The notes beneath the pieces are model-generated. The model did no database searches. It worked only from the letters and a program-made list of their open reading frames with translations, and was not told where the DNA came from. From contig NZ_JADDUE010000002.1 in NCBI RefSeq assembly GCF_016526145.1, positions 575,121-639,120 of the forward strand: a stretch of 64,000 nt of DNA, written 5' to 3'. This document shows, one piece after another, positions 1 through 64,000 of the stretch (position 1 is the first letter of the stretch; the number at the start of each line of letters is the position of its first letter). A program made the position numbers and the translations under genes. The stretch is from Saccharopolyspora galaxeae (GTDB lineage: Bacteria; Actinomycetota; Actinomycetes; Mycobacteriales; Pseudonocardiaceae).

Positions 1-492
1 TTCAACGAGGTCTTCCTGGACGGGGTGTTCGTGCCGGGCGAGCTGGTCGTGGGCGCGCCGGGCGGCGGCTGGCGGCTGGCGCGCACGACGCTGTCCAACG
101 AGCGCGTCGCGATGAGCGGCGGCTCGTCGCTTGGGCAGGAGGTCGAGCGGCTGCTCGCGCTGGCGGAAACCGCGCAGGAGCGGGTCGGGGCGCGGGTGGC
201 CGAAGGGCTCTCGGTGTCGCTGTTGCGGCTGCGGGGGACGTTGCGCAGCCTCAACGGCCAGGATCCGGGTGTTCAGTCCAGTGTGGAGAAGCTCGTCGGT
301 GTCCGGCACCGGCAGGAAGCCGCCGAGACCGCGCTCGAACTCCTCGGGACCGACGGTGCCGCGACCGACGGCGCCGCCGCGGAATCCGCGCACGAATTCC
401 TGCTCACCCGGTGCCTGAGCATCGCGGGCGGCACCACCCAGGTCCTGCGCACGGTGGCCGCCGAACGAATCCTCGGTCTCCCGCGGGCCTGA
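1..492 (+). CDS. Acyl-CoA dehydrogenase, C-terminal part (5' end outside window)
   Basis: The reading frame is open from base 1 to the TGA at 490-492, so only the last 163 residues are visible. They cover the end of the beta domain (FLDGVFVPGELV) and the C-terminal helical FAD-binding domain, with the family signature GGTTQVLRTVAAERILGLPR at the end. The family oxidises acyl-CoA to trans-2-enoyl-CoA with FAD. The gene lies just upstream of the igr-like cholesterol side-chain operon in the same direction, so a role in sterol side-chain beta-oxidation (FadE26/27/34 type) is likely but cannot be fixed from the fragment. A KstR-type box sits between it and the next gene, so that gene probably starts its own transcript. 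Confidence 0.85.
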   Translation, partial: FNEVFLDGVFVPGELVVGAPGGGWRLARTTLSNERVAMSGGSSLGQEVERLLALAETAQERVGARVAEGLSVSLLRLRGTLRSLNGQDPGVQSSVEKLVGVRHRQEAAETALELLGTDGAATDGAAAESAHEFLLTRCLSIAGGTTQVLRTVAAERILGLPRA

Positions 493-529
493 GCCGTGCT
501 TGCGGAACATCCCGCTCGACCGCTAGAAC

Positions 530-543
530 TAGAACAAGTTTCA
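530..543 (+). promoter_or_regulatory. KstR-type operator upstream of chsE1
   Basis: TAGAACAAGTTTCA fits the published KstR consensus TnnAACnnGTTnnA at every fixed position. KstR is the TetR repressor of sterol side-chain genes in mycobacteria and rhodococci, relieved by cholestenoyl-CoA thioesters. The site is 33 bases upstream of the GTG of chsE1, in an 83-base gap that is more AT-rich than its surroundings. The motif match is seen; KstR control is inferred from the identity of the operon. Confidence 0.7.
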
Positions 544-575
544 TTTGGGATGGCTGGACGAGGCGAGGAGCCGGT

Positions 576-1655
576 GTGGAGTTCGCGCTCGACGACACGC
601 AGCAATCCGTGCGGGACCTGGCGACCGAGGTGCTGAGCCGGGAGCGGGACCGCGAGCAGCCCGCCGATGCTGAAGCCGGTTCGCTGTGGAAGGCGATGGC
701 GGCGGCGGGCCTGCTCTCGCTGGCGGTGCCGGAACGGCTCGGCGGCGCGGGCCTCGGTCCGATGGCCACCGGCGTGCTGCTCACCGAAGTGGGCCGGTAT
801 GCGGCGCAAGTCCCCGCGCTGGCCACGCTGGCTCTCGGCGTGCTGCCGATCGCACGGCACGGCACGGAACAGCAGCAGGATCGCCTGCTGCGCGAAGCGG
901 ACTCCGGGCAGATCCTCACCGCCGCCGTGAACGAGCCCTCCGCCCCGCTGCCGCGCGCGCCGAAAACGTTGGCACGGCAGGAAAAGGACTCACTCGTGGT
1001 GTCCGGTACGAAGACGGACGTGCTGCACGCCGATTCGGCGCGGGAAATCCTCGTTCCGGTCACAGTGGACGGTGGCGGCACAGCGATCGCCGTCGTGCGG
1101 CCGGATGCGGCCGGGCTTTCGCGGGAAACCGGCCCGATGTCCGGCGGGCGAGCCTCGACGTTGCGGTTCGAGCAAGTGCGGGCCGAACGGCTCGGCGAAG
1201 ATCCCGGGGCCGTGGCGGACCTGTACCGCTGCGCACTAGCGGGCATGTGCGCGCTCGGCGACGGCGCGGTGGGCGGCGCGCTCGACCTGACCACCGAGCA
1301 CGTGCGCACCCGCACCCAGTTCGGCCGCCCGCTGGCCACTTTCCAAGCCGTGGCGGGGCAAACCGCCGACATCTACGTCACCGCGCGCACGCTGCACCTG
1401 GCGGCGCTGTCCGCGTGCTGGCGACTGGCCGAAGGCCGCGATGCCGACGACGACCTGGCCGTCGCGGCCCTGTGGCTCGCCGAGGAGGCACCGGCGGCCA
1501 TGCACGTGGCCCAACACCTGCACGGCGGCGTCGGGGTGGATTCGACCTACCCGTTGCACCGGCATTATTCGCTGGTCAAAGACTTGGCGCGGCTGGTGGG
1601 CGGCGCCGGCCACCGCGTCGACGCGCTCGCCGACCAGCTCGCGATGGAGTGCTGA
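576..1655 (+). CDS. chsE1: Acyl-CoA dehydrogenase, ChsE1/FadE28-like subunit
   Basis: A 359-residue acyl-CoA dehydrogenase that starts MEFALDDTQQSVRDLATEVL. GTG at 576 is chosen because GAGGAG ends 5 bases upstream; the open frame continues further up but has no Shine-Dalgarno site there. The protein is short and divergent, as expected for one half of the ChsE1-ChsE2 heterotetramer, in which each FAD site is built from both subunits. That enzyme dehydrogenates the 3-carbon side chain of 3-oxo-chol-4-ene-22-oyl-CoA-type intermediates. The identification rests mainly on gene order: chsE1-chsE2-chsH2-chsH1-ltp2 is the order of Rv3544c-Rv3540c. Its stop overlaps the next start (TGATG), so the two are translationally coupled. 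Confidence 0.8.
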   Translation: MEFALDDTQQSVRDLATEVLSRERDREQPADAEAGSLWKAMAAAGLLSLAVPERLGGAGLGPMATGVLLTEVGRYAAQVPALATLALGVLPIARHGTEQQQDRLLREADSGQILTAAVNEPSAPLPRAPKTLARQEKDSLVVSGTKTDVLHADSAREILVPVTVDGGGTAIAVVRPDAAGLSRETGPMSGGRASTLRFEQVRAERLGEDPGAVADLYRCALAGMCALGDGAVGGALDLTTEHVRTRTQFGRPLATFQAVAGQTADIYVTARTLHLAALSACWRLAEGRDADDDLAVAALWLAEEAPAAMHVAQHLHGGVGVDSTYPLHRHYSLVKDLARLVGGAGHRVDALADQLAMEC

Positions 1656-2827
1656 TGTTCATCGAATGCACCGAACAGCAGGAGGCGCTGCGCGCGCAGC
1701 TGCGCGAGTACTTCGCGGGCTTGATGTCGCCGGAAGAGCGCGCGGAGATGGCCGCCGACCGGCACAACGCGGTGTACCGCGAGGTCGTGCGGCGGATGGG
1801 CCGGGACGGCTGGCTCGGCGTCGGCTGGCCCGTCGAGTACGGCGGGCACGGGTTCGGCGACGTGGCCCAGCACATCTTCGCCAGCGAGGCGGCGCGCGCC
1901 GACATCCAGCTCCCGTCGGTCACGCTGCAAACGGTCGGGCCGACGCTGCTGGCCTACGGCACGCAGCAGCAGAAGGACCTGTTCCTGCCGAAGATCCTCG
2001 CCGGTGAAGTGCACTTCGCGATCGGCTACACCGAACCCGAAGCGGGCACCGACCTCGCGGCGCTGCGCACCTCGGCAGTGCGCGACGGGGACGGTTACCT
2101 GGTCAACGGCCAGAAGATCTTCACCACCGGCGCGCACGACGCCGACTACATCTGGCTGGCCTGCCGCACGGATCCGGAGGCGCCGAAGCACAAGGGCATC
2201 TCCATCCTCATCGTGGACACCTCGGACCCCGGCTACTCGTGGACGCCGATCATCACCTGCGACGGGGCGCACCACGTGAACGCGACGTACTTCAGCGACG
2301 TGCGGGTGCCCGCGTCGATGCTGGTGGGCGAGCAGGACCGCGGCTGGAAGCTGATCACCACGCAGCTCAACCACGAGCGGGTCATGCTCGGCCCGGCCGG
2401 GCGGATCGACGGGATGTGCGCCCGGGTGCGGGATTGGGCCGGCCGGCGCAGCGACCCGGACGGGACTCCGCTGCTGGACCTGCCGGACGTGCGTCGCGCG
2501 CTCGCCCGCGCGCACGCCTGCACGCGGGTCAACGAGTTGCTGAACTGGCAGGTCGCGGCCTCGTCGGCGGCAGGTCCGGTGCAGGTGGCGGACGCCTCGG
2601 CGACGAAGGTGTTCACCTCCGAGCGCATCCAGGTCCTCGGCCGCTCGCTCGAAGAGGTCGTCGCCCGCCACGGCGACGCCGCCGAGCCCGCGACCGCGGA
2701 CCTGCTGCGCTGGCTGGACGTGCAGGCCAAGCGGAACCTGGTGCTCACCTTCGGCGGCGGCGTCAACGAGGTCCAGCGGGAACTGATCGCCACGGCCGGG
2801 CTCGGGCTGCCCCGATCGCCGCGTTGA
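1655..2827 (+). CDS. chsE2: Acyl-CoA dehydrogenase, ChsE2/FadE29-like subunit
   Basis: A 390-residue acyl-CoA dehydrogenase beginning MFIECTEQQEALRAQLREYF, overlapping the stop of chsE1 by one base. It has the complete fold: an N-terminal helical domain, a central beta domain with the substrate/FAD segment IGYTEPEAGTDLAALRTSA, and a C-terminal helical domain ending in FGGGVNEVQRELIATAGLGLP. It is larger and better conserved than its partner, matching Mtb FadE29 in size. It is expected to pair with the upstream subunit to introduce the double bond in the sterol C3 side-chain CoA ester. chsH2 starts 16 bases downstream. Confidence 0.83.
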   Translation: MFIECTEQQEALRAQLREYFAGLMSPEERAEMAADRHNAVYREVVRRMGRDGWLGVGWPVEYGGHGFGDVAQHIFASEAARADIQLPSVTLQTVGPTLLAYGTQQQKDLFLPKILAGEVHFAIGYTEPEAGTDLAALRTSAVRDGDGYLVNGQKIFTTGAHDADYIWLACRTDPEAPKHKGISILIVDTSDPGYSWTPIITCDGAHHVNATYFSDVRVPASMLVGEQDRGWKLITTQLNHERVMLGPAGRIDGMCARVRDWAGRRSDPDGTPLLDLPDVRRALARAHACTRVNELLNWQVAASSAAGPVQVADASATKVFTSERIQVLGRSLEEVVARHGDAAEPATADLLRWLDVQAKRNLVLTFGGGVNEVQRELIATAGLGLPRSPR

Positions 2828-2843
2828 CCGGAGGGAGCACGCG

Positions 2844-3839
2844 ATGACCGTCGACACACCGCGAGAAGCGCTGGGCGAGGACGCCATTCCGGCGATCGCG
2901 GACCGGATCAAGCAAGCCGGGGAGTCCAGCAGCCGGGCCGCGCGCGACCCGGTGAACCTGCCGATGATCAACAACTGGGTGGAGGCGCTGGGCGACGGGA
3001 ACCCGGTGTACACCTCGGCGGAGCAGGCCGCCGCGTCCGTCCACGGTGGACTCGTCGCGCCGCCCGCGATGGCGCAGGTGTGGACGATGCCGGGACTGCG
3101 GCCGGTCCGGGACACCGACGATCCGCTCTACGCCATGATGGGCGCGCTCGACGAGCTCGGCTACACCTCCGTGGTCGCGACGAACTGCGAGCAGACCTAC
3201 CACCGCTACCTGCGCCACGGTGAGCAGGTCGCGGTGACCGCGCGGCTCGAATCGGTCGTCGGCCCGAAACGCACCGGACTGGGCGAAGGCTGGTTCGTCA
3301 CGACCCGCAACGTCTGGTACGTCGGCTCGGAGCCGGTGGCCGAGATGCTGTTCCGGGTGCTGAAATTCCGCCCACCGCAGCAGGAACAGGAACAGGAACC
3401 GCCGAAGCCGCAGTCGCAGCCCGCGCCGGGCGCGCAGATCCTGCCGCCCATCAACCGCGACACCGCGTACTTCTGGGAAGGCGCCGCCGAAGGCGAACTG
3501 CGCATCCAGCGCTGCGGCCAGTGCGGGCTGCTGCGGCACCCGCCCGGCCCGATGTGCCCGGAATGCGGCTCCACCGCCCGCAAGCACTTCGTCGCCTGCG
3601 GGCACGGCGAGGTCTACAGCTACGTGGTTCACCACCACCCGCCGATCCCCGGCAAAGAACTGCCGATCGTGATCGCGCTCGTCGAACTGGACGAGGGGGT
3701 GCGGATGCTGGGCGAGCTGCACGGCATCGATCCCGGCGAGGTGGCGGTGGGGCTGCGCGTCGAAGTCGGATTCCAGCGCTTGACCGAGGAGGTCACCATG
3801 CCGTTCTGGCGGCCGCGGCAGGACGGGGGTGCGGCATGA
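2844..3839 (+). CDS. chsH2: ChsH2-like hydratase: MaoC-like domain fused to DUF35 (zinc ribbon plus OB fold)
   Basis: 331 residues after a strong GGAGGG site. Residues about 15-180 are a MaoC-like hot-dog domain. A Gln/Pro-rich linker (about 178-198) leads to a DUF35 domain with a rubredoxin-like zinc ribbon (C224, C227, C238, C241) and an OB fold. This two-domain layout is that of Mtb ChsH2 (Rv3542c), whose MaoC half pairs with ChsH1 to hydrate the enoyl-CoA and whose DUF35 half binds Ltp2 so that hydration is linked to retro-aldol cleavage. The stop overlaps the next start (ATGA), fitting fixed stoichiometry with ChsH1. Confidence 0.87.
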   Translation: MTVDTPREALGEDAIPAIADRIKQAGESSSRAARDPVNLPMINNWVEALGDGNPVYTSAEQAAASVHGGLVAPPAMAQVWTMPGLRPVRDTDDPLYAMMGALDELGYTSVVATNCEQTYHRYLRHGEQVAVTARLESVVGPKRTGLGEGWFVTTRNVWYVGSEPVAEMLFRVLKFRPPQQEQEQEPPKPQSQPAPGAQILPPINRDTAYFWEGAAEGELRIQRCGQCGLLRHPPGPMCPECGSTARKHFVACGHGEVYSYVVHHHPPIPGKELPIVIALVELDEGVRMLGELHGIDPGEVAVGLRVEVGFQRLTEEVTMPFWRPRQDGGAA

Positions 3840-4276
3840 GCACGTTGCCCAGGACCCGGACGGCCGCAGAGGTGCAGGTGGGTGCGGCCCTGCCGGAGGA
3901 GAGCATCGAGGTCACGCCCACGTTCGTGGTCAGCACCGCACTGGCCACCAGGGACTTCCAGGACGTGCACCACGACCGCGACCTGGCCCATGCCAAGGGA
4001 TCGCAGGACATCTTCGTCAACATCCTCACCACCACCGGAATCGCGCAGCGGTACGTGACCGACTGGGCGGGACCGGAGGCGCTGGTGCGCGGTGTGTCGG
4101 TGAAGCTCGGGGTGCCTTGCTACGCCTACGACACGTTGACGTTGTTCGGGCAGGTCCTCGATCGCGTCGTCGAGGACGGCGAGACGCGGTTCTCGGTGGA
4201 AGTGCTCGGGCGCAACGGAACCGGTGAGCACGTGCGCGGAACGGTGCGGGTGGCCCTGCCGGAGGTGTCGGCGTGA
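3836..4276 (+). CDS. chsH1: ChsH1-like MaoC enoyl-CoA hydratase subunit
   Basis: A 146-residue single MaoC/hot-dog domain. It starts at the ATG overlapping the chsH2 stop. The catalytic Asp-x4-His dyad of the hydratase-2 fold is visible at D40 and H45 in RDFQDVHHDRD, the same spacing as the dyad described for Mtb ChsH1. It supplies the active site of the ChsH1-ChsH2 hydratase, which adds water across the C17-side-chain double bond. The GTGA overlap with ltp2 continues the chain of coupled starts. Confidence 0.85.
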   Translation: MSTLPRTRTAAEVQVGAALPEESIEVTPTFVVSTALATRDFQDVHHDRDLAHAKGSQDIFVNILTTTGIAQRYVTDWAGPEALVRGVSVKLGVPCYAYDTLTLFGQVLDRVVEDGETRFSVEVLGRNGTGEHVRGTVRVALPEVSA

Positions 4277-5442
4277 GCATTTCGGAACAGACCGCCATCG
4301 CGGGGATCGGCGCGACGGAGTTCTCCAAGGACTCCGGCCGCACCGAGCTCCAGCTCGCCGCCGAGGCCACCCGCGCAGCGCTGGCCGACGCGGGCCTCGA
4401 ACCGTCCGATGTGGACGGCATGGTGACGTTCACGATGGACAACAACACCGAGGTCGCCGTCGCGCGGGAACTCGGGGTGCCGGAGCTGAGCTTCTTCAGC
4501 CGGGTGCACTACGGCGGCGGAGCGGCTTGCGCGACGGTGCAGCAGGCCGCCATGGCCGTCGCGACCGGCATGGCCGAGGTCGTCGTGTGCTACCGGGCGT
4601 TCAACGAGCGCTCCGGGCAGCGGTTCGGGCAGGTGCAGTCCGGGCTGGCCGCCGCGCCGACCTCGACCGGCATCGACGCCGGGTGGAGCTACCCGGTCGG
4701 CCTGGGCACGCCGGGCGGGCAGGTGGCCATGTTCGCCCGCCGCTACATGCACGAATTCGGCGCCACGAGCGAGGATTTCGGCCGCGTCGCGGTCGTGGAC
4801 CGGCAGCACGCCGCGACGAACCCGAACGCCTGGTTCTACCAGCGCCCGATCACCCTGGCCGAGCACCAGGGCTCGCGGTGGGTCACCGAGCCGCTGCACC
4901 TGCTGGACTGCTGCCAGGAAAGCGACGGCGGCGTCGCGCTGGTGGTCGTCTCCGCCGAACGCGCCAAGGACCTGCCGAATCCTCCGGCGCTGGTCCGCGC
5001 CGCCGCGCAGGGCAGCAGCACCGACCAGTTCACGATGACCAGCTACTACCGCGACGACCTCACCGGCCTGCCGGAGATGGGGCTGGTCGCGCGGCAGCTG
5101 TGGCGGCAGGCCGGGGCCGGGCCGGAGGACATGCAGGTCGCCGTGCTCTACGACCACTTCACGCCGTTCGTGCTGGTGCAGCTGGAAGAACTCGGGTTCT
5201 GCGGGCGCGGGCAGGCGCGGCACTTCATCGCCGACGGCGGCATCGGCCTGGACGGCGCGCTGCCGGTCAACCCGCACGGCGGGCAGCTCGGCGAGGCGTA
5301 CATCCACGGCATGAACGGCATCGCCGAAGGTGTCCGGCAGATCCGCGGCACCGCGGCCAACCAGCTGCCCGAGGTGCACAACGCCCTGGTCACCGCCGGG
5401 ACCGGAGTACCCACCAGCGCACTGGTCCTGTCCGCGGCCTGA
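4273..5442 (+). CDS. ltp2: Ltp2-like thiolase-fold aldolase (sterol side-chain release)
   Basis: 389 residues, starting at a GTG that overlaps the chsH1 stop. It has the thiolase/lipid-transfer-protein fold but lacks a normal thiolase active site. Tyr293 (LYDHFTP) and Tyr343 (EAYIHGMN) lie one residue from the positions I recall as the catalytic tyrosines of Thermomonospora curvata Ltp2 (Tyr294 and Tyr344). Ltp2 with the DUF35 domain of ChsH2 splits the 17-hydroxy propionyl-CoA side chain into propionyl-CoA and the 17-keto steroid. This is the last gene of the operon; a hairpin and a long palindrome follow. Confidence 0.86.
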   Translation: MSISEQTAIAGIGATEFSKDSGRTELQLAAEATRAALADAGLEPSDVDGMVTFTMDNNTEVAVARELGVPELSFFSRVHYGGGAACATVQQAAMAVATGMAEVVVCYRAFNERSGQRFGQVQSGLAAAPTSTGIDAGWSYPVGLGTPGGQVAMFARRYMHEFGATSEDFGRVAVVDRQHAATNPNAWFYQRPITLAEHQGSRWVTEPLHLLDCCQESDGGVALVVVSAERAKDLPNPPALVRAAAQGSSTDQFTMTSYYRDDLTGLPEMGLVARQLWRQAGAGPEDMQVAVLYDHFTPFVLVQLEELGFCGRGQARHFIADGGIGLDGALPVNPHGGQLGEAYIHGMNGIAEGVRQIRGTAANQLPEVHNALVTAGTGVPTSALVLSAA

Positions 5443-5508
5443 CTCCCTGGCAACGAGCGCGGGACCGCTTCGCCCGAACGGATCGGGGCGATGGGCCCCT
5501 TCACTCCC

Positions 5509-5537
5509 TCGGGCGGGCTGCCGACACGCCCGCCCGA
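5509..5537 (+). terminator. Perfect 10-bp hairpin after ltp2
   Basis: TCGGGCGGGC (5509-5518) and GCCCGCCCGA (5528-5537) are exact inverted repeats around a 9-base loop, 67 bases after the ltp2 stop. No T-tract follows, as is common for actinobacterial intrinsic terminators. An outer arm TTCACTCC (5500-5507) can pair with GGAGTGAA (5554-5561), which also belongs to the next palindrome, so the two structures compete. Confidence 0.5.
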
Positions 5538-5554
5538 TATCGGCCCAGCGTGCG

Positions 5555-5605
5555 GAGTGAACGGAACTTTCGTCCCAATAGATTGGGCGAACAGTCCGTT
5601 CACTC
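5555..5605 (+). repeat. Palindromic intergenic element, copy A (bidirectional terminator candidate)
   Basis: A near-perfect inverted repeat of about 24-25 bases per arm around an AG centre. The outer arms read GAGTGAACGGA and TCCGTTCACTC, the inner arms CCCAAT and ATTGGG. It lies between the convergent ltp2 and TetR genes. Related copies lie at 25862-25914, 34284-34334 and 54185-54230, each downstream of a gene, and a half element occurs near 34368-34380. Confidence 0.8.
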
Positions 5606-5619
5606 GGTTCCGAAGCCGG

Positions 5620-6225
5620 TCAATCGGTTCCCGCGGTGGGCGGGCTCGGAGCGAGCGCGGCGATCCCGGCGGCGAGGTCGGCCGGGTCCGGGGCGGTGTC
5701 CGGGTCGATGAGCCATTGCAGGACGAAACCGTTGATCATCGCCAGCACCGCCGAGCCGACACCGCGCTGCTGCGCGGTCACTTCGCCGGAGTCGCCGAAG
5801 ATCAGCTTGGGCAGGTTGGCCCGCGCCTGCTCGTAAACGTCGATGAGCGCACCGCGGATCTCTTCGGAGTACTCGGCCTGGGCGAACGCCTGCACGCTCG
5901 CGACCACCATCTCGCGCTGCTCGGTGAGCGTCCGGTGGATTCCGCGCAGGAACCGCTCGAGCCGTTGCAGCGGTGCGTCCGAATCCACCTCCAGCACGGC
6001 CTGGTCCAGCTGCGACGTCCAGGCGCCGATCGCGTCCAGCATGGCGATGGTCAGCAGCGCGTCCTTGGAACCGAAGTGGTAGTTGACCGCGGCCAGGTTC
6101 GCGCCGGTCTCGGCGGCGATGTCGCGCGCGGTCGTCGCACCGAAACCCCGCGCGGTGATGCAGCGCTGCGCCCCGGCGATCAGCCGCCGCTTGGTTCCCG
6201 AGGAAGGCGCTCGATCCCCTGCCAT
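5620..6225 (-). CDS. TetR/AcrR family regulator
   Basis: 201 residues from the ATG at 6225, chosen because GGAGGG lies 7 bases upstream; the longer frame to 6291 has no such site. The N-terminal helix-turn-helix is clear (TTARDIAAETGANLAAVNYHF) and the rest is a helical ligand-binding domain. It converges on the sterol operon and stops before ileS, so its target is not evident. It does not resemble KstR closely enough to call it that. The ligand is unknown. Confidence 0.82.
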   Translation of the reverse strand: MAGDRAPSSGTKRRLIAGAQRCITARGFGATTARDIAAETGANLAAVNYHFGSKDALLTIAMLDAIGAWTSQLDQAVLEVDSDAPLQRLERFLRGIHRTLTEQREMVVASVQAFAQAEYSEEIRGALIDVYEQARANLPKLIFGDSGEVTAQQRGVGSAVLAMINGFVLQWLIDPDTAPDPADLAAGIAALAPSPPTAGTD

Positions 6226-6295
6226 GCGTGGACCCTCCGTTTCGCCGCTGGGCGGACCGTTCGTGCAGCGCGGGAACGGCCCGCCCGCCATCGGC

Positions 6296-9200
6296 TCAGA
6301 CCTTCGCGACCGCGACCTCGATCTTCTCGCCCGCGCCGACAGTGCCTGCGAATCCGTCCAGTTCCGCGTCGGTGAACTGCACCGAGTCCGCGAGCGTTTC
6401 GGTCGCCAGCGAGTCCCGGAACGCCCGCACCGACGCGAGCGTCTCCGCGGGCCCGGAGATCGTCAGCGCGATCCGGTCGGAGACGTCCAACCCGGCGTCC
6501 CGCCGCGCCTGCTGCACCACGCGGACGGCGTCGCGGGCCACGCCCTCGGCGGCCAGCTCCTCGCTGATCTCGGTGTCCAGCGCGATCGTCGTGCCCCGCT
6601 GGGACTCCACGGTCCAGCCGGTGCGCGGCACCTCGGTCAACGCGACCTCGTCCGGGGACAGCACCAGCGGCTCGCCGTCGAAGGTGATCGCGGCCTGCCC
6701 GGCGTTGCGGACGCCGTCGGCGATCTCCCGCGGGTCGGCCGCGTTGATCGCGTTCGCCACCTGCTGGGTCTGCTTGCCGAAGCGCTTGCCCAGCGCGCGG
6801 AAGTTCGGCTTCACCGAGACGTCCACGACGTCCCCGGCCGAGGACAGCGGCTGCAGGCTCTTGATGTTGAGCTCGGCGGCCACGTCGTCCAGCAGCTCCG
6901 GCGGCAGCTCGGTGCCCTCCGGCAGCCCGATCAGCGCGCGCTCGAGCGGTTGCCGGATCCGCACGTCACTGGCCTTGCGCGCGGCCCGGCCCGCTTCCAC
7001 CAGCGCGCGGGCGGAGTGCATCTGCTCGGACAGCACCGGGTCGGTCGGACCGGGCTGCGGCCACGCCGCCAAGTGCACCGACTCCGGCGCGTCCGGATCG
7101 CCGAGCCGCACGACGCGCTGCCAGACCTCCTCGGTGATGAACGGCACCACCGGAGCCAGCAGCCGCGTCACCACGTCCAGGCATTCGTAGAGCGTGACCA
7201 GCGCGTTCTGATCCGCGGCCCAGAACCGCTGGCGGGAGCGGCGCACGTACCAGTTGGACAGGTCGTCGATGAAGTCCATCAGCAACCGGCCGGCACCCGC
7301 GGTGTCGTACTCCTCCAGCCGCCGGTCGGTTTCCTGCGCCAGCGCGTGCACCTCGGCCAGCGCCCACCGGTCCATGATCGGGCGCTCCGGCGGCGGCGAA
7401 GCGCTGCTCGGCGACCATTCCGCGTGACTGGCGTAGAGGGTGAAGAACGACGCGACGTTCCAGTACGTCATGAGGATCTTGCGGGTGATCTCCTCCAGCG
7501 GTCCGTGCCCGATCCGCCGCGGCGACCACGGCGACCCGGAGCAGGCCATGAACCACCGCACGGTGTCCGCGCCGTGCCGGTCCATCAGCGGCAGCGGTTC
7601 GAGGATGTTGCCGAGGTGCTTGCTCATCTTCCGGCCGTCCTCGGCCAGGATGTGCCCGAGGCAGACCACGTTGCGGTACGACGAGCGGTCGAAGACCAGC
7701 GTGCCGATCGCCATCAGCGTGTAGAACCAGCCGCGGGTCTGGTCGATCGCCTCGCAGATGTAGTCCGCCGGGTAGCTGCGCTCGAACCGCTCCACGCTGC
7801 CCGGCACGTGCGGGTAGCCGAGCTGCGCGAACGGCATCGAGCCGGAGTCGAACCAGGCGTCGATCACCTCCGGCACCCGCTCGGCAGTACCGCCGCAGTC
7901 CGGGCACGGGAAGGTGATCTCGTCGATGTACGGCCGGTGCGGGTCCAGCTCGGACAGGTCCGAACCGGCCAGTTCGCCCAGTTCGGCGCGGGAACCGGGC
8001 ACCGTGACGTGCTCCGCGGCGCAGCGCCAGATCGGCAGCGGCGTGCCCCAGTAGCGGGTGCGCGACAGCGCCCAGTCGACGTTGTTGTCCAGCCAGTCCC
8101 CGTAGCGGCCGTGCTTGACGTGCTCCGGGTACCAGTTCGTCGCGTCGTTCTCCCGCTTGAGCGCGTCGCGCATCGCGGTCGTGCGGATGTACCAGGCCAG
8201 CTGCGCGTAGTACATCAGCGGCGTGTGGCAGCGCCAGCAGTGCGGGTAGGAGTGCTCGTACTGCATCGCGTGGAACAGCAGCCCGCGCTGCTTGAGGTCC
8301 TCGGTCAGCAGCGGATCGGCGTCCTTGAAGAACTTCCCGCCGACCAGCTCGATCGAGCCGGCGAAGTGCCCGTCCGGCTCGATCGGGTTCACCACCGGCA
8401 ACCCGTTCGCCTTGCACACCGCGAGGTCGTCCGCGCCGAACGCCGGAGCCTGGTGCACCAGCCCGGTGCCGTCGTCCATGGTCACGTAATCGGCGGGCAC
8501 CACGAAGTGCGCGCCGGGGATGTCCACCAGCTCGAACGGGCGCCGGTAGTGCAGCCCGACCAGCTCGCTGCCGGGCATCGTGGCCAGCTTCTCCGGCGCC
8601 TGCTCCCCGAACACCGCCTCGATCAGCGACTCGGCCACCACGAACGTGCCCTGCTCGGAACGCACCACCGCGTAGGTCGCCTCGGGGTGCACGGCGACCG
8701 CGGTGTTCGACACCAGCGTCCACGGGGTCGTCGTCCACACCAGCAGTTCGGCGCCGGCGTACCCGGCGAGTTCGTCGCGCAGCGGGAACCGGACGTAGAT
8801 CGACGGGTCGGTGACGGTCTCGTAGCCCTGCGCGAGCTCGTGATCGGACAGCGTCGTCCCGCAGCGCGGGCAGTACGGCGCTACCCGGTAGTCCTGGAAC
8901 AGGTGCCCGTTGCGGAAGATCCGCTGCAACGCCCACCACACGCTGTCCACGTATTCCGGCGACATCGTGCGGTACGGGTGCTCCAGGTCGATCCAGTAGC
9001 CCATCCGCTCGGTCACGGCCTCGAACTCGCCGACGTAGCGCTGCACCGATTCGCGGCAGCGGGCGTTGAACTCGGCCACGCCGTACTTCTCGATGTCCGG
9101 TTTCCCGGACAGCCCGAGTTCCTTCTCCACCGCCAGCTCCACCGGCAGCCCGTGGCAGTCCCAGCCCGCGCGGCGCGGCACCGAGTGGCCCTTCATCGTC

Positions 9201-9520
9201 TTGAACCGGGGGAAGAGGTCCTTGAAGACGCGGGCCTCGACGTGGTGCGTGCCCGGGTGACCGTTCGCGGTCGGCGGCCCTTCGTAGAACACCCACGGCT
9301 CACCGTCGGCGGTCTGCTCCAGGGCGCGGCCGAAGATCCGCTCGTCCTGCCACCAGCGGGAGATCCGGTGCTCCATCTCCGGCAGGTCGATCTTGGCGGG
9401 CAGCGCGTCGAACGGGGACGCGCCGGGCTGTGCCGCACCGGGCTGGGCTGCACCGGGCTGGGCTGCACCGGGCTGGGCTGCGCCGGAGTGGGGGGCTGCA
9501 CCGGATCGGGGCTGCGCCAT
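6296..9520 (-). CDS. ileS: Isoleucyl-tRNA synthetase (IleRS2 type)
   Basis: 1074 residues. ATG at 9520 has AGGAG 5 bases upstream; upstream extensions of the frame run into the T-box. The enzyme charges tRNA-Ile. The Rossmann core carries the KMSKS loop as KMSKH. The HIGH position reads G90-T91-H92-H93 after PPTANGHP, a GXHH variant rather than HXGH. Editing (CP1) and anticodon-binding domains follow in the usual order. The first 35 residues are a non-conserved tail with four AAQPG-type repeats encoded by 15-bp units. The large size and motifs fit the eukaryote-like IleRS2 class typical of actinobacteria, which is generally less sensitive to mupirocin. Confidence 0.95.
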   Translation of the reverse strand: MAQPRSGAAPHSGAAQPGAAQPGAAQPGAAQPGASPFDALPAKIDLPEMEHRISRWWQDERIFGRALEQTADGEPWVFYEGPPTANGHPGTHHVEARVFKDLFPRFKTMKGHSVPRRAGWDCHGLPVELAVEKELGLSGKPDIEKYGVAEFNARCRESVQRYVGEFEAVTERMGYWIDLEHPYRTMSPEYVDSVWWALQRIFRNGHLFQDYRVAPYCPRCGTTLSDHELAQGYETVTDPSIYVRFPLRDELAGYAGAELLVWTTTPWTLVSNTAVAVHPEATYAVVRSEQGTFVVAESLIEAVFGEQAPEKLATMPGSELVGLHYRRPFELVDIPGAHFVVPADYVTMDDGTGLVHQAPAFGADDLAVCKANGLPVVNPIEPDGHFAGSIELVGGKFFKDADPLLTEDLKQRGLLFHAMQYEHSYPHCWRCHTPLMYYAQLAWYIRTTAMRDALKRENDATNWYPEHVKHGRYGDWLDNNVDWALSRTRYWGTPLPIWRCAAEHVTVPGSRAELGELAGSDLSELDPHRPYIDEITFPCPDCGGTAERVPEVIDAWFDSGSMPFAQLGYPHVPGSVERFERSYPADYICEAIDQTRGWFYTLMAIGTLVFDRSSYRNVVCLGHILAEDGRKMSKHLGNILEPLPLMDRHGADTVRWFMACSGSPWSPRRIGHGPLEEITRKILMTYWNVASFFTLYASHAEWSPSSASPPPERPIMDRWALAEVHALAQETDRRLEEYDTAGAGRLLMDFIDDLSNWYVRRSRQRFWAADQNALVTLYECLDVVTRLLAPVVPFITEEVWQRVVRLGDPDAPESVHLAAWPQPGPTDPVLSEQMHSARALVEAGRAARKASDVRIRQPLERALIGLPEGTELPPELLDDVAAELNIKSLQPLSSAGDVVDVSVKPNFRALGKRFGKQTQQVANAINAADPREIADGVRNAGQAAITFDGEPLVLSPDEVALTEVPRTGWTVESQRGTTIALDTEISEELAAEGVARDAVRVVQQARRDAGLDVSDRIALTISGPAETLASVRAFRDSLATETLADSVQFTDAELDGFAGTVGAGEKIEVAVAKV
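9427..9486 (-). repeat. 15-bp tandem repeat in the ileS N-terminus
   Basis: Four consecutive 15-base units (9427-9441, 9442-9456, 9457-9471, 9472-9486), the middle two identical, encode repeats of Ala-Ala-Gln-Pro-Gly before the catalytic core. The number of units could vary between strains. Two other places in the window show 15-base units (21663-21707 and 35654-35743). Confidence 0.85.
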
Positions 9521-9525
9521 CGGGG

Positions 9526-9775
9526 CTCCTCGGGCTGGTTCGCTTCGCTCGCACGGGCAGCTGATCGCTGCCCACGCGGGGACGAAGTCGCGAACGACCC
9601 GCGGTACCACCCCGCTTGTGCCCGCGGCGCGGGCACCTCTCCTTCGTGCCGGCTGTGACGGGCGGCTCCCGTCCGGTTCTACTGAGGGCCGCTGCTGCTC
9701 CGGCTGCTGCCGGGGCCGCCGCGACGCCCGTTCTTCCGGAGGCTCCCCGGTGATGGCCGGATCAACGCCTGCTGC
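9526..9775 (-). promoter_or_regulatory. T-box leader of ileS (actinobacterial, translational type)
   Basis: The minus strand carries the T-box bulge sequence TGGTACCGCGG (9599-9609) in a G-rich helix, and farther upstream a very short Stem I closed by AGGC/GCCT that holds the candidate specifier ATC (9760-9762, isoleucine) next to a CGGCCATCACCGG hairpin. AGTAGAACCGGACGGG between them is typical of T-box linker structures. A -10 TATAGT (9781-9786, minus) would start transcription right at Stem I. No U-tract terminator is seen and the AGGAG of ileS (9526-9530) is close, so control is probably at translation: uncharged tRNA-Ile frees the ribosome site. Confidence 0.9.
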
Positions 9776-9827
9776 CTCCGACTATAGCCAACCGCGCATC
9801 CCGGTCTCACAGCGCACCCGCCGCAGG

Positions 9828-11075
9828 TCACAACGCCCCCGGCAGCACCAGCAGCCCCCAGGCGAACAGCGGGCCGACCGCGACGACGGCGCCGGTGTAG
9901 CCGAGCAGCTGCCGGTAGATCATCGTCCGGTCCGAGCCGCGGGCGTTGCTCAGCACGAGCGCGCCGTTGCTGGAGAACGGGGAGGTGTCGACGATCGTCG
10001 CGGACACGGCCAGCGCGGCCACCAGGCCGGCGGCGCTGAGATCGCTGGAGAGCAGCAGCGGAACGGCGATCGGGATGATCGCCGTGAGGATCGCGGTCGA
10101 GGACGCGAACGCGGAGACCACCGCGACGACGACGCACAGCAGCAACGCGACCAGCAGCGGGCTGCCCAGCTGCGAGGCACCGTGCGAGATCGCGTCGATG
10201 GTGCCCGCCTCCTCCAGGATCCCCACGTAGGTGATCATGCCGCCGATCAGCACGATCGTGGACCAGCTGACTCCCTCGATCGCCTTGGACTGCCGGTTGA
10301 GATCGACCAGCGCCAGCAGCGCACCGGCGCCCAGCGCGAGGAACCCGATCTCCAGCCGGAACACCAGCGCCACGCCGACCAGCACGACCAACATCGCCAG
10401 CGTCAGCACCTGCCGCCAGTCGACCCCCGCGGACGCGTCGTCGTCCGCTTCCTGCTCCACCGCGGCCGCGGGATCGGCGCGCCGGTGCCCGCGCAGCACC
10501 ACGAAGCTCACCGCTGCGATCAGCACGTTGAACGCGAGGCTGGCCAGGAACAGCGCGTGCGGCGCGAGTTGCAGCGGCGTCTGCTCGATCATGCCGAGCA
10601 CGATCGCGCCGGAGACCGCGATCGGGGAGAACGACCCCGCGTGCGCGCCCGCCACCAGCACGGCGCCGATGAGCAGCTGGCTCATGCCGTGGCGTTGCGC
10701 GAACTTCAACCCCACGGGCGCCAGCAGCGCGATCGCCGCGGTGGGGAAGGTGCCGAGCGCCGAGAGCAGCCCGCACACCGCGAACAGCACCCACGGGATC
10801 AGCGCCACCTTGCCGCGCACGAGCTTCACCCCGCCCCGCACGAGCAGGTCGACGGTGCCGTTGCGCTGCGCCACCGCGAACAGGTAGGTGACGCCGAGGA
10901 TCGTGACGAACAGCGAAGCCGGGAAGCTTTCGAGGATTTCGTCCTCGGACAGGTGCAGCGACGCGGTGCCGACGAAGAACGCGCCGACGAACGCGAGAAT
11001 GCCGATGTTGATGGGGAACAACGTCGCGACCACGAACATGACCGCGAGCGCTAGAAGCGGAAGGCTCTCAGACAT
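9828..11075 (-). CDS. MatC-like di/tricarboxylate carrier
   Basis: 415 residues, almost entirely hydrophobic, with about 11 membrane segments in two halves joined by a charged loop (about residues 200-220, EQEADDDASAG). The N-terminus matches the MatC dicarboxylate-carrier family in the ArsB/NhaD (ion transporter) superfamily, as does the C-terminal segment with SPFSSNGALVLSNA. These carriers import small organic acids. It is the last gene of a unit with the flavoprotein and PrpF homologue, so its likely cargo is the acid they process. It follows the flavoprotein stop after 66 bases. Confidence 0.8.
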   Translation of the reverse strand: MSESLPLLALAVMFVVATLFPINIGILAFVGAFFVGTASLHLSEDEILESFPASLFVTILGVTYLFAVAQRNGTVDLLVRGGVKLVRGKVALIPWVLFAVCGLLSALGTFPTAAIALLAPVGLKFAQRHGMSQLLIGAVLVAGAHAGSFSPIAVSGAIVLGMIEQTPLQLAPHALFLASLAFNVLIAAVSFVVLRGHRRADPAAAVEQEADDDASAGVDWRQVLTLAMLVVLVGVALVFRLEIGFLALGAGALLALVDLNRQSKAIEGVSWSTIVLIGGMITYVGILEEAGTIDAISHGASQLGSPLLVALLLCVVVAVVSAFASSTAILTAIIPIAVPLLLSSDLSAAGLVAALAVSATIVDTSPFSSNGALVLSNARGSDRTMIYRQLLGYTGAVVAVGPLFAWGLLVLPGAL

Positions 11076-11141
11076 CGTTGTCCTAGCTCGAATCTCTGTT
11101 GTGCGGAACCGACGGAGCGCGGGCTGGTGCGCCGGTGGTGC

Positions 11142-12611
11142 TCAGGCCAGTGCGCCTGCGCGGCGCCCGAACACCGCGCCCGAGGTCAGTCCGGTTCCGC
11201 CGGGGTAGTTGCCGCTGAACAGGCCACCGAGCATTTCCCCGCAGACGAGCAGGCCCGGCAGCTGCGCACCTTCGTCGTCGAGCACCCGCCCGCTGGTGTC
11301 CGCGCGCAATCCGCCGAAGGTGAAGGTGATCCCGCAGGTCACCGGGAACCCGTAGTACGGCGGGGTTTCCAGCGGGATCGCCCAGTTCGACTTCGGCGGG
11401 CGCACGCGGGCGGCGCGCCCGTCCAGCGCCGCGATGTCCAGCGCCGCGCTGCGGTCGATCGAGGCGTTGAACTCGGTCACGGTGCGGTTCAGCGAGGCCG
11501 GATCCACGCCCGTGCCCGCGGCCAGTTCTTCCAGCGTGTCCGCCACGACGACGGAAGCGCCGGGCAGGTCGTACTCCTCGGCGCGCAGCCGCGGCCGGGT
11601 GCTCGCGTCGAACAGCTGGAACGCGACGCCGCCGGGCTGCGCCAGGATTTCGGCGCCGTACTTGGCGTAGGTGAGGTTGCGGAAGTCGGCGCCTTCGTCG
11701 AGGAACCGCTCGCCGCGCGAGTTGACCACGATGCCGAGCGGATAGCCGCCGCGGGTGAGCTGGTTGGTGACCGCGCGGTTGCCTTCGTTGTCCGGGTACC
11801 AGGCGTCCCACGCGACGCTGTGGCAGCTGTTCCAGTCGCCGTGGGTAGCCGCGCCGGCCTCGATCGCCGCGGTCAGCATGTCACCGGTGTTGTGCGGGGT
11901 GCCGCGGACCTTGGCCCTGCGCCAGCTCTCGCCGAGGTGCCGCGCGCGGAGTCCGGCGTCGGCCTCGAAGCCACCGGCCGCGAGCACCACGGAATCCGCT
12001 TGCAGCACGCCGGATCCGCCCGTCGCATCCGTCCACTTGAGACCTTCGATCGCCCCGGCGCGCAGCACGAGTCGCTGCGCGCGAACGCCGTAGCGGATCT
12101 CGACCCCGGCCCGCTCGGCGGCTGCGGTGTGCTGCTCGATCAGCCCGGTCCCGCCGCCGGTGGAGCCGACCGCCAGGCCGCCCCAGAACACCTGCCGCCC
12201 CTGCTCGTCCGGGTACGCCTGCCGCTCGTACATCAGCCGGAAGCGCAATCCCTTGCCGTGCAGCCAGCGCAGCGCGTCCTGGCTGTCGCCGACCAGGACC
12301 CCGGTCAGCGCCGGATCGTTGTGCCCGCCGGTCACCTTCGCCATGTCGGCGGTGAAATCCCGCGCGGTGTAGGGGTTCAGGACGGACGCGGTGTGCCGGT
12401 CGTCGCCGTCGAGCAGATCGGCGAGCTCGTCGAGGCCGTGGTGCGCGATGCGGAACGCGCCCGCGGTGTAGTAGCTGTTCCCGCCGGCCTCTGCGGGTGT
12501 TCCCTTCTCCAGCAGCAGGACCCGCCTGCCGCGTTCGGCCGCGGCGTGCGCGGCGCTGAAGCCGGCGTTGCCGCCGCCGACCACGACGACGTCGAACTTC
12601 TCGGTCTGCAT
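11142..12611 (-). CDS. FAD-dependent tricarballylate dehydrogenase-like oxidoreductase
   Basis: 489 residues of the fumarate reductase/succinate dehydrogenase flavoprotein family. The N-terminal FAD motif is FDVVVVGGGNAGFSAAHAA with the acidic end LLLEK, and the C-terminus restores the FAD site with CGEMLGGLFSGNYPGGTGLT. It matches TcuA-type soluble enzymes that oxidise tricarballylate to cis-aconitate, in length and in the motif GGNSYYTAGAFR. No TcuB partner is found nearby. GGGAG lies 6 bases before the ATG. Between a PrpF homologue and a MatC-type carrier, it probably oxidises or reduces a di- or tricarboxylate; the exact substrate is unknown. Confidence 0.8.
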   Translation of the reverse strand: MQTEKFDVVVVGGGNAGFSAAHAAAERGRRVLLLEKGTPAEAGGNSYYTAGAFRIAHHGLDELADLLDGDDRHTASVLNPYTARDFTADMAKVTGGHNDPALTGVLVGDSQDALRWLHGKGLRFRLMYERQAYPDEQGRQVFWGGLAVGSTGGGTGLIEQHTAAAERAGVEIRYGVRAQRLVLRAGAIEGLKWTDATGGSGVLQADSVVLAAGGFEADAGLRARHLGESWRRAKVRGTPHNTGDMLTAAIEAGAATHGDWNSCHSVAWDAWYPDNEGNRAVTNQLTRGGYPLGIVVNSRGERFLDEGADFRNLTYAKYGAEILAQPGGVAFQLFDASTRPRLRAEEYDLPGASVVVADTLEELAAGTGVDPASLNRTVTEFNASIDRSAALDIAALDGRAARVRPPKSNWAIPLETPPYYGFPVTCGITFTFGGLRADTSGRVLDDEGAQLPGLLVCGEMLGGLFSGNYPGGTGLTSGAVFGRRAGALA

Positions 12612-12625
12612 CGTTGCTCCCAGGG

Positions 12626-13690
12626 TCAGTGGCGGGTTGCGGTCGTCTCCGGCACCCGGATCTCGGCGTCGCAGAGGATTCGGGCCGCGCGCCGGACGGT
12701 GACTCGGCGCGGCGGTCCGTCGTGGAAATCGGCGCAGTCGACCGCCACGGCACCGGCGGGCGTGCCGATGCGCAGCCGTGCGGCCCCTGGAGCGTCCGAG
12801 CGCGCGGCGACGACCGTCCCGTCCAGCGAGTTCGCCACGGCCACCCCGACCGCCGAGGTCAGGCCGATCGCGGGGTGCGGAGAGTTCATCGACAACATGC
12901 GCACCGAGACGTCGGCGCCGTGCTCCGGCCCGCCGACGACGCCGACCTTGGGGATCGCGTCACCGCCGGGCAGGCCCATCCGTTCCCCGGCGGCCCGGCG
13001 GATCCGGCGCAACTGCTCGGTGCGCTCGCGCGTGATCGGCTCCTGCCCGGTCAGCCCGAGCGAAACCGCGTCCACGAGCACCATCGGCGCACCCGCGTCG
13101 ATCATGCTCACCCGCACCGGCGTTCCGTCGACGGACAGGTCGTCCACCGCGCGACCGGTGGGCAGCGTGCTGCCCGTGGTCCCGCCCGCTGGATCGACGA
13201 AGGCCAGCCCGACGCCGACGCCGCCCGCCCGGGTGCCCGGCACGGTCTCGGTGCCGAACTCGTGCACCCGGCCGCCGCCGGTGTCCACATCGGCCTCCAG
13301 CACGGCACCGGTGTTGACGTTGCGCAGCACCACCCGGGTCGTGTCCCCGGTGGGCGCGACGAGACCGCGGGCGAGCGCCCACAACGCGATCGCGGTGGCG
13401 CAATTTCCGCAGTTGCTGCCCCATTCGACGCCGGCGACACCGATCCCGACCTGCCCGAAGAGGTATTCGACGTCGACGCCCGCGCCGGGCCGCACGAACG
13501 CGGCCTTCGAGGTGGTCGGGGTGGCACCGCCGACACCGTCCACGTGCGCCGGATCGCCGGCGTCGTAGGCGTCGACCAGCAGCCGGTCCAGATTCGGCCG
13601 GTCCAGCTCCATCCGGTTGCGCAACGCGGTGGCGTCGAACAGCCAGCACTTGCTGGTGCCGCCCCGCACCAGGCTCGCCGGTACCCGCAC
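12626..13690 (-). CDS. PrpF family isomerase (aconitate/methylaconitate type)
   Basis: 354 residues from the GTG at 13690, which has GGGGAG 5 bases upstream; the frame extends to 13771 without a ribosome site. PrpF proteins have the diaminopimelate epimerase fold and move double bonds in substrates such as 2-methylaconitate. The conserved start RGGTSK and the motif GSNCGNCATAIALWA are present. Next to a tricarballylate-dehydrogenase homologue, a role in interconverting aconitate-type isomers is plausible. It is the first gene of the unit transcribed away from the LysR gene. Confidence 0.82.
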   Translation of the reverse strand: MRVPASLVRGGTSKCWLFDATALRNRMELDRPNLDRLLVDAYDAGDPAHVDGVGGATPTTSKAAFVRPGAGVDVEYLFGQVGIGVAGVEWGSNCGNCATAIALWALARGLVAPTGDTTRVVLRNVNTGAVLEADVDTGGGRVHEFGTETVPGTRAGGVGVGLAFVDPAGGTTGSTLPTGRAVDDLSVDGTPVRVSMIDAGAPMVLVDAVSLGLTGQEPITRERTEQLRRIRRAAGERMGLPGGDAIPKVGVVGGPEHGADVSVRMLSMNSPHPAIGLTSAVGVAVANSLDGTVVAARSDAPGAARLRIGTPAGAVAVDCADFHDGPPRRVTVRRAARILCDAEIRVPETTATRH

Positions 13691-13790
13691 GGTGGCTCCC
13701 CTTCCTGCCGCAGCGGCGCCGATCGCCGCGCTCGAGTGCCGACGACTTTGACAACGGCGAGCTGTTACCACAATGTCCCGTCGCTTACCC

Positions 13791-13813
13791 TGACTTAAGC
13801 GACACTAAAGTCA
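13791..13813 (+). promoter_or_regulatory. LysR-type operator between prpF-like and lysR genes
   Basis: TGACTTAAG and CTAAAGTCA form an inverted repeat with one mismatch around a 5-base spacer, ending just before the AGGAGG of the LysR gene. The arms fit the T-N11-A logic of LysR boxes. The position suits autoregulation of the lysR gene and control of the divergent transporter/oxidoreductase/isomerase unit. Confidence 0.6.
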
Positions 13814-13825
13814 GGAGGAGAGATC

Positions 13826-14776
13826 ATGGACGTGCGCCGCATGTTGCTGCTGACCGAAGCGGCCGATCGCGGCTCGATCAGCGCGGCCGCGGACGCGCTC
13901 GCGATCACCCCGTCGGCCGCCTCGCAGCAGCTCTCGCGGCTGGAGGCGGAGTCCGGCCAGCCGCTGGTGGAACGGTTGCCGCGCGGGGTGCGGCTCACCG
14001 GCGCGGGCGAGGCGATGGCCGCGCGCGGGCGCCGCATCCGCAGCGAACTGCGCGGCGCGCAGGCCGACCTGGATTCGTTCGCGCGGTTGACCGAAGGTTC
14101 GCTGCGGATGGGTTCGTTCCCCACCGCCAGCTCCTCGCTGCTGCCGCTGGCGCTGACCCGCTTCTCCCGCAAGCACCCGGGCGTGCGGGTCACCGTGCGC
14201 TCGTCGCTGCTGGCCGGACTGCAGGAGTTCCTGCACGCGGGAGAGGTGGAGCTGGCGATCCTGTGGGACTACGAGTGGAACCGCGTCGAGGACGAGGCGC
14301 TGCGGGTCACGCACCTGCTGGACGATCCGATGGTGCTGGTGGTGCCCGCGAACTCGGAGCTGCTGGAGCGCTCCGGCGTGGACCTGGCCGAGCTGGCCGA
14401 CCAGAAGTGGATCACGCGGACGGAGAACCCGGTCGCCGAGGTGCTGCACCGCAGCTGCCGGCTGGCGGGCTTCGAACCGGACATCTCCTACGAGTCGCAC
14501 GACTACCACGAAGCGCAGGCGATGGTGGCCGCCGGACTCGGCATCGCCATCGCGCCGCGGCTCGCGCTGACCAACCGCCGCCACGACGTGCGGCTGATCG
14601 CGTTCGAATCCCGGGGACGACCGGCGCCGGCCCGGCGGATCCTGCTGGCCCGGCCGGTGAACCGGACTCCGACGCCCGCCACCGAGGTCATGATCGAGAC
14701 GTTGCGCGCGGTGGCGCCGAAGTTCGCCGCCACCAACCTGCACCTGGCGCAGCTGGGAACCGTCCGCGCGCGTTGA
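13826..14776 (+). CDS. LysR family transcriptional regulator
   Basis: 316 residues, ATG after AGGAGGAG. The winged helix-turn-helix is at the N-terminus (SISAAADALAITPSAASQQL), followed by the linker helix and a two-lobed co-inducer domain. It is divergent from the prpF/tcuA/matC-like unit with a palindromic box between them, the classic layout of a LysR activator and its targets, as TcuR is for tricarballylate genes in Salmonella. The ligand is presumably the acid handled by that unit. Only 5 bases separate its stop from the convergent quinone oxidoreductase. Confidence 0.88.
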   Translation: MDVRRMLLLTEAADRGSISAAADALAITPSAASQQLSRLEAESGQPLVERLPRGVRLTGAGEAMAARGRRIRSELRGAQADLDSFARLTEGSLRMGSFPTASSSLLPLALTRFSRKHPGVRVTVRSSLLAGLQEFLHAGEVELAILWDYEWNRVEDEALRVTHLLDDPMVLVVPANSELLERSGVDLAELADQKWITRTENPVAEVLHRSCRLAGFEPDISYESHDYHEAQAMVAAGLGIAIAPRLALTNRRHDVRLIAFESRGRPAPARRILLARPVNRTPTPATEVMIETLRAVAPKFAATNLHLAQLGTVRAR

Positions 14777-14781
14777 GTCGG

Positions 14782-15741
14782 TCAGGGCCGCAGCAGCACT
14801 TTCCCGGCCGCTCGGCGCTGATCGAGTTCCCGAAGCGCGTGCGCGGCGTCCTGGAACGGGTGGGTGGAACCGACCAGCGTGCGCAACCCGCCGGATTCCA
14901 CGTGCGGCAACAGCTCCTGCCACTGCTGCCGCGGATATTCCGGTCGGGAACCGCAGAACGCGCCCCAGCCGACGCCCACGACGTCGAGGTTGTTCAGCAG
15001 CAGGCGGTTCACCTTCACCGTGGGGATCTCGCCCGCGGTGAAGCCGATGACCAGCAGCCGTCCCTCGTCGCGCAGGGTGCGCAGCGAGTCGGTGAACCGG
15101 TCGCCGCCCACCGGGTCGACCACCAGGTCCACGCCGCGCTTGCCGACCAGTTCCGCCACCGCGTCGCGGAATCCTTCGGCGAGCACCACGTGCTGCGCGC
15201 CCGCGGAACGCGCAGCCTCCACTTTGGACTCCTGGGAGACCACGGCGATCACCCGCGCGCCCAGCACGCTCGCCAGCTGCACCGCGGCCGTGCCCACGCC
15301 ACCGGAAGCCCCGTGCACCAGCACGGTCTCACCGGCGCGCAACCGGCCGCGGCGGGCGAGCGCGAAGTGCACCGTCAGGTAGTTCATCGGCATCCCGGCC
15401 GCGGCGTCGAACGGCACCTGCTCCGGCAGCGGGAACACGCGCTCGGCGTCGACCGCGGCCAGCTCCGCGAAACCGCCGATGCCGGGGAAGGCGGCGACCC
15501 GCTGGCCCTGCTCGAAGCCCTCGGCCGCTTCGCGCACCACACCTGCGACTTCCGAGCCCGGCACGAACGGCGGGTCCGGTTTGATCTGGTACTCGCCGCG
15601 GGTCATCAGCACGTCCGGGAAGGTCACCCCGGCCGCGCGCACCTCGATCAGCACCTGGCCCGGACCTGGCGCCGGGTCTTCGGCGTCGGCGACCCGCACC
15701 GAATCGGGGCCGGTCAGCTCGGTGATCTGCACCGCTCGCAT
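14782..15741 (-). CDS. NADPH:quinone oxidoreductase-like zinc-free MDR protein
   Basis: 319 residues of the medium-chain dehydrogenase/reductase family. The Rossmann NADP-binding segment is VLVHGASGGVGTAAVQLA, preceded by the GroES-like catalytic domain. The cysteines that bind zinc in alcohol dehydrogenases are absent, which places it with quinone oxidoreductases or enoyl reductases. GGAGGAA precedes the ATG. It lies 80 bases after the TetR gene in the same direction and may share its transcript. The substrate cannot be told from the sequence. Confidence 0.82.
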   Translation of the reverse strand: MRAVQITELTGPDSVRVADAEDPAPGPGQVLIEVRAAGVTFPDVLMTRGEYQIKPDPPFVPGSEVAGVVREAAEGFEQGQRVAAFPGIGGFAELAAVDAERVFPLPEQVPFDAAAGMPMNYLTVHFALARRGRLRAGETVLVHGASGGVGTAAVQLASVLGARVIAVVSQESKVEAARSAGAQHVVLAEGFRDAVAELVGKRGVDLVVDPVGGDRFTDSLRTLRDEGRLLVIGFTAGEIPTVKVNRLLLNNLDVVGVGWGAFCGSRPEYPRQQWQELLPHVESGGLRTLVGSTHPFQDAAHALRELDQRRAAGKVLLRP

Positions 15742-15821
15742 GTCGTTCCTCCCTGCACGTCGGCGTTCGCCGTCCGCAGCCGATCATCCGCGCGATCAGC
15801 CGTAAACCGGTTCGCGGTTCG

Positions 15822-16496
15822 TCAGCCCGCCGGTCGCAGCAGGTGCGGGTAGTCATCCCGGTGCTGCGTGCGCACGATCGCGCCCAGCAGCAACGCGGTC
15901 TGCTTGACGACGTACTCCTCGAAATCCATCGTTTGCCCGAGGTACCAGCGCTTCAACGCCCAACCGTGGGCCAGCAGCAGGAAGTCCTGCGAGACCAGTT
16001 CCACGTCCACGTCGGTGAGCAGGCCACCGGCGACGCCCGCGCGCAGCGCTTCCCGCAGCGGCTCGCTCGTCTCGATCTCCAGCCGCTTGATCTTCGCGCG
16101 GCCCTCGGTGCCGAGCGACTTGCTCTCCCGGTAGGTCAGCACCGCGGCGTGCCGATGCGCGTTGATCACCTCGCAGTAGGCGCGGAAGGCACCGGCGATC
16201 CGCTCCACCGGATCGGTCCCCGCCCGCACGGCAGGCGGCACCTGTGCCGCGAAGGCGTCCAGCACGTCGACGATCACCGCCAGCAGCAGGTCGTCCTTGC
16301 CGCCGAAGTAGCGGTAGATGAGGCCGACGCTGACTTCGGCCTCCGCGGCGAGCGCCTGCATGGACACCCCGTGGAAGCCGTCGCGCTCCATCAGCCGGGC
16401 CGCCGCGTCCAGCAGCTGCCGGTGGCGCCACTCGGAGCGCGCGGCGCGGGCGGCCTCGTTCGGATCTTGCGGTTCCGACCTGGTGGGCGTGGGCAC
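15822..16496 (-). CDS. TetR family regulator, divergent from the acyl-CoA gene cluster
   Basis: 224 residues from the GTG at 16496, preferred over the ATG at 16514 because AGGGAG lies just before it. HTH segment VSMQALAAEAEVSVGLIYRYF near residues 45-65; the C-terminal domain fits the TetR_C families seen with fatty acid or aromatic CoA pathways. It is transcribed away from the acyl-CoA dehydrogenase/SDR/ligase/hydratase cluster and is its most likely regulator. The shared region contains TGAA-N6-TTCA (16634-16647) and an inverted TCTTCAG/CTGAAGA pair (16621-16660) as possible operators. Confidence 0.82.
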   Translation of the reverse strand: MPTPTRSEPQDPNEAARAARSEWRHRQLLDAAARLMERDGFHGVSMQALAAEAEVSVGLIYRYFGGKDDLLLAVIVDVLDAFAAQVPPAVRAGTDPVERIAGAFRAYCEVINAHRHAAVLTYRESKSLGTEGRAKIKRLEIETSEPLREALRAGVAGGLLTDVDVELVSQDFLLLAHGWALKRWYLGQTMDFEEYVVKQTALLLGAIVRTQHRDDYPHLLRPAG

Positions 16497-16680
16497 GCGG
16501 TTCTCCCTGCACATCGGTGAACGCCGAGTTCATCTTCCCGGGCGCTGGTGCGCACCGGCCGGGCGGGTGTCCGGCACCGGTCGCGCCGGCGTCCTTGACA
16601 CCGCAGGCCGGATGAATCAATCTTCAGTTCCTCTGAACATGCATTCACCTTAGCTGAAGATCCGCTCACCGAGGAGGGCC

Positions 16681-16707
16681 ATGACCACCCGCGAGGACAT
16701 CGAGTAG
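16681..16707 (+). CDS. Eight-residue upstream ORF before the acyl-CoA dehydrogenase
   Basis: ATG at 16681 follows a strong GAGGAGGG site and encodes MTTREDIE before a TAG at 16705. Four bases later comes the ATG of the dehydrogenase, in the same frame, which has no good ribosome site of its own. So either a leader peptide delivers ribosomes to the gene by re-initiation, or the dehydrogenase once began here and now carries a nonsense codon. Homologous dehydrogenases begin like MDVTLTEDQ, which favours the leader reading. Confidence 0.45.
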   Translation: MTTREDIE

Positions 16708-16710
16708 CCG

Positions 16711-17859
16711 ATGGACGTCACGCTGACCGAAGACCAGCTGCGCCTGCGCGACGAAGCCGGCCGGTTCGCCGCCGAACGGCTCGCGCCGCACTACCGGGAG
16801 CGGGAACAGCGCGGATCCGTCGAGCCGCAGGTGCGCCGGGAGATGGGCGATCGCGGCTTCATCGCGCCGGAACTGCCCGTCGAGATCGGCGGGCGCGGCC
16901 TGGACCGGGTCACCTCCGGAATCCTCACCGAAGAGATCGCCCGCGGTGACTTCTCGGTGGCCTACCTGCAGGTGGTGGGCTCGCTGGTCGGCCAGATCCT
17001 CGCGAGCGACGTCGCTTCCGAGGTCGCCGCCCGCTGGGTGCCGGGCATCTGCCGCGGAGAGCACATCGTCGGCATCGGCCTGACCGAGCCGCACGCCGGT
17101 TCGGACGCCGGGATGCCGCGGCTGACCGCACGGCGCGACGGCGACGACTACCTGCTCACCGGCACCAAGTCGCTGTCGTTCGGCGGCGACGCGGCCGCCG
17201 CGGTCGTGTTCGCCCGCGCCGGCGAGCAGCAGGTGCGCGGCAAGGGCATCAGCGCGTTCCTGGTGCCGCTGGACCTGCCCGGGGTGACCCGCGAGTCCTA
17301 TTCGGACATGGGCACGCGGGCGGTCGGCCGCGGCGCGGTGCACTTCGACGGCGTGCGGGTTCCTGCGGAGCACCTCCTCGGTGCGGAGGGCAAGGGATTC
17401 TCCGAGGTGCTCCGGGGTTTCGACTTCAGCCGCGCGCTGATCGGCCTGCAGTGCGTCGGAGCCGCGCAGGCCAGCGTCACCGAGACCTGGCGCTACGTCA
17501 GCGAGCGCGAAGCGTTCGACCAGCCGTTGAGCAAGTTCCAAGGGGTCTCGTTCCCGCTGGCCGAGGCGGACACGCGGCTCACCGCGGCGCGGCTGCTGTG
17601 CTACCGGACGCTTTCGCTGCGGGACCGGGGGATGCCGCACACCGCGGAGGCCGCGATGTGCAAGTGGCTCGCGCCGAAGGATTCGTTCGAGGCCATCCAG
17701 AACTGCCTGCTGCTGCACGGCCAGTACGGCTACCGGACCGAGTTGCCGCTGGAGCAGCGGTTGCGCGACGTGCTCGGCCTGCAGATCGGCGACGGCACCG
17801 CGCAGGTCATGAAGTTGATCATCGCCCGGGAGCGGCTCGGGCGGCAGCTGGCTCCCTGA
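16711..17859 (+). CDS. Acyl-CoA dehydrogenase (AliB/BadJ-like)
   Basis: 382 residues with all three acyl-CoA dehydrogenase domains: IGIGLTEPHAGSDAG in the beta domain and LLLHGQYGYRTELPLEQRLR plus DVLGLQIGDGTAQVMKLI in the C-terminal domain. Length and neighbours resemble cyclohexanecarboxyl-CoA dehydrogenase (AliB) of alicyclic-acid pathways, but sequence inspection alone cannot exclude a branched-chain or aryl-alkanoyl substrate. It starts right after a leader ORF and is followed by the SDR gene after 18 bases. Confidence 0.8.
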   Translation: MDVTLTEDQLRLRDEAGRFAAERLAPHYREREQRGSVEPQVRREMGDRGFIAPELPVEIGGRGLDRVTSGILTEEIARGDFSVAYLQVVGSLVGQILASDVASEVAARWVPGICRGEHIVGIGLTEPHAGSDAGMPRLTARRDGDDYLLTGTKSLSFGGDAAAAVVFARAGEQQVRGKGISAFLVPLDLPGVTRESYSDMGTRAVGRGAVHFDGVRVPAEHLLGAEGKGFSEVLRGFDFSRALIGLQCVGAAQASVTETWRYVSEREAFDQPLSKFQGVSFPLAEADTRLTAARLLCYRTLSLRDRGMPHTAEAAMCKWLAPKDSFEAIQNCLLLHGQYGYRTELPLEQRLRDVLGLQIGDGTAQVMKLIIARERLGRQLAP

Positions 17860-17877
17860 GCCGGGTTGGGAGACGAA

Positions 17878-18618
17878 ATGGGACGACTGGAGCACAAGAT
17901 CGCCGCGGTGACCGGCGCGGGCCGCGGCATCGGCCGGGCCATCGCCGAGAAGCTGGCCGCCGAAGGCGCCACCGTCGTGGTCTCGGACATCGACGGGGAG
18001 TCCGCCAACGCCACCGCGGAAGCCGTCGGCGGGGTGGGGCTGCGCACCGACGTCGCCGACGCGGACTCGGTCGAGGCGATGCTCGCGCAGGTCCGGGAAC
18101 GGTTCGGCCGGTTGGACGTGCTGGTCAACAACGCGGGCTGGGACAAGGCCGAACCGTTCGTCGACACCGACGCCGCCGACTGGCACAAGATCGTCGGGAT
18201 CAACCTGTTCGGCACCTTGCACACCACCAAGGCGGCGCTGCCGATGATGATCGAGCAGCAGTCCGGGTCGATCGTGAACCTCGGATCGGACGCGGCCAGG
18301 GTCGGCTCCTCCGGGGAGGCGGTGTACTCGGCGGCCAAGGGCGGTGTCGTGTCGTTCACCAAGACCCTCGCCCGCGAAATGGCCCGCAACAAGATCAACG
18401 TGAACTGCGTGTGCCCCGGCCCTGCCGACACCGAGCTGTTCGCCTCGATCGGCGGGGACGACCCCAAGCTGCGCGAATCGCTGATCAAGGCCATCCCGTT
18501 CCGGCGGCTGGCGGATCCGGCCGATCTCGCCAACACCGTGGCGTTCTTCGCCTCGGACGAGGCCGGATACCTCACCGGGCAGACCATCAGCGTCAGCGGC
18601 GGCCTCACGATGAGCTGA
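17878..18618 (+). CDS. SDR oxidoreductase (BadH-like 2-hydroxyacyl-CoA dehydrogenase)
   Basis: 246 residues from the ATG at 17878 (GGGAG just upstream). A classical short-chain dehydrogenase: the NAD-binding TGAGRGIG, then NNAGWDKAEPF, catalytic Ser near NLGSDAARVGSSGEAVYSAAKGG with the YxxxK pair (YSAAK), and a C-terminus TGQTISVSGGLTMS. The NNAGWDKAEPF and SVSGGLTM segments are typical of BadH-type 2-hydroxycyclohexanecarboxyl-CoA dehydrogenases as I recall them. It would oxidise the hydroxyacyl-CoA formed by the hydratase of the same cluster. Confidence 0.82.
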   Translation: MGRLEHKIAAVTGAGRGIGRAIAEKLAAEGATVVVSDIDGESANATAEAVGGVGLRTDVADADSVEAMLAQVRERFGRLDVLVNNAGWDKAEPFVDTDAADWHKIVGINLFGTLHTTKAALPMMIEQQSGSIVNLGSDAARVGSSGEAVYSAAKGGVVSFTKTLAREMARNKINVNCVCPGPADTELFASIGGDDPKLRESLIKAIPFRRLADPADLANTVAFFASDEAGYLTGQTISVSGGLTMS

Positions 18619-18685
18619 TCCGGGCCGCGGCGCCACCGGAACGGCCGAGTCAGCAGCCGTGCACCTCGATGCGGAGGGAATCAGC

Positions 18686-20326
<1,641 letters not shown>

Positions 20327-20349
20327 TCCGCACCCAGGGAAGGACCGCC

Positions 20350-21147
20350 ATGGATTTCTCCGCTTACCGGCAACTCCGCTTCGAGCGCCGCGACAACGGA
20401 GTTCTGCTGATCACGCTGGATCAGCCGCAGAAGTACAACGCCACCGACGAGGAGATGCACAACGAACTCGCCCGGGTGTGGGCCGATGTCTCGGCCGACC
20501 CGGAAACGCGGGTGGCGGTGGTGACCGGCGCGGGCAAGGCGTTCTCCGCCGGTGGCGACCTGGACATGGTGCAGCGGATGGCCGGGGACCACGACCGCGT
20601 CTCGCGGATGCTCTCCGAGATGAGCGACATGGTCTACAACATCATCAACTGCGAGAAGCCGGTCGTCTCGGCGATCAACGGCGTCGCGGTCGGCGCCGGA
20701 ACGGTCGTGGCGCTGCTGGCCGACATCTCGATCTGCGCCGAGGACGCCAAGCTCGGCGACGGCCACGTGAAGCTAGGCGTCGCCGCCGGGGACCACGCCG
20801 CGATCCTGTGGCCGCTGCTGTGCGGCATGGCCAAGGCCCGGTACTACCTGCTCACCGGCGAAATGCTCAGCGGTGCGGAAGCCGAGCGGATCGGCATGGT
20901 CAGCCGCGCGCTGCCCCGCGAGCAGGTGCTCGAGGAGTCGCTGCGGGTCGCGGACGGGCTGGCCACCGGATCGCAACCGGCGATCCGGTGGACCAAGCGG
21001 GCGTTGAGCAACTGGCTCAAGACGGCCGGGCCGATCTTCGACCAGTCCGCTGCCTACGAAATGCTCTGCTTCATGGGGCCGGACGTGCCCGAGGGCGCCG
21101 CCGCGCTGGCCGAGAAGCGGCAGCCCGATTTCCCGTCCGCCCGCTGA
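20350..21147 (+). CDS. Enoyl-CoA hydratase/isomerase family protein
   Basis: 265 residues from the ATG at 20350. The crotonase fold is clear: the oxyanion-hole segment [13 protein letters not shown] and [29 protein letters not shown]. At the usual second catalytic Glu region it reads [15 protein letters not shown], with Asp where many hydratases have Glu or Gly, so the exact reaction (hydration, isomerisation or ring hydrolysis as in BadI) is open. It ends the cluster of dehydrogenase, SDR and ligase and gives it a full beta-oxidation-like set except for a thiolase. Confidence 0.82.
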
Positions 21148-21245
21148 TCCGCGAGATCACCGGCTGCGCACAGCAGCGCGTGCCGCCGGATCGGATCGGC
21201 GGCACGCGGTCGGGCCGTCCTCGCAGCTCGGCCCGGGCCTCGGGC

Positions 21246-21647
21246 TCAGCCGCGGAACAGCGCGGCGATGCTGCTCGGTAGCTGGGCCACCGTGTCGTCG
21301 ACTTCCCCCGGCTCCGTCCAGGAGCGCACCGTCGAGAGCACTGCTCGGACCTGCTGCTCGGTGGTGTCGAGGTCGGTGGTGTAGATGTCCGCGCTGACCC
21401 GGTCCAGGAACCCGTTCTTGTCCACCTGGCGGGCCTGGCCGCTGCGGTCGTGCACCGCGTCGCGGGCCTCCTTCGGCAGCGGTTCCACGAGTTCGTCCAG
21501 CTCACCGGCGGTGATGCTCTCGCCGAGGGTGCGCAGCGTGGCGCGCACCAGCGTCTCGGCCTCGGCCGTCGACTCGACGCCGGAGGCGCGGCGGACCTCG
21601 CCGACGAACGATTGCCACTGCGGACTGCTCTGCACGCTTTCGGTCAT
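21246..21647 (-). CDS. DUF2267 protein (second of a tandem pair)
   Basis: 133 residues from the ATG at 21647; a second ATG at 21653 lies too close to the AGGAAGG site. A helical DUF2267 domain of unknown function. It pairs with the upstream DUF2267 gene, and the 18 codons between that gene's TGA and this ATG are open in the same frame, reading a Pro/Gly/Gln-rich linker with a QYPGR repeat. It ends FLDRVSADIYTTD ... LPSSIAALFRG, parallel to LPSSYAPLFG in its neighbour, so the two arose by duplication. Confidence 0.72.
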   Translation of the reverse strand: MTESVQSSPQWQSFVGEVRRASGVESTAEAETLVRATLRTLGESITAGELDELVEPLPKEARDAVHDRSGQARQVDKNGFLDRVSADIYTTDLDTTEQQVRAVLSTVRSWTEPGEVDDTVAQLPSSIAALFRG

Positions 21648-21662
21648 CGCCATTCCTTCCTG

Positions 21663-21707
21663 CCTGCCGGGATACTGCCTGCCGGGGTACTGCTCGCCGG
21701 GCGCCGT
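21663..21707 (-). repeat. 15-bp units between the two DUF2267 genes
   Basis: Two nearly identical 15-base units (21663-21677 and 21678-21692) and a degenerate third fill the gap between the two genes. Read on the minus strand they give QYPGR twice, in frame with both genes. They have the same unit length as the repeats in ileS and in the small ORF at 35621. Confidence 0.65.
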
Positions 21708-22088
21708 TCAGCCGAACAGCGGCGCGTACGAAGACGGCAGCTGCGAGCGCAGGTCTTCGAGTTCACCGCGGCTCACGAACTGCGCCATCGTGCCCACCAC
21801 CGCGTGCGCGTGCTCCCGCGCGAGATCCGGGTTCGAGTTCGGGCCTTCCTGATCGGCGATCCGTTCCAGGAAGTCGTCGAAGTCGTCCCGGTTCTCGGCC
21901 GAGCCGGTGCGTTCCAGCAGCGGGTCCTTGAGCTGTTCGGGAAGCTGGTCGGCCAGGTCGCGCGGTTCCTGCCCGGCCAGCCGCTGGCCGAGCGTGGACA
22001 GCACGATGCGGGTGGTCTGCTCGGCTTCGGCGTTGTCCGGCAGCGCGGTCCGCCGGCGCACCGTTGCGAGGAACTCGTCGTAGTTCAT
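21708..22088 (-). CDS. DUF2267 protein (first of a tandem pair)
   Basis: 126 residues, ATG after GGAGGCG. A DUF2267 domain with the hallmark layout MNYDEFLATVRRR, QTTRIVLSTLGQRL, DLADQLPEQLKD, FDDFLERIADQEG and LRSQLPSSYAPLFG. DUF2267 proteins are small, soluble and often linked with stress or envelope genes; function is unknown. Its TGA (21708-21710) is the only stop between it and the following DUF2267 module in this frame. Confidence 0.75.
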   Translation of the reverse strand: MNYDEFLATVRRRTALPDNAEAEQTTRIVLSTLGQRLAGQEPRDLADQLPEQLKDPLLERTGSAENRDDFDDFLERIADQEGPNSNPDLAREHAHAVVGTMAQFVSRGELEDLRSQLPSSYAPLFG

Positions 22089-22192
22089 GTCGCCTCCGCT
22101 TCCTGGATCGGCCCGCGACTTCCGGGTCGCGATCCGGTCGGGCGGTTCCGGGCCCGGTGTGCCCGGAGCCCGGCGGGCGCAAACTCGCCCGG

Positions 22193-23782
22193 CTACCGGC
22201 GGGCGGGCGTGGCGTCGAGCAGTGCGTAGGCCCGGTGCGAGAGCTCCAGCAGCTCCTCGGTCGGCAGCTCGGACGGGCGCACCTCACCGGCGGCGACGTC
22301 GTGGGCCTCGTGCAGTTCGACCAGCGCCGAGCGCAGCCGCGCAGGCTGCAGCGGCCGGGACTCGCTCAACCTGCGCACCCGCGTCAGCGCGGCCTGCACC
22401 CGCGACAACCACGCGCGGTTCGGCAGCGCCCAGGCCACGGCCACCGCGATCGCGGCGCCCAGCAGCGTCGCCCAGAACCGGTTCCAGCCGAGCACGCCCG
22501 GGTCGGAGGCGGTTCCCAGCGCGCTGACCAGCAGCGCCACCGGTGTCGCGAACAGCAGGCCGAACGCGTAGTTGACGGTGACCGTCATCTCCGCACCCCA
22601 CTGCAGCACGGCCAGCAGCACCACCAGCACCCATGCCGGCGGCCCGGCGTGCAGCACGGCCACCGCGACCAGCACTCCGAGGACCGTGCCGCAGACCCGT
22701 TGCAGCATCCGCGGAACCGAACCAGCGGTGCTGGTCGCCTGCAGGATCGAGACCGCGGACACCGCCGCCCAGTAGGTCTGCTCGATGCCGAGCAGACCGG
22801 CCGCGACACCGGCCAGCAGGGCGGCCAGGACGACCCGGGCCGCGTACGGCATCAACCACGACTTCACCCGGTGCGGCAGCAGCGCAGCCCGCAGCACGTC
22901 CCGGATGATCCACCAGCGCGACACCGGCGTCGGCGGGACCGCCGGCGCGGACTCCCGTCCGTGCGGCTCGGCGAAGGGACGACCGGCGCGGACTTCGCGC
23001 GCGGCGGTTCTGACCTCGTGCACCTGCACCGCGGGGGCGTCCGGGCTCAGCAGCGCCTCGCAGTTTTCGACCGCGCGCACGAGGTCGCGGTGCGGCCCGG
23101 TGTCGCGCTGCCGCCTGCCGACGAGTGCGACGCCGTTCCAGGCGGTCTCCACCGCGACCGCGGCGCGGTGCCGCAGCGCGAGGTCGGCGCGGTCGGCGAG
23201 CGCGTCCGCCGTCGCGTCCAGCGCCGCGGCCACCGCGCGCCGCTGCGGATTCAGCCCGCTCGCCGCCGTGCCCAGCACGGTCACCGTCCACGCGAACGCC
23301 GTGGACGCGACGATCGTCAGGAAGTGGGCACCGAGCCCGGCGGCCTGCAGCGGCAGGTGCGAACAGGCGCCGACGGCGAACGTGAAGATCAATCCACCGG
23401 GCGGTCCGATCTTGACCGCGGTGGCCGCGACCGTGCCGATCGCTCCGGCCAAGGCGGTGGCCAGCATCGCGATCGGCTCGTGCCACGGCTGCCCGCCCGC
23501 GAACACCGCGATCAGGTCGCCGGTGGTCACCGCCGCCACCATGCCGATCGCCACCACGCCCAACGTGCGGGCTTGCCGCGGATGCGCCTCGTTGCGGCAG
23601 TGCACGCTGGTGAGCGCGCCGAACACCGCGCCGGGCAGCAGGTCCAGCCGCCCGATGGCCAGCAGCACGCCGAGCGGGACCGCCATCGACAGCAACGCGC
23701 GTCCGGCGGGCCAGGCCAGCGGGCCGCCGGGGCGCAGCCGGAAGGCGTCGGAGACGTTGCGGGTCAGCACGGTTGTCGGCAC
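22193..23782 (-). CDS. FUSC family inner-membrane protein
   Basis: 529 residues from a GTG at 23782. Two membrane blocks of about six helices each (roughly residues 20-160 and 310-450) are separated by a soluble helical region, the layout of FUSC/aromatic-acid exporter (YccS/AaeB-like) proteins. The second block contains the FUSC signature ARVVLAALLAGVAAGLLGIEQTYWAAVSAV. Such proteins are linked to efflux of aromatic acids. It is divergent from a MarR gene across a 45-base gap holding a perfect palindrome, so export of a small aromatic compound under MarR control is likely. Confidence 0.78.
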   Translation of the reverse strand: MPTTVLTRNVSDAFRLRPGGPLAWPAGRALLSMAVPLGVLLAIGRLDLLPGAVFGALTSVHCRNEAHPRQARTLGVVAIGMVAAVTTGDLIAVFAGGQPWHEPIAMLATALAGAIGTVAATAVKIGPPGGLIFTFAVGACSHLPLQAAGLGAHFLTIVASTAFAWTVTVLGTAASGLNPQRRAVAAALDATADALADRADLALRHRAAVAVETAWNGVALVGRRQRDTGPHRDLVRAVENCEALLSPDAPAVQVHEVRTAAREVRAGRPFAEPHGRESAPAVPPTPVSRWWIIRDVLRAALLPHRVKSWLMPYAARVVLAALLAGVAAGLLGIEQTYWAAVSAVSILQATSTAGSVPRMLQRVCGTVLGVLVAVAVLHAGPPAWVLVVLLAVLQWGAEMTVTVNYAFGLLFATPVALLVSALGTASDPGVLGWNRFWATLLGAAIAVAVAWALPNRAWLSRVQAALTRVRRLSESRPLQPARLRSALVELHEAHDVAAGEVRPSELPTEELLELSHRAYALLDATPARR

Positions 23783-23803
23783 CCTGCCAAGCTAGCCAAA
23801 AAA

Positions 23804-23818
23804 GTTCACTAGTGAAAC
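23804..23818 (+). promoter_or_regulatory. MarR-type operator between FUSC and MarR genes
   Basis: TTCACTAGTGAA (23805-23816) is a perfect 12-base palindrome flanked by G and A-C, so GTTCAC...GTGAAAC. It is the only palindrome in the 45-base divergent gap and lies 9 bases before the MarR start. Binding there would block both promoters. Confidence 0.65.
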
Positions 23819-23827
23819 GATGGTGAG

Positions 23828-24322
23828 ATGAACCGAACACCGGATCTCATCGACGCGGCCCGGGAGCAATGGAGCGGGATCCACCCCGATGTCGACACCG
23901 CCAGCATCGAAGTGATCGGCCGGGTGCTGCGCGCGGCCGCGGTGCTGCGGCGCAAGCTCGACAGCACGATCGCCGAGGACGGGCTCAACCGCGCCGAGTT
24001 CGACCTGCTGTGCGCGCTGCGGCGCAGCGGTGGGCCGGTCACGCCGGGGCGGCTGAACGAGCTCACCGTCTCGTCCGGTGCGGCGACCACGAAACGCCTC
24101 CAGCAGCTCGCGGACCGCGGCCTCGTGCAGCGCTCCACCGATGCCCGGGATCGGCGCAGCGCGCGGGTGCAGCTGACCGAGCACGGGCAGGAGGTGATCG
24201 ACGGGATCTTCCCGCGTGCGATCGCCGCGGAGCGGTCGCTGCTGACGGGCTTGACCACTCGGCAGCAGAAGGCCCTGGCGGGCAACTTGGCGGAGCTGCT
24301 GCACGCCGTCGAAGGGCCTTGA
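23828..24322 (+). CDS. MarR family transcriptional regulator
   Basis: 164 residues with a central winged helix-turn-helix: VTPGRLNELTVSSGAATTKRLQQLADRGLVQR and the wing DARDRRSARVQLTEHG. N- and C-terminal helices would form the dimer. It is divergent from the FUSC exporter with a palindromic operator between, the typical layout of a MarR repressor released by the compound that the exporter removes. Confidence 0.88.
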   Translation: MNRTPDLIDAAREQWSGIHPDVDTASIEVIGRVLRAAAVLRRKLDSTIAEDGLNRAEFDLLCALRRSGGPVTPGRLNELTVSSGAATTKRLQQLADRGLVQRSTDARDRRSARVQLTEHGQEVIDGIFPRAIAAERSLLTGLTTRQQKALAGNLAELLHAVEGP

Positions 24323-24410
24323 GCGGGGGCCTCCCGTGATGCTGCGAGCGGCGCTCCCATTGCTCAGCAGAAGAAAATCTTTCGGCGATAAGCTGATGTT
24401 ACGGGGAATA

Positions 24411-24440
24411 TTGCGTCGATAGCACGTTAGTTGTCATAGT
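24411..24440 (+). promoter_or_regulatory. Candidate promoter of lat
   Basis: TTGCGT (24411-24416) and CATAGT (24435-24440) are 18 bases apart in an unusually AT-rich 170-base gap before the lysine aminotransferase gene, giving a leader of about 45 bases with AGGAGG before the ATG. Confidence 0.35.
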
Positions 24441-24491
24441 TTTCCGTAGTTGATGCGACCGCTACCGCGGCTGCAGAACGAGGAGGCTGAC

Positions 24492-25850
24492 ATGACGACC
24501 CAGCAGGAAGCCGTTCTCACTCCCACCCCGACCACCCCGACGACCGCTGCGACCGGAGCCGTGCCCGCGCTGCGGGCGCAGGTGACCGGCGACCTGCTGG
24601 ACATCGTGGTGGACCTCGACTCGGGCGACGGCTGCCGGCTGCGCGACCTGCGCGACGGCACCGAGTACCTGGACATGACGATGTTCTTCAGCTCCGCCCC
24701 GCTCGGGCACGGCCACCCCGGCCTGCGCGCGGCGGAGTTCGAGGCCGAGCTGCTGCGCGCGGCCCGGATCAAGCCGTCCAACCCGGACTTCGCCACCGTC
24801 GAGCAGGCGCGGTTCGCCGAGACGTTCCGCCGCGTGGCGGGCGTGCCGGAGCTGCCGCTGCTGTTCCTCATCGACGGCGGAACGCTGGCGGTGGAGAACG
24901 CGCTGAAGGTGGCCTTCGACTGGAAGACCAAGCGCAACGCCCGCACCGGACTCGCCGTGCGCGGCAGCCGGGTGCTGCACCTGGAGCGCGCCTTCCACGG
25001 CCGCAGCGGGTACACGCTGTCGCTGACCAACACCGACCCGGCCAAGATCCGCGACTACCCGATGTTCGACTGGCCGCGGATTCCCAGCCCCGCCGTCGAT
25101 CCCGGTCCGCGCTGGGACAGCCCGGAACTGCTGCCCGAGGAGAAGGTCGCGCTGGACGCCGCGGAATCCGCGCTGCGCCGGTACGGGGCGGAGGTCGCGT
25201 GCTTCGTCTACGAGCCGATCCAGGGCGAAGGCGGCGACCGGCACCTGCGGCCCCGGTTCCTGCGGGCGATGCAGGAGCTGTGCCGCGAACACGACGTGCT
25301 CACCGTCGCCGACGAGGTGCAGACCGGCGCGTTGACCGGCGGGGCGTGGGCGCACGAGGCGCTCGGGCTCGAGCCGGACCTGGTCGCGTTCGGCAAGCGG
25401 ATGCAGGTGTGCGGGGTGCTCGGCGGGCGCCGGGTGCTGGAGGTCGCCGACAACGCCTTCCGGGAAGCCAGCCGGATCAGCTCCACCTGGGGCGGTTCGC
25501 TGGTGGACATGGTGCGTGCCACGCGCATCCTGGAGATCATCGAGCGGGACGGGCTGTTCGAGCGCAGCCGCGAAATCGGTGCGCTGCTGCTGACCGAGCT
25601 GCGCGAGCTGGCCGCCGAGTTCCCGAGCCTGCTCACCGCCCCGCGCGGGCGCGGGCTGATGTGCGCGGTGACCTTCCGCGACCCCGAGCTCCGGAACAGG
25701 GCGATCGCCGCGGCCCGAACCGATCACCGCACGCTTTTCCTGCCGTCCGGCCCGGATTCCCTGCGGTTCCGCCCGCCGCTGTCGGCGGACCCGTCCGAAC
25801 TCACCGCCGCCGTAGCCGCGCTCCGCGCCACCCTCACCAGCTTGCCCTGA
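24492..25850 (+). CDS. lat: L-lysine 6-aminotransferase
   Basis: 452 residues from ATG 24492, 5 bases after AGGAGG. A class III PLP aminotransferase: YEPIQGEGGDRH, the DEVQTG motif binding the cofactor, and the Schiff-base lysine K302 in AFGKRMQVCGV. Motifs and length match Mtb Lat (Rv3290c, about 449 residues, Lys300). It transfers the epsilon amino group of lysine to 2-oxoglutarate, giving piperideine-6-carboxylate. In mycobacteria an Lrp-type regulator lies beside lat; none is present here. In beta-lactam producers this enzyme opens the route to alpha-aminoadipate, but no such genes are in view. Confidence 0.92.
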   Translation: MTTQQEAVLTPTPTTPTTAATGAVPALRAQVTGDLLDIVVDLDSGDGCRLRDLRDGTEYLDMTMFFSSAPLGHGHPGLRAAEFEAELLRAARIKPSNPDFATVEQARFAETFRRVAGVPELPLLFLIDGGTLAVENALKVAFDWKTKRNARTGLAVRGSRVLHLERAFHGRSGYTLSLTNTDPAKIRDYPMFDWPRIPSPAVDPGPRWDSPELLPEEKVALDAAESALRRYGAEVACFVYEPIQGEGGDRHLRPRFLRAMQELCREHDVLTVADEVQTGALTGGAWAHEALGLEPDLVAFGKRMQVCGVLGGRRVLEVADNAFREASRISSTWGGSLVDMVRATRILEIIERDGLFERSREIGALLLTELRELAAEFPSLLTAPRGRGLMCAVTFRDPELRNRAIAAARTDHRTLFLPSGPDSLRFRPPLSADPSELTAAVAALRATLTSLP

Positions 25851-25861
25851 CGCTTTCACCA

Positions 25862-25914
25862 GGAGTGAACGGACTGTTCGCCCAGTCTATTGGGACGAAC
25901 GGTCCGTTCACTCC
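25862..25914 (+). repeat. Palindromic intergenic element, copy B
   Basis: The arms begin GGAGTGAACGGACTGTTCGC and end GACGAACGGTCCGTTCACTC plus C around the centre CCCAGTCTATTGGG. It fills the gap between the convergent lat and pmt genes, 11 bases after the lat stop and 36 bases before the pmt stop, and would fold into a stem of more than 20 bp on either strand. See copies A, C and D. Confidence 0.85.
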
Positions 25915-25950
25915 GGACGAACTTGGGCGGAGCACCCAAGGGAAACCGGG

Positions 25951-27519
25951 TCACCGCCAGGACGGCAGCCACATCTCGGCCTGCCAGTGCTCCTGCGTGA
26001 TCGAGGCGCCGTTGAGCACCGGCCACAACCACACGAAGTTCGCCACCACGAGCCCGACGTAGAGCGCCACCACCAGCAGTCCCGTCTTGCGGCGCTCGGT
26101 GTGCTCCTGCGCCGCACCGAGGATCTCGCCGAGCACCAGCACGATCCCGAGCACCAGGAACGGCGCCATCGGCGTGGCGTAGAAGTAGTACATCTGCCGG
26201 TCGAGGTTGACGAACCACGGCAGGAACCCGGCGCAGTAGCCGACCAGCACCGCGGTGTAGCGCCAGTCCAGCCGGGTCACCGCGCGCCACACCGTCCACG
26301 CCGCGACCGGCAGCGCCAGCCACCACATCGCCGGAGTGCCCAGCAGCATCGTGGCCTGCACGCAGTCCGATTCGCCGCAGCCGGGCAGTCCGGACTCGTA
26401 GTAGTAGAGCATCGGCCGCATGCCCATCGGCCACGCCCACGGCTTCGACTCCCACGGGTGCGGGCTGTTGCCGGTGGTCAGGTGGGTGTGGAAGTCCAGC
26501 ACGTTGGCCTGGTAGTACAGCAGCGACCGGAACGGCTCCGGCACCCAGCCGAACCCGACGTCGTCGGCGACCAGCGAAGCGTGCCGGTCGGTGGCGGTTT
26601 CGCTGGCGAACCAGTTGAACCACACCGCGAAGTAGATCGCGATCGGCAGCACCAGCAGCGAACCCAGCGCGGGCACCGTGTCCCGCAGCAGCGCCCCCGC
26701 CCACGGGCGGCGAACTCCGGCGGTGCGCCGGGAAAGCGCGTCCCACAGCACGCTGAGCAGCCCGAACGCCGCGATGTAGTAGATCCCGTTCCACTTCACC
26801 CCGCAGGTCAGCCCCAGCGACACCCCGGCCGCGAACCGCCACCAGCGGAACCCGATCCGCGGTCCCCAGACGCTCTCGGCGATGCGGCCCTCGCGGACCA
26901 CGACCGCGAGCCGCTGCCGCATCTGGTCGCGGTCGGCGAGCAGGCAGGCGAACGCGGCGAGCACGAACAGCGCCTGGAAGATGTCCAGCATCCCGATGCG
27001 CGACTGCACGTGGCTGACCCCGTCGCAGATCAGCAGGATCCCGGCGATCGCGCCGAGCAGCGTGGACCGGGTGAGCCGCCGCCCGATCCGCACGACGAGC
27101 AGCACCATCACGACACCCGAGAGGGCCGCGGCGATCCGCCAGCTGAACGGCCCGTAGCCGAAGATCCACTCGCCGATCGCGATCAGCTGCTTGCCGACCG
27201 GCGGATGCGCGACGACCTCGTAGCCGGGGTTGTCCTCGTACCCGCCGTTGCGCAGCATCTGCCACGCCTGGATCGCGTAGTACTTCTCGTCGAAGACCGG
27301 CGTGCCCTTGTCGGTGGCGTGCCCGAGGTCCCAGATCCGCACGACCGCGGCCACCAGCGTGATCACCAGCGTGACGATCCACCCGCGCAGCCGGTCGGTG
27401 GGCAGCTTCGCGGTGAGCGGATGCGCGGTGTCGGACGTCCCGGGTGCGGCCGCCGGCGGCGTTTGTCCGGGGCCGACGAGGTCGTCGGCTTTGGCGGAGT
27501 TCGGCACGAGCACGCTCAC
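25951..27519 (-). CDS. pmt: Protein O-mannosyltransferase
   Basis: 522 residues with about 11 membrane segments. It matches Mtb Pmt (Rv1002c): the Asp-Glu pair of GT39 enzymes in TPVFDEKYYAIQAW in the first outer loop, followed by NPGYEVVAHPPVGKQLIAIGE, and later DFHTHLTTGNSPHPWESKPW. It moves mannose from polyprenyl-phosphate mannose to Ser/Thr of proteins during Sec export. GTG at 27519 follows TACGAT by 6 bases, so the mRNA is probably leaderless. The divergent neighbour rsmI is the same as in mycobacteria. Confidence 0.92.
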   Translation of the reverse strand: MSVLVPNSAKADDLVGPGQTPPAAAPGTSDTAHPLTAKLPTDRLRGWIVTLVITLVAAVVRIWDLGHATDKGTPVFDEKYYAIQAWQMLRNGGYEDNPGYEVVAHPPVGKQLIAIGEWIFGYGPFSWRIAAALSGVVMVLLVVRIGRRLTRSTLLGAIAGILLICDGVSHVQSRIGMLDIFQALFVLAAFACLLADRDQMRQRLAVVVREGRIAESVWGPRIGFRWWRFAAGVSLGLTCGVKWNGIYYIAAFGLLSVLWDALSRRTAGVRRPWAGALLRDTVPALGSLLVLPIAIYFAVWFNWFASETATDRHASLVADDVGFGWVPEPFRSLLYYQANVLDFHTHLTTGNSPHPWESKPWAWPMGMRPMLYYYESGLPGCGESDCVQATMLLGTPAMWWLALPVAAWTVWRAVTRLDWRYTAVLVGYCAGFLPWFVNLDRQMYYFYATPMAPFLVLGIVLVLGEILGAAQEHTERRKTGLLVVALYVGLVVANFVWLWPVLNGASITQEHWQAEMWLPSWR

Positions 27520-27542
27520 ACCTGAATCGTAGGGTTGTGCTC
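27520..27542. promoter_or_regulatory. Divergent leaderless promoters with overlapping -10 elements
   Basis: Only 23 bases separate pmt and rsmI. On the plus strand TAGGGT (27530-27535) is 7 bases before the ATG of rsmI; on the minus strand TACGAT (27526-27531) is 6 bases before the GTG of pmt. The two -10 hexamers share two bases. Neither gene has a Shine-Dalgarno site, so both mRNAs should start at the start codon. Confidence 0.65.
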
Positions 27543-28388
27543 ATGGACCTCGAATCCGGATCGGGCACGTTGGTGCTCGCCGCGACTCCGCTCGGTGATG
27601 CGCGGGACGCCTCGGCGCGGCTGGTGGAGGCGCTGTCCTCGGCGGGAGTGGTGGCGGCCGAGGACACCCGCCGCGTGCGTGCGCTGGCGAGTTCGCTCGG
27701 CGTGCACCCGGCCGGGAAGGTCATCAGCTATTACGAGGCGGTGGAAGCAGCGCGCGCTCCGCAGCTGCTCGATGCGTTGCGGGACGGCAAGAACGTGCTG
27801 CTGGTCACCGACGCCGGGATGCCGAGCGTGTCCGATCCGGGCTATCGGCTGGTGTCCGCGTGCGCCGCCGAGGGGCTGCCGGTGACGTGCCTGCCCGGCC
27901 CGTCCGCCGTGACGACCGCGCTGGCGGTGTCCGGGCTGCCGTCCGATCGGTTCTGCTTCGAGGGATTCCCACCGCGCAAGCCGGGGGAGCGGCGGCGCTT
28001 CTTCGGCCGCCTGGTCGCCGAGCAGCGCACCTGCGTGTTCTTCGAGGCCCCGCACCGCCTCGCCGACACGCTCGCCGACGCGGCGTCGGTGCTCGGCGCC
28101 GACCGCGCGGCGGCGGTGTGCCGGGAGCTGACCAAGACCTACGAAGAGGTGAAGCGGGCCGATCTCGGCGAACTGGCGTCGTGGGCCGCCGAGGGCGTCC
28201 GCGGCGAGATCACCGTGGTGCTCGCGGGCGCCGCCCCGGCCTCCCAAGCCCCCGACGAGCTGGTCCCGCAGGTAGAGGAACGCGCCGCCGACGGGATGCG
28301 CCTCAAAGACGCCGTCGCCGAGGTCGCCGAACTCTCCGGCCTGCGCAAGAACGACCTCTACAACGCGGTGCTGGCCGCGCGGCGCTGA
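27543..28388 (+). CDS. rsmI: 16S rRNA (cytidine1402-2'-O)-methyltransferase
   Basis: 281 residues, SAM-dependent methyltransferase of the tetrapyrrole methylase fold. Motifs: GTLVLAATPLGD at the N-terminus, DTRR, VTDAGMPSVSDPGYRLV, CLPGPSAVTTALAVSGLP, and the C-terminal GEITVVLAG. It methylates the 2'-OH of C1402 in the decoding centre. The start at 27543 is set by TAGGGT 7 bases upstream (leaderless). A GTG at 27537 is in frame but would lie too near the -10. Confidence 0.93.
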   Translation: MDLESGSGTLVLAATPLGDARDASARLVEALSSAGVVAAEDTRRVRALASSLGVHPAGKVISYYEAVEAARAPQLLDALRDGKNVLLVTDAGMPSVSDPGYRLVSACAAEGLPVTCLPGPSAVTTALAVSGLPSDRFCFEGFPPRKPGERRRFFGRLVAEQRTCVFFEAPHRLADTLADAASVLGADRAAAVCRELTKTYEEVKRADLGELASWAAEGVRGEITVVLAGAAPASQAPDELVPQVEERAADGMRLKDAVAEVAELSGLRKNDLYNAVLAARR

Positions 28389-28394
28389 ACGGGC

Positions 28395-28580
28395 TCAGCC
28401 GTCGTAGCGGCCGTTCTTCAAGCCGCGCAGGAAGTTCTGCCACTTGCCGCCGGAGACGGCGAAGTGGCCGCCACCGCGATCCTTCGAGTCGCGGACGGCG
28501 ACCACTTCGTCGGAGAGCGCGACCTCAACGCATTCGACCTGATTAGAGCGGTTGCTGGTGCGCCAGATGAGCTGACTCAA
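28395..28580 (-). CDS. DUF397 protein
   Basis: 61 residues starting at a TTG (28580) about 8 bases after GAAGG. The DUF397 pattern is clear: WRTSNRSNQVECVEVA, VAVRDSKDRGGGHFAV, W-x3-FL. These small proteins are encoded next to DUF5753-type XRE regulators all over actinomycetes and are thought to act as their partners in development or antibiotic control (the whiJ-type arrangement). Here it overlaps the end of the XRE gene by 38 bases, so the two are co-translated. Confidence 0.82.
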   Translation of the reverse strand: MSQLIWRTSNRSNQVECVEVALSDEVVAVRDSKDRGGGHFAVSGGKWQNFLRGLKNGRYDG

Positions 28581-29412
28581 GATGGAACCCTTCGGCGACG
28601 TTCCTGATGAGCTCGCCGGACGCGTCTTCGCTCAGCGCTGCCCGATCGAGCACCTGAGAGGTTGTCACAAAGGGCGTGACCTCAGAAGGATCTGTCACGA
28701 ACACGCCTGCTCCCTCCGTTTCCACGAAGACATAAGGTGCACCGTCGCCCAGCTGGTACATCGAGAACGCGTTGTTCGCGGGCCGCGCGGCAACCCCGGA
28801 GGCAAGCACCCGGATGCTCACGTTCGCCTGACCTTGCAACCTGATCAACTGAAACAGCTGGTCACGCCAGACGCGCGAGTCGCCCAGCGTTCGATGCAGG
28901 ACGCCTTCTTCCAGAACCATCTTGATGCGCGGTCCGTCCGGCCGGGACAAGACCGCCTGGCGGCCGAGCCGGGTCTTGACCCTGCGTTCGATGTCGTCCG
29001 GCTCGACCGGCGAACCGTCGATGATCAAACGGGAGTATTCCGCGGTCTGGGCGAGACCAGGTACCAACGAGGTTGCGACGCAAGTGATCTCGGTTGCCTT
29101 GCTCTCCAGCACGACGAGACTCGCCAGTTCGTCGGTGATCCGGCCGCGCTCCACCCAGGCCGCCGTGTCCACGGACTCCGCCGCATGATCCAGCAGCGCT
29201 TTCTTGAGATCACCGGTCACGCCGTACAGCGCGCACAGCGCCGTGATCTCGTTCTGCCCTGGCACCCGCTGCCCGATCTCGTTGCGATTGACCGACGCGG
29301 GCGAGATTCCCAGCGCGGCCGCGACCTTCCGGGTGCTCATACCGCTGTTGTGCCGCATCTCCTTGAGCTGCGCGCCGACTCCGAGCTGGCGCAGCCGCTC
29401 CGAACGCTTCAT
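28543..29412 (-). CDS. XRE family regulator with DUF5753 domain
   Basis: 289 residues from the ATG at 29412 (GGAGGAG just upstream; the frame continues to 29511 without a site). An N-terminal helix-turn-helix (GMSTRKVAAALGISPASVNRNE, about residues 20-50) is followed by a DUF5753 domain of about 180 residues with the typical LVPGLAQTAEYSRLII and AFSMYQLGD segments. Such proteins bind DNA and are modulated by the DUF397 partner. Two GTGATCAC boxes lie 31 and 61 bases upstream of the start and are probably its own operator. Confidence 0.85.
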   Translation of the reverse strand: MKRSERLRQLGVGAQLKEMRHNSGMSTRKVAAALGISPASVNRNEIGQRVPGQNEITALCALYGVTGDLKKALLDHAAESVDTAAWVERGRITDELASLVVLESKATEITCVATSLVPGLAQTAEYSRLIIDGSPVEPDDIERRVKTRLGRQAVLSRPDGPRIKMVLEEGVLHRTLGDSRVWRDQLFQLIRLQGQANVSIRVLASGVAARPANNAFSMYQLGDGAPYVFVETEGAGVFVTDPSEVTPFVTTSQVLDRAALSEDASGELIRNVAEGFHLESAHLAHQQPL

Positions 29413-29442
29413 GTTCTCCTCCGGATTCACCCGACTCGATCC

Positions 29443-29480
29443 GTGATCACCACCGTCCGGCGATTCCGGTGCGTGATCAC
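29443..29480. promoter_or_regulatory. Double GTGATCAC operator upstream of the XRE gene
   Basis: The perfect 8-base palindrome GTGATCAC occurs at 29443-29450 and 29473-29480, 30 bases apart. The two sites sit inside a larger inverted repeat, GTGATCACCACCG and CGGTGCGTGATCAC, around a 10-base centre. Three helical turns between boxes would put two repressor dimers on one face. It lies between the divergent XRE and DUF4185 genes. Confidence 0.6.
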
Positions 29481-29566
29481 TTGGGATGCGCACGGTAGCG
29501 ACTCCGATCATCGGCGAACCGGTTTTCCCTTGCGGTTAAGCCGAAAGGGTGCACTACCGTGGGGAG

Positions 29567-30589
29567 ATGGCGCGGGTGCAGGGCGTGACGCGGATCGGCC
29601 GGATCACCGGTGAAGATTCCTGCAACGCCACGAGCAGCAGGTTCGGGTTCACCGCGACCGATCTTGGGATCATGTGGGACGACGGGCGCGGCGGCGTGCT
29701 GATCGCGTTCGGCGACACCTACGGCGCGGAGTGGGGCGGCAACGGCGCGGGGCCGAAGCACGCGGACTGGCGGTGCAACGTGCTGGCCCGCTCGACCAGC
29801 GAAGATCTCGACACCGGGCTCGAATTCGACTGGGTCGTGCAGCGCGAAGACGGCGCGGCCGGGCAATTCCTGCCCCGCGATCCGAAGGCGCGCGAGAACA
29901 CGATCATCCCGACCGCGGGGATCTGCGCCGGCGGACGCAACTACCTGCACTACATGTCCGTGCGGCGCTGGGGAGTGCCCGGCGTGTGGCACACCAACTA
30001 CGGCGCACTGGCCTACTCTGACGACGGCGGCCGCACCTGGACCAAGTCGGACGCGGCGATCTGGCCGAATCGCGGGCAACGCGCGCTGCGCCGATTCCGC
30101 CGCCGCGACCAGGGCGGCCACCCGTTCCAGCTGATCGCCTTCGCGGGCGTGCTCGACGGGTACGTGCACCTGCTGGGCACGCCCAGCGGCCGCTTCGGCT
30201 CCGGCCACCTCGCCCGCGCGCCCGAAGGCGACCTGCTCGACCCGGCCGGCTACGAGTACTGGACCGGTAGCGGCTGGGGCACCGACCCGTTCGCCGCGGC
30301 GCCCGTGCTCAGCGCTCCGGTCGCCGAACTGTCCGTGCAGTACAACTCCCACTTCGGCCGCTGGTTCGCGGTGCACCTGGACGAACACCGCGCAGCGATC
30401 GTGCTGCGCACCGCCGAAGAACTCACCGGCCCCTGGTCGAAAGGCGAGGTGCTGACCACGGGCTCCGAGTATCCGGCGCTCTACGGCGGTTTCCAGCACC
30501 CGTGGGCCGCGGACCGACCCGCGATCTACTGCACGATGACGCAGTGGCGCCCCTACAACGTCGACCTGTTCCGCGCCGACCTCGCCTGA
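29567..30589 (+). CDS. DUF4185 protein (GH183-type endo-D-arabinanase family)
   Basis: 340 residues. ATG 29567 is chosen because TACCGT ends 6 bases before it (leaderless); an upstream GTG at 29549 is less likely. DUF4185 is a five-bladed beta-propeller family; ATDLGIMWDDGRG, AFGDTYG, TSEDLDTGLEFDW and AYSDDGGRTW are its repeated blade motifs. The family was recently assigned as GH183, with members that cut the D-arabinan of mycobacterial arabinogalactan. No signal peptide is visible, so how it would reach the wall is unclear. It sits beside cell-wall genes (two rpf genes). Confidence 0.72.
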   Translation: MARVQGVTRIGRITGEDSCNATSSRFGFTATDLGIMWDDGRGGVLIAFGDTYGAEWGGNGAGPKHADWRCNVLARSTSEDLDTGLEFDWVVQREDGAAGQFLPRDPKARENTIIPTAGICAGGRNYLHYMSVRRWGVPGVWHTNYGALAYSDDGGRTWTKSDAAIWPNRGQRALRRFRRRDQGGHPFQLIAFAGVLDGYVHLLGTPSGRFGSGHLARAPEGDLLDPAGYEYWTGSGWGTDPFAAAPVLSAPVAELSVQYNSHFGRWFAVHLDEHRAAIVLRTAEELTGPWSKGEVLTTGSEYPALYGGFQHPWAADRPAIYCTMTQWRPYNVDLFRADLA

Positions 30590-30611
30590 ACCCCGGGCTC
30601 ACCTGCCCGGA

Positions 30612-30617
30612 TAGGGT
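30612..30617 (+). promoter_or_regulatory. Candidate -10 of tatD
   Basis: TAGGGT is 48 bases before the GTG of tatD, in the gap after the DUF4185 gene. It has the TAnnnT form seen at the leaderless starts of this window, but here the start codon has a GGGAG site, so a short leader is expected. No clear -35 is seen. Confidence 0.35.
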
Positions 30618-30664
30618 GGAAACCGGCAGGCCACAGCGGTGAGCAGCAGATCGCGGGAGTGACG

Positions 30665-31504
30665 GTGAGCAAGAAGGACAGAAGCCAGCGGCCGCCGGTT
30701 CCGGAGGCGTTGCCCGCCCCCGCGGTCGACGCGCACACCCACCTGGACGCCTGCGGCGCGACGAGCGCCGAGGACGTGCGAGCGGTGCTGGACCGCGCCG
30801 AGTCCGCGGGCATCGGCCGGGTCGTGACCGTCGCCGACGACATCGACGCCGCCCGCTGGGCCGCCGAAGCGTCCACTTGGGACAGCCGGGTGTTCGCCGC
30901 GGCCGCGCTGCACCCCACCCGCGCGAAGGACTTCACCGAAGCCGACCAGCGGGTGCTGGAGGACCTGGTCACCCGCGACCGCGTCGTCGCGGTCGGCGAG
31001 ACCGGCCTGGACTACTACTGGGACTTCTCCCCGCCGCAGCCGCAGCAGGAAGCCTTCCGCTGGCACATCGACCTGGCCAAGCGCTGCGGGAAGCCGCTGA
31101 TGATCCACGACCGGGAAGCGCACCAGGACATCCTGCGCATCCTCACCGAGGAAGGCGCCCCGGAGACGGTGATCTTCCACTGCTTCTCCGGCGACGCCGA
31201 GTTCGCCCGCGCCTGCGTCGACCGCGGGTTCGTGCTCTCGTTCGCGGGCACCGCGACGTTCCGCAACGCGAAGGACCTGCGCGAGGCCGCCGCCCTGGTG
31301 CCGGTCGAGCAGCTGCTGGTGGAGACCGACGCGCCGTTCCTCACCCCGCACCCGTTCCGCGGGCGGCCGAACGAGCCTTACTGCGTCAATTACACCCTTC
31401 GGGATCTTGCCGAGCTACGCGGAGTCGATCTGGCGGAACTGATCGTGGCTACGACTGCCACCGCCGAGCGGGTCTTCGCTCTCGATCCGGTGATCGCCGC
31501 CTGA
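30665..31504 (+). CDS. tatD: TatD family metal-dependent hydrolase
   Basis: 279 residues from GTG 30665, 5 bases after GGGAG; the GTG at 30659 lacks a site. TIM-barrel metallohydrolase with the metal ligands in AVDAHTHLDACG, GETGLDYYW, KPLMIHDREAHQD, FHCFSGD and VETDAPFLTPHPFRGRPNEP. TatD proteins are DNases (3'-5' exonuclease or repair type). Position before rpfB-rsmA-ispE matches Rv1008. The C-terminus has an unusually Ile/Thr-rich end, otherwise normal length. Confidence 0.93.
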   Translation: MSKKDRSQRPPVPEALPAPAVDAHTHLDACGATSAEDVRAVLDRAESAGIGRVVTVADDIDAARWAAEASTWDSRVFAAAALHPTRAKDFTEADQRVLEDLVTRDRVVAVGETGLDYYWDFSPPQPQQEAFRWHIDLAKRCGKPLMIHDREAHQDILRILTEEGAPETVIFHCFSGDAEFARACVDRGFVLSFAGTATFRNAKDLREAAALVPVEQLLVETDAPFLTPHPFRGRPNEPYCVNYTLRDLAELRGVDLAELIVATTATAERVFALDPVIAA

Positions 31505-31554
31505 CCAGCGCTTACTCCGCGTTCTGTGGTATTGCACGCTGCGCCGCGCTGGAG

Positions 31555-31633
31555 TTGCGACCGCCGCCCGGACTCCTAGCGTCCACTGTGGAAGCCGGGA
31601 GGGGCCCGCCCGCGACGATCGACCACAGTGGAC
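31555..31633 (+). promoter_or_regulatory. Promoter and inverted repeat before the small rpf gene
   Basis: TTGCGA (31555-31560) and TAGCGT (31577-31582) with a 16-base spacer form a good promoter. From the expected start site, GTCCACTGTGG (31581-31591) and CCACAGTGGAC (31623-31633) are exact 11-base inverted repeats; each arm is itself the palindrome TCCACnGTGGA. This could be a paired operator or an mRNA hairpin in the leader. Confidence 0.5.
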
Positions 31634-31673
31634 TGCGGGCCCGCTGCCCGGAGGAACGGCAGTCAGGACTCGT

Positions 31674-32024
31674 ATGCGCACCAGCGGTCTATCCCGGATC
31701 GGCATCGCCGCAGCGATCATGCTCTGCGGCGCCCCCACCGCCCAGGCCCAGCCCGCGCCGGACACTCGCGCCGGCTCCGTCTGGGACCGGCTGGCCCAAT
31801 GTGAATCCGGTGGGAACTGGGCCATCAACAGCGGCAACGGCTACTACGGCGGTTTGCAGTTCAACCGCGGCACCTGGGTTTCGCACGGCGGCAGGGACTT
31901 CGCCGCCTACCCGCACCGCGCCTCCCGCGAAGAGCAGATCTCCGTCGCCACCTCGCTGCGCGACGCCCGCGGTGGATACGGCGCTTGGCCCGCCTGCGCC
32001 CGCCAGCTCGGCCTGCCGCGCTGA
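31674..32024 (+). CDS. Small secreted resuscitation-promoting factor
   Basis: 116 residues: a signal peptide (cleavage probably after AQA at 25) followed by a single transglycosylase-like Rpf domain, with catalytic Glu44 in LAQCESGGNWAINSGNG and the ending GYGAWPACARQLGLP. Rpf proteins cut peptidoglycan and wake dormant cells. It is the minimal RpfC/E type, with no extra domains, and lies directly before rpfB. Its domain is closely similar to that at the end of rpfB, so local duplication is likely. Confidence 0.9.
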   Translation: MRTSGLSRIGIAAAIMLCGAPTAQAQPAPDTRAGSVWDRLAQCESGGNWAINSGNGYYGGLQFNRGTWVSHGGRDFAAYPHRASREEQISVATSLRDARGGYGAWPACARQLGLPR

Positions 32025-32050
32025 GCGGTGCGGCTTCGCCGCATCTCAGC
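32020..32050 (+). terminator. Hairpin overlapping the small rpf stop
   Basis: GCTGA (32020-32024, containing the stop) pairs with TCAGC (32046-32050) around an inner TGCGGC-TTC-GCCGCA stem. It would end the short rpf transcript. No T-tract follows apart from AATCTTG. Confidence 0.5.
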
Positions 32051-32632
32051 AGCAGAATCTTGATCCCAAAAGTGCCCCCGAGCGTGTGAGCGAACACCCA
32101 TCGCGATCACCCAACGCATCCGCGGGGCCGCAGAACGCCGGCGGCGGGAGATGTGTCCGCTCTCCCGCCGCTTGGCCTGGAGGCCGTCGCCGAGCGCCCG
32201 CGCGCACCGGCTCCGACGGCCCTTTCGATCTCCTCACCAGCAGCGACGTCCGTCCTTATTGGACTTACGGGCGGGGTGCGGGAACTCCTTGCGGGGATGG
32301 GAAAATCCTCCGGGCCGAACAACTAGATGATCACCCAGGGTGCTGGGTTGCCCGGCAAAACGGCGTAACCCAAGTCACAGTGCTCGATCGGGCTCTTGGC
32401 GCACTGGTCGCATCACGCTAGAGTCTCGGCCTCGTAACCGATGACAACGAAGTCATGGGGAACACCCGCTAGTCGCCGCCGGGTTTCGTCGGGGAAGTCG
32501 GTGCCGAGCGGGCGGACCGGGACAGGACCGGTTCCGCACGTGGCAACGGCTATGACGGCGCTTGGCTACGGGAGTCGGATACGGAGACGAAGCACGAAGT
32601 CGCGCAGCGGCGGATGAAGGAGTTCACCAAGC
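32051..32632 (+). other. Non-coding stretch with the rpfB promoter and leader
   Basis: No convincing gene. TTGGCG (32396-32401) and TAGAGT (32419-32424), 17 bases apart, make a good promoter, predicting a structured leader of about 270 bases before rpfB. Actinobacterial rpf genes often have c-di-AMP (ydaO) riboswitches; I see GGGGAAC at 32457-32463 but not the conserved 3' half of that class, so I do not call one. Confidence 0.5.
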
Positions 32633-32704
32633 ATGGCCGGCGAACTCCACGGGATCATCGACGCTGCGGAGAGCTTCCGCTTTCGAGAGGTAGCGACCCT
32701 GTGA
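32633..32704 (+). CDS. 23-residue upstream ORF overlapping the rpfB start
   Basis: ATG 32633 lies 10 bases after AAGGAG and encodes a peptide starting MAGELHGIIDAAESF and ending FREVATL. Its TGA overlaps the GTG of rpfB as GTGA, the same coupling geometry used within the chs operon. The GTG itself has only a weak site (AGAGG, 11 bases away), so translation of the short ORF probably feeds rpfB. Whether the peptide has a function is unknown. Confidence 0.5.
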   Translation: MAGELHGIIDAAESFRFREVATL

Positions 32705-34269
32705 ACGGACGCGGCATTCCCGGTGCCCATGCCAGCAATTCCCGCGGCAATACCGGCCGGGACCACGGCTACTGGGCCGATTCGCTTGAACCGGTTACGG
32801 ACTGGTTCACCCCGGTGAGCAAGGAGCAGCCCACCGCGGTCGGCGTGCTGGACCGGCCGGTCGAACTCGATCGCGAGAGCGATCTGGAGATCACCGCCGA
32901 CCACGGCTTCGCCCCCATCAGCGGCGGGAACTACCCCGCCGCCGACCACCCCAGCTTCCCGCCGGGAACACTGGACATCACCCCGGACGACGTCTTCGAG
33001 GCGCTCGGGCCGCAGGCCGACGAGATGCTCGCCACCGCCGACATCGACGTGGACGAGCTGATCCGGCTGGTCAACGCCGAAACCGTCGTGCTGCCGCCGC
33101 TGGTGCTGCCGGACGACGTGCCGGAGACCGACGCCGAGGGCAACCCGGCACCGGAGTTCGTCGAAGCCGTCACCGACTGGAAGCAGCGCTTCCTCAAGGG
33201 CGCGGTCGCCGCGGTGATCGTCACCCTGGCCGGCTCCGGCGGTGCCGCCGCGGCCATGGACAAGTCCGTGACCGTCGAGGTGGACGGCCAGGAGCGCCAG
33301 GTCAACACCTACGACTCCACCGTGGGTGAAGTCCTGCAGGAAGAGGGCATCAACGTCGGCCCGCACGACGCGCTGAGCCCGTCCCCGCAGGCCCAGGTCG
33401 GGCACAACGACACGATCACGCTGGACCGCGGCCGGCTGGTGAAGATGACCGTGGACGGCCAGCCCCGCGAGGAGTGGGTGCGGTCGGTGACCGTCGACCA
33501 GGCGCTGCGCCAGCTCGGCGTGCCCGCCGACGGCGCGTTCGTCTCGGCCGACCGGAACATGGAAGTGCCCGAGCAGGGCATGGACCTCACGGTCAACACC
33601 GCCAAGGACATCACCGTCACCGACGGCGGCGAGGCGCCGCGCCAGCTGACCACCACCGCGGTCACCGTCGACGACCTGGTCAAGGAGCAGAAGCTCCAGC
33701 TCGGGCCGGAGGACCACATCACCCCCGGCGGCGACCAGAAGATCACCGACGGCGCGCAGGTGCAGATCAACCGCACCGGCAGCAAGGTGGTCAACCTGAC
33801 GCAGCCGGTGCAGCCGCCCGTGCAGGAGATCGTCGACGACTCGATGTTCCAGGGCGAGGAGAAGGTCGAGAAGCAGGGCACGCCCGGCGAGAAGATCGTC
33901 TTCACCCGCATCACCACCAAGAACGGTGAGGAGACCGGGCGCGAGGCGGTCGGCGAGAAGATCACGAAGGAAGCCACGCCGACGGTCAAGCGCGTCGGTG
34001 GCAAGGAACCGCCGAACAGCGCCATCTGGGACAAGCTGGTGCAGTGCGAGGCCGGCGGGAACTGGGCCATCAACAGCGGCAACGGCTACTACGGCGGCCT
34101 GCAGTTCGACAAGCAGACCTGGAGCGCCTTCGGCGGCGACCAGTTCGCGGCCTATCCGCACCAGGCCAGCCGGGAGCAGCAGATCCAGGTCGCGACCAAG
34201 GTTCGCGACTCGCGCGGCGGCGGCTACGGCGCTTGGCCGGGCTGCTCCTCCAAGCTCGGTCTGAGCTGA
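32701..34269 (+). CDS. rpfB: Resuscitation-promoting factor RpfB with N-terminal cytoplasmic extension
   Basis: 522 residues from GTG 32701. Residues 1-160 are acidic and soluble; a membrane anchor follows (about 163-185, LKGAVAAVIVTLAGSGGAAAA), then three DUF348 domains, a G5 domain (about 365-430) and the Rpf transglycosylase domain at the end with Glu450 in VQCEAGGNW. From the anchor on, it has the architecture of Mtb RpfB (Rv1009, about 360 residues); the 160-residue part before it is extra. The start choice rests on the GTGA overlap with a leader ORF; the frame is open farther upstream. It is a peptidoglycan-cleaving factor anchored outside the membrane. Confidence 0.92.
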   Translation: MNGRGIPGAHASNSRGNTGRDHGYWADSLEPVTDWFTPVSKEQPTAVGVLDRPVELDRESDLEITADHGFAPISGGNYPAADHPSFPPGTLDITPDDVFEALGPQADEMLATADIDVDELIRLVNAETVVLPPLVLPDDVPETDAEGNPAPEFVEAVTDWKQRFLKGAVAAVIVTLAGSGGAAAAMDKSVTVEVDGQERQVNTYDSTVGEVLQEEGINVGPHDALSPSPQAQVGHNDTITLDRGRLVKMTVDGQPREEWVRSVTVDQALRQLGVPADGAFVSADRNMEVPEQGMDLTVNTAKDITVTDGGEAPRQLTTTAVTVDDLVKEQKLQLGPEDHITPGGDQKITDGAQVQINRTGSKVVNLTQPVQPPVQEIVDDSMFQGEEKVEKQGTPGEKIVFTRITTKNGEETGREAVGEKITKEATPTVKRVGGKEPPNSAIWDKLVQCEAGGNWAINSGNGYYGGLQFDKQTWSAFGGDQFAAYPHQASREQQIQVATKVRDSRGGGYGAWPGCSSKLGLS

Positions 34270-34283
34270 CCCGCACGATCACC

Positions 34284-34334
34284 AAGTGAGCGGACCGTTC
34301 GCCCGGCATGCCCGGCCGAGCGGTCCGCTCACTT
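34284..34334 (+). repeat. Palindromic intergenic element, copy C (rpfB terminator)
   Basis: AAGTGAGCGGACCGTTCG and CGAGCGGTCCGCTCACTT flank a CCGGCATGCCCGG centre, 14 bases after the rpfB stop. It would form a stem of about 23 bp. It is a GC-richer version of the elements at 5555 and 25862. A half copy, GAACGGTCCGTTC, lies at 34368-34380. Confidence 0.8.
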
Positions 34335-34450
34335 CGTTCTCCCGGCACTAACCACTCCCGATCGGAAGAACGGTCCGTTCGCTCGGAGTCGGCGGGTAGT
34401 GCGGCGGGCCGCGCGCAGGGCCGGGTGCGGGCGCGGGTAGGTTCTGGTGC

Positions 34451-35326
34451 GTGGAAAGTGACGCGGACAGGGCGCGGTTGCTGGGGCCCGCCGATGTTCG
34501 CCGGCTGGCGGAGGACCTGGGGATCCGCCCCACCAAGAAGCTCGGCCAGAACTTCGTGCACGACCCGAACACCGTGCGCCGCATCGTCGGCGCCGCCGGG
34601 CTCACGGCCGACGACGTGGTCCTGGAGATCGGCCCCGGATTGGGCTCGCTCACGCTGGCGCTGCTGTCGGCGGCGCGCGGGGTCGTCGCGGTGGAGGTCG
34701 ATCCCGCGCTCGCGGAGCGGCTGCCGCGCACGGCGGCCGAGTTCGCCCCGGGCCTCGCGGACCGCCTCCGAGTGCTCAGCGCCGACGCGTTGCGGGTGCA
34801 CGCCGACGACTTCGCAGCAGACCCGCCGACCGCGCTGGTGGCGAACCTGCCGTACAACGTCGCCGTGCCGGTGGTGCTGCACCTGCTGGCGGAGCTGCCG
34901 TCGCTGCGCAAGGGCCTGGTGATGGTGCAGTCCGAGGTCGCCGACCGGCTCGCGGCGAAACCCGGCGGCCGCACTTACGGGCTCCCGAGCGCGAAAGCGG
35001 CGTGGTTCGCCGAGGTGCGCCGCGCGGGCCCGGTGCCGCGGACCGTGTTCTGGCCGGTGCCGAACGTGGATTCGGGCCTGGTTTCGTTCTCCCGCACCGA
35101 TCCGCCGTCGAGCGCGGACCGCGCCGAGGTGTTCCGCGTGCTGGACGCCGCGTTCGCGCAGCGGCGCAAGACGTTGCGGGCGGCGCTGTCCGGATGGGCC
35201 GGTTCGGCGGCGCGTGCCGAGGAGTTGTTGCGCGCGGCCGGGGTCGATCCGACGGCTCGCGGCGAGCAGCTCACGGTCGAAGATTTCGCCCGGGTGGCCG
35301 CAGCGGGCGCCGAATCCGTGCGCTGA
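34451..35326 (+). CDS. rsmA: 16S rRNA adenine1518/1519 dimethyltransferase
   Basis: 291 residues. Starts at GTG 34451, 7 bases after TAGGTT, so probably leaderless. Rossmann methyltransferase with [10 protein letters not shown], the SAM loop [14 protein letters not shown] and the catalytic [15 protein letters not shown]. It dimethylates two adenines in helix 45 during ribosome assembly; loss gives kasugamycin resistance. It follows rpfB as in mycobacteria (ksgA, Rv1010). Normal length. Confidence 0.95.
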
Positions 35327-35490
35327 GTTCCCGGCGACGCGGCAGGGCGCTTCCGCCGATCACTCCAGGCGAGTGGCGAGCGCGCAGTCTGACTACCCAG
35401 TGTGTCCGGGCTGGATCTGTTGATCAAGGTCAGCGACTCGGCCAGGTGGTGTGATCTGCCGAACGATTCCACATAGTGACCAGTGTCGCC

Positions 35491-35522
35491 TTGCGTTCGC
35501 GGACACGACTGGGTTCTACTAT
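35491..35522 (+). promoter_or_regulatory. Candidate promoter of the SAM riboswitch transcript
   Basis: TTGCGT (35491-35496) and TACTAT (35517-35522), 20 bases apart. The spacing is long, but the -10 is good and places the start at about 35529, directly before the first base of the aptamer. Confidence 0.45.
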
Positions 35523-35530
35523 CCGGGAAA

Positions 35531-35614
35531 TCCATCCCGAGCGGCCGAGAGACCTGGCTCGACGACGCCGCAGCAACCACCCCGTGGGCAGGTGCTAACG
35601 CCAGGGCCGATGGA
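35531..35614 (+). promoter_or_regulatory. SAM riboswitch (S-box type)
   Basis: The core S-box sequences are all present: AGAGACCTGGC, the kink-turn/pseudoknot segment GACGACGCCGCAGCAACC, and CAGGTGCTAACGCCAG. P1 is TCCAT (35531-35535) with ATGGA (35610-35614), extended by CGGCC with GGCCG. The class binds S-adenosylmethionine and shuts down methionine import and synthesis genes. No terminator follows. The 3' strand of P1 contains the GGA of a GGAG site serving the GTG at 35621, so SAM binding would hide that site: translational control. Confidence 0.88.
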
Positions 35615-35620
35615 GTCGAC

Positions 35621-35890
35621 GTGTTTGAAACTCCGCTGACCGGCGCCCGGCCCGGGTTCGCCCAGTCCGCGTTCGCTCAGTCCGGGTCCGCCCAGCTCGG
35701 GAGCGCCCAGCTCGAGATCGCCCAGCTCAAGATCGCGCTGCCCGGCAGCACGGGCGCGCAGCACGACAAGCTCCGGCGAACCGCCCGCGGCGGCCGCGCC
35801 CGCGCGCGCTCCGCGCCGCACGGGCTCGCGCTCACCCAGCGCCGCATCATCGATCAAGGACGGCGCACGACCACGGCCTGTCGCGGCTAG
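35621..35890 (+). CDS. Small Gln/Ala-rich repeat protein downstream of the SAM riboswitch
   Basis: 89 residues from GTG 35621, with GGAG 5 bases upstream inside the riboswitch P1 stem. The first half has six five-residue repeats (GFAQS, AFAQS, GSAQL, GSAQL, EIAQL, KIALP) encoded by 15-base units; the second half is Arg-rich. Third codon positions are strongly G/C, as in real genes here. I do not recognise the family. It could be a true protein, or a leader ORF that keeps ribosomes on the mRNA before the metN-like gene 120 bases downstream. Confidence 0.4.
   Translation: MFETPLTGARPGFAQSAFAQSGSAQLGSAQLEIAQLKIALPGSTGAQHDKLRRTARGGRARARSAPHGLALTQRRIIDQGRRTTTACRG
35654..35743 (+). repeat. 15-bp tandem repeats in the small ORF
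   Basis: Six 15-base units with the common core CGCCCAG (35654-35668, then every 15 bases to 35743), progressively diverged. They keep the frame of the 89-residue ORF. Confidence 0.75.
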
Positions 35891-35903
35891 CTGCCCGAGC
35901 CAC

Positions 35904-35929
35904 CGAATCCGGTCCGCCGGGCCGGTTCG
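35904..35929 (+). terminator. Hairpin between the small ORF and the metN-like gene
   Basis: CGAATCCGGTCC (35904-35915) pairs with GGGCCGGTTCG (35919-35929), one bulged base. It lies 13 bases after the small ORF's TAG and could reduce read-through into the metN-like gene. Confidence 0.4.
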
Positions 35930-36010
35930 GGCCAGCGAACCAGCGTTTCCTTCCGGCCGGTCGATGCGCAGCAGCCTGCGCTCCCGGAGTGAGCTGATGT
36001 GGAGCCGAAC

Positions 36011-37012
36011 ATGATCACTGTCGAGAACCTGAGCAAATCCTTCCGCGGCGAATCCCGCGCAGGCGCCGTCGCGCTCGACGACGTGTCCCTGGAGGTCCCC
36101 GCCGGGTCGGTGTGCGGCGTGGTCGGTCCCAGCGATGCGGGCAAGTCCGCCCTCGCCCGCTGCGTCGGGTTGCTGGACAAGCCGGACCGCGGTGCCGTGA
36201 AGATCGACGGGACGAACCTCTCCGCGCTGGACGGCGCCGCGCTGCGCGCCGCCCGCAGACACATCGGCGTGGTCCCGGACGGCGACTCGCTGCTGCGCCA
36301 GCGCACCGCCGCGGGCAACGTGGCGCTGCCGCTGGAAGCCGCCGAGATGCCCGGGCCGCAACGCCGCGCCCGCGTCGCCGAACTGCTCGACCTGGTCGGC
36401 ATGACCGACAAGGCGCCGCTGCACCCGGAACAGCTGACCGACGGCCAGCGGCGGCGGGTCGCGGTCGCCCGCGCGCTCGCGGCCAAGCCCTCGGTCCTGG
36501 TGGCCGACGAGCCGACCGCCGGGTTGGACTCGTCGACCGCGGAGGCGGTGCTGACGGTGCTCGACCGCGCGCGCTCCGAGCTGGGTGCCACGGTGCTGTT
36601 GACCACTGCGGACACCGCCGTGGTGCGGCGCATCGCCGACGAGGCGGTGGTCCTCGACGGCGGCCGGGTCGTCGAGCAGGGCAAGGTGCTCGACCTGGTC
36701 TCCGAGCCGGGCAGCCGCCTCGGCACCAGCTTGCTGCCGGACGCCGGATCCGGCCGCAGGCACGACGTGGTCGCCGAGGTGGTGCTGGTCGGTTTCGCCG
36801 CCGTCGGCGCGCTGCTGCCGGAAGCGGCCGGGCGGTTCGGCGTGGACCTGGCCGTGCTGGGCGGCGGCATGACGCGGCTCGGGGACACGCCGGTGGCGAA
36901 GTTCCGCATCGGGCTCACCGGTGAGCGCTCCGAGGCCGCGCTGAAGTGGATGGTCGACCGGGACGCGCAGGTGCGCCGCACTCCGGTCAGCGTCGAAGGC
37001 GTGGCCGCCTGA
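36011..37012 (+). CDS. MetN-like ABC ATPase with NIL domain, catalytically degenerate and orphan
   Basis: 333 residues from ATG 36011 (GGAG 6 bases upstream). It aligns with methionine-importer ATPase MetN along the whole length, including a C-terminal NIL ligand-sensing domain (about 255-330). Walker A (GPSDAGKS, 39-46) and Walker B (VADE, Glu167) remain, but the Q-loop Gln is Asp90 (IGVVPDGDSLL), the signature LSGGQ is LTDGQ (142-146) and the H-loop His is Ala200 (LLTTADTAVV). No MetI permease or MetQ binding protein gene is nearby; ispE follows. With the SAM riboswitch upstream, it looks like a relic or repurposed sensor of a methionine importer. Confidence 0.82.
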   Translation: MITVENLSKSFRGESRAGAVALDDVSLEVPAGSVCGVVGPSDAGKSALARCVGLLDKPDRGAVKIDGTNLSALDGAALRAARRHIGVVPDGDSLLRQRTAAGNVALPLEAAEMPGPQRRARVAELLDLVGMTDKAPLHPEQLTDGQRRRVAVARALAAKPSVLVADEPTAGLDSSTAEAVLTVLDRARSELGATVLLTTADTAVVRRIADEAVVLDGGRVVEQGKVLDLVSEPGSRLGTSLLPDAGSGRRHDVVAEVVLVGFAAVGALLPEAAGRFGVDLAVLGGGMTRLGDTPVAKFRIGLTGERSEAALKWMVDRDAQVRRTPVSVEGVAA

Positions 37013-37056
37013 TCCCCGAACTGGGATCGCGGAAATAGCAGACGGCGTCCCTTGCG

Positions 37057-37151
37057 GTGCCGCTGCACTCGGAATCCTCCGAAGCGCGCAGCAGCGGCAC
37101 AAGAACCGACCGGCCGCCGGCCGAGCCCGTGCACCGGGCTCGACCGGCGGC
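37057..37151 (+). terminator. Two hairpins after the metN-like gene
   Basis: GTGCCGCTGC (37057-37066) is repeated inverted at 37091-37100, and a much stronger 17-base stem pairs 37113-37129 with 37135-37151 around a 5-base loop. They separate the metN-like transcript from ispE. Confidence 0.6.
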
Positions 37152-37222
37152 CGCGTGCTGCGAAGTCGGTGCTGGGGCGGCACCCGGATCGCGCGGACAC
37201 GTACGCTCTAGGAGTGCTCTCC

Positions 37223-38179
37223 GTGGTACCCACCCCCATCACCGTGCGTGTTCCGGCCAAGGTGAACCTGCACCTGGCGGTCGGCGACGCTCGCCCGGAC
37301 GGTTACCACGAGCTGGTCACCGTCTTCCAGGCCTTGTCGCTGACCGACGAGGTCACCGTGCACAGCGCCGACGAGCCGGGCATCGACGTCCGCGGCGACG
37401 GCGCCGACTCGGTGCCGACCGGGCAGAGCAACCTGGCGTGGACGGCGGTGCGGCTGCTGGCCGAGCACTCCGGCCGCGACCCGGAAGAGCCGGGCGTGCA
37501 GGTCTCGATCCGCAAGGGCATCCCGGTGGCCGGCGGAATGGCGGGCGGCAGCGCCGACGCCGCGGCCGCGCTGCTGGCGCTGAACACGCTGTGGCGCCTG
37601 GAGATCGGGCGCGACGAGCTCAGCGACATCGCCGCCAAGATCGGCAGCGATGTGCCGTTCGCGTTGCAGGGCGGCACCGCGCTGGGCACCGGCCGCGGCG
37701 AGCGGCTCGTGCCGGTTCTCGCCAGGCACACCTTCCACTGGGTGATCGCGCTGGACCGCCGCGGCCTGGAAACCCCCGGTGTGTACGGCGAGCTGGACCG
37801 GTTGCGCGCCGACACCGGGCCGAACCGGGTCGGCGAGGTCGAGCCGCTGCTGGAGGCGCTGGCCTCCGGCGATCCGAACCAGCTGGCCCTGCTGCTGGGC
37901 AACGACCTGCAGTCCGCGGCGGTCTCGCTGCGCCCGAACCTGCGCCGCACGCTGCGCGCCGGCGTGGAGGCGGGCGCGCTGGCCGGGATCGTGTCCGGCT
38001 CCGGACCGACCTGCGCGTTCCTGTGCACCGACAACGACTCCGCGGTCCGGGTCGCCGCGGAACTGTCCGGCGCGGGCGTGTGCCGCACCGTCCGGGTCGC
38101 GCAGGGGCCGGTGCCGGGAGCCCGGATCATCGGCGACGACCGGGCCGACCGGCCCACGCCGCCGCAGGTGCACGCCTGA
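37223..38179 (+). CDS. ispE: 4-diphosphocytidyl-2-C-methyl-D-erythritol kinase
   Basis: 318 residues of the GHMP kinase family, fourth step of the MEP isoprenoid pathway. Motifs: [23 protein letters not shown], the ATP loop [21 protein letters not shown], and the C-terminal [14 protein letters not shown]. Two starts are possible: GTG 37223 with AGGAG 8 bases upstream, or GTG 37214, 6 bases after TACGCT (leaderless). The Mtb protein starts at the equivalent of the later one. Order rsmA-ispE is conserved with Rv1010-Rv1011. Confidence 0.94.
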
Positions 38180-38213
38180 TCACCCCTCGTTTTCCTGGAG
38201 TACCGCAACCCCG

Positions 38214-40001
38214 ATGGCCAATCTGATCAACCTCGAATCGGTGCGCAAGAGCTACGGAGAGCGCCCGCTGCTGGACGGCGTCTCGATCGGCATCGGCGCC
38301 GGGGAGCGGATCGGCGTCGTCGGCCTCAACGGCGGCGGCAAGACGACGCTGCTGGAAGTGGTCTCCGGCAGCGAGGAACCGGACTCCGGCCGGGTCAGCC
38401 ACCAGCGCGACCTGCGGCTGGCGGTGGTCACCCAGCGCACCGAACTGCCGCCGGGCTCGACGGTGCGCCACGCGGTGCTGGATCCGCACGGCTTCACCGC
38501 CGAGCACGAGTGGGCCGCCGACGCCCGGGTGCGTTCGGTGCTGACCGGGCTCGGCATGACCCGGCTCGGGCTGGACACCCCGGTCGCCGACTTCTCCGGT
38601 GGTGAGCGCCGCCGCGTCGCGCTGGCGGCCGCGCTGGTGCGCGACCTGGACGTGCTGGTGCTCGACGAGCCCACCAACCACCTCGACGTGGAGGGCGTGC
38701 GCTGGCTGGCCGACCACCTGATGGAACGCCGCTGCGCACTGGTGATCGTCACGCACGACCGCTGGTTCCTGGACACCGTGTGCAACCGCACCTGGGAGGT
38801 CACCCAGGGCAGGGTCGAGCAGTACGAAGGCGGCTACGCGGACTGGGTCTACGCCCGCGCGGAACGCGCGCGGCTGGCCCAGCAGGCCGAGGAGAAGCGG
38901 CAGAACCTGGCGCGCAAGGAACTCGCCTGGCTGCAGCGCGGCGCGAAGGCCCGCACCTCGAAACCGCGGTTCCGGGTGGAGGCAGCCGAAGCGCTCATCG
39001 CGGATGTCCCGCCGCCGCGCGACACCGTTGAGCTGGTCACCTTCGCCAAACGCCGGCTCGGCAAGACCGTGATCGAGCTGGAGGACGTGGACCTGCGGAT
39101 CGCCGATCGCACCCTGCTCGACGACGTGACCTGGCGGATCGGGCCGGGTGACCGGATCGGGCTGGTCGGCGTCAACGGCTCCGGCAAGACCACGTTGCTG
39201 CGGCTGATCGCAGGTGAGCGGGAGCCGGACGCGGGCAGGCGCATCGAGGGCAAGACGGTGCGGCTGGCGCACCTGACCCAGGAGCTGCACGACCTGCCGG
39301 GCAACTGGCGGGTGCTGGAGGCGATCGAGGACGTCGCCGAACGGGTGCAGCTGGGCAAGTACGAGCTCACCGCCTCCCAGCTCGGCGAACGGTTCGGGTT
39401 CGGCAAGGGCAGGCAGTGGACCCCGGTCGGCGACCTCTCCGGCGGTGAGCGGCGGCGGTTGCAGCTGGCGCGGCTGCTGATGTCCGAACCGAACGTGCTG
39501 GTGCTCGACGAGCCCACCAACGACCTCGACATCGACACCCTGCAGCAGCTCGAAGACCTGCTGGACGGCTGGCCGGGCACGCTCGTCGTGGTCTCGCACG
39601 ACCGCTACCTGGTGGAGCGGGTGTGCGACACGGTGCTGGCGCTGTTCGGCGACGGCAGGCTCACCCACCTGCCCGGCGGCATCGAGGAGTACCTGCAGCG
39701 GCGGCATTCGCTGCTGGCCGCGGGTGGTGGCGACGTCGGCAAGCAGGCCGCGGACGTGGTCGAGGCGAAGCCGGACAAGCTCTCCGGCGCCGAGGAGCGG
39801 GCCGCGCGCAAGGACCTGGCGAAGCTGGAACGGCAGCTGGACAAGCTGGGCAAGCGGGAGCAGGAGCTGCACGCGCGGCTGGCCGAGGCCGCTACCGAGC
39901 CGGACAAGCTGCAATCGCTGGGCGCCGATCTGCAGGCGCTGCAGCAGGAGAAGGACGACGTGGAAGCCCGCTGGCTCGAACTGGCCGATCAGCTCGACTA
40001 G
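38214..40001 (+). CDS. ABC-F family ATPase (Uup/EttA-like)
   Basis: 595 residues with two ABC ATPase domains and no membrane segments. First domain: GLNGGGKTT (37-45), FSGGERRR, LVLDEPTNHLD; second: GVNGSGKTT, LSGGERRR, LVLDEPTNDLD. The inter-domain linker is charged, and a C-terminal coiled coil (about 525-595) is typical of the Uup branch. ABC-F proteins act on the ribosome at the E site, resolving stalls or giving resistance. It starts 34 bases after ispE and may be co-transcribed. Nothing marks it as a dedicated resistance factor. Confidence 0.88.
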   Translation: MANLINLESVRKSYGERPLLDGVSIGIGAGERIGVVGLNGGGKTTLLEVVSGSEEPDSGRVSHQRDLRLAVVTQRTELPPGSTVRHAVLDPHGFTAEHEWAADARVRSVLTGLGMTRLGLDTPVADFSGGERRRVALAAALVRDLDVLVLDEPTNHLDVEGVRWLADHLMERRCALVIVTHDRWFLDTVCNRTWEVTQGRVEQYEGGYADWVYARAERARLAQQAEEKRQNLARKELAWLQRGAKARTSKPRFRVEAAEALIADVPPPRDTVELVTFAKRRLGKTVIELEDVDLRIADRTLLDDVTWRIGPGDRIGLVGVNGSGKTTLLRLIAGEREPDAGRRIEGKTVRLAHLTQELHDLPGNWRVLEAIEDVAERVQLGKYELTASQLGERFGFGKGRQWTPVGDLSGGERRRLQLARLLMSEPNVLVLDEPTNDLDIDTLQQLEDLLDGWPGTLVVVSHDRYLVERVCDTVLALFGDGRLTHLPGGIEEYLQRRHSLLAAGGGDVGKQAADVVEAKPDKLSGAEERAARKDLAKLERQLDKLGKREQELHARLAEAATEPDKLQSLGADLQALQQEKDDVEARWLELADQLD

Positions 40002-40153
40002 GTGCGTGAGGGCTGGACGTTGGTGACGCCGTCTCGGAGGCGAGATGCTGGCGGCCTCTCACCTGCTCCGCTGTGCGGGCGGGGCGGCGTCGTCCCTCGA
40101 TGGACAGGGGCGCATTGGCGTGGAGCACAGCGTTTCCTATAGACGACACGAGT

Positions 40154-40192
40154 TCGGTGGGCTCAGACGGTCGTGTTGCCTGAGCCCACCGA
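40154..40192. terminator. Perfect 13-bp hairpin between convergent genes
   Basis: TCGGTGGGCTCAG (40154-40166) and CTGAGCCCACCGA (40180-40192) are exact inverted repeats with a 13-base loop, between the ABC-F gene and the convergent DUF1348 gene, 21 bases from the latter's stop. It can terminate both. Confidence 0.75.
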
Positions 40193-40213
40193 CTAAGGGA
40201 CGTGGTATCGGCA

Positions 40214-40675
40214 CTACCGGAGTGGGATGTCGACGCCGTACTCGCCCGTGGGCCGGGGGCCGTGGATGCGCCGATCGGCTTCAGTGATAGCGACGTCGTT
40301 GATGCTCGCCTCGCGGCGCCGCATGAGTCCGTGCTCGTCGAACTCCCACAGTTCGTTGCCGTAGCTGCGCCATCGCTGGCCTTCTGCGTCGTGACACTCG
40401 TACTGGAAGCGGACAGCGATTCGATTTTCGCGGAAGCCCCAGAGGCTCTTACGCAGCGCGTAGTCCAGTTCGCGCTCCCACTTCCGGGTCAGGAACGCGA
40501 TGATCTCCTCGCGGCCGCGGACGAAGATGTCACGGTTCCGCCACGTCGAGTCCGGCGTGTAGGCCATGGCCACCTGGTGCGGGTCACGGGTGTTCCATGC
40601 ATCTTCAGCTGCCTGGACCTTCTGCAGGGCCGCCTCCTGCGTGAACGGCGGGTACGGCGGACGATCTTCCGGCAT
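40214..40675 (-). CDS. DUF1348 (NTF2-like fold) protein
   Basis: 153 residues matching DUF1348 throughout: [66 protein letters not shown] and [20 protein letters not shown]. The family has the small SnoaL/NTF2 alpha-beta cone, a frequent enzyme or binding fold, with no assigned reaction. AGGAG precedes the ATG. It is divergent from a TetR gene with two palindromic operators between, so expression is probably repressed until a small molecule appears. Confidence 0.85.
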
Positions 40676-40692
40676 TGCAGTCTCCTCTCGTT

Positions 40693-40744
40693 GAGAACGA
40701 TCGTTCTCTATCGGCGGAGTCTACGATAGGGAACGTACGTTCTC
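40693..40744. promoter_or_regulatory. Two TetR operators between DUF1348 and TetR genes
   Basis: GAGAACGATCGTTCTC (40693-40708) is a perfect 16-base palindrome. GGGAACGTACGTTCTC (40729-40744) is a second site sharing GAACG-n2-CGTTC. Their centres are 36 bases apart, and TACGAT (40722-40727), a likely -10 for the TetR gene, lies between them. Confidence 0.75.
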
Positions 40745-40762
40745 AACGCCAAGGAGCTTCGG

Positions 40763-41329
40763 ATGCCAGCCCCGATCACTGAGGAGCAGAGCCGTTTGGA
40801 CCGCGATGCCCTGCTCGACGCAGCAGAACGGCTGTTCTACGAGCAAGGGATCCAGGCGGTCGGCATGGATGAGGTCCGTGCTGCATCCGGTCTGCCTCTG
40901 AAGCGGATCTACCGATCCTTCGCGGCGAAGGAAGACCTCGTGGTGGCGGTGCTCAGGCGTCGCGATCAGCGATGGAGAGCAAGCCTGGCCGCCCGCGTGG
41001 AGGCGGTCGTAGATCCCTACGAGCGCGTACTCGCGATCTTCGACTGGCTTGCCGAGTGGTTCGCAGAACCCGGCTTCCGCGGATGCGCCTGGATCAATGC
41101 CTACGGCGAACTGGGCCCCGCATCCGAGGCGGTGCGAGCCGAAGTCCGGTCGCACAAGCGGGCATTCCACGACCAGGTCGCGGTGTGGGTCCATGCCACC
41201 GGGCTGTCGGTGGTTGAACCGGTTTTCCTGCTCGCTGAAGGAGCCATCGTGACGGCCGGCATCAGTGGCGACCCCGCCCCAGCCCGCCACGCACACGCAG
41301 CCGTCGCGACGTTGCTCGGAACCCCTTGA
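40763..41329 (+). CDS. TetR family regulator
   Basis: 188 residues with an N-terminal HTH (AVGMDEVRAASGLPLKRIYRSF) and a C-terminal domain with GFRGCAWINAYGE typical of the TetR group that often controls oxidoreductase or NTF2-like neighbours. SD AAGGAG lies 8 bases before the ATG. The two palindromes in the divergent gap are its evident operators; the DUF1348 gene is its evident target. Confidence 0.87.
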   Translation: MPAPITEEQSRLDRDALLDAAERLFYEQGIQAVGMDEVRAASGLPLKRIYRSFAAKEDLVVAVLRRRDQRWRASLAARVEAVVDPYERVLAIFDWLAEWFAEPGFRGCAWINAYGELGPASEAVRAEVRSHKRAFHDQVAVWVHATGLSVVEPVFLLAEGAIVTAGISGDPAPARHAHAAVATLLGTP

Positions 41330-41512
41330 TTACAGCCACGCCGTCAACAACCTCTTTGCCCGCAACAACTAGGGATCGTGCTGCGGCCTCGCGAGCCGGG
41401 CGATTTCTCCAGGAGTGGTTTGCGGCCGTGCTGTCTCGGACGTCCCGATGTGGCTTCGGTGGCCGGAACCGAGCTGTTCCGGTGTTCGCCCGTTCGACGT
41501 AGGCTTCGTCAC

Positions 41513-43162
41513 ATGAGCCGGTTCGTGGACGGGATCGTGGCCGCGGCGCGGGAGAACGCCGGACCGGGCGCGCGGGGGCTGGTCACCGGCGAGCCGGACC
41601 GCCCGCGGCGGCGCACCTGGAACCAGGTGCACGACGAGGCCACGCGGGTCGCCGCCGCCCTCAGCGCCGAACTCGCCCCCGGCTCGGCGGTGGCCGTGCT
41701 GGCCGCCGACCCCGGGCTGATCGCCCCGGCGGTGCAGGGCGGGTGGTTGGCCGGTTGCAGCGTGACCATGCTGCACCAACCGACCCCTCGTACCGACCTG
41801 GCCGAGTGGGCGCAGGACACGCTGCGGGTGCTGGCCATGATCGACGCGCGGCTGGTGCTGCTCGGCCCGCCGTTCGAGCAGTTGGCCGGGGTGCTGGACG
41901 AGAACGGCGTCGAGCATCGTGACCTCACCCAATGGGCCGCCTACGACCGGCGGCTGGACGAGCCCGTGCCGGTCGGTGAAGACGCCACCGCGCTGCTGCA
42001 GCTCACCAGCGGTTCCACCGCTGAACCGAAAGCCGTGCGGATCACGCACGGCAACCTGGACGCCAACGCGGCCGCGATGGTGGCCACCGCCCGGCTGGAC
42101 GCCGAACGCGACGTGGCGGTCTCCTGGCTGCCGCTGTTCCACGACATGGGCATGGTCGGCTGCCTGACGGTGCCGATGTCGATCGGCATGGAGGCGGTCA
42201 AGGTCACTCCCGCGGACTTCCTGGCTCGCCCGCTGCTGTGGCCGGAGCTGATCAGCCGCTACGGCGGCACCGTCACGGCCGCGCCGAACTTCGCCTACGC
42301 CGTGACCGGACGCCGGATGGCGCGGGCCGAGGACGGCGAATTCGACCTCTCCAGCCTCCGGTTCGCGCTCAACGGAGCCGAACCCGTGGACCCGGAGGCG
42401 GTGCGCGCGTTCACCGGCGCGGGCGCCCGGTTCGGTCTGTCCGGGACGTGCATGGTGTGCGCCTACGGGATGGCGGAATCGACGCTGGCGGTGTCCTTCG
42501 CGCCGCTGGACCGCGGCGTGGAAGTCGACGAGGTGGACGCCGATGCGCTGGAGCGCGAGCGGCGCGCGGAGCCCGCGGGCACCGGCCGCAGCCGCTCGTT
42601 CGCGCTGCTCGGGGAACCGTTGCCGGGACTGGAAGTGAAGGCGGTCGACGACACGGGCGAGGCGCTGGGGGAGCGGGCGGTCGGCGAGCTGCGCATCCGC
42701 GGCGCCGCGGTGACGCCCGGGTACCTCACCTCGAACGGCCCGCTGCCCGCGCAGGACATCGCCGGCTGGCTGCACACCGGCGACGAGGGCTACCTGGTCG
42801 GCGGGCAGGTGGTGATCTGCGGACGGCGCAAGGACGTGATCATCATGGGCGGCCGGAACATCTTCCCGGTGGACGTGGAACGCGCGGCGTGCGAAGTGGA
42901 CGGAGTGCGCGCGGGCAACGCCGCGGCCGTCCGGCTGGACGCGGGCGATCGGCGGGAACGGTTCGCCGTGGTGCTGGAATCGAAGTCCGCCGGAACCGGC
43001 GAAGCGGAAAAGGACCTGCGCAAGGCGGTCGCCGCGCGGGTCGTGGACGCAGTCGGGGTGCGACCGGCCGCCGTGGTCGTGCTCGCACCGGGCTCGCTGC
43101 CGAAAACCCCGTCCGGCAAGCTCCGCCGCGCCGCCACAGCCGAGCTCGTGCCCGCCTGTTGA
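41513..43162 (+). CDS. Fatty-acyl-AMP ligase-like enzyme (Rv1013/Pks16 type)
   Basis: 549 residues. ATG 41513 is 7 bases after TAGGCT, so leaderless. Adenylate-forming enzyme: the P-loop LLQLTSGSTAEPKAVRITH, WLPLFHDMGMVG, YGMAESTLAVSFAPLDRG, WLHTGDEGYL, GRRKDVIIMGGRNIFPVDVE and the C-terminal PKTPSGKLRR. The FHDMGM and YGMAE motifs are those of fatty-acyl-AMP ligases that load acyl chains on carrier proteins rather than CoA. It lies between ispE and pth, exactly where Mtb has Rv1013 (pks16). The acceptor is unknown, and no polyketide genes are near. Confidence 0.85.
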   Translation: MSRFVDGIVAAARENAGPGARGLVTGEPDRPRRRTWNQVHDEATRVAAALSAELAPGSAVAVLAADPGLIAPAVQGGWLAGCSVTMLHQPTPRTDLAEWAQDTLRVLAMIDARLVLLGPPFEQLAGVLDENGVEHRDLTQWAAYDRRLDEPVPVGEDATALLQLTSGSTAEPKAVRITHGNLDANAAAMVATARLDAERDVAVSWLPLFHDMGMVGCLTVPMSIGMEAVKVTPADFLARPLLWPELISRYGGTVTAAPNFAYAVTGRRMARAEDGEFDLSSLRFALNGAEPVDPEAVRAFTGAGARFGLSGTCMVCAYGMAESTLAVSFAPLDRGVEVDEVDADALERERRAEPAGTGRSRSFALLGEPLPGLEVKAVDDTGEALGERAVGELRIRGAAVTPGYLTSNGPLPAQDIAGWLHTGDEGYLVGGQVVICGRRKDVIIMGGRNIFPVDVERAACEVDGVRAGNAAAVRLDAGDRRERFAVVLESKSAGTGEAEKDLRKAVAARVVDAVGVRPAAVVVLAPGSLPKTPSGKLRRAATAELVPAC

Positions 43163-43177
43163 GGACGACGCGGCCGC

Positions 43178-43753
43178 TCAGTGGAACTGGTTCTGCGCCG
43201 GTTCCAAGCCGTGCGCGGCGAGCGCCTCGGTGGCGTCCGCGCACAGGTCGACGAAGTACGCCAATTCCTTGCGCTGGGCCCCGGAGAAGTCCTTGAGCAC
43301 GTAGTCCGCCGGATCCATCCGCCCCGGCGGCCGGTCCACGCCGAAGCGCACCCGCAGGTACTCCTTCGTGCCCAACGACTTGGTGATCGAACGGAGCCCG
43401 TTGTGCCCGTTCTCCCCGCCGCCGCGCTTGAGCCGCACGGCGCCGTGCGGCAGGTCCAGCTCGTCGTGGATCACGATCAGCGACTCGGGCGGGAGCTTGA
43501 AGAACTTCACCAGCCCGGCGACCGGGCCGCCGGAGAGGTTCATCAACGTCCGCGGCTTGGCCAGCACCACCCGGCGCTGCCCGAGCCTGCCCTCCACCAC
43601 CTCGGCGTTCGCCTTGTGCGCCTTGAACTTCCCGCCGATCCGGTCGGCGAGCTCGTCGGCGACCAGGAAACCGGCGTTGTGCCGGTTGCCCGCGTAGCGC
43701 GGGCCGGGATTGCCGAGCCCGACGATCAGCGCGGGCGGTTCGGGAGTGCTCAC
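43178..43753 (-). CDS. pth: Peptidyl-tRNA hydrolase
   Basis: 191 residues from GTG 43753. It frees tRNAs from abortive peptidyl-tRNA. The active-site residues are visible: His25 in GNRHNAGF, Asn72 in LMNLSGG, Asp97 in [10 protein letters not shown], and [13 protein letters not shown]. Normal length. It follows rplY by 110 bases in the same direction, as in mycobacteria (Rv1015c-Rv1014c), and converges on the acyl-AMP ligase gene. Confidence 0.95.
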
Positions 43754-43863
43754 CTGATCGTTTCCCTCGGACGCACCGCCGAAGCGGCGGCGGATGAATG
43801 CGATGGCCCGGCCGGGACCGGGGCGCGGTGCTCGCCGCGTCCCGGTCACCGGCGGGTCGGAGC

Positions 43864-44493
43864 TCACTCGCTCGCGGTCTCCTCGTCGGAGGCTTCCTCG
43901 ACGACGCCCGCGCCCTCGGTGTCCAGCTCGGACTCCATGTCGGCGGCGGTCGGCGCCTCGGAGACGCTGACGATCAGCGTCTCCGGGTCGGCCTGCAGCG
44001 TCACGCCGCGCGGCAGCTGCAGGTCGGAGGCGTGCACCTGGGTGCCGTCCTCGGCGTCCTGCACCGACAGCTCGATCTGCTCGGGGATGTGCAGCGCCTC
44101 GGCCTCGACCTCGACCTCGTTGGCGTCCTGGGTGACCAGGACACCAGGGGCCGGGTCGCCGGAGAGCACGACCGGCACGTTCACGGTGACCTTCTCGCCG
44201 CGCCGGACCAGCAGCAGGTCCACGTGCTCGATGTAGTTCTTGATCGGGTGCGCGGTCACGGTCTTGGTCAGCGCGAGCTCGCTGGCCGACCCGGCGACCT
44301 CCAGCGTCAGCACCGCGTTCTGCCCGTTCTCGCGCACGGCGCGGGCGAAGTCGATGGCGGGCAGCGACAGGTGCTTGGGGTCGGAGCCGTGCCCGTAGAG
44401 CACCGCGGGGATCTTGCCCGCGCGGCGGGTGCGGCGGGCGGCACCCTTGCCGAACTCGGTGCGCGGCTCGACGGAAAGACGTACCTCGGACAC
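43864..44493 (-). CDS. rplY: 50S ribosomal protein L25/Ctc
   Basis: 209 residues from GTG 44493, 9 bases after GAGGAG. The N-terminal L25 domain binds 5S rRNA ([32 protein letters not shown]); the C-terminal TL5/Ctc domain and an acidic tail ([11 protein letters not shown]) follow. The long form is usual in actinobacteria and stress-linked in Bacillus. It heads the rplY-pth unit. Confidence 0.95.
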
Positions 44494-45046
44494 GGTGCTG
44501 CACTCCTCGTGAAGTCGGGCGGAATCGAAATGTCGGCGGCCTGCGGCGGCGGGTGCGACCGATGACGTGGCCGACGCCGTGCTCGCGAACACCGGCCCTG
44601 CGGGGGTCGGTGCCGCTCGCGGCCGGACAACGGCCGCGATGTGGGCGGCACCGGCGTCTCTCGCGGCCACAGGGGCGAACACCGTGCCGCCGCGTCGATC
44701 ACGCCGGGTCGCGTACCCGGCCTCGCCGAGGCAACCCGAACAGTTTAGGAGCCGCCGCGCGGCAGCTGCTTGCTGGGGTACCGATCCGGCCTCGGCCGGT
44801 CTAACCGGATGATCCGCTGTGCCTGCGAGAACCGGGTGCACTCGACCCGTGCCGTGTTCACCGGCGGGTCGCGGCGGGCGACGTGCCGCCGGGTTCGCGC
44901 AGCTGCTTCCCGATCGGGTCAGCCGAGTTCGCGCCCGCCCGCTCGTCCGCGTGCGGTGGGTGTTCGTTCGTCCCTCGATTCAGCGACCGTCACGGTTTGG
45001 TCGCTTGCGGATGACCGCGGCACCGCCCGGCGTTAGTTTGACGCTC
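44494..45046. other. Divergent non-coding gap between rplY and the Nramp-like gene
   Basis: No gene is supported. On the minus strand TAAACT (44742-44747) could be the -10 of rplY, giving a leader of about 240 bases that includes a perfect CCGGGT-n5-ACCCGG hairpin (44704-44720). On the plus strand TAGTTT (45034-45039) precedes the Nramp-like ATG by 7 bases. Confidence 0.45.
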
Positions 45047-46366
45047 ATGTCCGCTGACACCAGCTCCGGTTCCACCGAGGACCACGGGAGCGCGCAAGCC
45101 GGGGCCGAACCGGCCACCGGCTGGGCCGACCGGCTCCGGCAAGTCGGCCCCGGCATCATGGCCGCCGCCACCGGAGTCGGCGCGGGCGACCTGGTCGCGA
45201 CGATGATCGCCGGTGCGCGCTACGGCTACGCCCTGTTCTGGGCGGTCGTGCTCGGCACGGTGTTCAAGCTCGCGCTGGGCGAGGCCGTCGGCCGCTGGCA
45301 CCTCGCTTCCGAACGCACCATGCTCTCCGGCTGGCGCACGCTCGGCTCCTGGGCCACCGGCTACTTCGGCGCCTACATCGTGGTGTGGGGCTTCGTCTAC
45401 GGCGCCACCGCGATGTCGGCATCGGCGCTGCCGCTGAACGCGCTGTTCCCGGTGCTGCCGGTCAGCGGATGGGCGATCGTCTGCGGCCTGCTGGGGCTGG
45501 GACTGGTGTGGTTCGGCCGCTACGCGGTGCTGGAAAAGCTCATGACGGTGCTGGTCGGCGTCATGTTCGTGACCGTCGTGGGCACCGCGATCCTGGTCGG
45601 GCCGAACCTGCTCGAACTCGGCAAGGGGCTGGTGCCGACGCTGCCGGACGGCTCGGTCGCCTACGTGCTGGGCCTGATGGGCGGCGTCGGCGGCACGATC
45701 ACCATGGCCGCCTACGGCTACTGGACCTTCGCGAAGGGCTGGCGCGGGCCGAAGTGGCTGCCGATCATGCGCACCGACAACGCGGTCGGCTACGTCACCA
45801 CCGGGATCTTCGTGGTCGCGATGCTGGTCGTCGGCGCGGAGATCCTGCTCGGCCAGGACCTCACCGACAGCGACAAGGGGCTGCTCAACCTCAGCGACGT
45901 GCTCGCCGCGGACTACGGCCAATGGGCGCGGATCCCGTTCCTGGTCGGGTTCTTCGCGGTCGCGTTCAGCTCGGTGATCGGGGTGTGGAACGGGGTGAGC
46001 CTGCTGTTCGCCGACTGGTGGCGGACCTGGCGGCTGCCCAAGGAAGCCCCGGCCGAGACCGCCGAGACCTACGACCACAAGGCGGGGATGCACAGCACTC
46101 CGTACCGGCTCTACCTGCTGTGGCTGACGTTCCCGCCGATGATCCTGCTGCTGTTCGGCAAGCCGTTCCAGCTCACCCTGGTCTACGGCGTGCTGGGTGC
46201 GTTGTTCATGCCGTTCTTGGCGGGCACGCTGCTGGTGCTGCTGAACTCGCGCTCGATGATGCCGCCCGAGCACCGCTCCCGCTGGGTCTCGAACGTGCTG
46301 CTGGGGCTGTGCCTGGTGCTGTTCGTCGGGGTGGCGGTCAACGAACTCGTCGGCGCGGTGATGTGA
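45047..46366 (+). CDS. Nramp-related transporter without the canonical metal-site motifs
   Basis: 439 residues with about 11 membrane segments, leaderless ATG after TAGTTT-n7. The fold is that of Nramp/SLC11 (GPGIMAAATGVGAGDLVATM in TM1). The manganese/iron-binding DPGN of TM1 is replaced by GVGAGD, and the MPH motif of TM6 reads TMAAYGYW. Known Nramp-related groups with altered sites carry magnesium, aluminium or other cargo. The substrate here is therefore open. A long loop (about residues 325-350, KEAPAETAETYDHKAG) faces the cytoplasm. Confidence 0.83.
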   Translation: MSADTSSGSTEDHGSAQAGAEPATGWADRLRQVGPGIMAAATGVGAGDLVATMIAGARYGYALFWAVVLGTVFKLALGEAVGRWHLASERTMLSGWRTLGSWATGYFGAYIVVWGFVYGATAMSASALPLNALFPVLPVSGWAIVCGLLGLGLVWFGRYAVLEKLMTVLVGVMFVTVVGTAILVGPNLLELGKGLVPTLPDGSVAYVLGLMGGVGGTITMAAYGYWTFAKGWRGPKWLPIMRTDNAVGYVTTGIFVVAMLVVGAEILLGQDLTDSDKGLLNLSDVLAADYGQWARIPFLVGFFAVAFSSVIGVWNGVSLLFADWWRTWRLPKEAPAETAETYDHKAGMHSTPYRLYLLWLTFPPMILLLFGKPFQLTLVYGVLGALFMPFLAGTLLVLLNSRSMMPPEHRSRWVSNVLLGLCLVLFVGVAVNELVGAVM

Positions 46367-46442
46367 TCTCCGTCGCGGCTGGAATTCCGGCCGGTGCGCC
46401 GGATGTTCTGGCGGGCAAACACCGCCCGGACAGGAAGTGATC

Positions 46443-47057
46443 ATGACCTCGACCGACCGCGCCGCAGCCTTCCAGCTCTCCGAGGACGCGCAGGACCTGC
46501 TGTTCCGCGCCGCCCGCACCGCGAACTCCTTCAGCTCCGAACCGGTCGACGACGAGCAGATCCGCGCGATCTACGACCTGGTCAAGTGGGGCCCGACCTC
46601 GATGAACCAGCAGCCGCTGCGGATCGCGCTGGTGCGCTCGGACGAGGGCAAGCAGCGGCTGCTGCCGCACCTGTCCGAAGGCAACCGGGCCAAGACCGAG
46701 TCGGCGCCGCTGGTCGCGGTCCTGTCCGCGGACACCGACTTCCACGAGAACCTGCCCAAGGTCTTCCCGCACAAGCCGGACGCCAAGGACATGTGGGCGG
46801 GCGACGACGGGTTCCGCGCCGAGCACGCCAAGCTCAACGGCACCCTGCAAGTCGGCTACTTCATCCTCGGCGTGCGCGCCGCGGGGCTGGCCGCGGGCCC
46901 GATGACCGGTTTCGACGCCGCGGGCATCAACGCCGAGTTCTTCCCGGACGGCCGCGAGAAGGTCCTCGTCGTGGTCAACATCGGCAAGCCCGGCGAGAAC
47001 CCCTGGTTCGACCGCCTGCCCCGGCTCGACTACGACGAGGTCGTCACCACGATCTGA
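46443..47057 (+). CDS. Nitroreductase family protein (malonic semialdehyde reductase-like)
   Basis: 204 residues from ATG 46443, 7 bases after AGGAA. FMN-binding nitroreductase fold, with ARTANSFSSEPVDDEQI, YDLVKWGPTSMNQQPLRI and GPMTGFDAAGINAEFF, the pattern of the RutE/malonic-semialdehyde-reductase branch. Such enzymes reduce reactive aldehydes or quinones with NAD(P)H; there are no pyrimidine-degradation genes here to confirm the RutE role. It ends before a strong terminator. Confidence 0.84.
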   Translation: MTSTDRAAAFQLSEDAQDLLFRAARTANSFSSEPVDDEQIRAIYDLVKWGPTSMNQQPLRIALVRSDEGKQRLLPHLSEGNRAKTESAPLVAVLSADTDFHENLPKVFPHKPDAKDMWAGDDGFRAEHAKLNGTLQVGYFILGVRAAGLAAGPMTGFDAAGINAEFFPDGREKVLVVVNIGKPGENPWFDRLPRLDYDEVVTTI

Positions 47058-47082
47058 CGGCCCGGAAACACCCGGCACGACA

Positions 47083-47125
47083 CCGAAAAGCCCGGCCCCC
47101 GAAGCGGGGGGACCGGGCTTTTCGG
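47083..47125. terminator. Strong bidirectional intrinsic terminator
   Basis: CCGAAAAGCCCGGCCCCC (47083-47100) pairs with GGGGGACCGGGCTTTTCGG (from 47106) around a short loop, with A- and T-runs on the two flanks, so it can end both the nitroreductase and the convergent prs transcripts. It is the only classic U-tract terminator in the window. Confidence 0.9.
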
Positions 47126-47139
47126 CGTTCTGGGGACGC

Positions 47140-48126
47140 TCAAGCGTGGCCGTTGAACAGGCTCGTCACCGAGCCGTCCTCGAAGACCTGGTGGATCGCT
47201 TCGGCCACCAGCGGGGCGATGGACAGCACCCGCAGCGTGGGGAAGTGGTGGTCCTCCGGGATCGGCAGCGTGTTGGTCAGCACGACCTCCTTCGCTCCGC
47301 AGGAGGACAGCCGCTCCACCGCCGGGCCGGACAGCACGCCGTGCGTCGCCGCGATGATCACGGCCTTGGCGCCCGCCTCCAGCAGCTGCTCGGTGGCCTT
47401 GGTGATCGTGCCGCCGGTGTCGATCATGTCGTCGACCAGCACGCACAGCCTGCCCTCGACGTCACCGACGACGCGGTTGGCGACCACCTGGTTCGGCTTC
47501 GTGGGGTCCCGGGTCTTGTGGATGAACGCCAGCGGAGTCCCGCCGAGGTTGTCCGCCCACTTCTCGGCCACGCGCACCCGGCCGGAGTCCGGCGAGACCA
47601 CGGTGATCTTCTCTTCGGAGTAGGTCTCGCGCACGTAGTCCGACAGCACCGTCTGCGCCAGCAGGTGGTCCACCGGCCCGTCGAAGTAGCCCTGGATCTG
47701 GTCGGTGTGCAGGTCCACCGTCATGATCCGGTCCGCACCGGCGGTCTTGAACAGGTCCGCCATCAGCCGCGCCGAGATCGGCTCGCGGCCCTTGTGCTTC
47801 TTGTCCTGCCGTGCGTAGCCGTAGAACGGCATGACCACGGTGATCCGCTTCGCGCTGGCCCGCTTGAGCGCGTCCACCATGATCAGCTGTTCCATGATGG
47901 CGTCGTTCAGCGGCGTGCAGTGCGACTGGATTACGAAGGCGTCGCAGCCGCGGACCGACTCGTCGTAGCGGACGAAGATCTCGCCGTTGGCGAACTTGTA
48001 GGCCGCCTGGGGCGTGACCGTCACGTCGAGCTGCTTGGCCACCTCCTCGGCAAGTTCCGGGTGACTGCTCCCGGAGAAGAGCTTCAAGCTCTTCTTCGGG
48101 GTCGCAGACATGGCACTCACGGTCAT
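47140..48126 (-). CDS. prs: Ribose-phosphate pyrophosphokinase
   Basis: 328 residues from ATG 48126 (GGGAGGG just upstream). It makes PRPP from ribose 5-phosphate and ATP for nucleotides, His, Trp and NAD, and in actinobacteria also for the decaprenyl-phosphate arabinose of the cell wall. Motifs: ANGEIFVRYDESVRGCD, the flexible-loop YARQDKKHKGREPIS, MTVDLHTDQIQGYF, and the PRPP site CVLVDDMIDTGGTI. It lies 22 bases after glmU in the same unit, as in Rv1018c-Rv1017c. Confidence 0.96.
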   Translation of the reverse strand: MTVSAMSATPKKSLKLFSGSSHPELAEEVAKQLDVTVTPQAAYKFANGEIFVRYDESVRGCDAFVIQSHCTPLNDAIMEQLIMVDALKRASAKRITVVMPFYGYARQDKKHKGREPISARLMADLFKTAGADRIMTVDLHTDQIQGYFDGPVDHLLAQTVLSDYVRETYSEEKITVVSPDSGRVRVAEKWADNLGGTPLAFIHKTRDPTKPNQVVANRVVGDVEGRLCVLVDDMIDTGGTITKATEQLLEAGAKAVIIAATHGVLSGPAVERLSSCGAKEVVLTNTLPIPEDHHFPTLRVLSIAPLVAEAIHQVFEDGSVTSLFNGHA

Positions 48127-48148
48127 CGTCCCTCCCCGTTGACGCCCA

Positions 48149-49711
48149 TCATCGGGAGTCACTGATCGGATTGGTGGTCAGGTCAGATCCCGACCGCTCC
48201 AGCGCCCGCTGAGCGGCCTGGTCGGCGGCGGTGTCCGGGCGGCGGCGAGCCACCCAGCCTTCGATGTTGCGCTGCCTCCCGCGGGCGACCGCCATGGCGC
48301 CCGGGGGGACGTTCTGGGTGATGACCGAACCGGCGGCGGTGTAGGCGCCGTCGCCCACCTCGACCGGGGCGACGAACATGTTGTCCGCGCCGGTGCGGGC
48401 GTGCGATCCGATCACGGTGCGGTGCTTGGCCACTCCGTCGTAGTTGACGAACACGGTGGCCGCGCCGATGTTGCTGTTCTCGCCGACCTCGGCGTCGCCG
48501 ACGTAGGTCAGGTGCGGCACCTTGCTGCCCGCGCCGATCTCGGCGTTCTTGGTCTCCACGAAGGTGCCTATCTTGCCGTCGGCGCCGAGCCGGGTGCCGG
48601 GGCGCAGGTAGGCGAACGGGCCCGCGGAGGCGCCGGGGCCGACCTCGGCTCCCTCGCCGTGCGACCGCACCACGGACGCGCCGGGCCGCACCGCGCAGCC
48701 GGTGAGCGTGGTGTCCGGCCCGATCACCGCGCCTTCGCCGACGCTGGTGCCCGCGCGCAGCTGCACGCCCGGTTCGAGCAGCACGTCCCGGTCCAAGGTC
48801 ACGTCGCAGTCCAGCCACACCGAGGCCGGGTCGGTGACCGTGACACCCGCGCGCATCCAGTCCAGCACGAGCCTGCGGTTGAACTCCGCGCCGAGCCGCG
48901 CCAGCTGCACCCGGTCGTTCACGCCCTCGACCAGCCACGTGTCCGCGCACACCAGCGCGCCCACGGACTTCCCGTCGCCGCGGGCGATGGAGAGCACATC
49001 GGTCAGGTACAGCTCGCCTTGCGCGTTGTCGGTGGAGAGCCGGGCCAGCGCTTCGGACAGCACCGCGGCGTCGAAGGCGTAGACCCCGGAGTTGATCTCG
49101 TCGATGGCCGCCTGCTCGGCGGTCGCGTCCTTCTGCTCGACGATCCCGGTGACCTGCCCGGACCCGTCGCGCACGAGGCGCCCGTAGCCGGTGGGGTCCG
49201 CGACGACCGCGGAGAGCACGGTGGCCGCGTTGCCGTTGTCGTGGTGCTCGCGCAGCAACGCGCTCAGCGTCGTCGCGTCCAGCAGCGGCACGTCGCCGTA
49301 GCTGACCAGGACCGTGCCGGACGTGCGGTCCGCGAGCGCGTCGAGCCCGCAGGCCACCGCGTGACCGGTCCCGAGCTGTTGGTCCTGCACGGCGGTGCGG
49401 ACGTCGCGGTCCAGCTCGCCCGCGACGTCGGCGAGGTGCTCGCCGACCGCGTCCTTGCCGTGCCCGATCACGACGACGAGGTCCTCGGGATCGGTGCCCG
49501 CCGCGGCGCGCACCGCGTGTTCCACCAGCGGGCGGCCGGCGAGCCGGTGCAGGACCTTCGGCGTGGCCGAACGCATCCGGGTGCCTTCGCCCGCGGCCAG
49601 CACGATCGCGTGCACCCGGGCGTCGTCCGGGGACCAGCCACCGGGGGAGCCGGAAGCAGCCGCGCCGGACGTGCTGTCGGGGGCGGGCCGGGCGTTCGCG
49701 CCCTGGGGCAT
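48149..49711 (-). CDS. glmU: Bifunctional UDP-GlcNAc pyrophosphorylase/GlcN-1-P acetyltransferase
   Basis: 520 residues from ATG 49711 (GAGGGAG 8 bases upstream). N-terminal uridyltransferase: AIVLAAGEGTRMRSATPKVLHRLAGRPL, DQQLGTGHAV, SYGDVPLL. C-terminal left-handed beta-helix acetyltransferase, with hexapeptide repeats from about residue 275 and the acetyl-CoA segment GTFVETKNAEIG, NYDGVAKHRTVIG. It makes UDP-GlcNAc for peptidoglycan and the arabinogalactan linker. A 30-residue Ser/Gly-rich N-terminal tail precedes the catalytic domain. Confidence 0.96.
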   Translation of the reverse strand: MPQGANARPAPDSTSGAAASGSPGGWSPDDARVHAIVLAAGEGTRMRSATPKVLHRLAGRPLVEHAVRAAAGTDPEDLVVVIGHGKDAVGEHLADVAGELDRDVRTAVQDQQLGTGHAVACGLDALADRTSGTVLVSYGDVPLLDATTLSALLREHHDNGNAATVLSAVVADPTGYGRLVRDGSGQVTGIVEQKDATAEQAAIDEINSGVYAFDAAVLSEALARLSTDNAQGELYLTDVLSIARGDGKSVGALVCADTWLVEGVNDRVQLARLGAEFNRRLVLDWMRAGVTVTDPASVWLDCDVTLDRDVLLEPGVQLRAGTSVGEGAVIGPDTTLTGCAVRPGASVVRSHGEGAEVGPGASAGPFAYLRPGTRLGADGKIGTFVETKNAEIGAGSKVPHLTYVGDAEVGENSNIGAATVFVNYDGVAKHRTVIGSHARTGADNMFVAPVEVGDGAYTAAGSVITQNVPPGAMAVARGRQRNIEGWVARRRPDTAADQAAQRALERSGSDLTTNPISDSR

Positions 49712-50136
49712 CAACGCACTCCCTCGGGTCTCAAGCGGGTTCGACGCCGATACGCCGGAGTCGCCCTGTTCGGTGCGGCCACGGTGCGCTATGGCGCCGC
49801 TGGCCGACTGCTGATGGCGTCCAAGCGGGTGAAGGGTAACCGGATCGACTCCGGGTCGGGCCGGGTGCCCCGTCCGCTCGTTCCGGCGGAAGCCGATGAT
49901 ACCTCCCCCGCAAGGTCCGGCCCCGTCGCCATGGCCCGTCTCAACTGGGTATTCGTGATCGGACGCGTAGCTGCTGCGGCGCGCGGCCACCGCAGGCGGA
50001 TGGCGGCGCCGGAATAGCGGTAAATGTGCGGAGAAGGCATCAGGTTGATCACCGAGCGTGCGAGCCGCGGACGCAATAGCGCGATCGGGGTGATTTCCGA
50101 CGAAGCCGCCGTGTGGCGGCTGGGACGCACCCGCGC
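49712..50136 (-). other. Non-coding gap upstream of glmU
   Basis: No convincing gene on either strand. TATCAT on the minus strand (49896-49901) is a possible -10 for glmU, giving a leader of about 180 bases; no clear -35. The open frames here are shadows with no start signals. Confidence 0.4.
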
Positions 50137-51975
50137 TCAGTGCGGTTGCGGAGGGATCCAGGTCTCCTGCTCGCGCGGGCCGCTCGGCCCCGCCGGGTAC
50201 TGCGCCTCCTCGGCCGCCGCGAACGTCGCGACCTGGTTCCCGCCGCCGCGCTTGGCCTGGTACATCGCCGCGTCCGCGCGGGCCAGCACCTGGGCGCCGG
50301 ACTCCTGCGCGCGCATCGCGACCACGCCGATCGACAACGTCACCCCGCGCGAAAGGGCCTTCGGCAACCGGGCGATCGCCTCGACCGTGCGCTGCAACGC
50401 GGATTCCGCGTCCGTGAGCGCCACGACGGGCAGCAGCACTACGAACTCGTCGCCGCCGTAGCGGGACACGAAGTCGTCCACCCGCAGCGTGTCCCGCAAC
50501 GTGGTCGCGACGACGCGCAGCACGTCGTCGCCTTCGGCGTGCGAGCAGCGGTCGTTGACCTCCTTGAACCCGTCCAGGTCGACCAGCGCGATCGACAGCG
50601 GCTGCGCCTCCGCGCTGCCCAGCAGCGAGTCCAGCCGGTCGTCCAGCGCCCGGCGGTTGGACAACCCGGTCAGCGGGTCCTGCAGCGCCTGCTGCGTGAT
50701 CGCGTCGTGGCGCAGGTTCAGCCGCGCGTTCTCCAACCGGCTGGAAAGCGTCGAGTACCGCGCCTCCCGCATCGTCCACAGCTCGGTCTCCAGCTCGAGC
50801 ACGTACTCGCCCAGCGCGTCGCTGATCGGCTCGTCGATCTCGACCAGCCGGGCGTACTCCCTGGCCAGCGAGATCCGCAGCGTCGGGTCGGAGGTGTCGG
50901 TCGTGACGTGCGAGCGGGAGTCCTGCCCCGCCGCCCTGGACGGGGCGAGCACCGACACGGCCTCCGCGCGCCGATCGGCCGACATCAGGCAGCGGGACAG
51001 CGCGATCGCCACGATGATCTTCTCCCGCGGGTGGATCGCGCGGTCCAGCGAGCGCAACCGCTGCAACCGCTCGATGTGCTCCGGACCGGGCTGCGCGAGC
51101 GCGTGCGCGGCGCCGAGCAGCGGGATCTGGTCCCACGCGGTGCGGTCCGGCAGCCGCGGGAACAACGACTCCTGCCACGGGCCTTCCACCGCGTAGGCCA
51201 GCGCGGAGGCGGTGGCGAACCGCTCACCGGCCTCGTCGTCCTCGCCGATGCGCTCCAGCCGCAGTCCCCAGCCCAGCAGCATCCGGCAGCGGTTCATCAT
51301 GTGCACCGCGATCTCGTGCGGCCCGCCGCTCTCCCGGATGCGGTGGTGCGCGCGGCCCATGACGACCTCGGCCATCTCGTAGACGCCGAGCTGGGTGAGC
51401 ACGTAACCGAGGTCGATCAGCGCGGTCGCCAGCAGCCGGTCCCAGGACCGCCGCCCCAGCGCGGTGTCCGGTACGAGTTCGTCCTCCAGCATCGCCAGGC
51501 CCCACGCGACCTCGCTGATCGCGTTGTCCTCACCGCTGGCCAGCAGCTGCCGCCTGCCGCGCAGCGCCCGCGCGTCCGCCTCCAGCACCAGCAGGCCGTG
51601 CCTGCGGCTGTGCGTGAGCAGTTCGTCCAGCAGCGGGTCCGCGCCGTGCGCGAGGCCGGGGGTGGACAGCCGCATCGCGGCGCAGTGCCGGAGCAGCTGG
51701 GCGACGATGCGCGGTTCGCCGCGGCGCTGCGCCTCGGCGAGCAGGCCGTCGGCTTCGCGGATGGTGCCGCGCTGGCCGAGTGCGTCGCTGTTCTGCCCGA
51801 CGGCGCTCAGTTCGCGCGCGCGACCCACCAACCACGCGTCGCTGACTTCGCTCAGCGCGGTTGTCGCGTCGTCGCGCACGTCCGTCGCGTCCTCGTGCAG
51901 CGGCGCACACCCCCTGCTGGGAATCAGCCCGGCCGGGGCCGGGAGGTCGGCGATCGTCACGGCTGCGCCGGGCAT
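50137..51975 (-). CDS. Diguanylate cyclase with helical-repeat N-terminus
   Basis: 612 residues. The first 400 are Leu/Ala/Arg-rich helices of TPR type with no membrane segments; the last 165 form a GGDEF domain (LQDPLTGLSNRRALDDRL, then RYGGDEFVVLL with GGDEF at 507-511). The allosteric I-site RxxD (Arg498-Asp501, RVDD) lies exactly five residues before GGDEF, so the enzyme should make c-di-GMP and be product-inhibited. It lies 62 bases downstream of tRNA-Gln and upstream of glmU on the same strand. In actinomycetes c-di-GMP controls development. The start (ATG 51975) has no clear ribosome site. Confidence 0.87.
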   Translation of the reverse strand: MPGAAVTIADLPAPAGLIPSRGCAPLHEDATDVRDDATTALSEVSDAWLVGRARELSAVGQNSDALGQRGTIREADGLLAEAQRRGEPRIVAQLLRHCAAMRLSTPGLAHGADPLLDELLTHSRRHGLLVLEADARALRGRRQLLASGEDNAISEVAWGLAMLEDELVPDTALGRRSWDRLLATALIDLGYVLTQLGVYEMAEVVMGRAHHRIRESGGPHEIAVHMMNRCRMLLGWGLRLERIGEDDEAGERFATASALAYAVEGPWQESLFPRLPDRTAWDQIPLLGAAHALAQPGPEHIERLQRLRSLDRAIHPREKIIVAIALSRCLMSADRRAEAVSVLAPSRAAGQDSRSHVTTDTSDPTLRISLAREYARLVEIDEPISDALGEYVLELETELWTMREARYSTLSSRLENARLNLRHDAITQQALQDPLTGLSNRRALDDRLDSLLGSAEAQPLSIALVDLDGFKEVNDRCSHAEGDDVLRVVATTLRDTLRVDDFVSRYGGDEFVVLLPVVALTDAESALQRTVEAIARLPKALSRGVTLSIGVVAMRAQESGAQVLARADAAMYQAKRGGGNQVATFAAAEEAQYPAGPSGPREQETWIPPQPH

Positions 51976-52036
51976 CGCGCACCCGGCAGGACCGGCAACC
52001 GCCTTACCGGCCCGGCCGCACCGCCTGCGACCGCTG

Positions 52037-52107
52037 CTCCGCCGCCAGGACTCGAACCTGGACCATCAGAACCAAAATCTGAGGTGCTGCCTTTACACCA
52101 CGGCGGA
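52037..52107 (-). tRNA. tRNA-Gln (TTG anticodon)
   Basis: 71 bases fold as a cloverleaf on the minus strand: acceptor TCCGCCG with CGGCGGA, anticodon stem TCAGA with TCTGA around the loop TTTTGGT (anticodon TTG, reading CAA/CAG), and T arm CCAGG-TTCGAGT-CCTGG. Discriminator base G. The CCA end is not encoded. A tRNA-Gln beside glmU is also found in mycobacteria; here the GGDEF gene lies between. Confidence 0.97.
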
Positions 52108-52336
52108 TCGGTCGGTGGGCGGTCCCGCTCGCGAGCCCGCCGCTTCGGCCGGCCTGCGCACGGACCGGTTCGGCGGCAGAGCTTACCGGCACGCCTGCAG
52201 GCCGTGTCAGCCCAGTCGACATGGTGGCACGTTCGTCCAGCGCGCCTGCCCGGCAGATCAATTCCGGACACGCCCGAGCTGGTGCGACACGCCGCAATAT
52301 CATCGCCGGGGGGTGACGATCGTGCATCCACGAACT

Positions 52337-52367
52337 TACGCTGCCGTAGGTTACGGTCCCGTAGGAT
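52337..52367 (+). promoter_or_regulatory. Tandem 12-bp boxes over the desaturase promoter
   Basis: TACGCTGCCGTA (52337-52348) and TACGGTCCCGTA (52352-52363) are two 12-base palindromic boxes (TACG-n4-CGTA), 15 bases apart. TAGGAT (52362-52367), the likely -10 of the desaturase gene, overlaps the second. The layout is that of a repressor site controlling membrane lipid desaturation. Confidence 0.6.
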
Positions 52368-52440
52368 TCGGGGTCGACGGCCGCGCACCCGGCGCAGGCA
52401 GACCGTCCTTCCCACCACCTGACCAGTTGAGGTAGTGAGC

Positions 52441-53406
52441 ATGACAGCAGCAACGAGCGTTGCGCCCGAGGCGCCCAGCGCCGACACCGGACCGAAACCG
52501 CTGACCGCGGGCGATCGGCCGAGAGTCGCACAGTTCTTCGTGTACCTGTTCGTCACCGTGCCGACGCTGGCCGTGATCGCTGCCGTGCCGTTCGCCTGGG
52601 GCTGGGGACTGGGCTGGGTCGACGTGGGGCTCGCCGCGGTCTTCTACGTGATCAGCGGGGTCGGGGTGACCGTCGGCTTCCACCGGCACTTCACGCACGG
52701 CTCGTTCAAGGCCAAGCGCGGGCTGCGCGCTGCGCTGGCGATCGCGGGCATGACCTCGCTGCAGGGCCCGGTGATCACCTGGGTCGCCGACCACCGCAGG
52801 CACCACGCCTACTCGGACCGGGACGGCGATCCGCATTCGCCGTGGCGGTTCGGCAGCTCGCCCGCGGCGCTGGCCAAGGGCTTCTGGTACGCGCACATGG
52901 GCTGGTTGTTCGAGCGCGCGTTCACCAACGAGGACCGGTTCGCCCCGGACCTGCGCAAGGACTCCGCGCTGGTGCGGCTCAACAGCCTGTTCGTGCTGTG
53001 GACGGCGCTGAGCCTGGTGCTGCCCGCGGTGCTCGGCGGGCTGCTGACCTGGTCCTGGTGGGGCGCGCTGACCGCGTTCTTCTGGGCCGGTCTGGTGCGG
53101 GTCGCGCTGCTGCACCACATCACGTGGTCGGTGAACTCGATCTGCCACATGATCGGCGAGCGGCCGTTCAAGAGCCGGGACAAGGCGGCGAACTTCTGGC
53201 CGCTGGCGATCGTGTCGTTCGGTGAGTCCTGGCACAACTCGCACCACGCCGATCCGACCTGCGCCCGGCACGGGGTGCTGCGCGGGCAGTTGGACATCTC
53301 GGCGCGGACGATCTGGGCGTTCGAGAAGCTGGGCTGGGCGTGGAAGGTGCGCTGGCCGAACGAGAAGCGGCTGGCCCGGATCGCGGTCACCGAGCACAAG
53401 GGCTGA
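52441..53406 (+). CDS. Acyl-CoA delta-9 desaturase
   Basis: 321 residues from ATG 52441 (GAGG 8 bases upstream). Membrane di-iron desaturase with four hydrophobic segments and the three histidine boxes HRHFTH, HRRHH and NSHHADP (HxxHH-type). The layout matches stearoyl-CoA desaturases such as mycobacterial DesA3. It makes monounsaturated acyl chains for membrane fluidity with O2 and an electron donor; no reductase gene is adjacent. The promoter carries two palindromic boxes. Confidence 0.9.
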   Translation: MTAATSVAPEAPSADTGPKPLTAGDRPRVAQFFVYLFVTVPTLAVIAAVPFAWGWGLGWVDVGLAAVFYVISGVGVTVGFHRHFTHGSFKAKRGLRAALAIAGMTSLQGPVITWVADHRRHHAYSDRDGDPHSPWRFGSSPAALAKGFWYAHMGWLFERAFTNEDRFAPDLRKDSALVRLNSLFVLWTALSLVLPAVLGGLLTWSWWGALTAFFWAGLVRVALLHHITWSVNSICHMIGERPFKSRDKAANFWPLAIVSFGESWHNSHHADPTCARHGVLRGQLDISARTIWAFEKLGWAWKVRWPNEKRLARIAVTEHKG

Positions 53407-53503
53407 ACCGGGCGGCACGACCGGAACGCAGCGGGCGGCGCGAACTCGGCACGCGTCCGGGGAGGTCCGCATCGTGCCCGGCAGCGGCGGCTAGGGTTGC
53501 CGC

Positions 53504-54175
53504 GTGGCGGGACGGCGGAAGCGGAACTCCCCGGACTCGGAGACCAGACGCCGTTCGGCGCGCACGGCCCGGGTCCGGATGACCGGTGAGGAACGGCGCC
53601 AGCAACTGCTCGACGTGGCGCGGGCCCTGTTCGCGGAGAAGGGGTTCGAGGCGGCCTCCATCGAGGAGATCGCGCACCGGGCCGGGGTCTCCAAGCCGGT
53701 CGTCTACGAGCACTTCGGCGGCAAGGAAGGCGTCTACGCGGTCGTGGTGGACCGCGAGATGCGCAACCTGCTGGACCTGGTCGTCTCCGCGCTGTCCGCC
53801 GGTCACCCCCGTGCGCTGCTGGAACAGGCGGCCACGGCGTTGCTGGAGTACATCGACAACTCCACCGACGGGTTCCGCATCCTGGTGCGCGACTCGCCGG
53901 TGGCCAGCACGACGGGCACCTTCTCGTCGCTGCTCAACGACATCGCCAGCCAGGTCGAGCACATCCTCGGGCTGCAGTTCAGCGCGAAGGGCTACGACGC
54001 GAAGCTGGCGCCGCTCTACAGCCAGGCGCTGGTGGGCATGGTCGCGCTGACCGGCCAGTGGTGGCTGGAGGTGCGCAAGCCGAAGAAGGAAGAGGTCGCC
54101 GCGCACCTGGTCAACATGGCCTGGAACGGGCTGTCCCACCTGGAGCACAAGCCCAAGCTGGGCAACTGGCGGTGA
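53504..54175 (+). CDS. TetR family regulator (Rv1019-like position)
   Basis: 223 residues. GTG 53504 is 6 bases after TAGGGT: leaderless. After a basic tail, the HTH reads ASIEEIAHRAGVSKPVVYEHF; the C-terminal part ends VAAHLVNMAWNGLSHL. Mtb has the TetR gene Rv1019 between glmU and mfd, and this gene is in the same relative place, so orthology is likely. It could control itself, mfd/mazG, or the desaturase just upstream, whose promoter has tandem boxes. Confidence 0.87.
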   Translation: MAGRRKRNSPDSETRRRSARTARVRMTGEERRQQLLDVARALFAEKGFEAASIEEIAHRAGVSKPVVYEHFGGKEGVYAVVVDREMRNLLDLVVSALSAGHPRALLEQAATALLEYIDNSTDGFRILVRDSPVASTTGTFSSLLNDIASQVEHILGLQFSAKGYDAKLAPLYSQALVGMVALTGQWWLEVRKPKKEEVAAHLVNMAWNGLSHLEHKPKLGNWR

Positions 54176-54184
54176 ATCCTCCCC

Positions 54185-54230
54185 GAGTGAACGGTCCGCT
54201 GGACCGACCGGGCGCACGGTCCGTTCACTT
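54185..54230 (+). repeat. Palindromic intergenic element, copy D
   Basis: GAGTGAACGGTCCG and CACGGTCCGTTCACTT form the arms, 9 bases after the TetR stop; the centre is shorter and less perfect than in the other copies. It would terminate the TetR transcript. Confidence 0.75.
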
Positions 54231-54317
54231 CCGGAACTTCGCTTTACGACTGGGCAATAATGGGACGAGAGGTCCGCTGAAACTGAGGTGATCACGGTGT
54301 GCGATGATCTGAACACT

Positions 54318-54920
54318 ATGAGTAGTGCACTCGCGTACACCGGCGGTCCGCCTTACGCGCTGGCCGATTGGGAGTCGCTCGACGAGGACCCGGGCGGCAA
54401 CCGGGTGGAGCTGATTGGCGGACATTTCAAGGTGACTCCTGCGCCCAGCTACGCCCATCAGGCGATCAGTGACGAACTCCGGCTGCTCCTGCGGCAGGCG
54501 TTGCGCCGCGAGGAACGTTCGGACCTCGTGGCGGTGAGCGCGTTGGGAATCAGCGTCGTCGAGGGCATGGGGTTCGTTCCGGACATCAGCGTTGTTCCCG
54601 CGCAGAGCGACGGCACGATCAAGGTGGCGGCGTCCGAAGTGCTGCTCGCGGTGGAAGTCGTCTCGCCGCGGACGCGCAAGGACGACCGCATGGTCAAGCC
54701 CGAGGCGTACGCGCAGGCCGGAGTTCCGTTCTACTGGCGGGTCGAGCCGATGCCCGGGGCGCCGCCCGCGATCTTCTGTTTTCAGCTCGACAAGGGAGAG
54801 TACGCCGAGTCCGCAGTGGTGGAGTCCGGTCGGCCCGCCACGGTCAAGGCCGCTCCGGTGGACGTCGATCTCGACGTCGACGTGCTGTACGAGCAGATCT
54901 TCGGTGCCTGGTCACGTTGA
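54318..54920 (+). CDS. Uma2 family (DUF820) putative endonuclease
   Basis: 200 residues. The family has the PD-(D/E)xK nuclease fold: NRVELIGG, FVPDISVV and LLAVEVVSPRTRKDD carry the acidic residues and the Lys seen in such folds; APSYAHQ is also typical. The biological role of Uma2 proteins is not settled. ATG 54318 gives the usual N-terminus; GTG 54297, 8 bases after GAGG, is a possible longer start. Its last 9 bases overlap the convergent PQQ-type dehydrogenase gene. Confidence 0.83.
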   Translation: MSSALAYTGGPPYALADWESLDEDPGGNRVELIGGHFKVTPAPSYAHQAISDELRLLLRQALRREERSDLVAVSALGISVVEGMGFVPDISVVPAQSDGTIKVAASEVLLAVEVVSPRTRKDDRMVKPEAYAQAGVPFYWRVEPMPGAPPAIFCFQLDKGEYAESAVVESGRPATVKAAPVDVDLDVDVLYEQIFGAWSR

Positions 54921-56093
54921 CGAGATGCGCAGCACCTGGTCGTTCTCGCCGTTGGACGTCGTGACATAGAGGGCACCGTCAGGGCCTTGGCGTGCGGCGC
55001 GGAGACGGCCGTGCGTGCCGTCGAGCTCCGATGGGATCAGGACTTCCTGCACTGCGCCGTTGGGTTCCAGCCGGTACAGCAGCAGCTTCGAGCCCTTGAG
55101 CGCGGGCACTGCGAGCATCCCGTCGAGCTCGCCCCACTGCGGGCCGGTGAGGAACGTGGCTCCGGATACCGCCTCGGTCGCGTCGTCGGACGACCACACC
55201 GCGGGTACCGCGTCCGGGAACCGCCGCAGGTCGGTCATCGGCACCGACTCGTCGTAGGAGTCCGAGCTGCCGCCGCGCGACGGGTCCCAGCCGTAGTTTC
55301 GGCCCGGGACCAGCACGTTGAGCTCGTCGTCGCGATCCGGACCGTGCTCGGCGACGACCACCTGACCACCAGGGCGCGGCGCGATGCCTTGCGCGTTCCG
55401 GTGCCCGTAGGTGTAGATCAGCCGCTCGGCCGGGTCCGGCGAGTTCGCGAACGGGTTGTCCGGCAGCGGTTCTCCGGTGCGCAAGTCCATTCGCAGCACC
55501 TTCCCGCCCAGGCCGCTGCGGTCCTGCGCGGCTCCGGGGTCCGCGGCATCACCGGTGGTCACCAGCAGCGAACCGTCCTCGGCCAGCGCGGGGCGGCAAC
55601 CGGAGTGCCTGCCGCCCTGGTTCACCGGCAGCCCGGTGAGCAGCGGCGGCCCGACCCGCTGCGCGCTGCTGCCGTCTTCGGAGAGCCGCCAGTTGATCAG
55701 CCGGACGTCCACCGGCCGCCCGTTCTCCTGGTACGTCTGGCACGTCAGGAACTGCCGCGTGCTGGCGAAATCCGGATGCACCAGCAGGCCCATCAGCCCG
55801 CCCTCGCCGCGCGCGAACACGTCGGAGAAGTCGGCCCGCACCGGCCGGACCTGCGCTCCCGGGCGGTTGCCGGTGAGCAGTCCGAGCTTGCCGGAGCGCT
55901 GCGGGATCAGTGCGGTGCCATCCGGCAGGAAGCCGATGTCCCAAGGGTGCGTCAGCCCGCCCGCGACCACTTCGACGCCGAGCGCGGCCGGTTCCGGCGC
56001 CCTCGCGGCGGCCTCCGATGGCGTGCCGTCCGGAGCGCTGCACGCAGCGAGCAGCAGGGTCACGGCGAAAACGGCGAACCGGACTGTGCGCAT
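54912..56093 (-). CDS. PQQ-dependent sugar dehydrogenase-like lipoprotein
   Basis: 393 residues from ATG 56093 (GTG 56099 is also in frame). A lipoprotein signal peptide with lipobox LLLAACSAP precedes a six-bladed beta-propeller of the soluble glucose/sorbosone dehydrogenase family. Landmarks: LTHPWDIGFLPDG, GEGGLMGLLVHPDF, NQGGRHSGCRPALAEDG with the catalytic His, YGHRNAQGIA and AEHGPDRDDELNVL. It would oxidise aldoses outside the membrane if PQQ is supplied; no PQQ synthesis genes are in the window. Confidence 0.87.
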   Translation of the reverse strand: MRTVRFAVFAVTLLLAACSAPDGTPSEAAARAPEPAALGVEVVAGGLTHPWDIGFLPDGTALIPQRSGKLGLLTGNRPGAQVRPVRADFSDVFARGEGGLMGLLVHPDFASTRQFLTCQTYQENGRPVDVRLINWRLSEDGSSAQRVGPPLLTGLPVNQGGRHSGCRPALAEDGSLLVTTGDAADPGAAQDRSGLGGKVLRMDLRTGEPLPDNPFANSPDPAERLIYTYGHRNAQGIAPRPGGQVVVAEHGPDRDDELNVLVPGRNYGWDPSRGGSSDSYDESVPMTDLRRFPDAVPAVWSSDDATEAVSGATFLTGPQWGELDGMLAVPALKGSKLLLYRLEPNGAVQEVLIPSELDGTHGRLRAARQGPDGALYVTTSNGENDQVLRISST

Positions 56094-56444
56094 GGTCACA
56101 GTATGTCAGCAAGGCATAGCCGCCGGTCCAGCAAGCAGCAGCCGCCGGTCCAGCGAACGCAAGCCATCGATCCGGGGCGGCCCGGAAGTGTCGGTGCGGA
56201 GTCGTAGGCTGGACGGTGACTCCCGCCGCCCGGACCTGCCGGGACGTGCCCGATTCCCGCGCGAGATCAGCACGGTTCCCGGAGCTACCGGCCCTGGTGG
56301 TGCCGCCCCCGGATCGCCGATCCACGCCGGGTGCGGCCGCACGACTCGGCCAGCAACCGGGTACGCCGATGGGCCGGAGGCAAAGTCGTTCCCGGGGACG
56401 GGTCTGTGCGCGTTTCCGGTGATTCTCGGTGCGAGGGATGCTCC
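56094..56444 (+). other. Non-coding gap upstream of mfd
   Basis: TAGGCT (56205-56210) is a good -10 and predicts a leader of about 230 bases for mfd. A 68-codon Arg/Pro-rich frame (56216-56422) starts with a GTG 5 bases after that -10, but it looks like ordinary GC-rich leader and I do not call it. Confidence 0.45.
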
Positions 56445-60059
<3,615 letters not shown>

Positions 60060-60134
60060 TCCGCCGTTCGCGCTGCTCGGCGATCGACCGTTCCGCCGAG
60101 CTCGTTGCGACGACCGCGTTCACTCTGCCGTATT

Positions 60135-60157
60135 TTTTCCCGCGGAGAACGGGAAAA
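60135..60157 (+). terminator. AT-rich hairpin after mfd
   Basis: TTTTCCCG (60135-60142) and CGGGAAAA (60150-60157) form an 8-bp stem in a conspicuously AT-rich stretch 75 bases after mfd. It may end mfd or be an operator for the LCP gene. Confidence 0.45.
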
Positions 60158-60252
60158 TCGCCGCGAGGCAACCTCGTGCGCCGTCCGGCGTCTGTCAATG
60201 TGCAGGAACATCCTGACCGACGCGCGCCGTGCGGTGGACGAAAGGACCAGCG

Positions 60253-61899
60253 GTGGAAGGTCGCTCGCGAGGACCGCAGCACCCCGGATCCCGTCCGGGT
60301 CCCAGCCCGCGCCCGGGACCTTCGCGGCCCGGGGAAGCCACCACGGTGCGCCGCCCAGTGCCACGCAGCGACACCTGGGCCGAGCCGCCGAGGCGGCGCA
60401 GACCTGCCCGGGTGTTCGCGCGGACGATGGTCGCGCTGCTGTCGGTCGCGGTGCTGGCCACCACCGGCTACGCGTGGGCGACGTTGCGCGGCCTCAACGG
60501 CGGGCTGGCGGGTAGCGATGTGATCGGCGGCTTCAGCGAGCCGGACGGCGCCACCGACATCCTGCTGATCGGCAACGACAGCCGCACCGACGCCGACGGC
60601 AACCCGCTGCCGGACGAAGTCCTGAAAACGCTGCGGACCACCGATGACGGGGGCGGCGACCTCACCGACACGATGATCCTGACCCGGATCCCGAACGGTG
60701 GCGGGCGCGCCAGCGCCGTGTCGTTCCCGCGCGACACGATGGTCCGGATGGGCAACGGGTTCGGGAAGAACAAGCTCAACTCCGCGATGGCCCGGGCCAA
60801 GGGCGCCGCCGAGCACCGGCTCCAGTCCAGCGGGGTCACCGACCCGAAGCAGCTCGAACTGCAGTCCAAGGCCGAAGGCCAGAAGTTCCTGATCAAGACC
60901 CTGGAAGACCTCTCCGGGGTGAGCATCGACCACTACGCCGAGGTGAACCTGCTCGGCTTCTACGACATCACCAAGGCCGTCGGCGGGGTTCCGGTGTGCC
61001 TGCTGGAACCGGTCGATGAGCCCGATTCCGGTGCGGACTTCGACGCGGGTCCGCAGCGGGTCTCCGGCGGTGACGCGCTCGCGTTCGTGCGGCAGCGGTA
61101 CGGACTTCCGCGCAACGACCTGGATCGGGTGCGCAGGCAGCAGGTGTTCATGTCCGGGCTGGCGCAGGAGGTGCTGTCCGCGGGGACGCTGGCGAATCCG
61201 GCGAAGCTGTCCGAGCTGGTCTCGGCGGTGCGGCAGTCCGTGGTGCTGGACAAGGGCTGGGACGTGCTCAGCTTCGCCCAGCAGATGCGCGGCATCGCCG
61301 GTGGCGACATCGATTTCCAGACCATCCCGGTGGAACTCGTCGGTGAATCCGGGAAGGAGGACGTGACCATCGACGAGTCCGAGGTGCGGCAGTTCGTCGC
61401 GGACCTGCTGCTGCCTCCGCAGGAACGACTCGTCCGGCAGCAGGCCGACCGATCCGAGGCCGAGCGGTCCGAGGCCGCGCAACCGTCGGAGAGCACCGCG
61501 CGGCCGGAGATCACCGCGCACGTCTACAACACGACGGGCGTCACCGGTCTCGCGGCCTCGGTGCAGGAAAACCTTGCGGGACAAGGGTTCGTCTCGGGCG
61601 AGACGGCCAACGCGAAGTCGATGAGCTCGTCGGTGGTGCGGGTCGCGCCCGGTGAGAGCGCTTCGGGCGAGCAGGTCGCGGCGGCGCTCGGGGGGCTGCC
61701 GGTGGCCGAGAGCGGGTCCGTTTCCGCCGGTTCGGTGCAGGTGTACCTGGGCAGCGACTACGACGGGCCGGGTGCGCAGAACTTCGCCGGTGCGCCGAGC
61801 CTGCGGCTCGACGGGTTGCAGCGGGCCGCGCCGCGTCCGGCGCAGTCTCCCGATCCGGAAAAACCGATCACCGCCGACGGCGTGCCCTGCGTGCATTGA
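60253..61899 (+). CDS. LytR-CpsA-Psr (LCP) family cell-wall ligase
   Basis: 548 residues from GTG 60253 (AAAGGA upstream). A Pro/Arg-rich cytoplasmic tail, one membrane anchor (about 57-77), then the LCP domain with ILLIGNDSRTDADG, SFPRDTMVRMG, the pyrophosphate-binding arginines in VRQRYGLPRNDLDRVRRQQ, and a C-terminal LytR_C domain (about 410-505; ITAHVYNTTGVTGLA). LCP enzymes attach arabinogalactan or other polymers from lipid carriers to peptidoglycan. Inserted between mfd and mazG relative to mycobacteria. Confidence 0.9.
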   Translation: MEGRSRGPQHPGSRPGPSPRPGPSRPGEATTVRRPVPRSDTWAEPPRRRRPARVFARTMVALLSVAVLATTGYAWATLRGLNGGLAGSDVIGGFSEPDGATDILLIGNDSRTDADGNPLPDEVLKTLRTTDDGGGDLTDTMILTRIPNGGGRASAVSFPRDTMVRMGNGFGKNKLNSAMARAKGAAEHRLQSSGVTDPKQLELQSKAEGQKFLIKTLEDLSGVSIDHYAEVNLLGFYDITKAVGGVPVCLLEPVDEPDSGADFDAGPQRVSGGDALAFVRQRYGLPRNDLDRVRRQQVFMSGLAQEVLSAGTLANPAKLSELVSAVRQSVVLDKGWDVLSFAQQMRGIAGGDIDFQTIPVELVGESGKEDVTIDESEVRQFVADLLLPPQERLVRQQADRSEAERSEAAQPSESTARPEITAHVYNTTGVTGLAASVQENLAGQGFVSGETANAKSMSSSVVRVAPGESASGEQVAAALGGLPVAESGSVSAGSVQVYLGSDYDGPGAQNFAGAPSLRLDGLQRAAPRPAQSPDPEKPITADGVPCVH

Positions 61900-61978
61900 C
61901 CGTCCACAGCGGACGATCGAGGGTCGTGCCAGGTGGTGCGCCTTCACCCCGGGATGATCTCGTGAGAAGGTGGCCGCC

Positions 61979-62905
61979 GTGCGTTCCGCGATCACCCGCT
62001 CCCGCCTGCTCGGTTCCTTGGTGCTGGCCGCGATCCTGCTCGCGGGCTGCGGAAACGGACCCGCGTCCGTCGGTGCCGCGGCCTTCGTCGGCGACTCGCG
62101 GATACCGGTCAACGAGGTGCAGGGCCGCTTCCGCACCGTGCTGGACAAGGAACCCGCGGCCAAGCAGCAGATGGACCAGCAGGGCCAGCTCGGCGAGTTC
62201 GGGCGGCGGCTGGCCACCGACCTGGTCCGCAGGCGCCTGGTGGAGCAGGCGACCCGCGACGAGGGATTGCGGGTGGACGAGCGGCAGCTCACCGAGCTGA
62301 TCAACGCGGCGGGTGGTCCGGAGAAGGCCAGCGCGGGCCAGATCTACACCCCGGCCGACTTCCGGGACGCGATGCGTTCGCGGCTGCTGACCGGCGAGCT
62401 CGGCCGCAAGTACATCGATCGGCTCGGGGTGACCTACGACGTCACCTCCGCCACCAATCGGCGCGAGGCCGAGGACAAGGCGCGCCGGATGTCCCGCGGC
62501 GAGCAGGAATCCGCGGCAGTGGTGGCCGCCGACCGGCAAGCGGGCGTTGGCGCGGCCACCGGTGAGCACCTGCGTTCGGCCGAGGTGCCGGAGTTGGTGG
62601 CCGCGACGCCGCTGTTCGGCGCGCTGCCGGGTACGACGATGGCGTTCGAGCTCCAGCCGCAGTCCGGGCAGTGGACCGTGGTGCGGATCAAGCAGCGCAG
62701 CACCGAGGAGCGGGCGGCGCCGAGCGGGGCCGGTGCGGACGAGGCGAAGATGCAGGCGGTGGGCGCGCAACTGCTGCGGGTCACCGCGCAGCGGATCGGT
62801 GTGCAGCTCAGCCCGCGATACGGCGTGTGGGACGAGATCGCGCTTTCGGCCGCGCCGAGCGCGGGGGAGACGATCGGTATCGCCTTCCAGCCGCGGCGGG
62901 CCTGA
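61979..62905 (+). CDS. SurA N-terminal domain lipoprotein
   Basis: 308 residues from GTG 61979 (AGAAGG 8 bases upstream). Lipobox ILLAGC with Cys24, then a helical SurA-like domain (IPVNEVQGRFRTVLDKE ... LATDLVRRRLVEQA ... LTELINAAGG). There is no parvulin (PPIase) domain; the rest is a variable helical part. Such lipoproteins are thought to act as extracytoplasmic chaperones. It lies between the LCP gene and mazG. Confidence 0.8.
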   Translation: MRSAITRSRLLGSLVLAAILLAGCGNGPASVGAAAFVGDSRIPVNEVQGRFRTVLDKEPAAKQQMDQQGQLGEFGRRLATDLVRRRLVEQATRDEGLRVDERQLTELINAAGGPEKASAGQIYTPADFRDAMRSRLLTGELGRKYIDRLGVTYDVTSATNRREAEDKARRMSRGEQESAAVVAADRQAGVGAATGEHLRSAEVPELVAATPLFGALPGTTMAFELQPQSGQWTVVRIKQRSTEERAAPSGAGADEAKMQAVGAQLLRVTAQRIGVQLSPRYGVWDEIALSAAPSAGETIGIAFQPRRA

Positions 62906-63068
62906 TGGTGCGAGGCCGCGCCCTCGGGATTCGCCGGTTTCGAGATCACCCGGACGAGGTGACGCGCCGGTGTGTCGGGCGGGGGTCCGGCCGCCGCCGC
63001 GGGCAATCTCGACGGCATGGATCAAGCGCTCCGGCAAGGCACGAACCCGTGCTTGCGACAATCGCCGC

Positions 63069-64000
63069 ATGTCTTCCGCGCACCCGGTGACCGGCGAACA
63101 TTCCGAGGGACCGAGCAGCACGTCGGATGGGACCGCGACCGGCTCGGCGGTCGTGCTCGTCGACGACCGGCTCGGCGACGTGCTCCCGGCTGCGGCGATG
63201 CCCGCGGTGCGCCGGGCCTCGGCGGTTTATGCCGCCGAAGGGCTGTCCGCGGCGACCCGTTCGGCGTTGCAGCTCCCGGCGGCACCGGCGGCCGAGGCGC
63301 TGCTCGCGCAGGCCCGCCGGGAGCCCGTCGTGCTGATCGTGCCCGACCTGCTTTCCGCGCAGGCGCGGGAATTGCGCGCGGCCGGTGCGTCGCTGATCGG
63401 CGCCGCGGCACCGGTCGGCGTGGAGTTGCTGGACGCCGTCACCGTCATGGACCGGTTGCGTTCTCCGGGTGGTTGCCCGTGGGACGCGGAGCAGGACCAC
63501 GACTCGCTGCGGCGCTACCTGGTGGAGGAGACCTACGAGCTGCTGGACGCGATCCAGCAGCGGGACCGGGCGTCGTTGCGCGAGGAGCTGGGCGACGTGC
63601 TGTTGCAGGTGCTGTTCCACTCGCGGGTGGCGGCCGAGCACGCCGCGGACCCGTTCGGGGTGGACGAGGTGGCCGCCGAGCTGGTGAGCAAGATGGTCTC
63701 CCGGCATCCGCACGTGTTCGCCGAGGACGACACCGTGCACGACGCGGAGTCGCAGCACCTGCGCTGGGACGAGCTCAAGCAACGCGAGAAGCAGCGCGAG
63801 TCCATCGTGGACGGAGTGGCGACCGGGCAGCCGGCCGCGGCGCTGGCGGCCAAGCTCGCGCAGCGCGCCGGGCGCGCGGACCTGCCGGAAGACCTGCTGC
63901 CCACCGGCACGTCGGTGGGCGACAGGTTGTTCGGGCTGGTGGCGCGTGCTCGCCTGGAAGGCGCGGATCCGGAGGACGAGCTGCGCGCCAGCGCGCTGGC
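63069..64000 (+). CDS. mazG: Nucleoside triphosphate pyrophosphohydrolase MazG (3' end outside window)
   Basis: ATG 63069 is 6 bases after GACAAT (leaderless). The frame is open to the window edge, giving 310 residues. Residues 1-125 are the actinobacterial N-terminal domain; the MazG domain follows with VMDRLRSPGGCPWDAEQ, the metal-binding EExxE in YLVEETYELLDAI and ELGDVLLQVLFHSR. MazG destroys non-canonical NTPs; in mycobacteria it removes 5-OH-dCTP. Near-complete relative to Rv1021 (325 residues). Confidence 0.94.
   Translation, partial: MSSAHPVTGEHSEGPSSTSDGTATGSAVVLVDDRLGDVLPAAAMPAVRRASAVYAAEGLSAATRSALQLPAAPAAEALLAQARREPVVLIVPDLLSAQARELRAAGASLIGAAAPVGVELLDAVTVMDRLRSPGGCPWDAEQDHDSLRRYLVEETYELLDAIQQRDRASLREELGDVLLQVLFHSRVAAEHAADPFGVDEVAAELVSKMVSRHPHVFAEDDTVHDAESQHLRWDELKQREKQRESIVDGVATGQPAAALAAKLAQRAGRADLPEDLLPTGTSVGDRLFGLVARARLEGADPEDELRASAL

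Follow-up and report, generated by a model that had tools for sequence, protein, structure and literature searches.

Several described systems bear on the locus reported here. In the available text of PMC10710835, methionine regulates the E. coli importer MetNI through the C2 domain. The NIL domain also occurs in methionine metabolism in the NIL/ferredoxin proteins MA1822 and DvMF_0262 of the DUF39 homocysteine pathway (PMC5764234, available part). Concerning control elements, a 2005 survey (PMC1262725) is on record, in its available part, as finding that the methionine operons of the actinobacteria it covered have no conserved RNA structure in front of them, and Cys-rich upstream open reading frames are described ahead of cysA2 and other genes in the accessible part of PMC4633059. 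A search of the literature outside subscription journals and preprints found no description of the gene or system treated here. The original prediction suggested that it could be a methionine/SAM-responsive sensor or a regulator of another system, or else a decaying relic; of these, the sensor or regulator remains the leading reading of the sequence comparisons given below.

The metN locus of the window genome

The window (the whole 64,000-nt stretch analysed) belongs to a genome of 6.40 Mb that is 99.99% complete. The features of the locus, which occupies the slot between rsmA and ispE, are collected in Table 1, with residues numbered from ATG 36011. GTG 35999 is also possible as the start of the metN-like gene, and in ORF 35999-37012 both ABC_tran and NIL scored above the Pfam cut-offs. 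An AF2 model of the protein (pLDDT 91) gave, by Foldseek, a full-length match to E. coli MetN 3tui (TM 0.82, 36% identity). Pfam, Foldseek and the protein and nucleotide metN trees thus agree on the NBD plus NIL fold of the protein and on its descent from MetN. The top NCBIfam model was likewise MetN (TIGR02314), with 227.3 bits versus an equivalog cut-off of 499.7. This score was dropped as a mark of degeneration, because the intact MetN of the sister species G002, which has metI and metQ, also misses the cut-off (276.7 bits). Since the MetN model is the best NCBIfam match of the window protein, annotation pipelines may well read orphan metN as methionine import where no importer exists.

Table 1. 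Features of the metN slot, with coordinates on the forward strand of the window.
Feature	Position	Strand	Basis or remark
rsmA (ksgA), upstream slot marker	34451..35326	+	ORF
SAM-I riboswitch aptamer	35529..35616	+	RF00162 61.8 bits vs gathering score 44.4; 105.9 bits with family model R1
GGAG, Shine-Dalgarno-like	35612..35615	+	first two G within 3′ strand of helix P1 (model structure); putative role
Leader peptide ORF of 89 aa, starting at GTG, with C-terminal end ...LTQRRIIDQGRRTTTACRG	35621..35890	+	conserved core pattern
metN-derived putative pseudo-ATPase	36011..37012	+	333 aa from ATG 36011; Pfam ABC_tran + NIL
Walker A GPSDAGKSA	36125..36151	+	mostly GPSGAGKST in orthologues with metI/metQ; K45 kept, two further substitutions
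Q-loop position, Asp90 replacing Gln	36278..36280	+	residue comparison with orthologues
Signature LTDGQ (142-146) replacing LSGGQ	36434..36448	+	residue comparison
Walker B Asp166 and catalytic Glu167, both kept	36506..36511	+	Glu replaced by Asp in 43/59 scorable orphans
H-loop position, Ala200 replacing His	36608..36610	+	Gly in G074, second genome of the same species
NIL domain	36773..36973	+	PF09383 33.6 bits vs gathering cut-off 24
Place of metI/metQ in four sister species	37013..37213	+	gap alignment: window shorter by a net 1.6-2.0 kb, with about 145 nt that do not align in its place
ispE, downstream slot marker	37214..38179	+	tblastn, 94% to the sister's ispE

The absence of metI and metQ from the neighbourhood, claimed in the original prediction, was borne out, none adjoining the window metN. 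The whole genome was also searched, with 0 matches for MetQ (PF03180, E<=0.001) and 0 for MetI (E<=1e-6), and it contains a single NIL domain. As none matched at these thresholds, pairing of the protein with metI/metQ located elsewhere in the window genome was set aside. Four species of the same genus (G001-G004) have, at the same place, the order rsmA, riboswitch, metN, metI, metQ, ispE, and alignment with them locates the missing DNA between the metN stop and the ispE leader. From this arrangement in the sisters, it can be deduced that the window gene is the remainder of a metNIQ importer operon after deletion of metI and metQ. Another genome from the species of the window, G074, likewise carries metN as an orphan, and this metN differs from that of the window by 2 amino-acid changes and 0 silent changes over 327 codons, one of the former being at the H-loop.

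Concerning the catalytic residues, the substitutions originally reported at the Q-loop, signature and H-loop are exact, and Walker A and B are kept as claimed (K45, D166 and E167 present), with two further changes in Walker A. So, from the set formed by Q-loop, LSGGQ, catalytic Glu and H-loop, three are lost in the window protein and the Glu is kept. Judging by partner genes and catalytic residues, the window protein would not be a working importer subunit, and it probably does not hydrolyse ATP. Methionine binding is not readable from its sequence, because the position aligned with E. coli MetN Asn295, a methionine-binding residue (occupied by Ala in the 6cvl chain), varies even among the importers of Pseudonocardiaceae.

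Elsewhere in the window, two genes of the forward strand (31674-32024 and 32614-34269) each have a C-terminal transglycosylase-like domain (PF06737), and the second additionally has three DUF348 stretches and one G5 domain; both are presumably resuscitation-promoting factors.

Orphan and importer loci across the Pseudonocardiaceae

The NIL variant was present in 240 of the 297 Pseudonocardiaceae genomes searched; in an order-level search it appeared in 19 of 150 genomes, all of them Pseudonocardiaceae. A total of 119 loci, including that of the window, were gathered by hand-picking for spread over genera. They were found via similarity to the window MetN or its NIL domain, a procedure by which metI/metQ loci without metN would be missed. 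Eight were left out (three paralogues outside the slot, four outgroup importers and one contig-end fragment). The remaining 111 slot loci, with rsmA located in 105, comprised 50 with both metI and metQ (importers) and 61 with neither (orphans). Among 80 loci from named genomes, which overlap with the 111 and are not an independent sample, 61 had metI and metQ and 19 had neither. The orphan taxa include Prauserella, Saccharomonospora, Kibdelosporangium, Amycolatopsis acidicola, Herbihabitans and Gandjariella. MetN-NIL paralogues with altered motifs were seen outside the rsmA-ispE slot (L067 in G014, L173 in G251 and L071 in G016); they showed no riboswitch by model R1, and no metI/metQ match in the DNA fetched around them.

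Degeneration was scored at the Q-loop Gln, the second signature Gly, the catalytic Glu and the H-loop His. All 50 importer loci were intact at the four positions (Q, G, E, H). With two frameshifted orphans (G172 and G187) omitted from the residue count, 57 of the 59 scorable orphans were degenerate: 41 had lost all four residues, 14 had lost three and 2 had lost two. The importer-invariant positions lost in orphans lie mainly at or around the Q-loop, signature, D-loop and H-loop. The orphans G026 and G088, of the same genus, keep fully intact ATPase motifs (NBD omega 0.015), and the third sampled member of that genus, G116, still has metI and metQ. The occurrence of intact-motif orphans beside a congener that bears the importer suggests that partner loss precedes motor loss, G026 and G088 being an apparent intermediate after the loss of metI/metQ.

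The Walker A Lys was retained in 55 of the 59 scorable orphans. This, together with the constraint on the NIL domain described below, would fit an abundant, non-catalytic methionine- or ATP-binding protein that acts as a buffer without any regulatory target. Such a buffer seems improbable, as the Lys was lost in 4 genomes of two genera (g4 and g62) where the gene is still present, and as repression by SAM, which is to be expected, would be more in keeping with a protein induced by scarcity than with a store.

The residues immediately following the Q-loop are the usual docking place of the coupling helices of a permease. Four of them (D94, S95, L97 and R98) are invariant in importers and gone in most orphans, which suggests that no permease partner exists there. 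The window species and G009 retain D94, S95 and L97, and the window protein also retains the fourth. The search for MetI gave no match in 14 of 24 orphan genomes, that of the window included, and nothing over the cut-off was found for MetQ in 13 of 17. A distant second MetI (33-35% identity) was found in 6 of the 24, with MetQ too in the four of them covered by the MetQ search. Since no MetI was found and most orphans no longer have the post-Q-loop residues (the window protein still does), orphan MetN is probably soluble. The best rival to this interpretation is that the protein is a regulatory or energising subunit docked on another, foreign ABC permease. It would be consistent with the residues retained after the Q-loop in the window protein, with the stretch R100-T101-x-A103-x-N105...P109-L110-E111, conserved in importers and orphans alike, and with G026 and G088, whose motifs stayed intact after metI/metQ loss and whose genomes each have another MetI-like permease. 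We consider it unlikely, given the post-Q-loop losses in most orphans and the unmatched MetI in those 14 genomes (a figure limited to MetI-type searches), and because no normal motor is possible without H-loop, signature Gly and Q-loop.

The SAM riboswitch placed by the original prediction in front of the metN-like gene scored over the RF00162 gathering score, being thus predicted from sequence and structure model. It does precede metN but does not directly adjoin it, the leader-peptide ORF lying between them; this "small ORF" of the first description is, by its conserved core, a Cys-type leader peptide. Every one of the 111 slot loci has the aptamer, the scores averaging 105.3 bits in importers and 104.1 bits in orphans. 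In 110 of these loci a GGAG overlaps the P1 strand end, the other one having GGGAG. In all 111 an in-frame start codon for the leader lies 4-15 nt past P1, and the leader core RR-x-V/I-D-xx-RR-xxx-A/G-C (a loose pattern) is found. The order riboswitch, small ORF, metN without metI/metQ, which had been proposed as something to look for in relatives, is kept in 61 of 61 orphans. The leader has 89 aa in the window versus about 23-56 aa in relatives with the core frame picked; the window peptide is lengthened by short near-repeats (FAQSAFAQSGSAQLGSAQLEIAQ) that its four sister species do not show. Folding of the leader alone gave an uninformative signal (z 0.52).

The idea that the riboswitch is kept for its own sake was set aside after considering the 57 family genomes without a NIL match. 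From 18 of them queried, 17 yielded an ispE locus, and none had a convincing aptamer around ispE in the DNA fetched (best scores 16.1 and 15.1 bits). In 8 of the 17, rsmA directly adjoins ispE; in the other 9 the fetched DNA did not include rsmA, and an aptamer further upstream is possible there. The only other SAM riboswitch match of the window genome (L001:1501-1628, i.e., G000:C31:159705-159832, minus strand) lies before a threonine synthase gene (TIGR00260, 271 bits, minus strand), and it ties the SAM level to the threonine/methionine branch point.

The number of metI/metQ losses was estimated on a midpoint-rooted rsmA+ispE tree of 110 tips (G126 left out for gaps), with weak deep nodes, where Dollo counted 10 losses and Fitch 5. 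In this tree the window species falls inside its genus (support 100), G009 beside g58 (99), g23 beside G116 (100) and G114 beside the g20 importers (94). In the nucleotide metN tree the window gene joins those of the sister species in its genus (0.93), G009 joins the importer-bearing g58 (0.91), G021 the importer-bearing G033 (0.93), and g23 clusters with G116 (1.0); unlike the rsmA+ispE tree, this tree places G114 with the big orphan clade. Taken together, the trees indicate around five or more independent losses, namely in the window species, G009, G021, g23 and the big clade, with or without G114. In the protein tree the window gene and G009 form one group, and G021 and G114 fall among other orphans. 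This looks like convergence, except perhaps for G114, as shared parallel changes are expected to produce such clustering. All five degenerate lineages that were compared, namely the window species, G009, G021, G114 and most members of the big clade, show the replacements Q150R, S172A and S181A (G002 numbering). Spread of a single degenerate copy by horizontal transfer was rejected, since the nucleotide tree separates the orphans that the protein tree joins, G114 excepted.

Selection on the NBD and NIL domains

Codon omegas were obtained with a custom-written F3x4 model, in which silent sites are saturated on long branches and whose values differ from those of YN00. On the window lineage, the NBD omega was 0.132 versus a background of 0.042 (p=3e-4), and it was below 1 (p=2e-9). 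The NIL omega was 0.081 versus 0.067 (p=0.76), also below 1 (p=2e-5), so that the NIL domain, which scored over the PF09383 cut-off, is intact as originally stated and constrained like that of intact importers. With YN00, pairwise comparison of the window gene with two sisters gave 0.37-0.43 for the NBD and 0.07-0.10 for NIL. The NBD omega was also raised in G009, G114 and G021 (0.14-0.16), with no significant rise in NIL, although the NIL value of G021 (0.235) is not clearly below 1 (p=0.052) and that of G009 is not usable (branch length 11.4). No significant rise was seen by the codon model on the g23 stem or on three importer control branches. Over four lineages, the ratio of lineage-specific amino-acid to silent changes was 142:32 for the NBD, compared with 21:21 for NIL (Fisher p=8e-5).

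In the established orphan clades, the codon model gave 0.030-0.064 (NBD) and 0.004-0.114 (NIL) for eight groups, and 0.015 and 0.000, respectively, for g23; the six importer groups gave 0.003-0.045 and 0.024-0.100. The ranges overlap, with the orphan NBD somewhat higher. By YN00, 20 within-genus orphan pairs gave NBD omegas of 0.006-0.234 in 19 (one not computable), and NIL omegas of 0-0.280 in 18, with one not computable and one outlier, G190/G234, at 0.70. The raised NBD and unraised NIL values, together with the low values of established clades, would therefore mean that after partner loss the motor was released for a time, NIL not clearly so, and that in established clades constraint has returned to the entire protein. 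Strong selection and loss of catalytic residues are, in this family, well supported.

These data bear on the possibility, raised in the original prediction, that the gene is a decaying relic, drifting since the loss of metI/metQ and with an open frame that is an accident of time. Some observations go in that direction: the window NBD has accumulated 37 lineage-specific amino-acid changes versus 2 in the sisters, at an omega three times the background and higher still by YN00; G172 and G187, both draft genomes, have one frameshift each; and there is the G190/G234 outlier. For the window species, the claim thus holds insofar as the NBD is relaxed, but not beyond that, as its omega is significantly below 1 and NIL is unchanged; neither a broken frame nor an omega near 1, as a pseudogene would have, was found. 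As a general explanation for the family, the relic is largely refuted: none of the 61 orphans has lost the riboswitch or the leader peptide, the frame is uninterrupted in 59 of them, and omegas in the orphan clades tested are far below 1, overlapping the importer ranges in the established ones. Random decay in relatives, by frameshifts or high dN/dS, was therefore not what the comparison showed, and we regard the relic as quite improbable.

Another explanation would need only the open frame, with metN kept open to let transcripts extend into ispE, the essential gene downstream of it (polarity). In the window, ispE does follow metN on the same strand, after a gap of about 200 nt. Nevertheless, this explanation is highly improbable, as the amino acids themselves are under selection, an antisense transporter gene separates metN and ispE in four loci read, and metN is constrained (omega 0.061 NBD, 0.014 NIL) in six orphan loci with a metN-ispE gap of 2.2-2.4 kb.

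The antisense gene occurs in part of the orphan clade (L056, L058, L059 and L060 read; MFS_1 by Pfam in one locus), and similar gaps of 2.2-2.4 kb are present in other loci of g15, g21, g27 and g64. Not being universal, this MFS gene was set aside as a conserved new partner.

Possible role and comparison with known systems

The best reading of the data, to which we would give an even chance, is that of a soluble pseudo-ATPase that does not hydrolyse ATP and has been retained, under control of the SAM riboswitch, as a ligand sensor or regulator. Comparison of the loci shows that metI and metQ were lost from the SAM-riboswitch-controlled metNIQ operon in several lineages. In nearly all of them, residues required to hydrolyse ATP and to form the nucleotide sandwich disappeared (those of the Q-loop, the H-loop and the D-loop region, the second signature Gly and often the catalytic Glu), partly via identical replacements, while purifying selection continued to act on the fold, on Walker A/B and on NIL. 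Concerning ligand, partner and regulatory role, we infer the following. In the putatively soluble pseudo-ATPase, the NIL dimer may sense methionine or a related sulfur ligand, a role assigned because the equivalent domain, in the available account, regulates E. coli MetNI by methionine; the protein would then act on a non-transport target. As to expression, SAM would close P1 and hide the Shine-Dalgarno sequence of the leader; when SAM is scarce, P1 would open, freeing that sequence, so that the leader would be translated and metN expressed. Cysteine supply is perhaps a second input, through the leader peptide.

Several observations speak against the sensor reading: the variability, even in importers, of the position aligned with E. 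coli Asn295, the orphans G026 and G088 with intact motifs, the 6 of 24 orphans with a distant second MetI, the two frameshifted orphans, the relaxed NBD of the window, and the difference of G074 by 2 amino acids and 0 silent changes.

As metN is kept when metI and metQ go, the importer MetN of Pseudonocardiaceae probably already had a second role, and the repeated conversion to an orphan pseudo-ATPase under a kept riboswitch points to a second job for MetN. A wider formulation is more tentative, its probability falling somewhat short of even. MetN would be at once importer motor and methionine-state regulator; on loss of the importer the regulator would be kept and the motor would die. This would have happened several times over, in part through the same substitutions, and would have produced a family of pseudo-ATPase sensors controlled by SAM riboswitch and leader. 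The metNIQ leftover origin and the repetition of the same conversion across the Pseudonocardiaceae go beyond the original prediction. The slot amounts to a natural experiment, in which the partners of one and the same transporter ATPase were lost on some five or more occasions and the gene was kept in the sampled loci; in nearly all sampled orphans the ATPase appears switched off as an enzyme, with the SAM riboswitch still in front. The idea that an ABC importer ATPase has a job apart from transport is directly testable here.

Compared with the E. coli MetNI-Q importer (MetN with C2/NIL; PDB 3dhw, 3tui, 6cvl), the window protein has the same full-length fold and domain order, its NIL sitting where the C2 domain stands; unlike that system, the window genome has no MetI/MetQ matches, and the Q-loop, signature, D-loop-region and H-loop residues are lost. 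With the NIL/ferredoxin proteins it shares, according to the available part of their description, a NIL domain outside a transporter; they differ in that a ferredoxin domain is named and no ABC domain is mentioned in that part, and they have no common context with the slot. The slot leader resembles the mycobacterial Ms5788A-type leaders (NF042933, presumably the same family as the uORF upstream of cysA2) in being a short conserved peptide, with a Cys-containing core at its end, before a sulfur gene. It differs in having no Cys run and in standing behind a SAM riboswitch; the NF042933 model gave no match for the window peptide and a weak one for a relative's, among three tested (16.2 bits versus a cut-off of 45, E=0.006). 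Finally, the slot riboswitch shares the aptamer core with the SAM-I (S-box) riboswitches found before methionine genes and, in the importer-bearing relatives, a methionine-importer operon as target. It differs from them in its apparent control via a P1 helix that overlaps the Shine-Dalgarno sequence of a leader peptide, and in having been retained past the loss of the importer.
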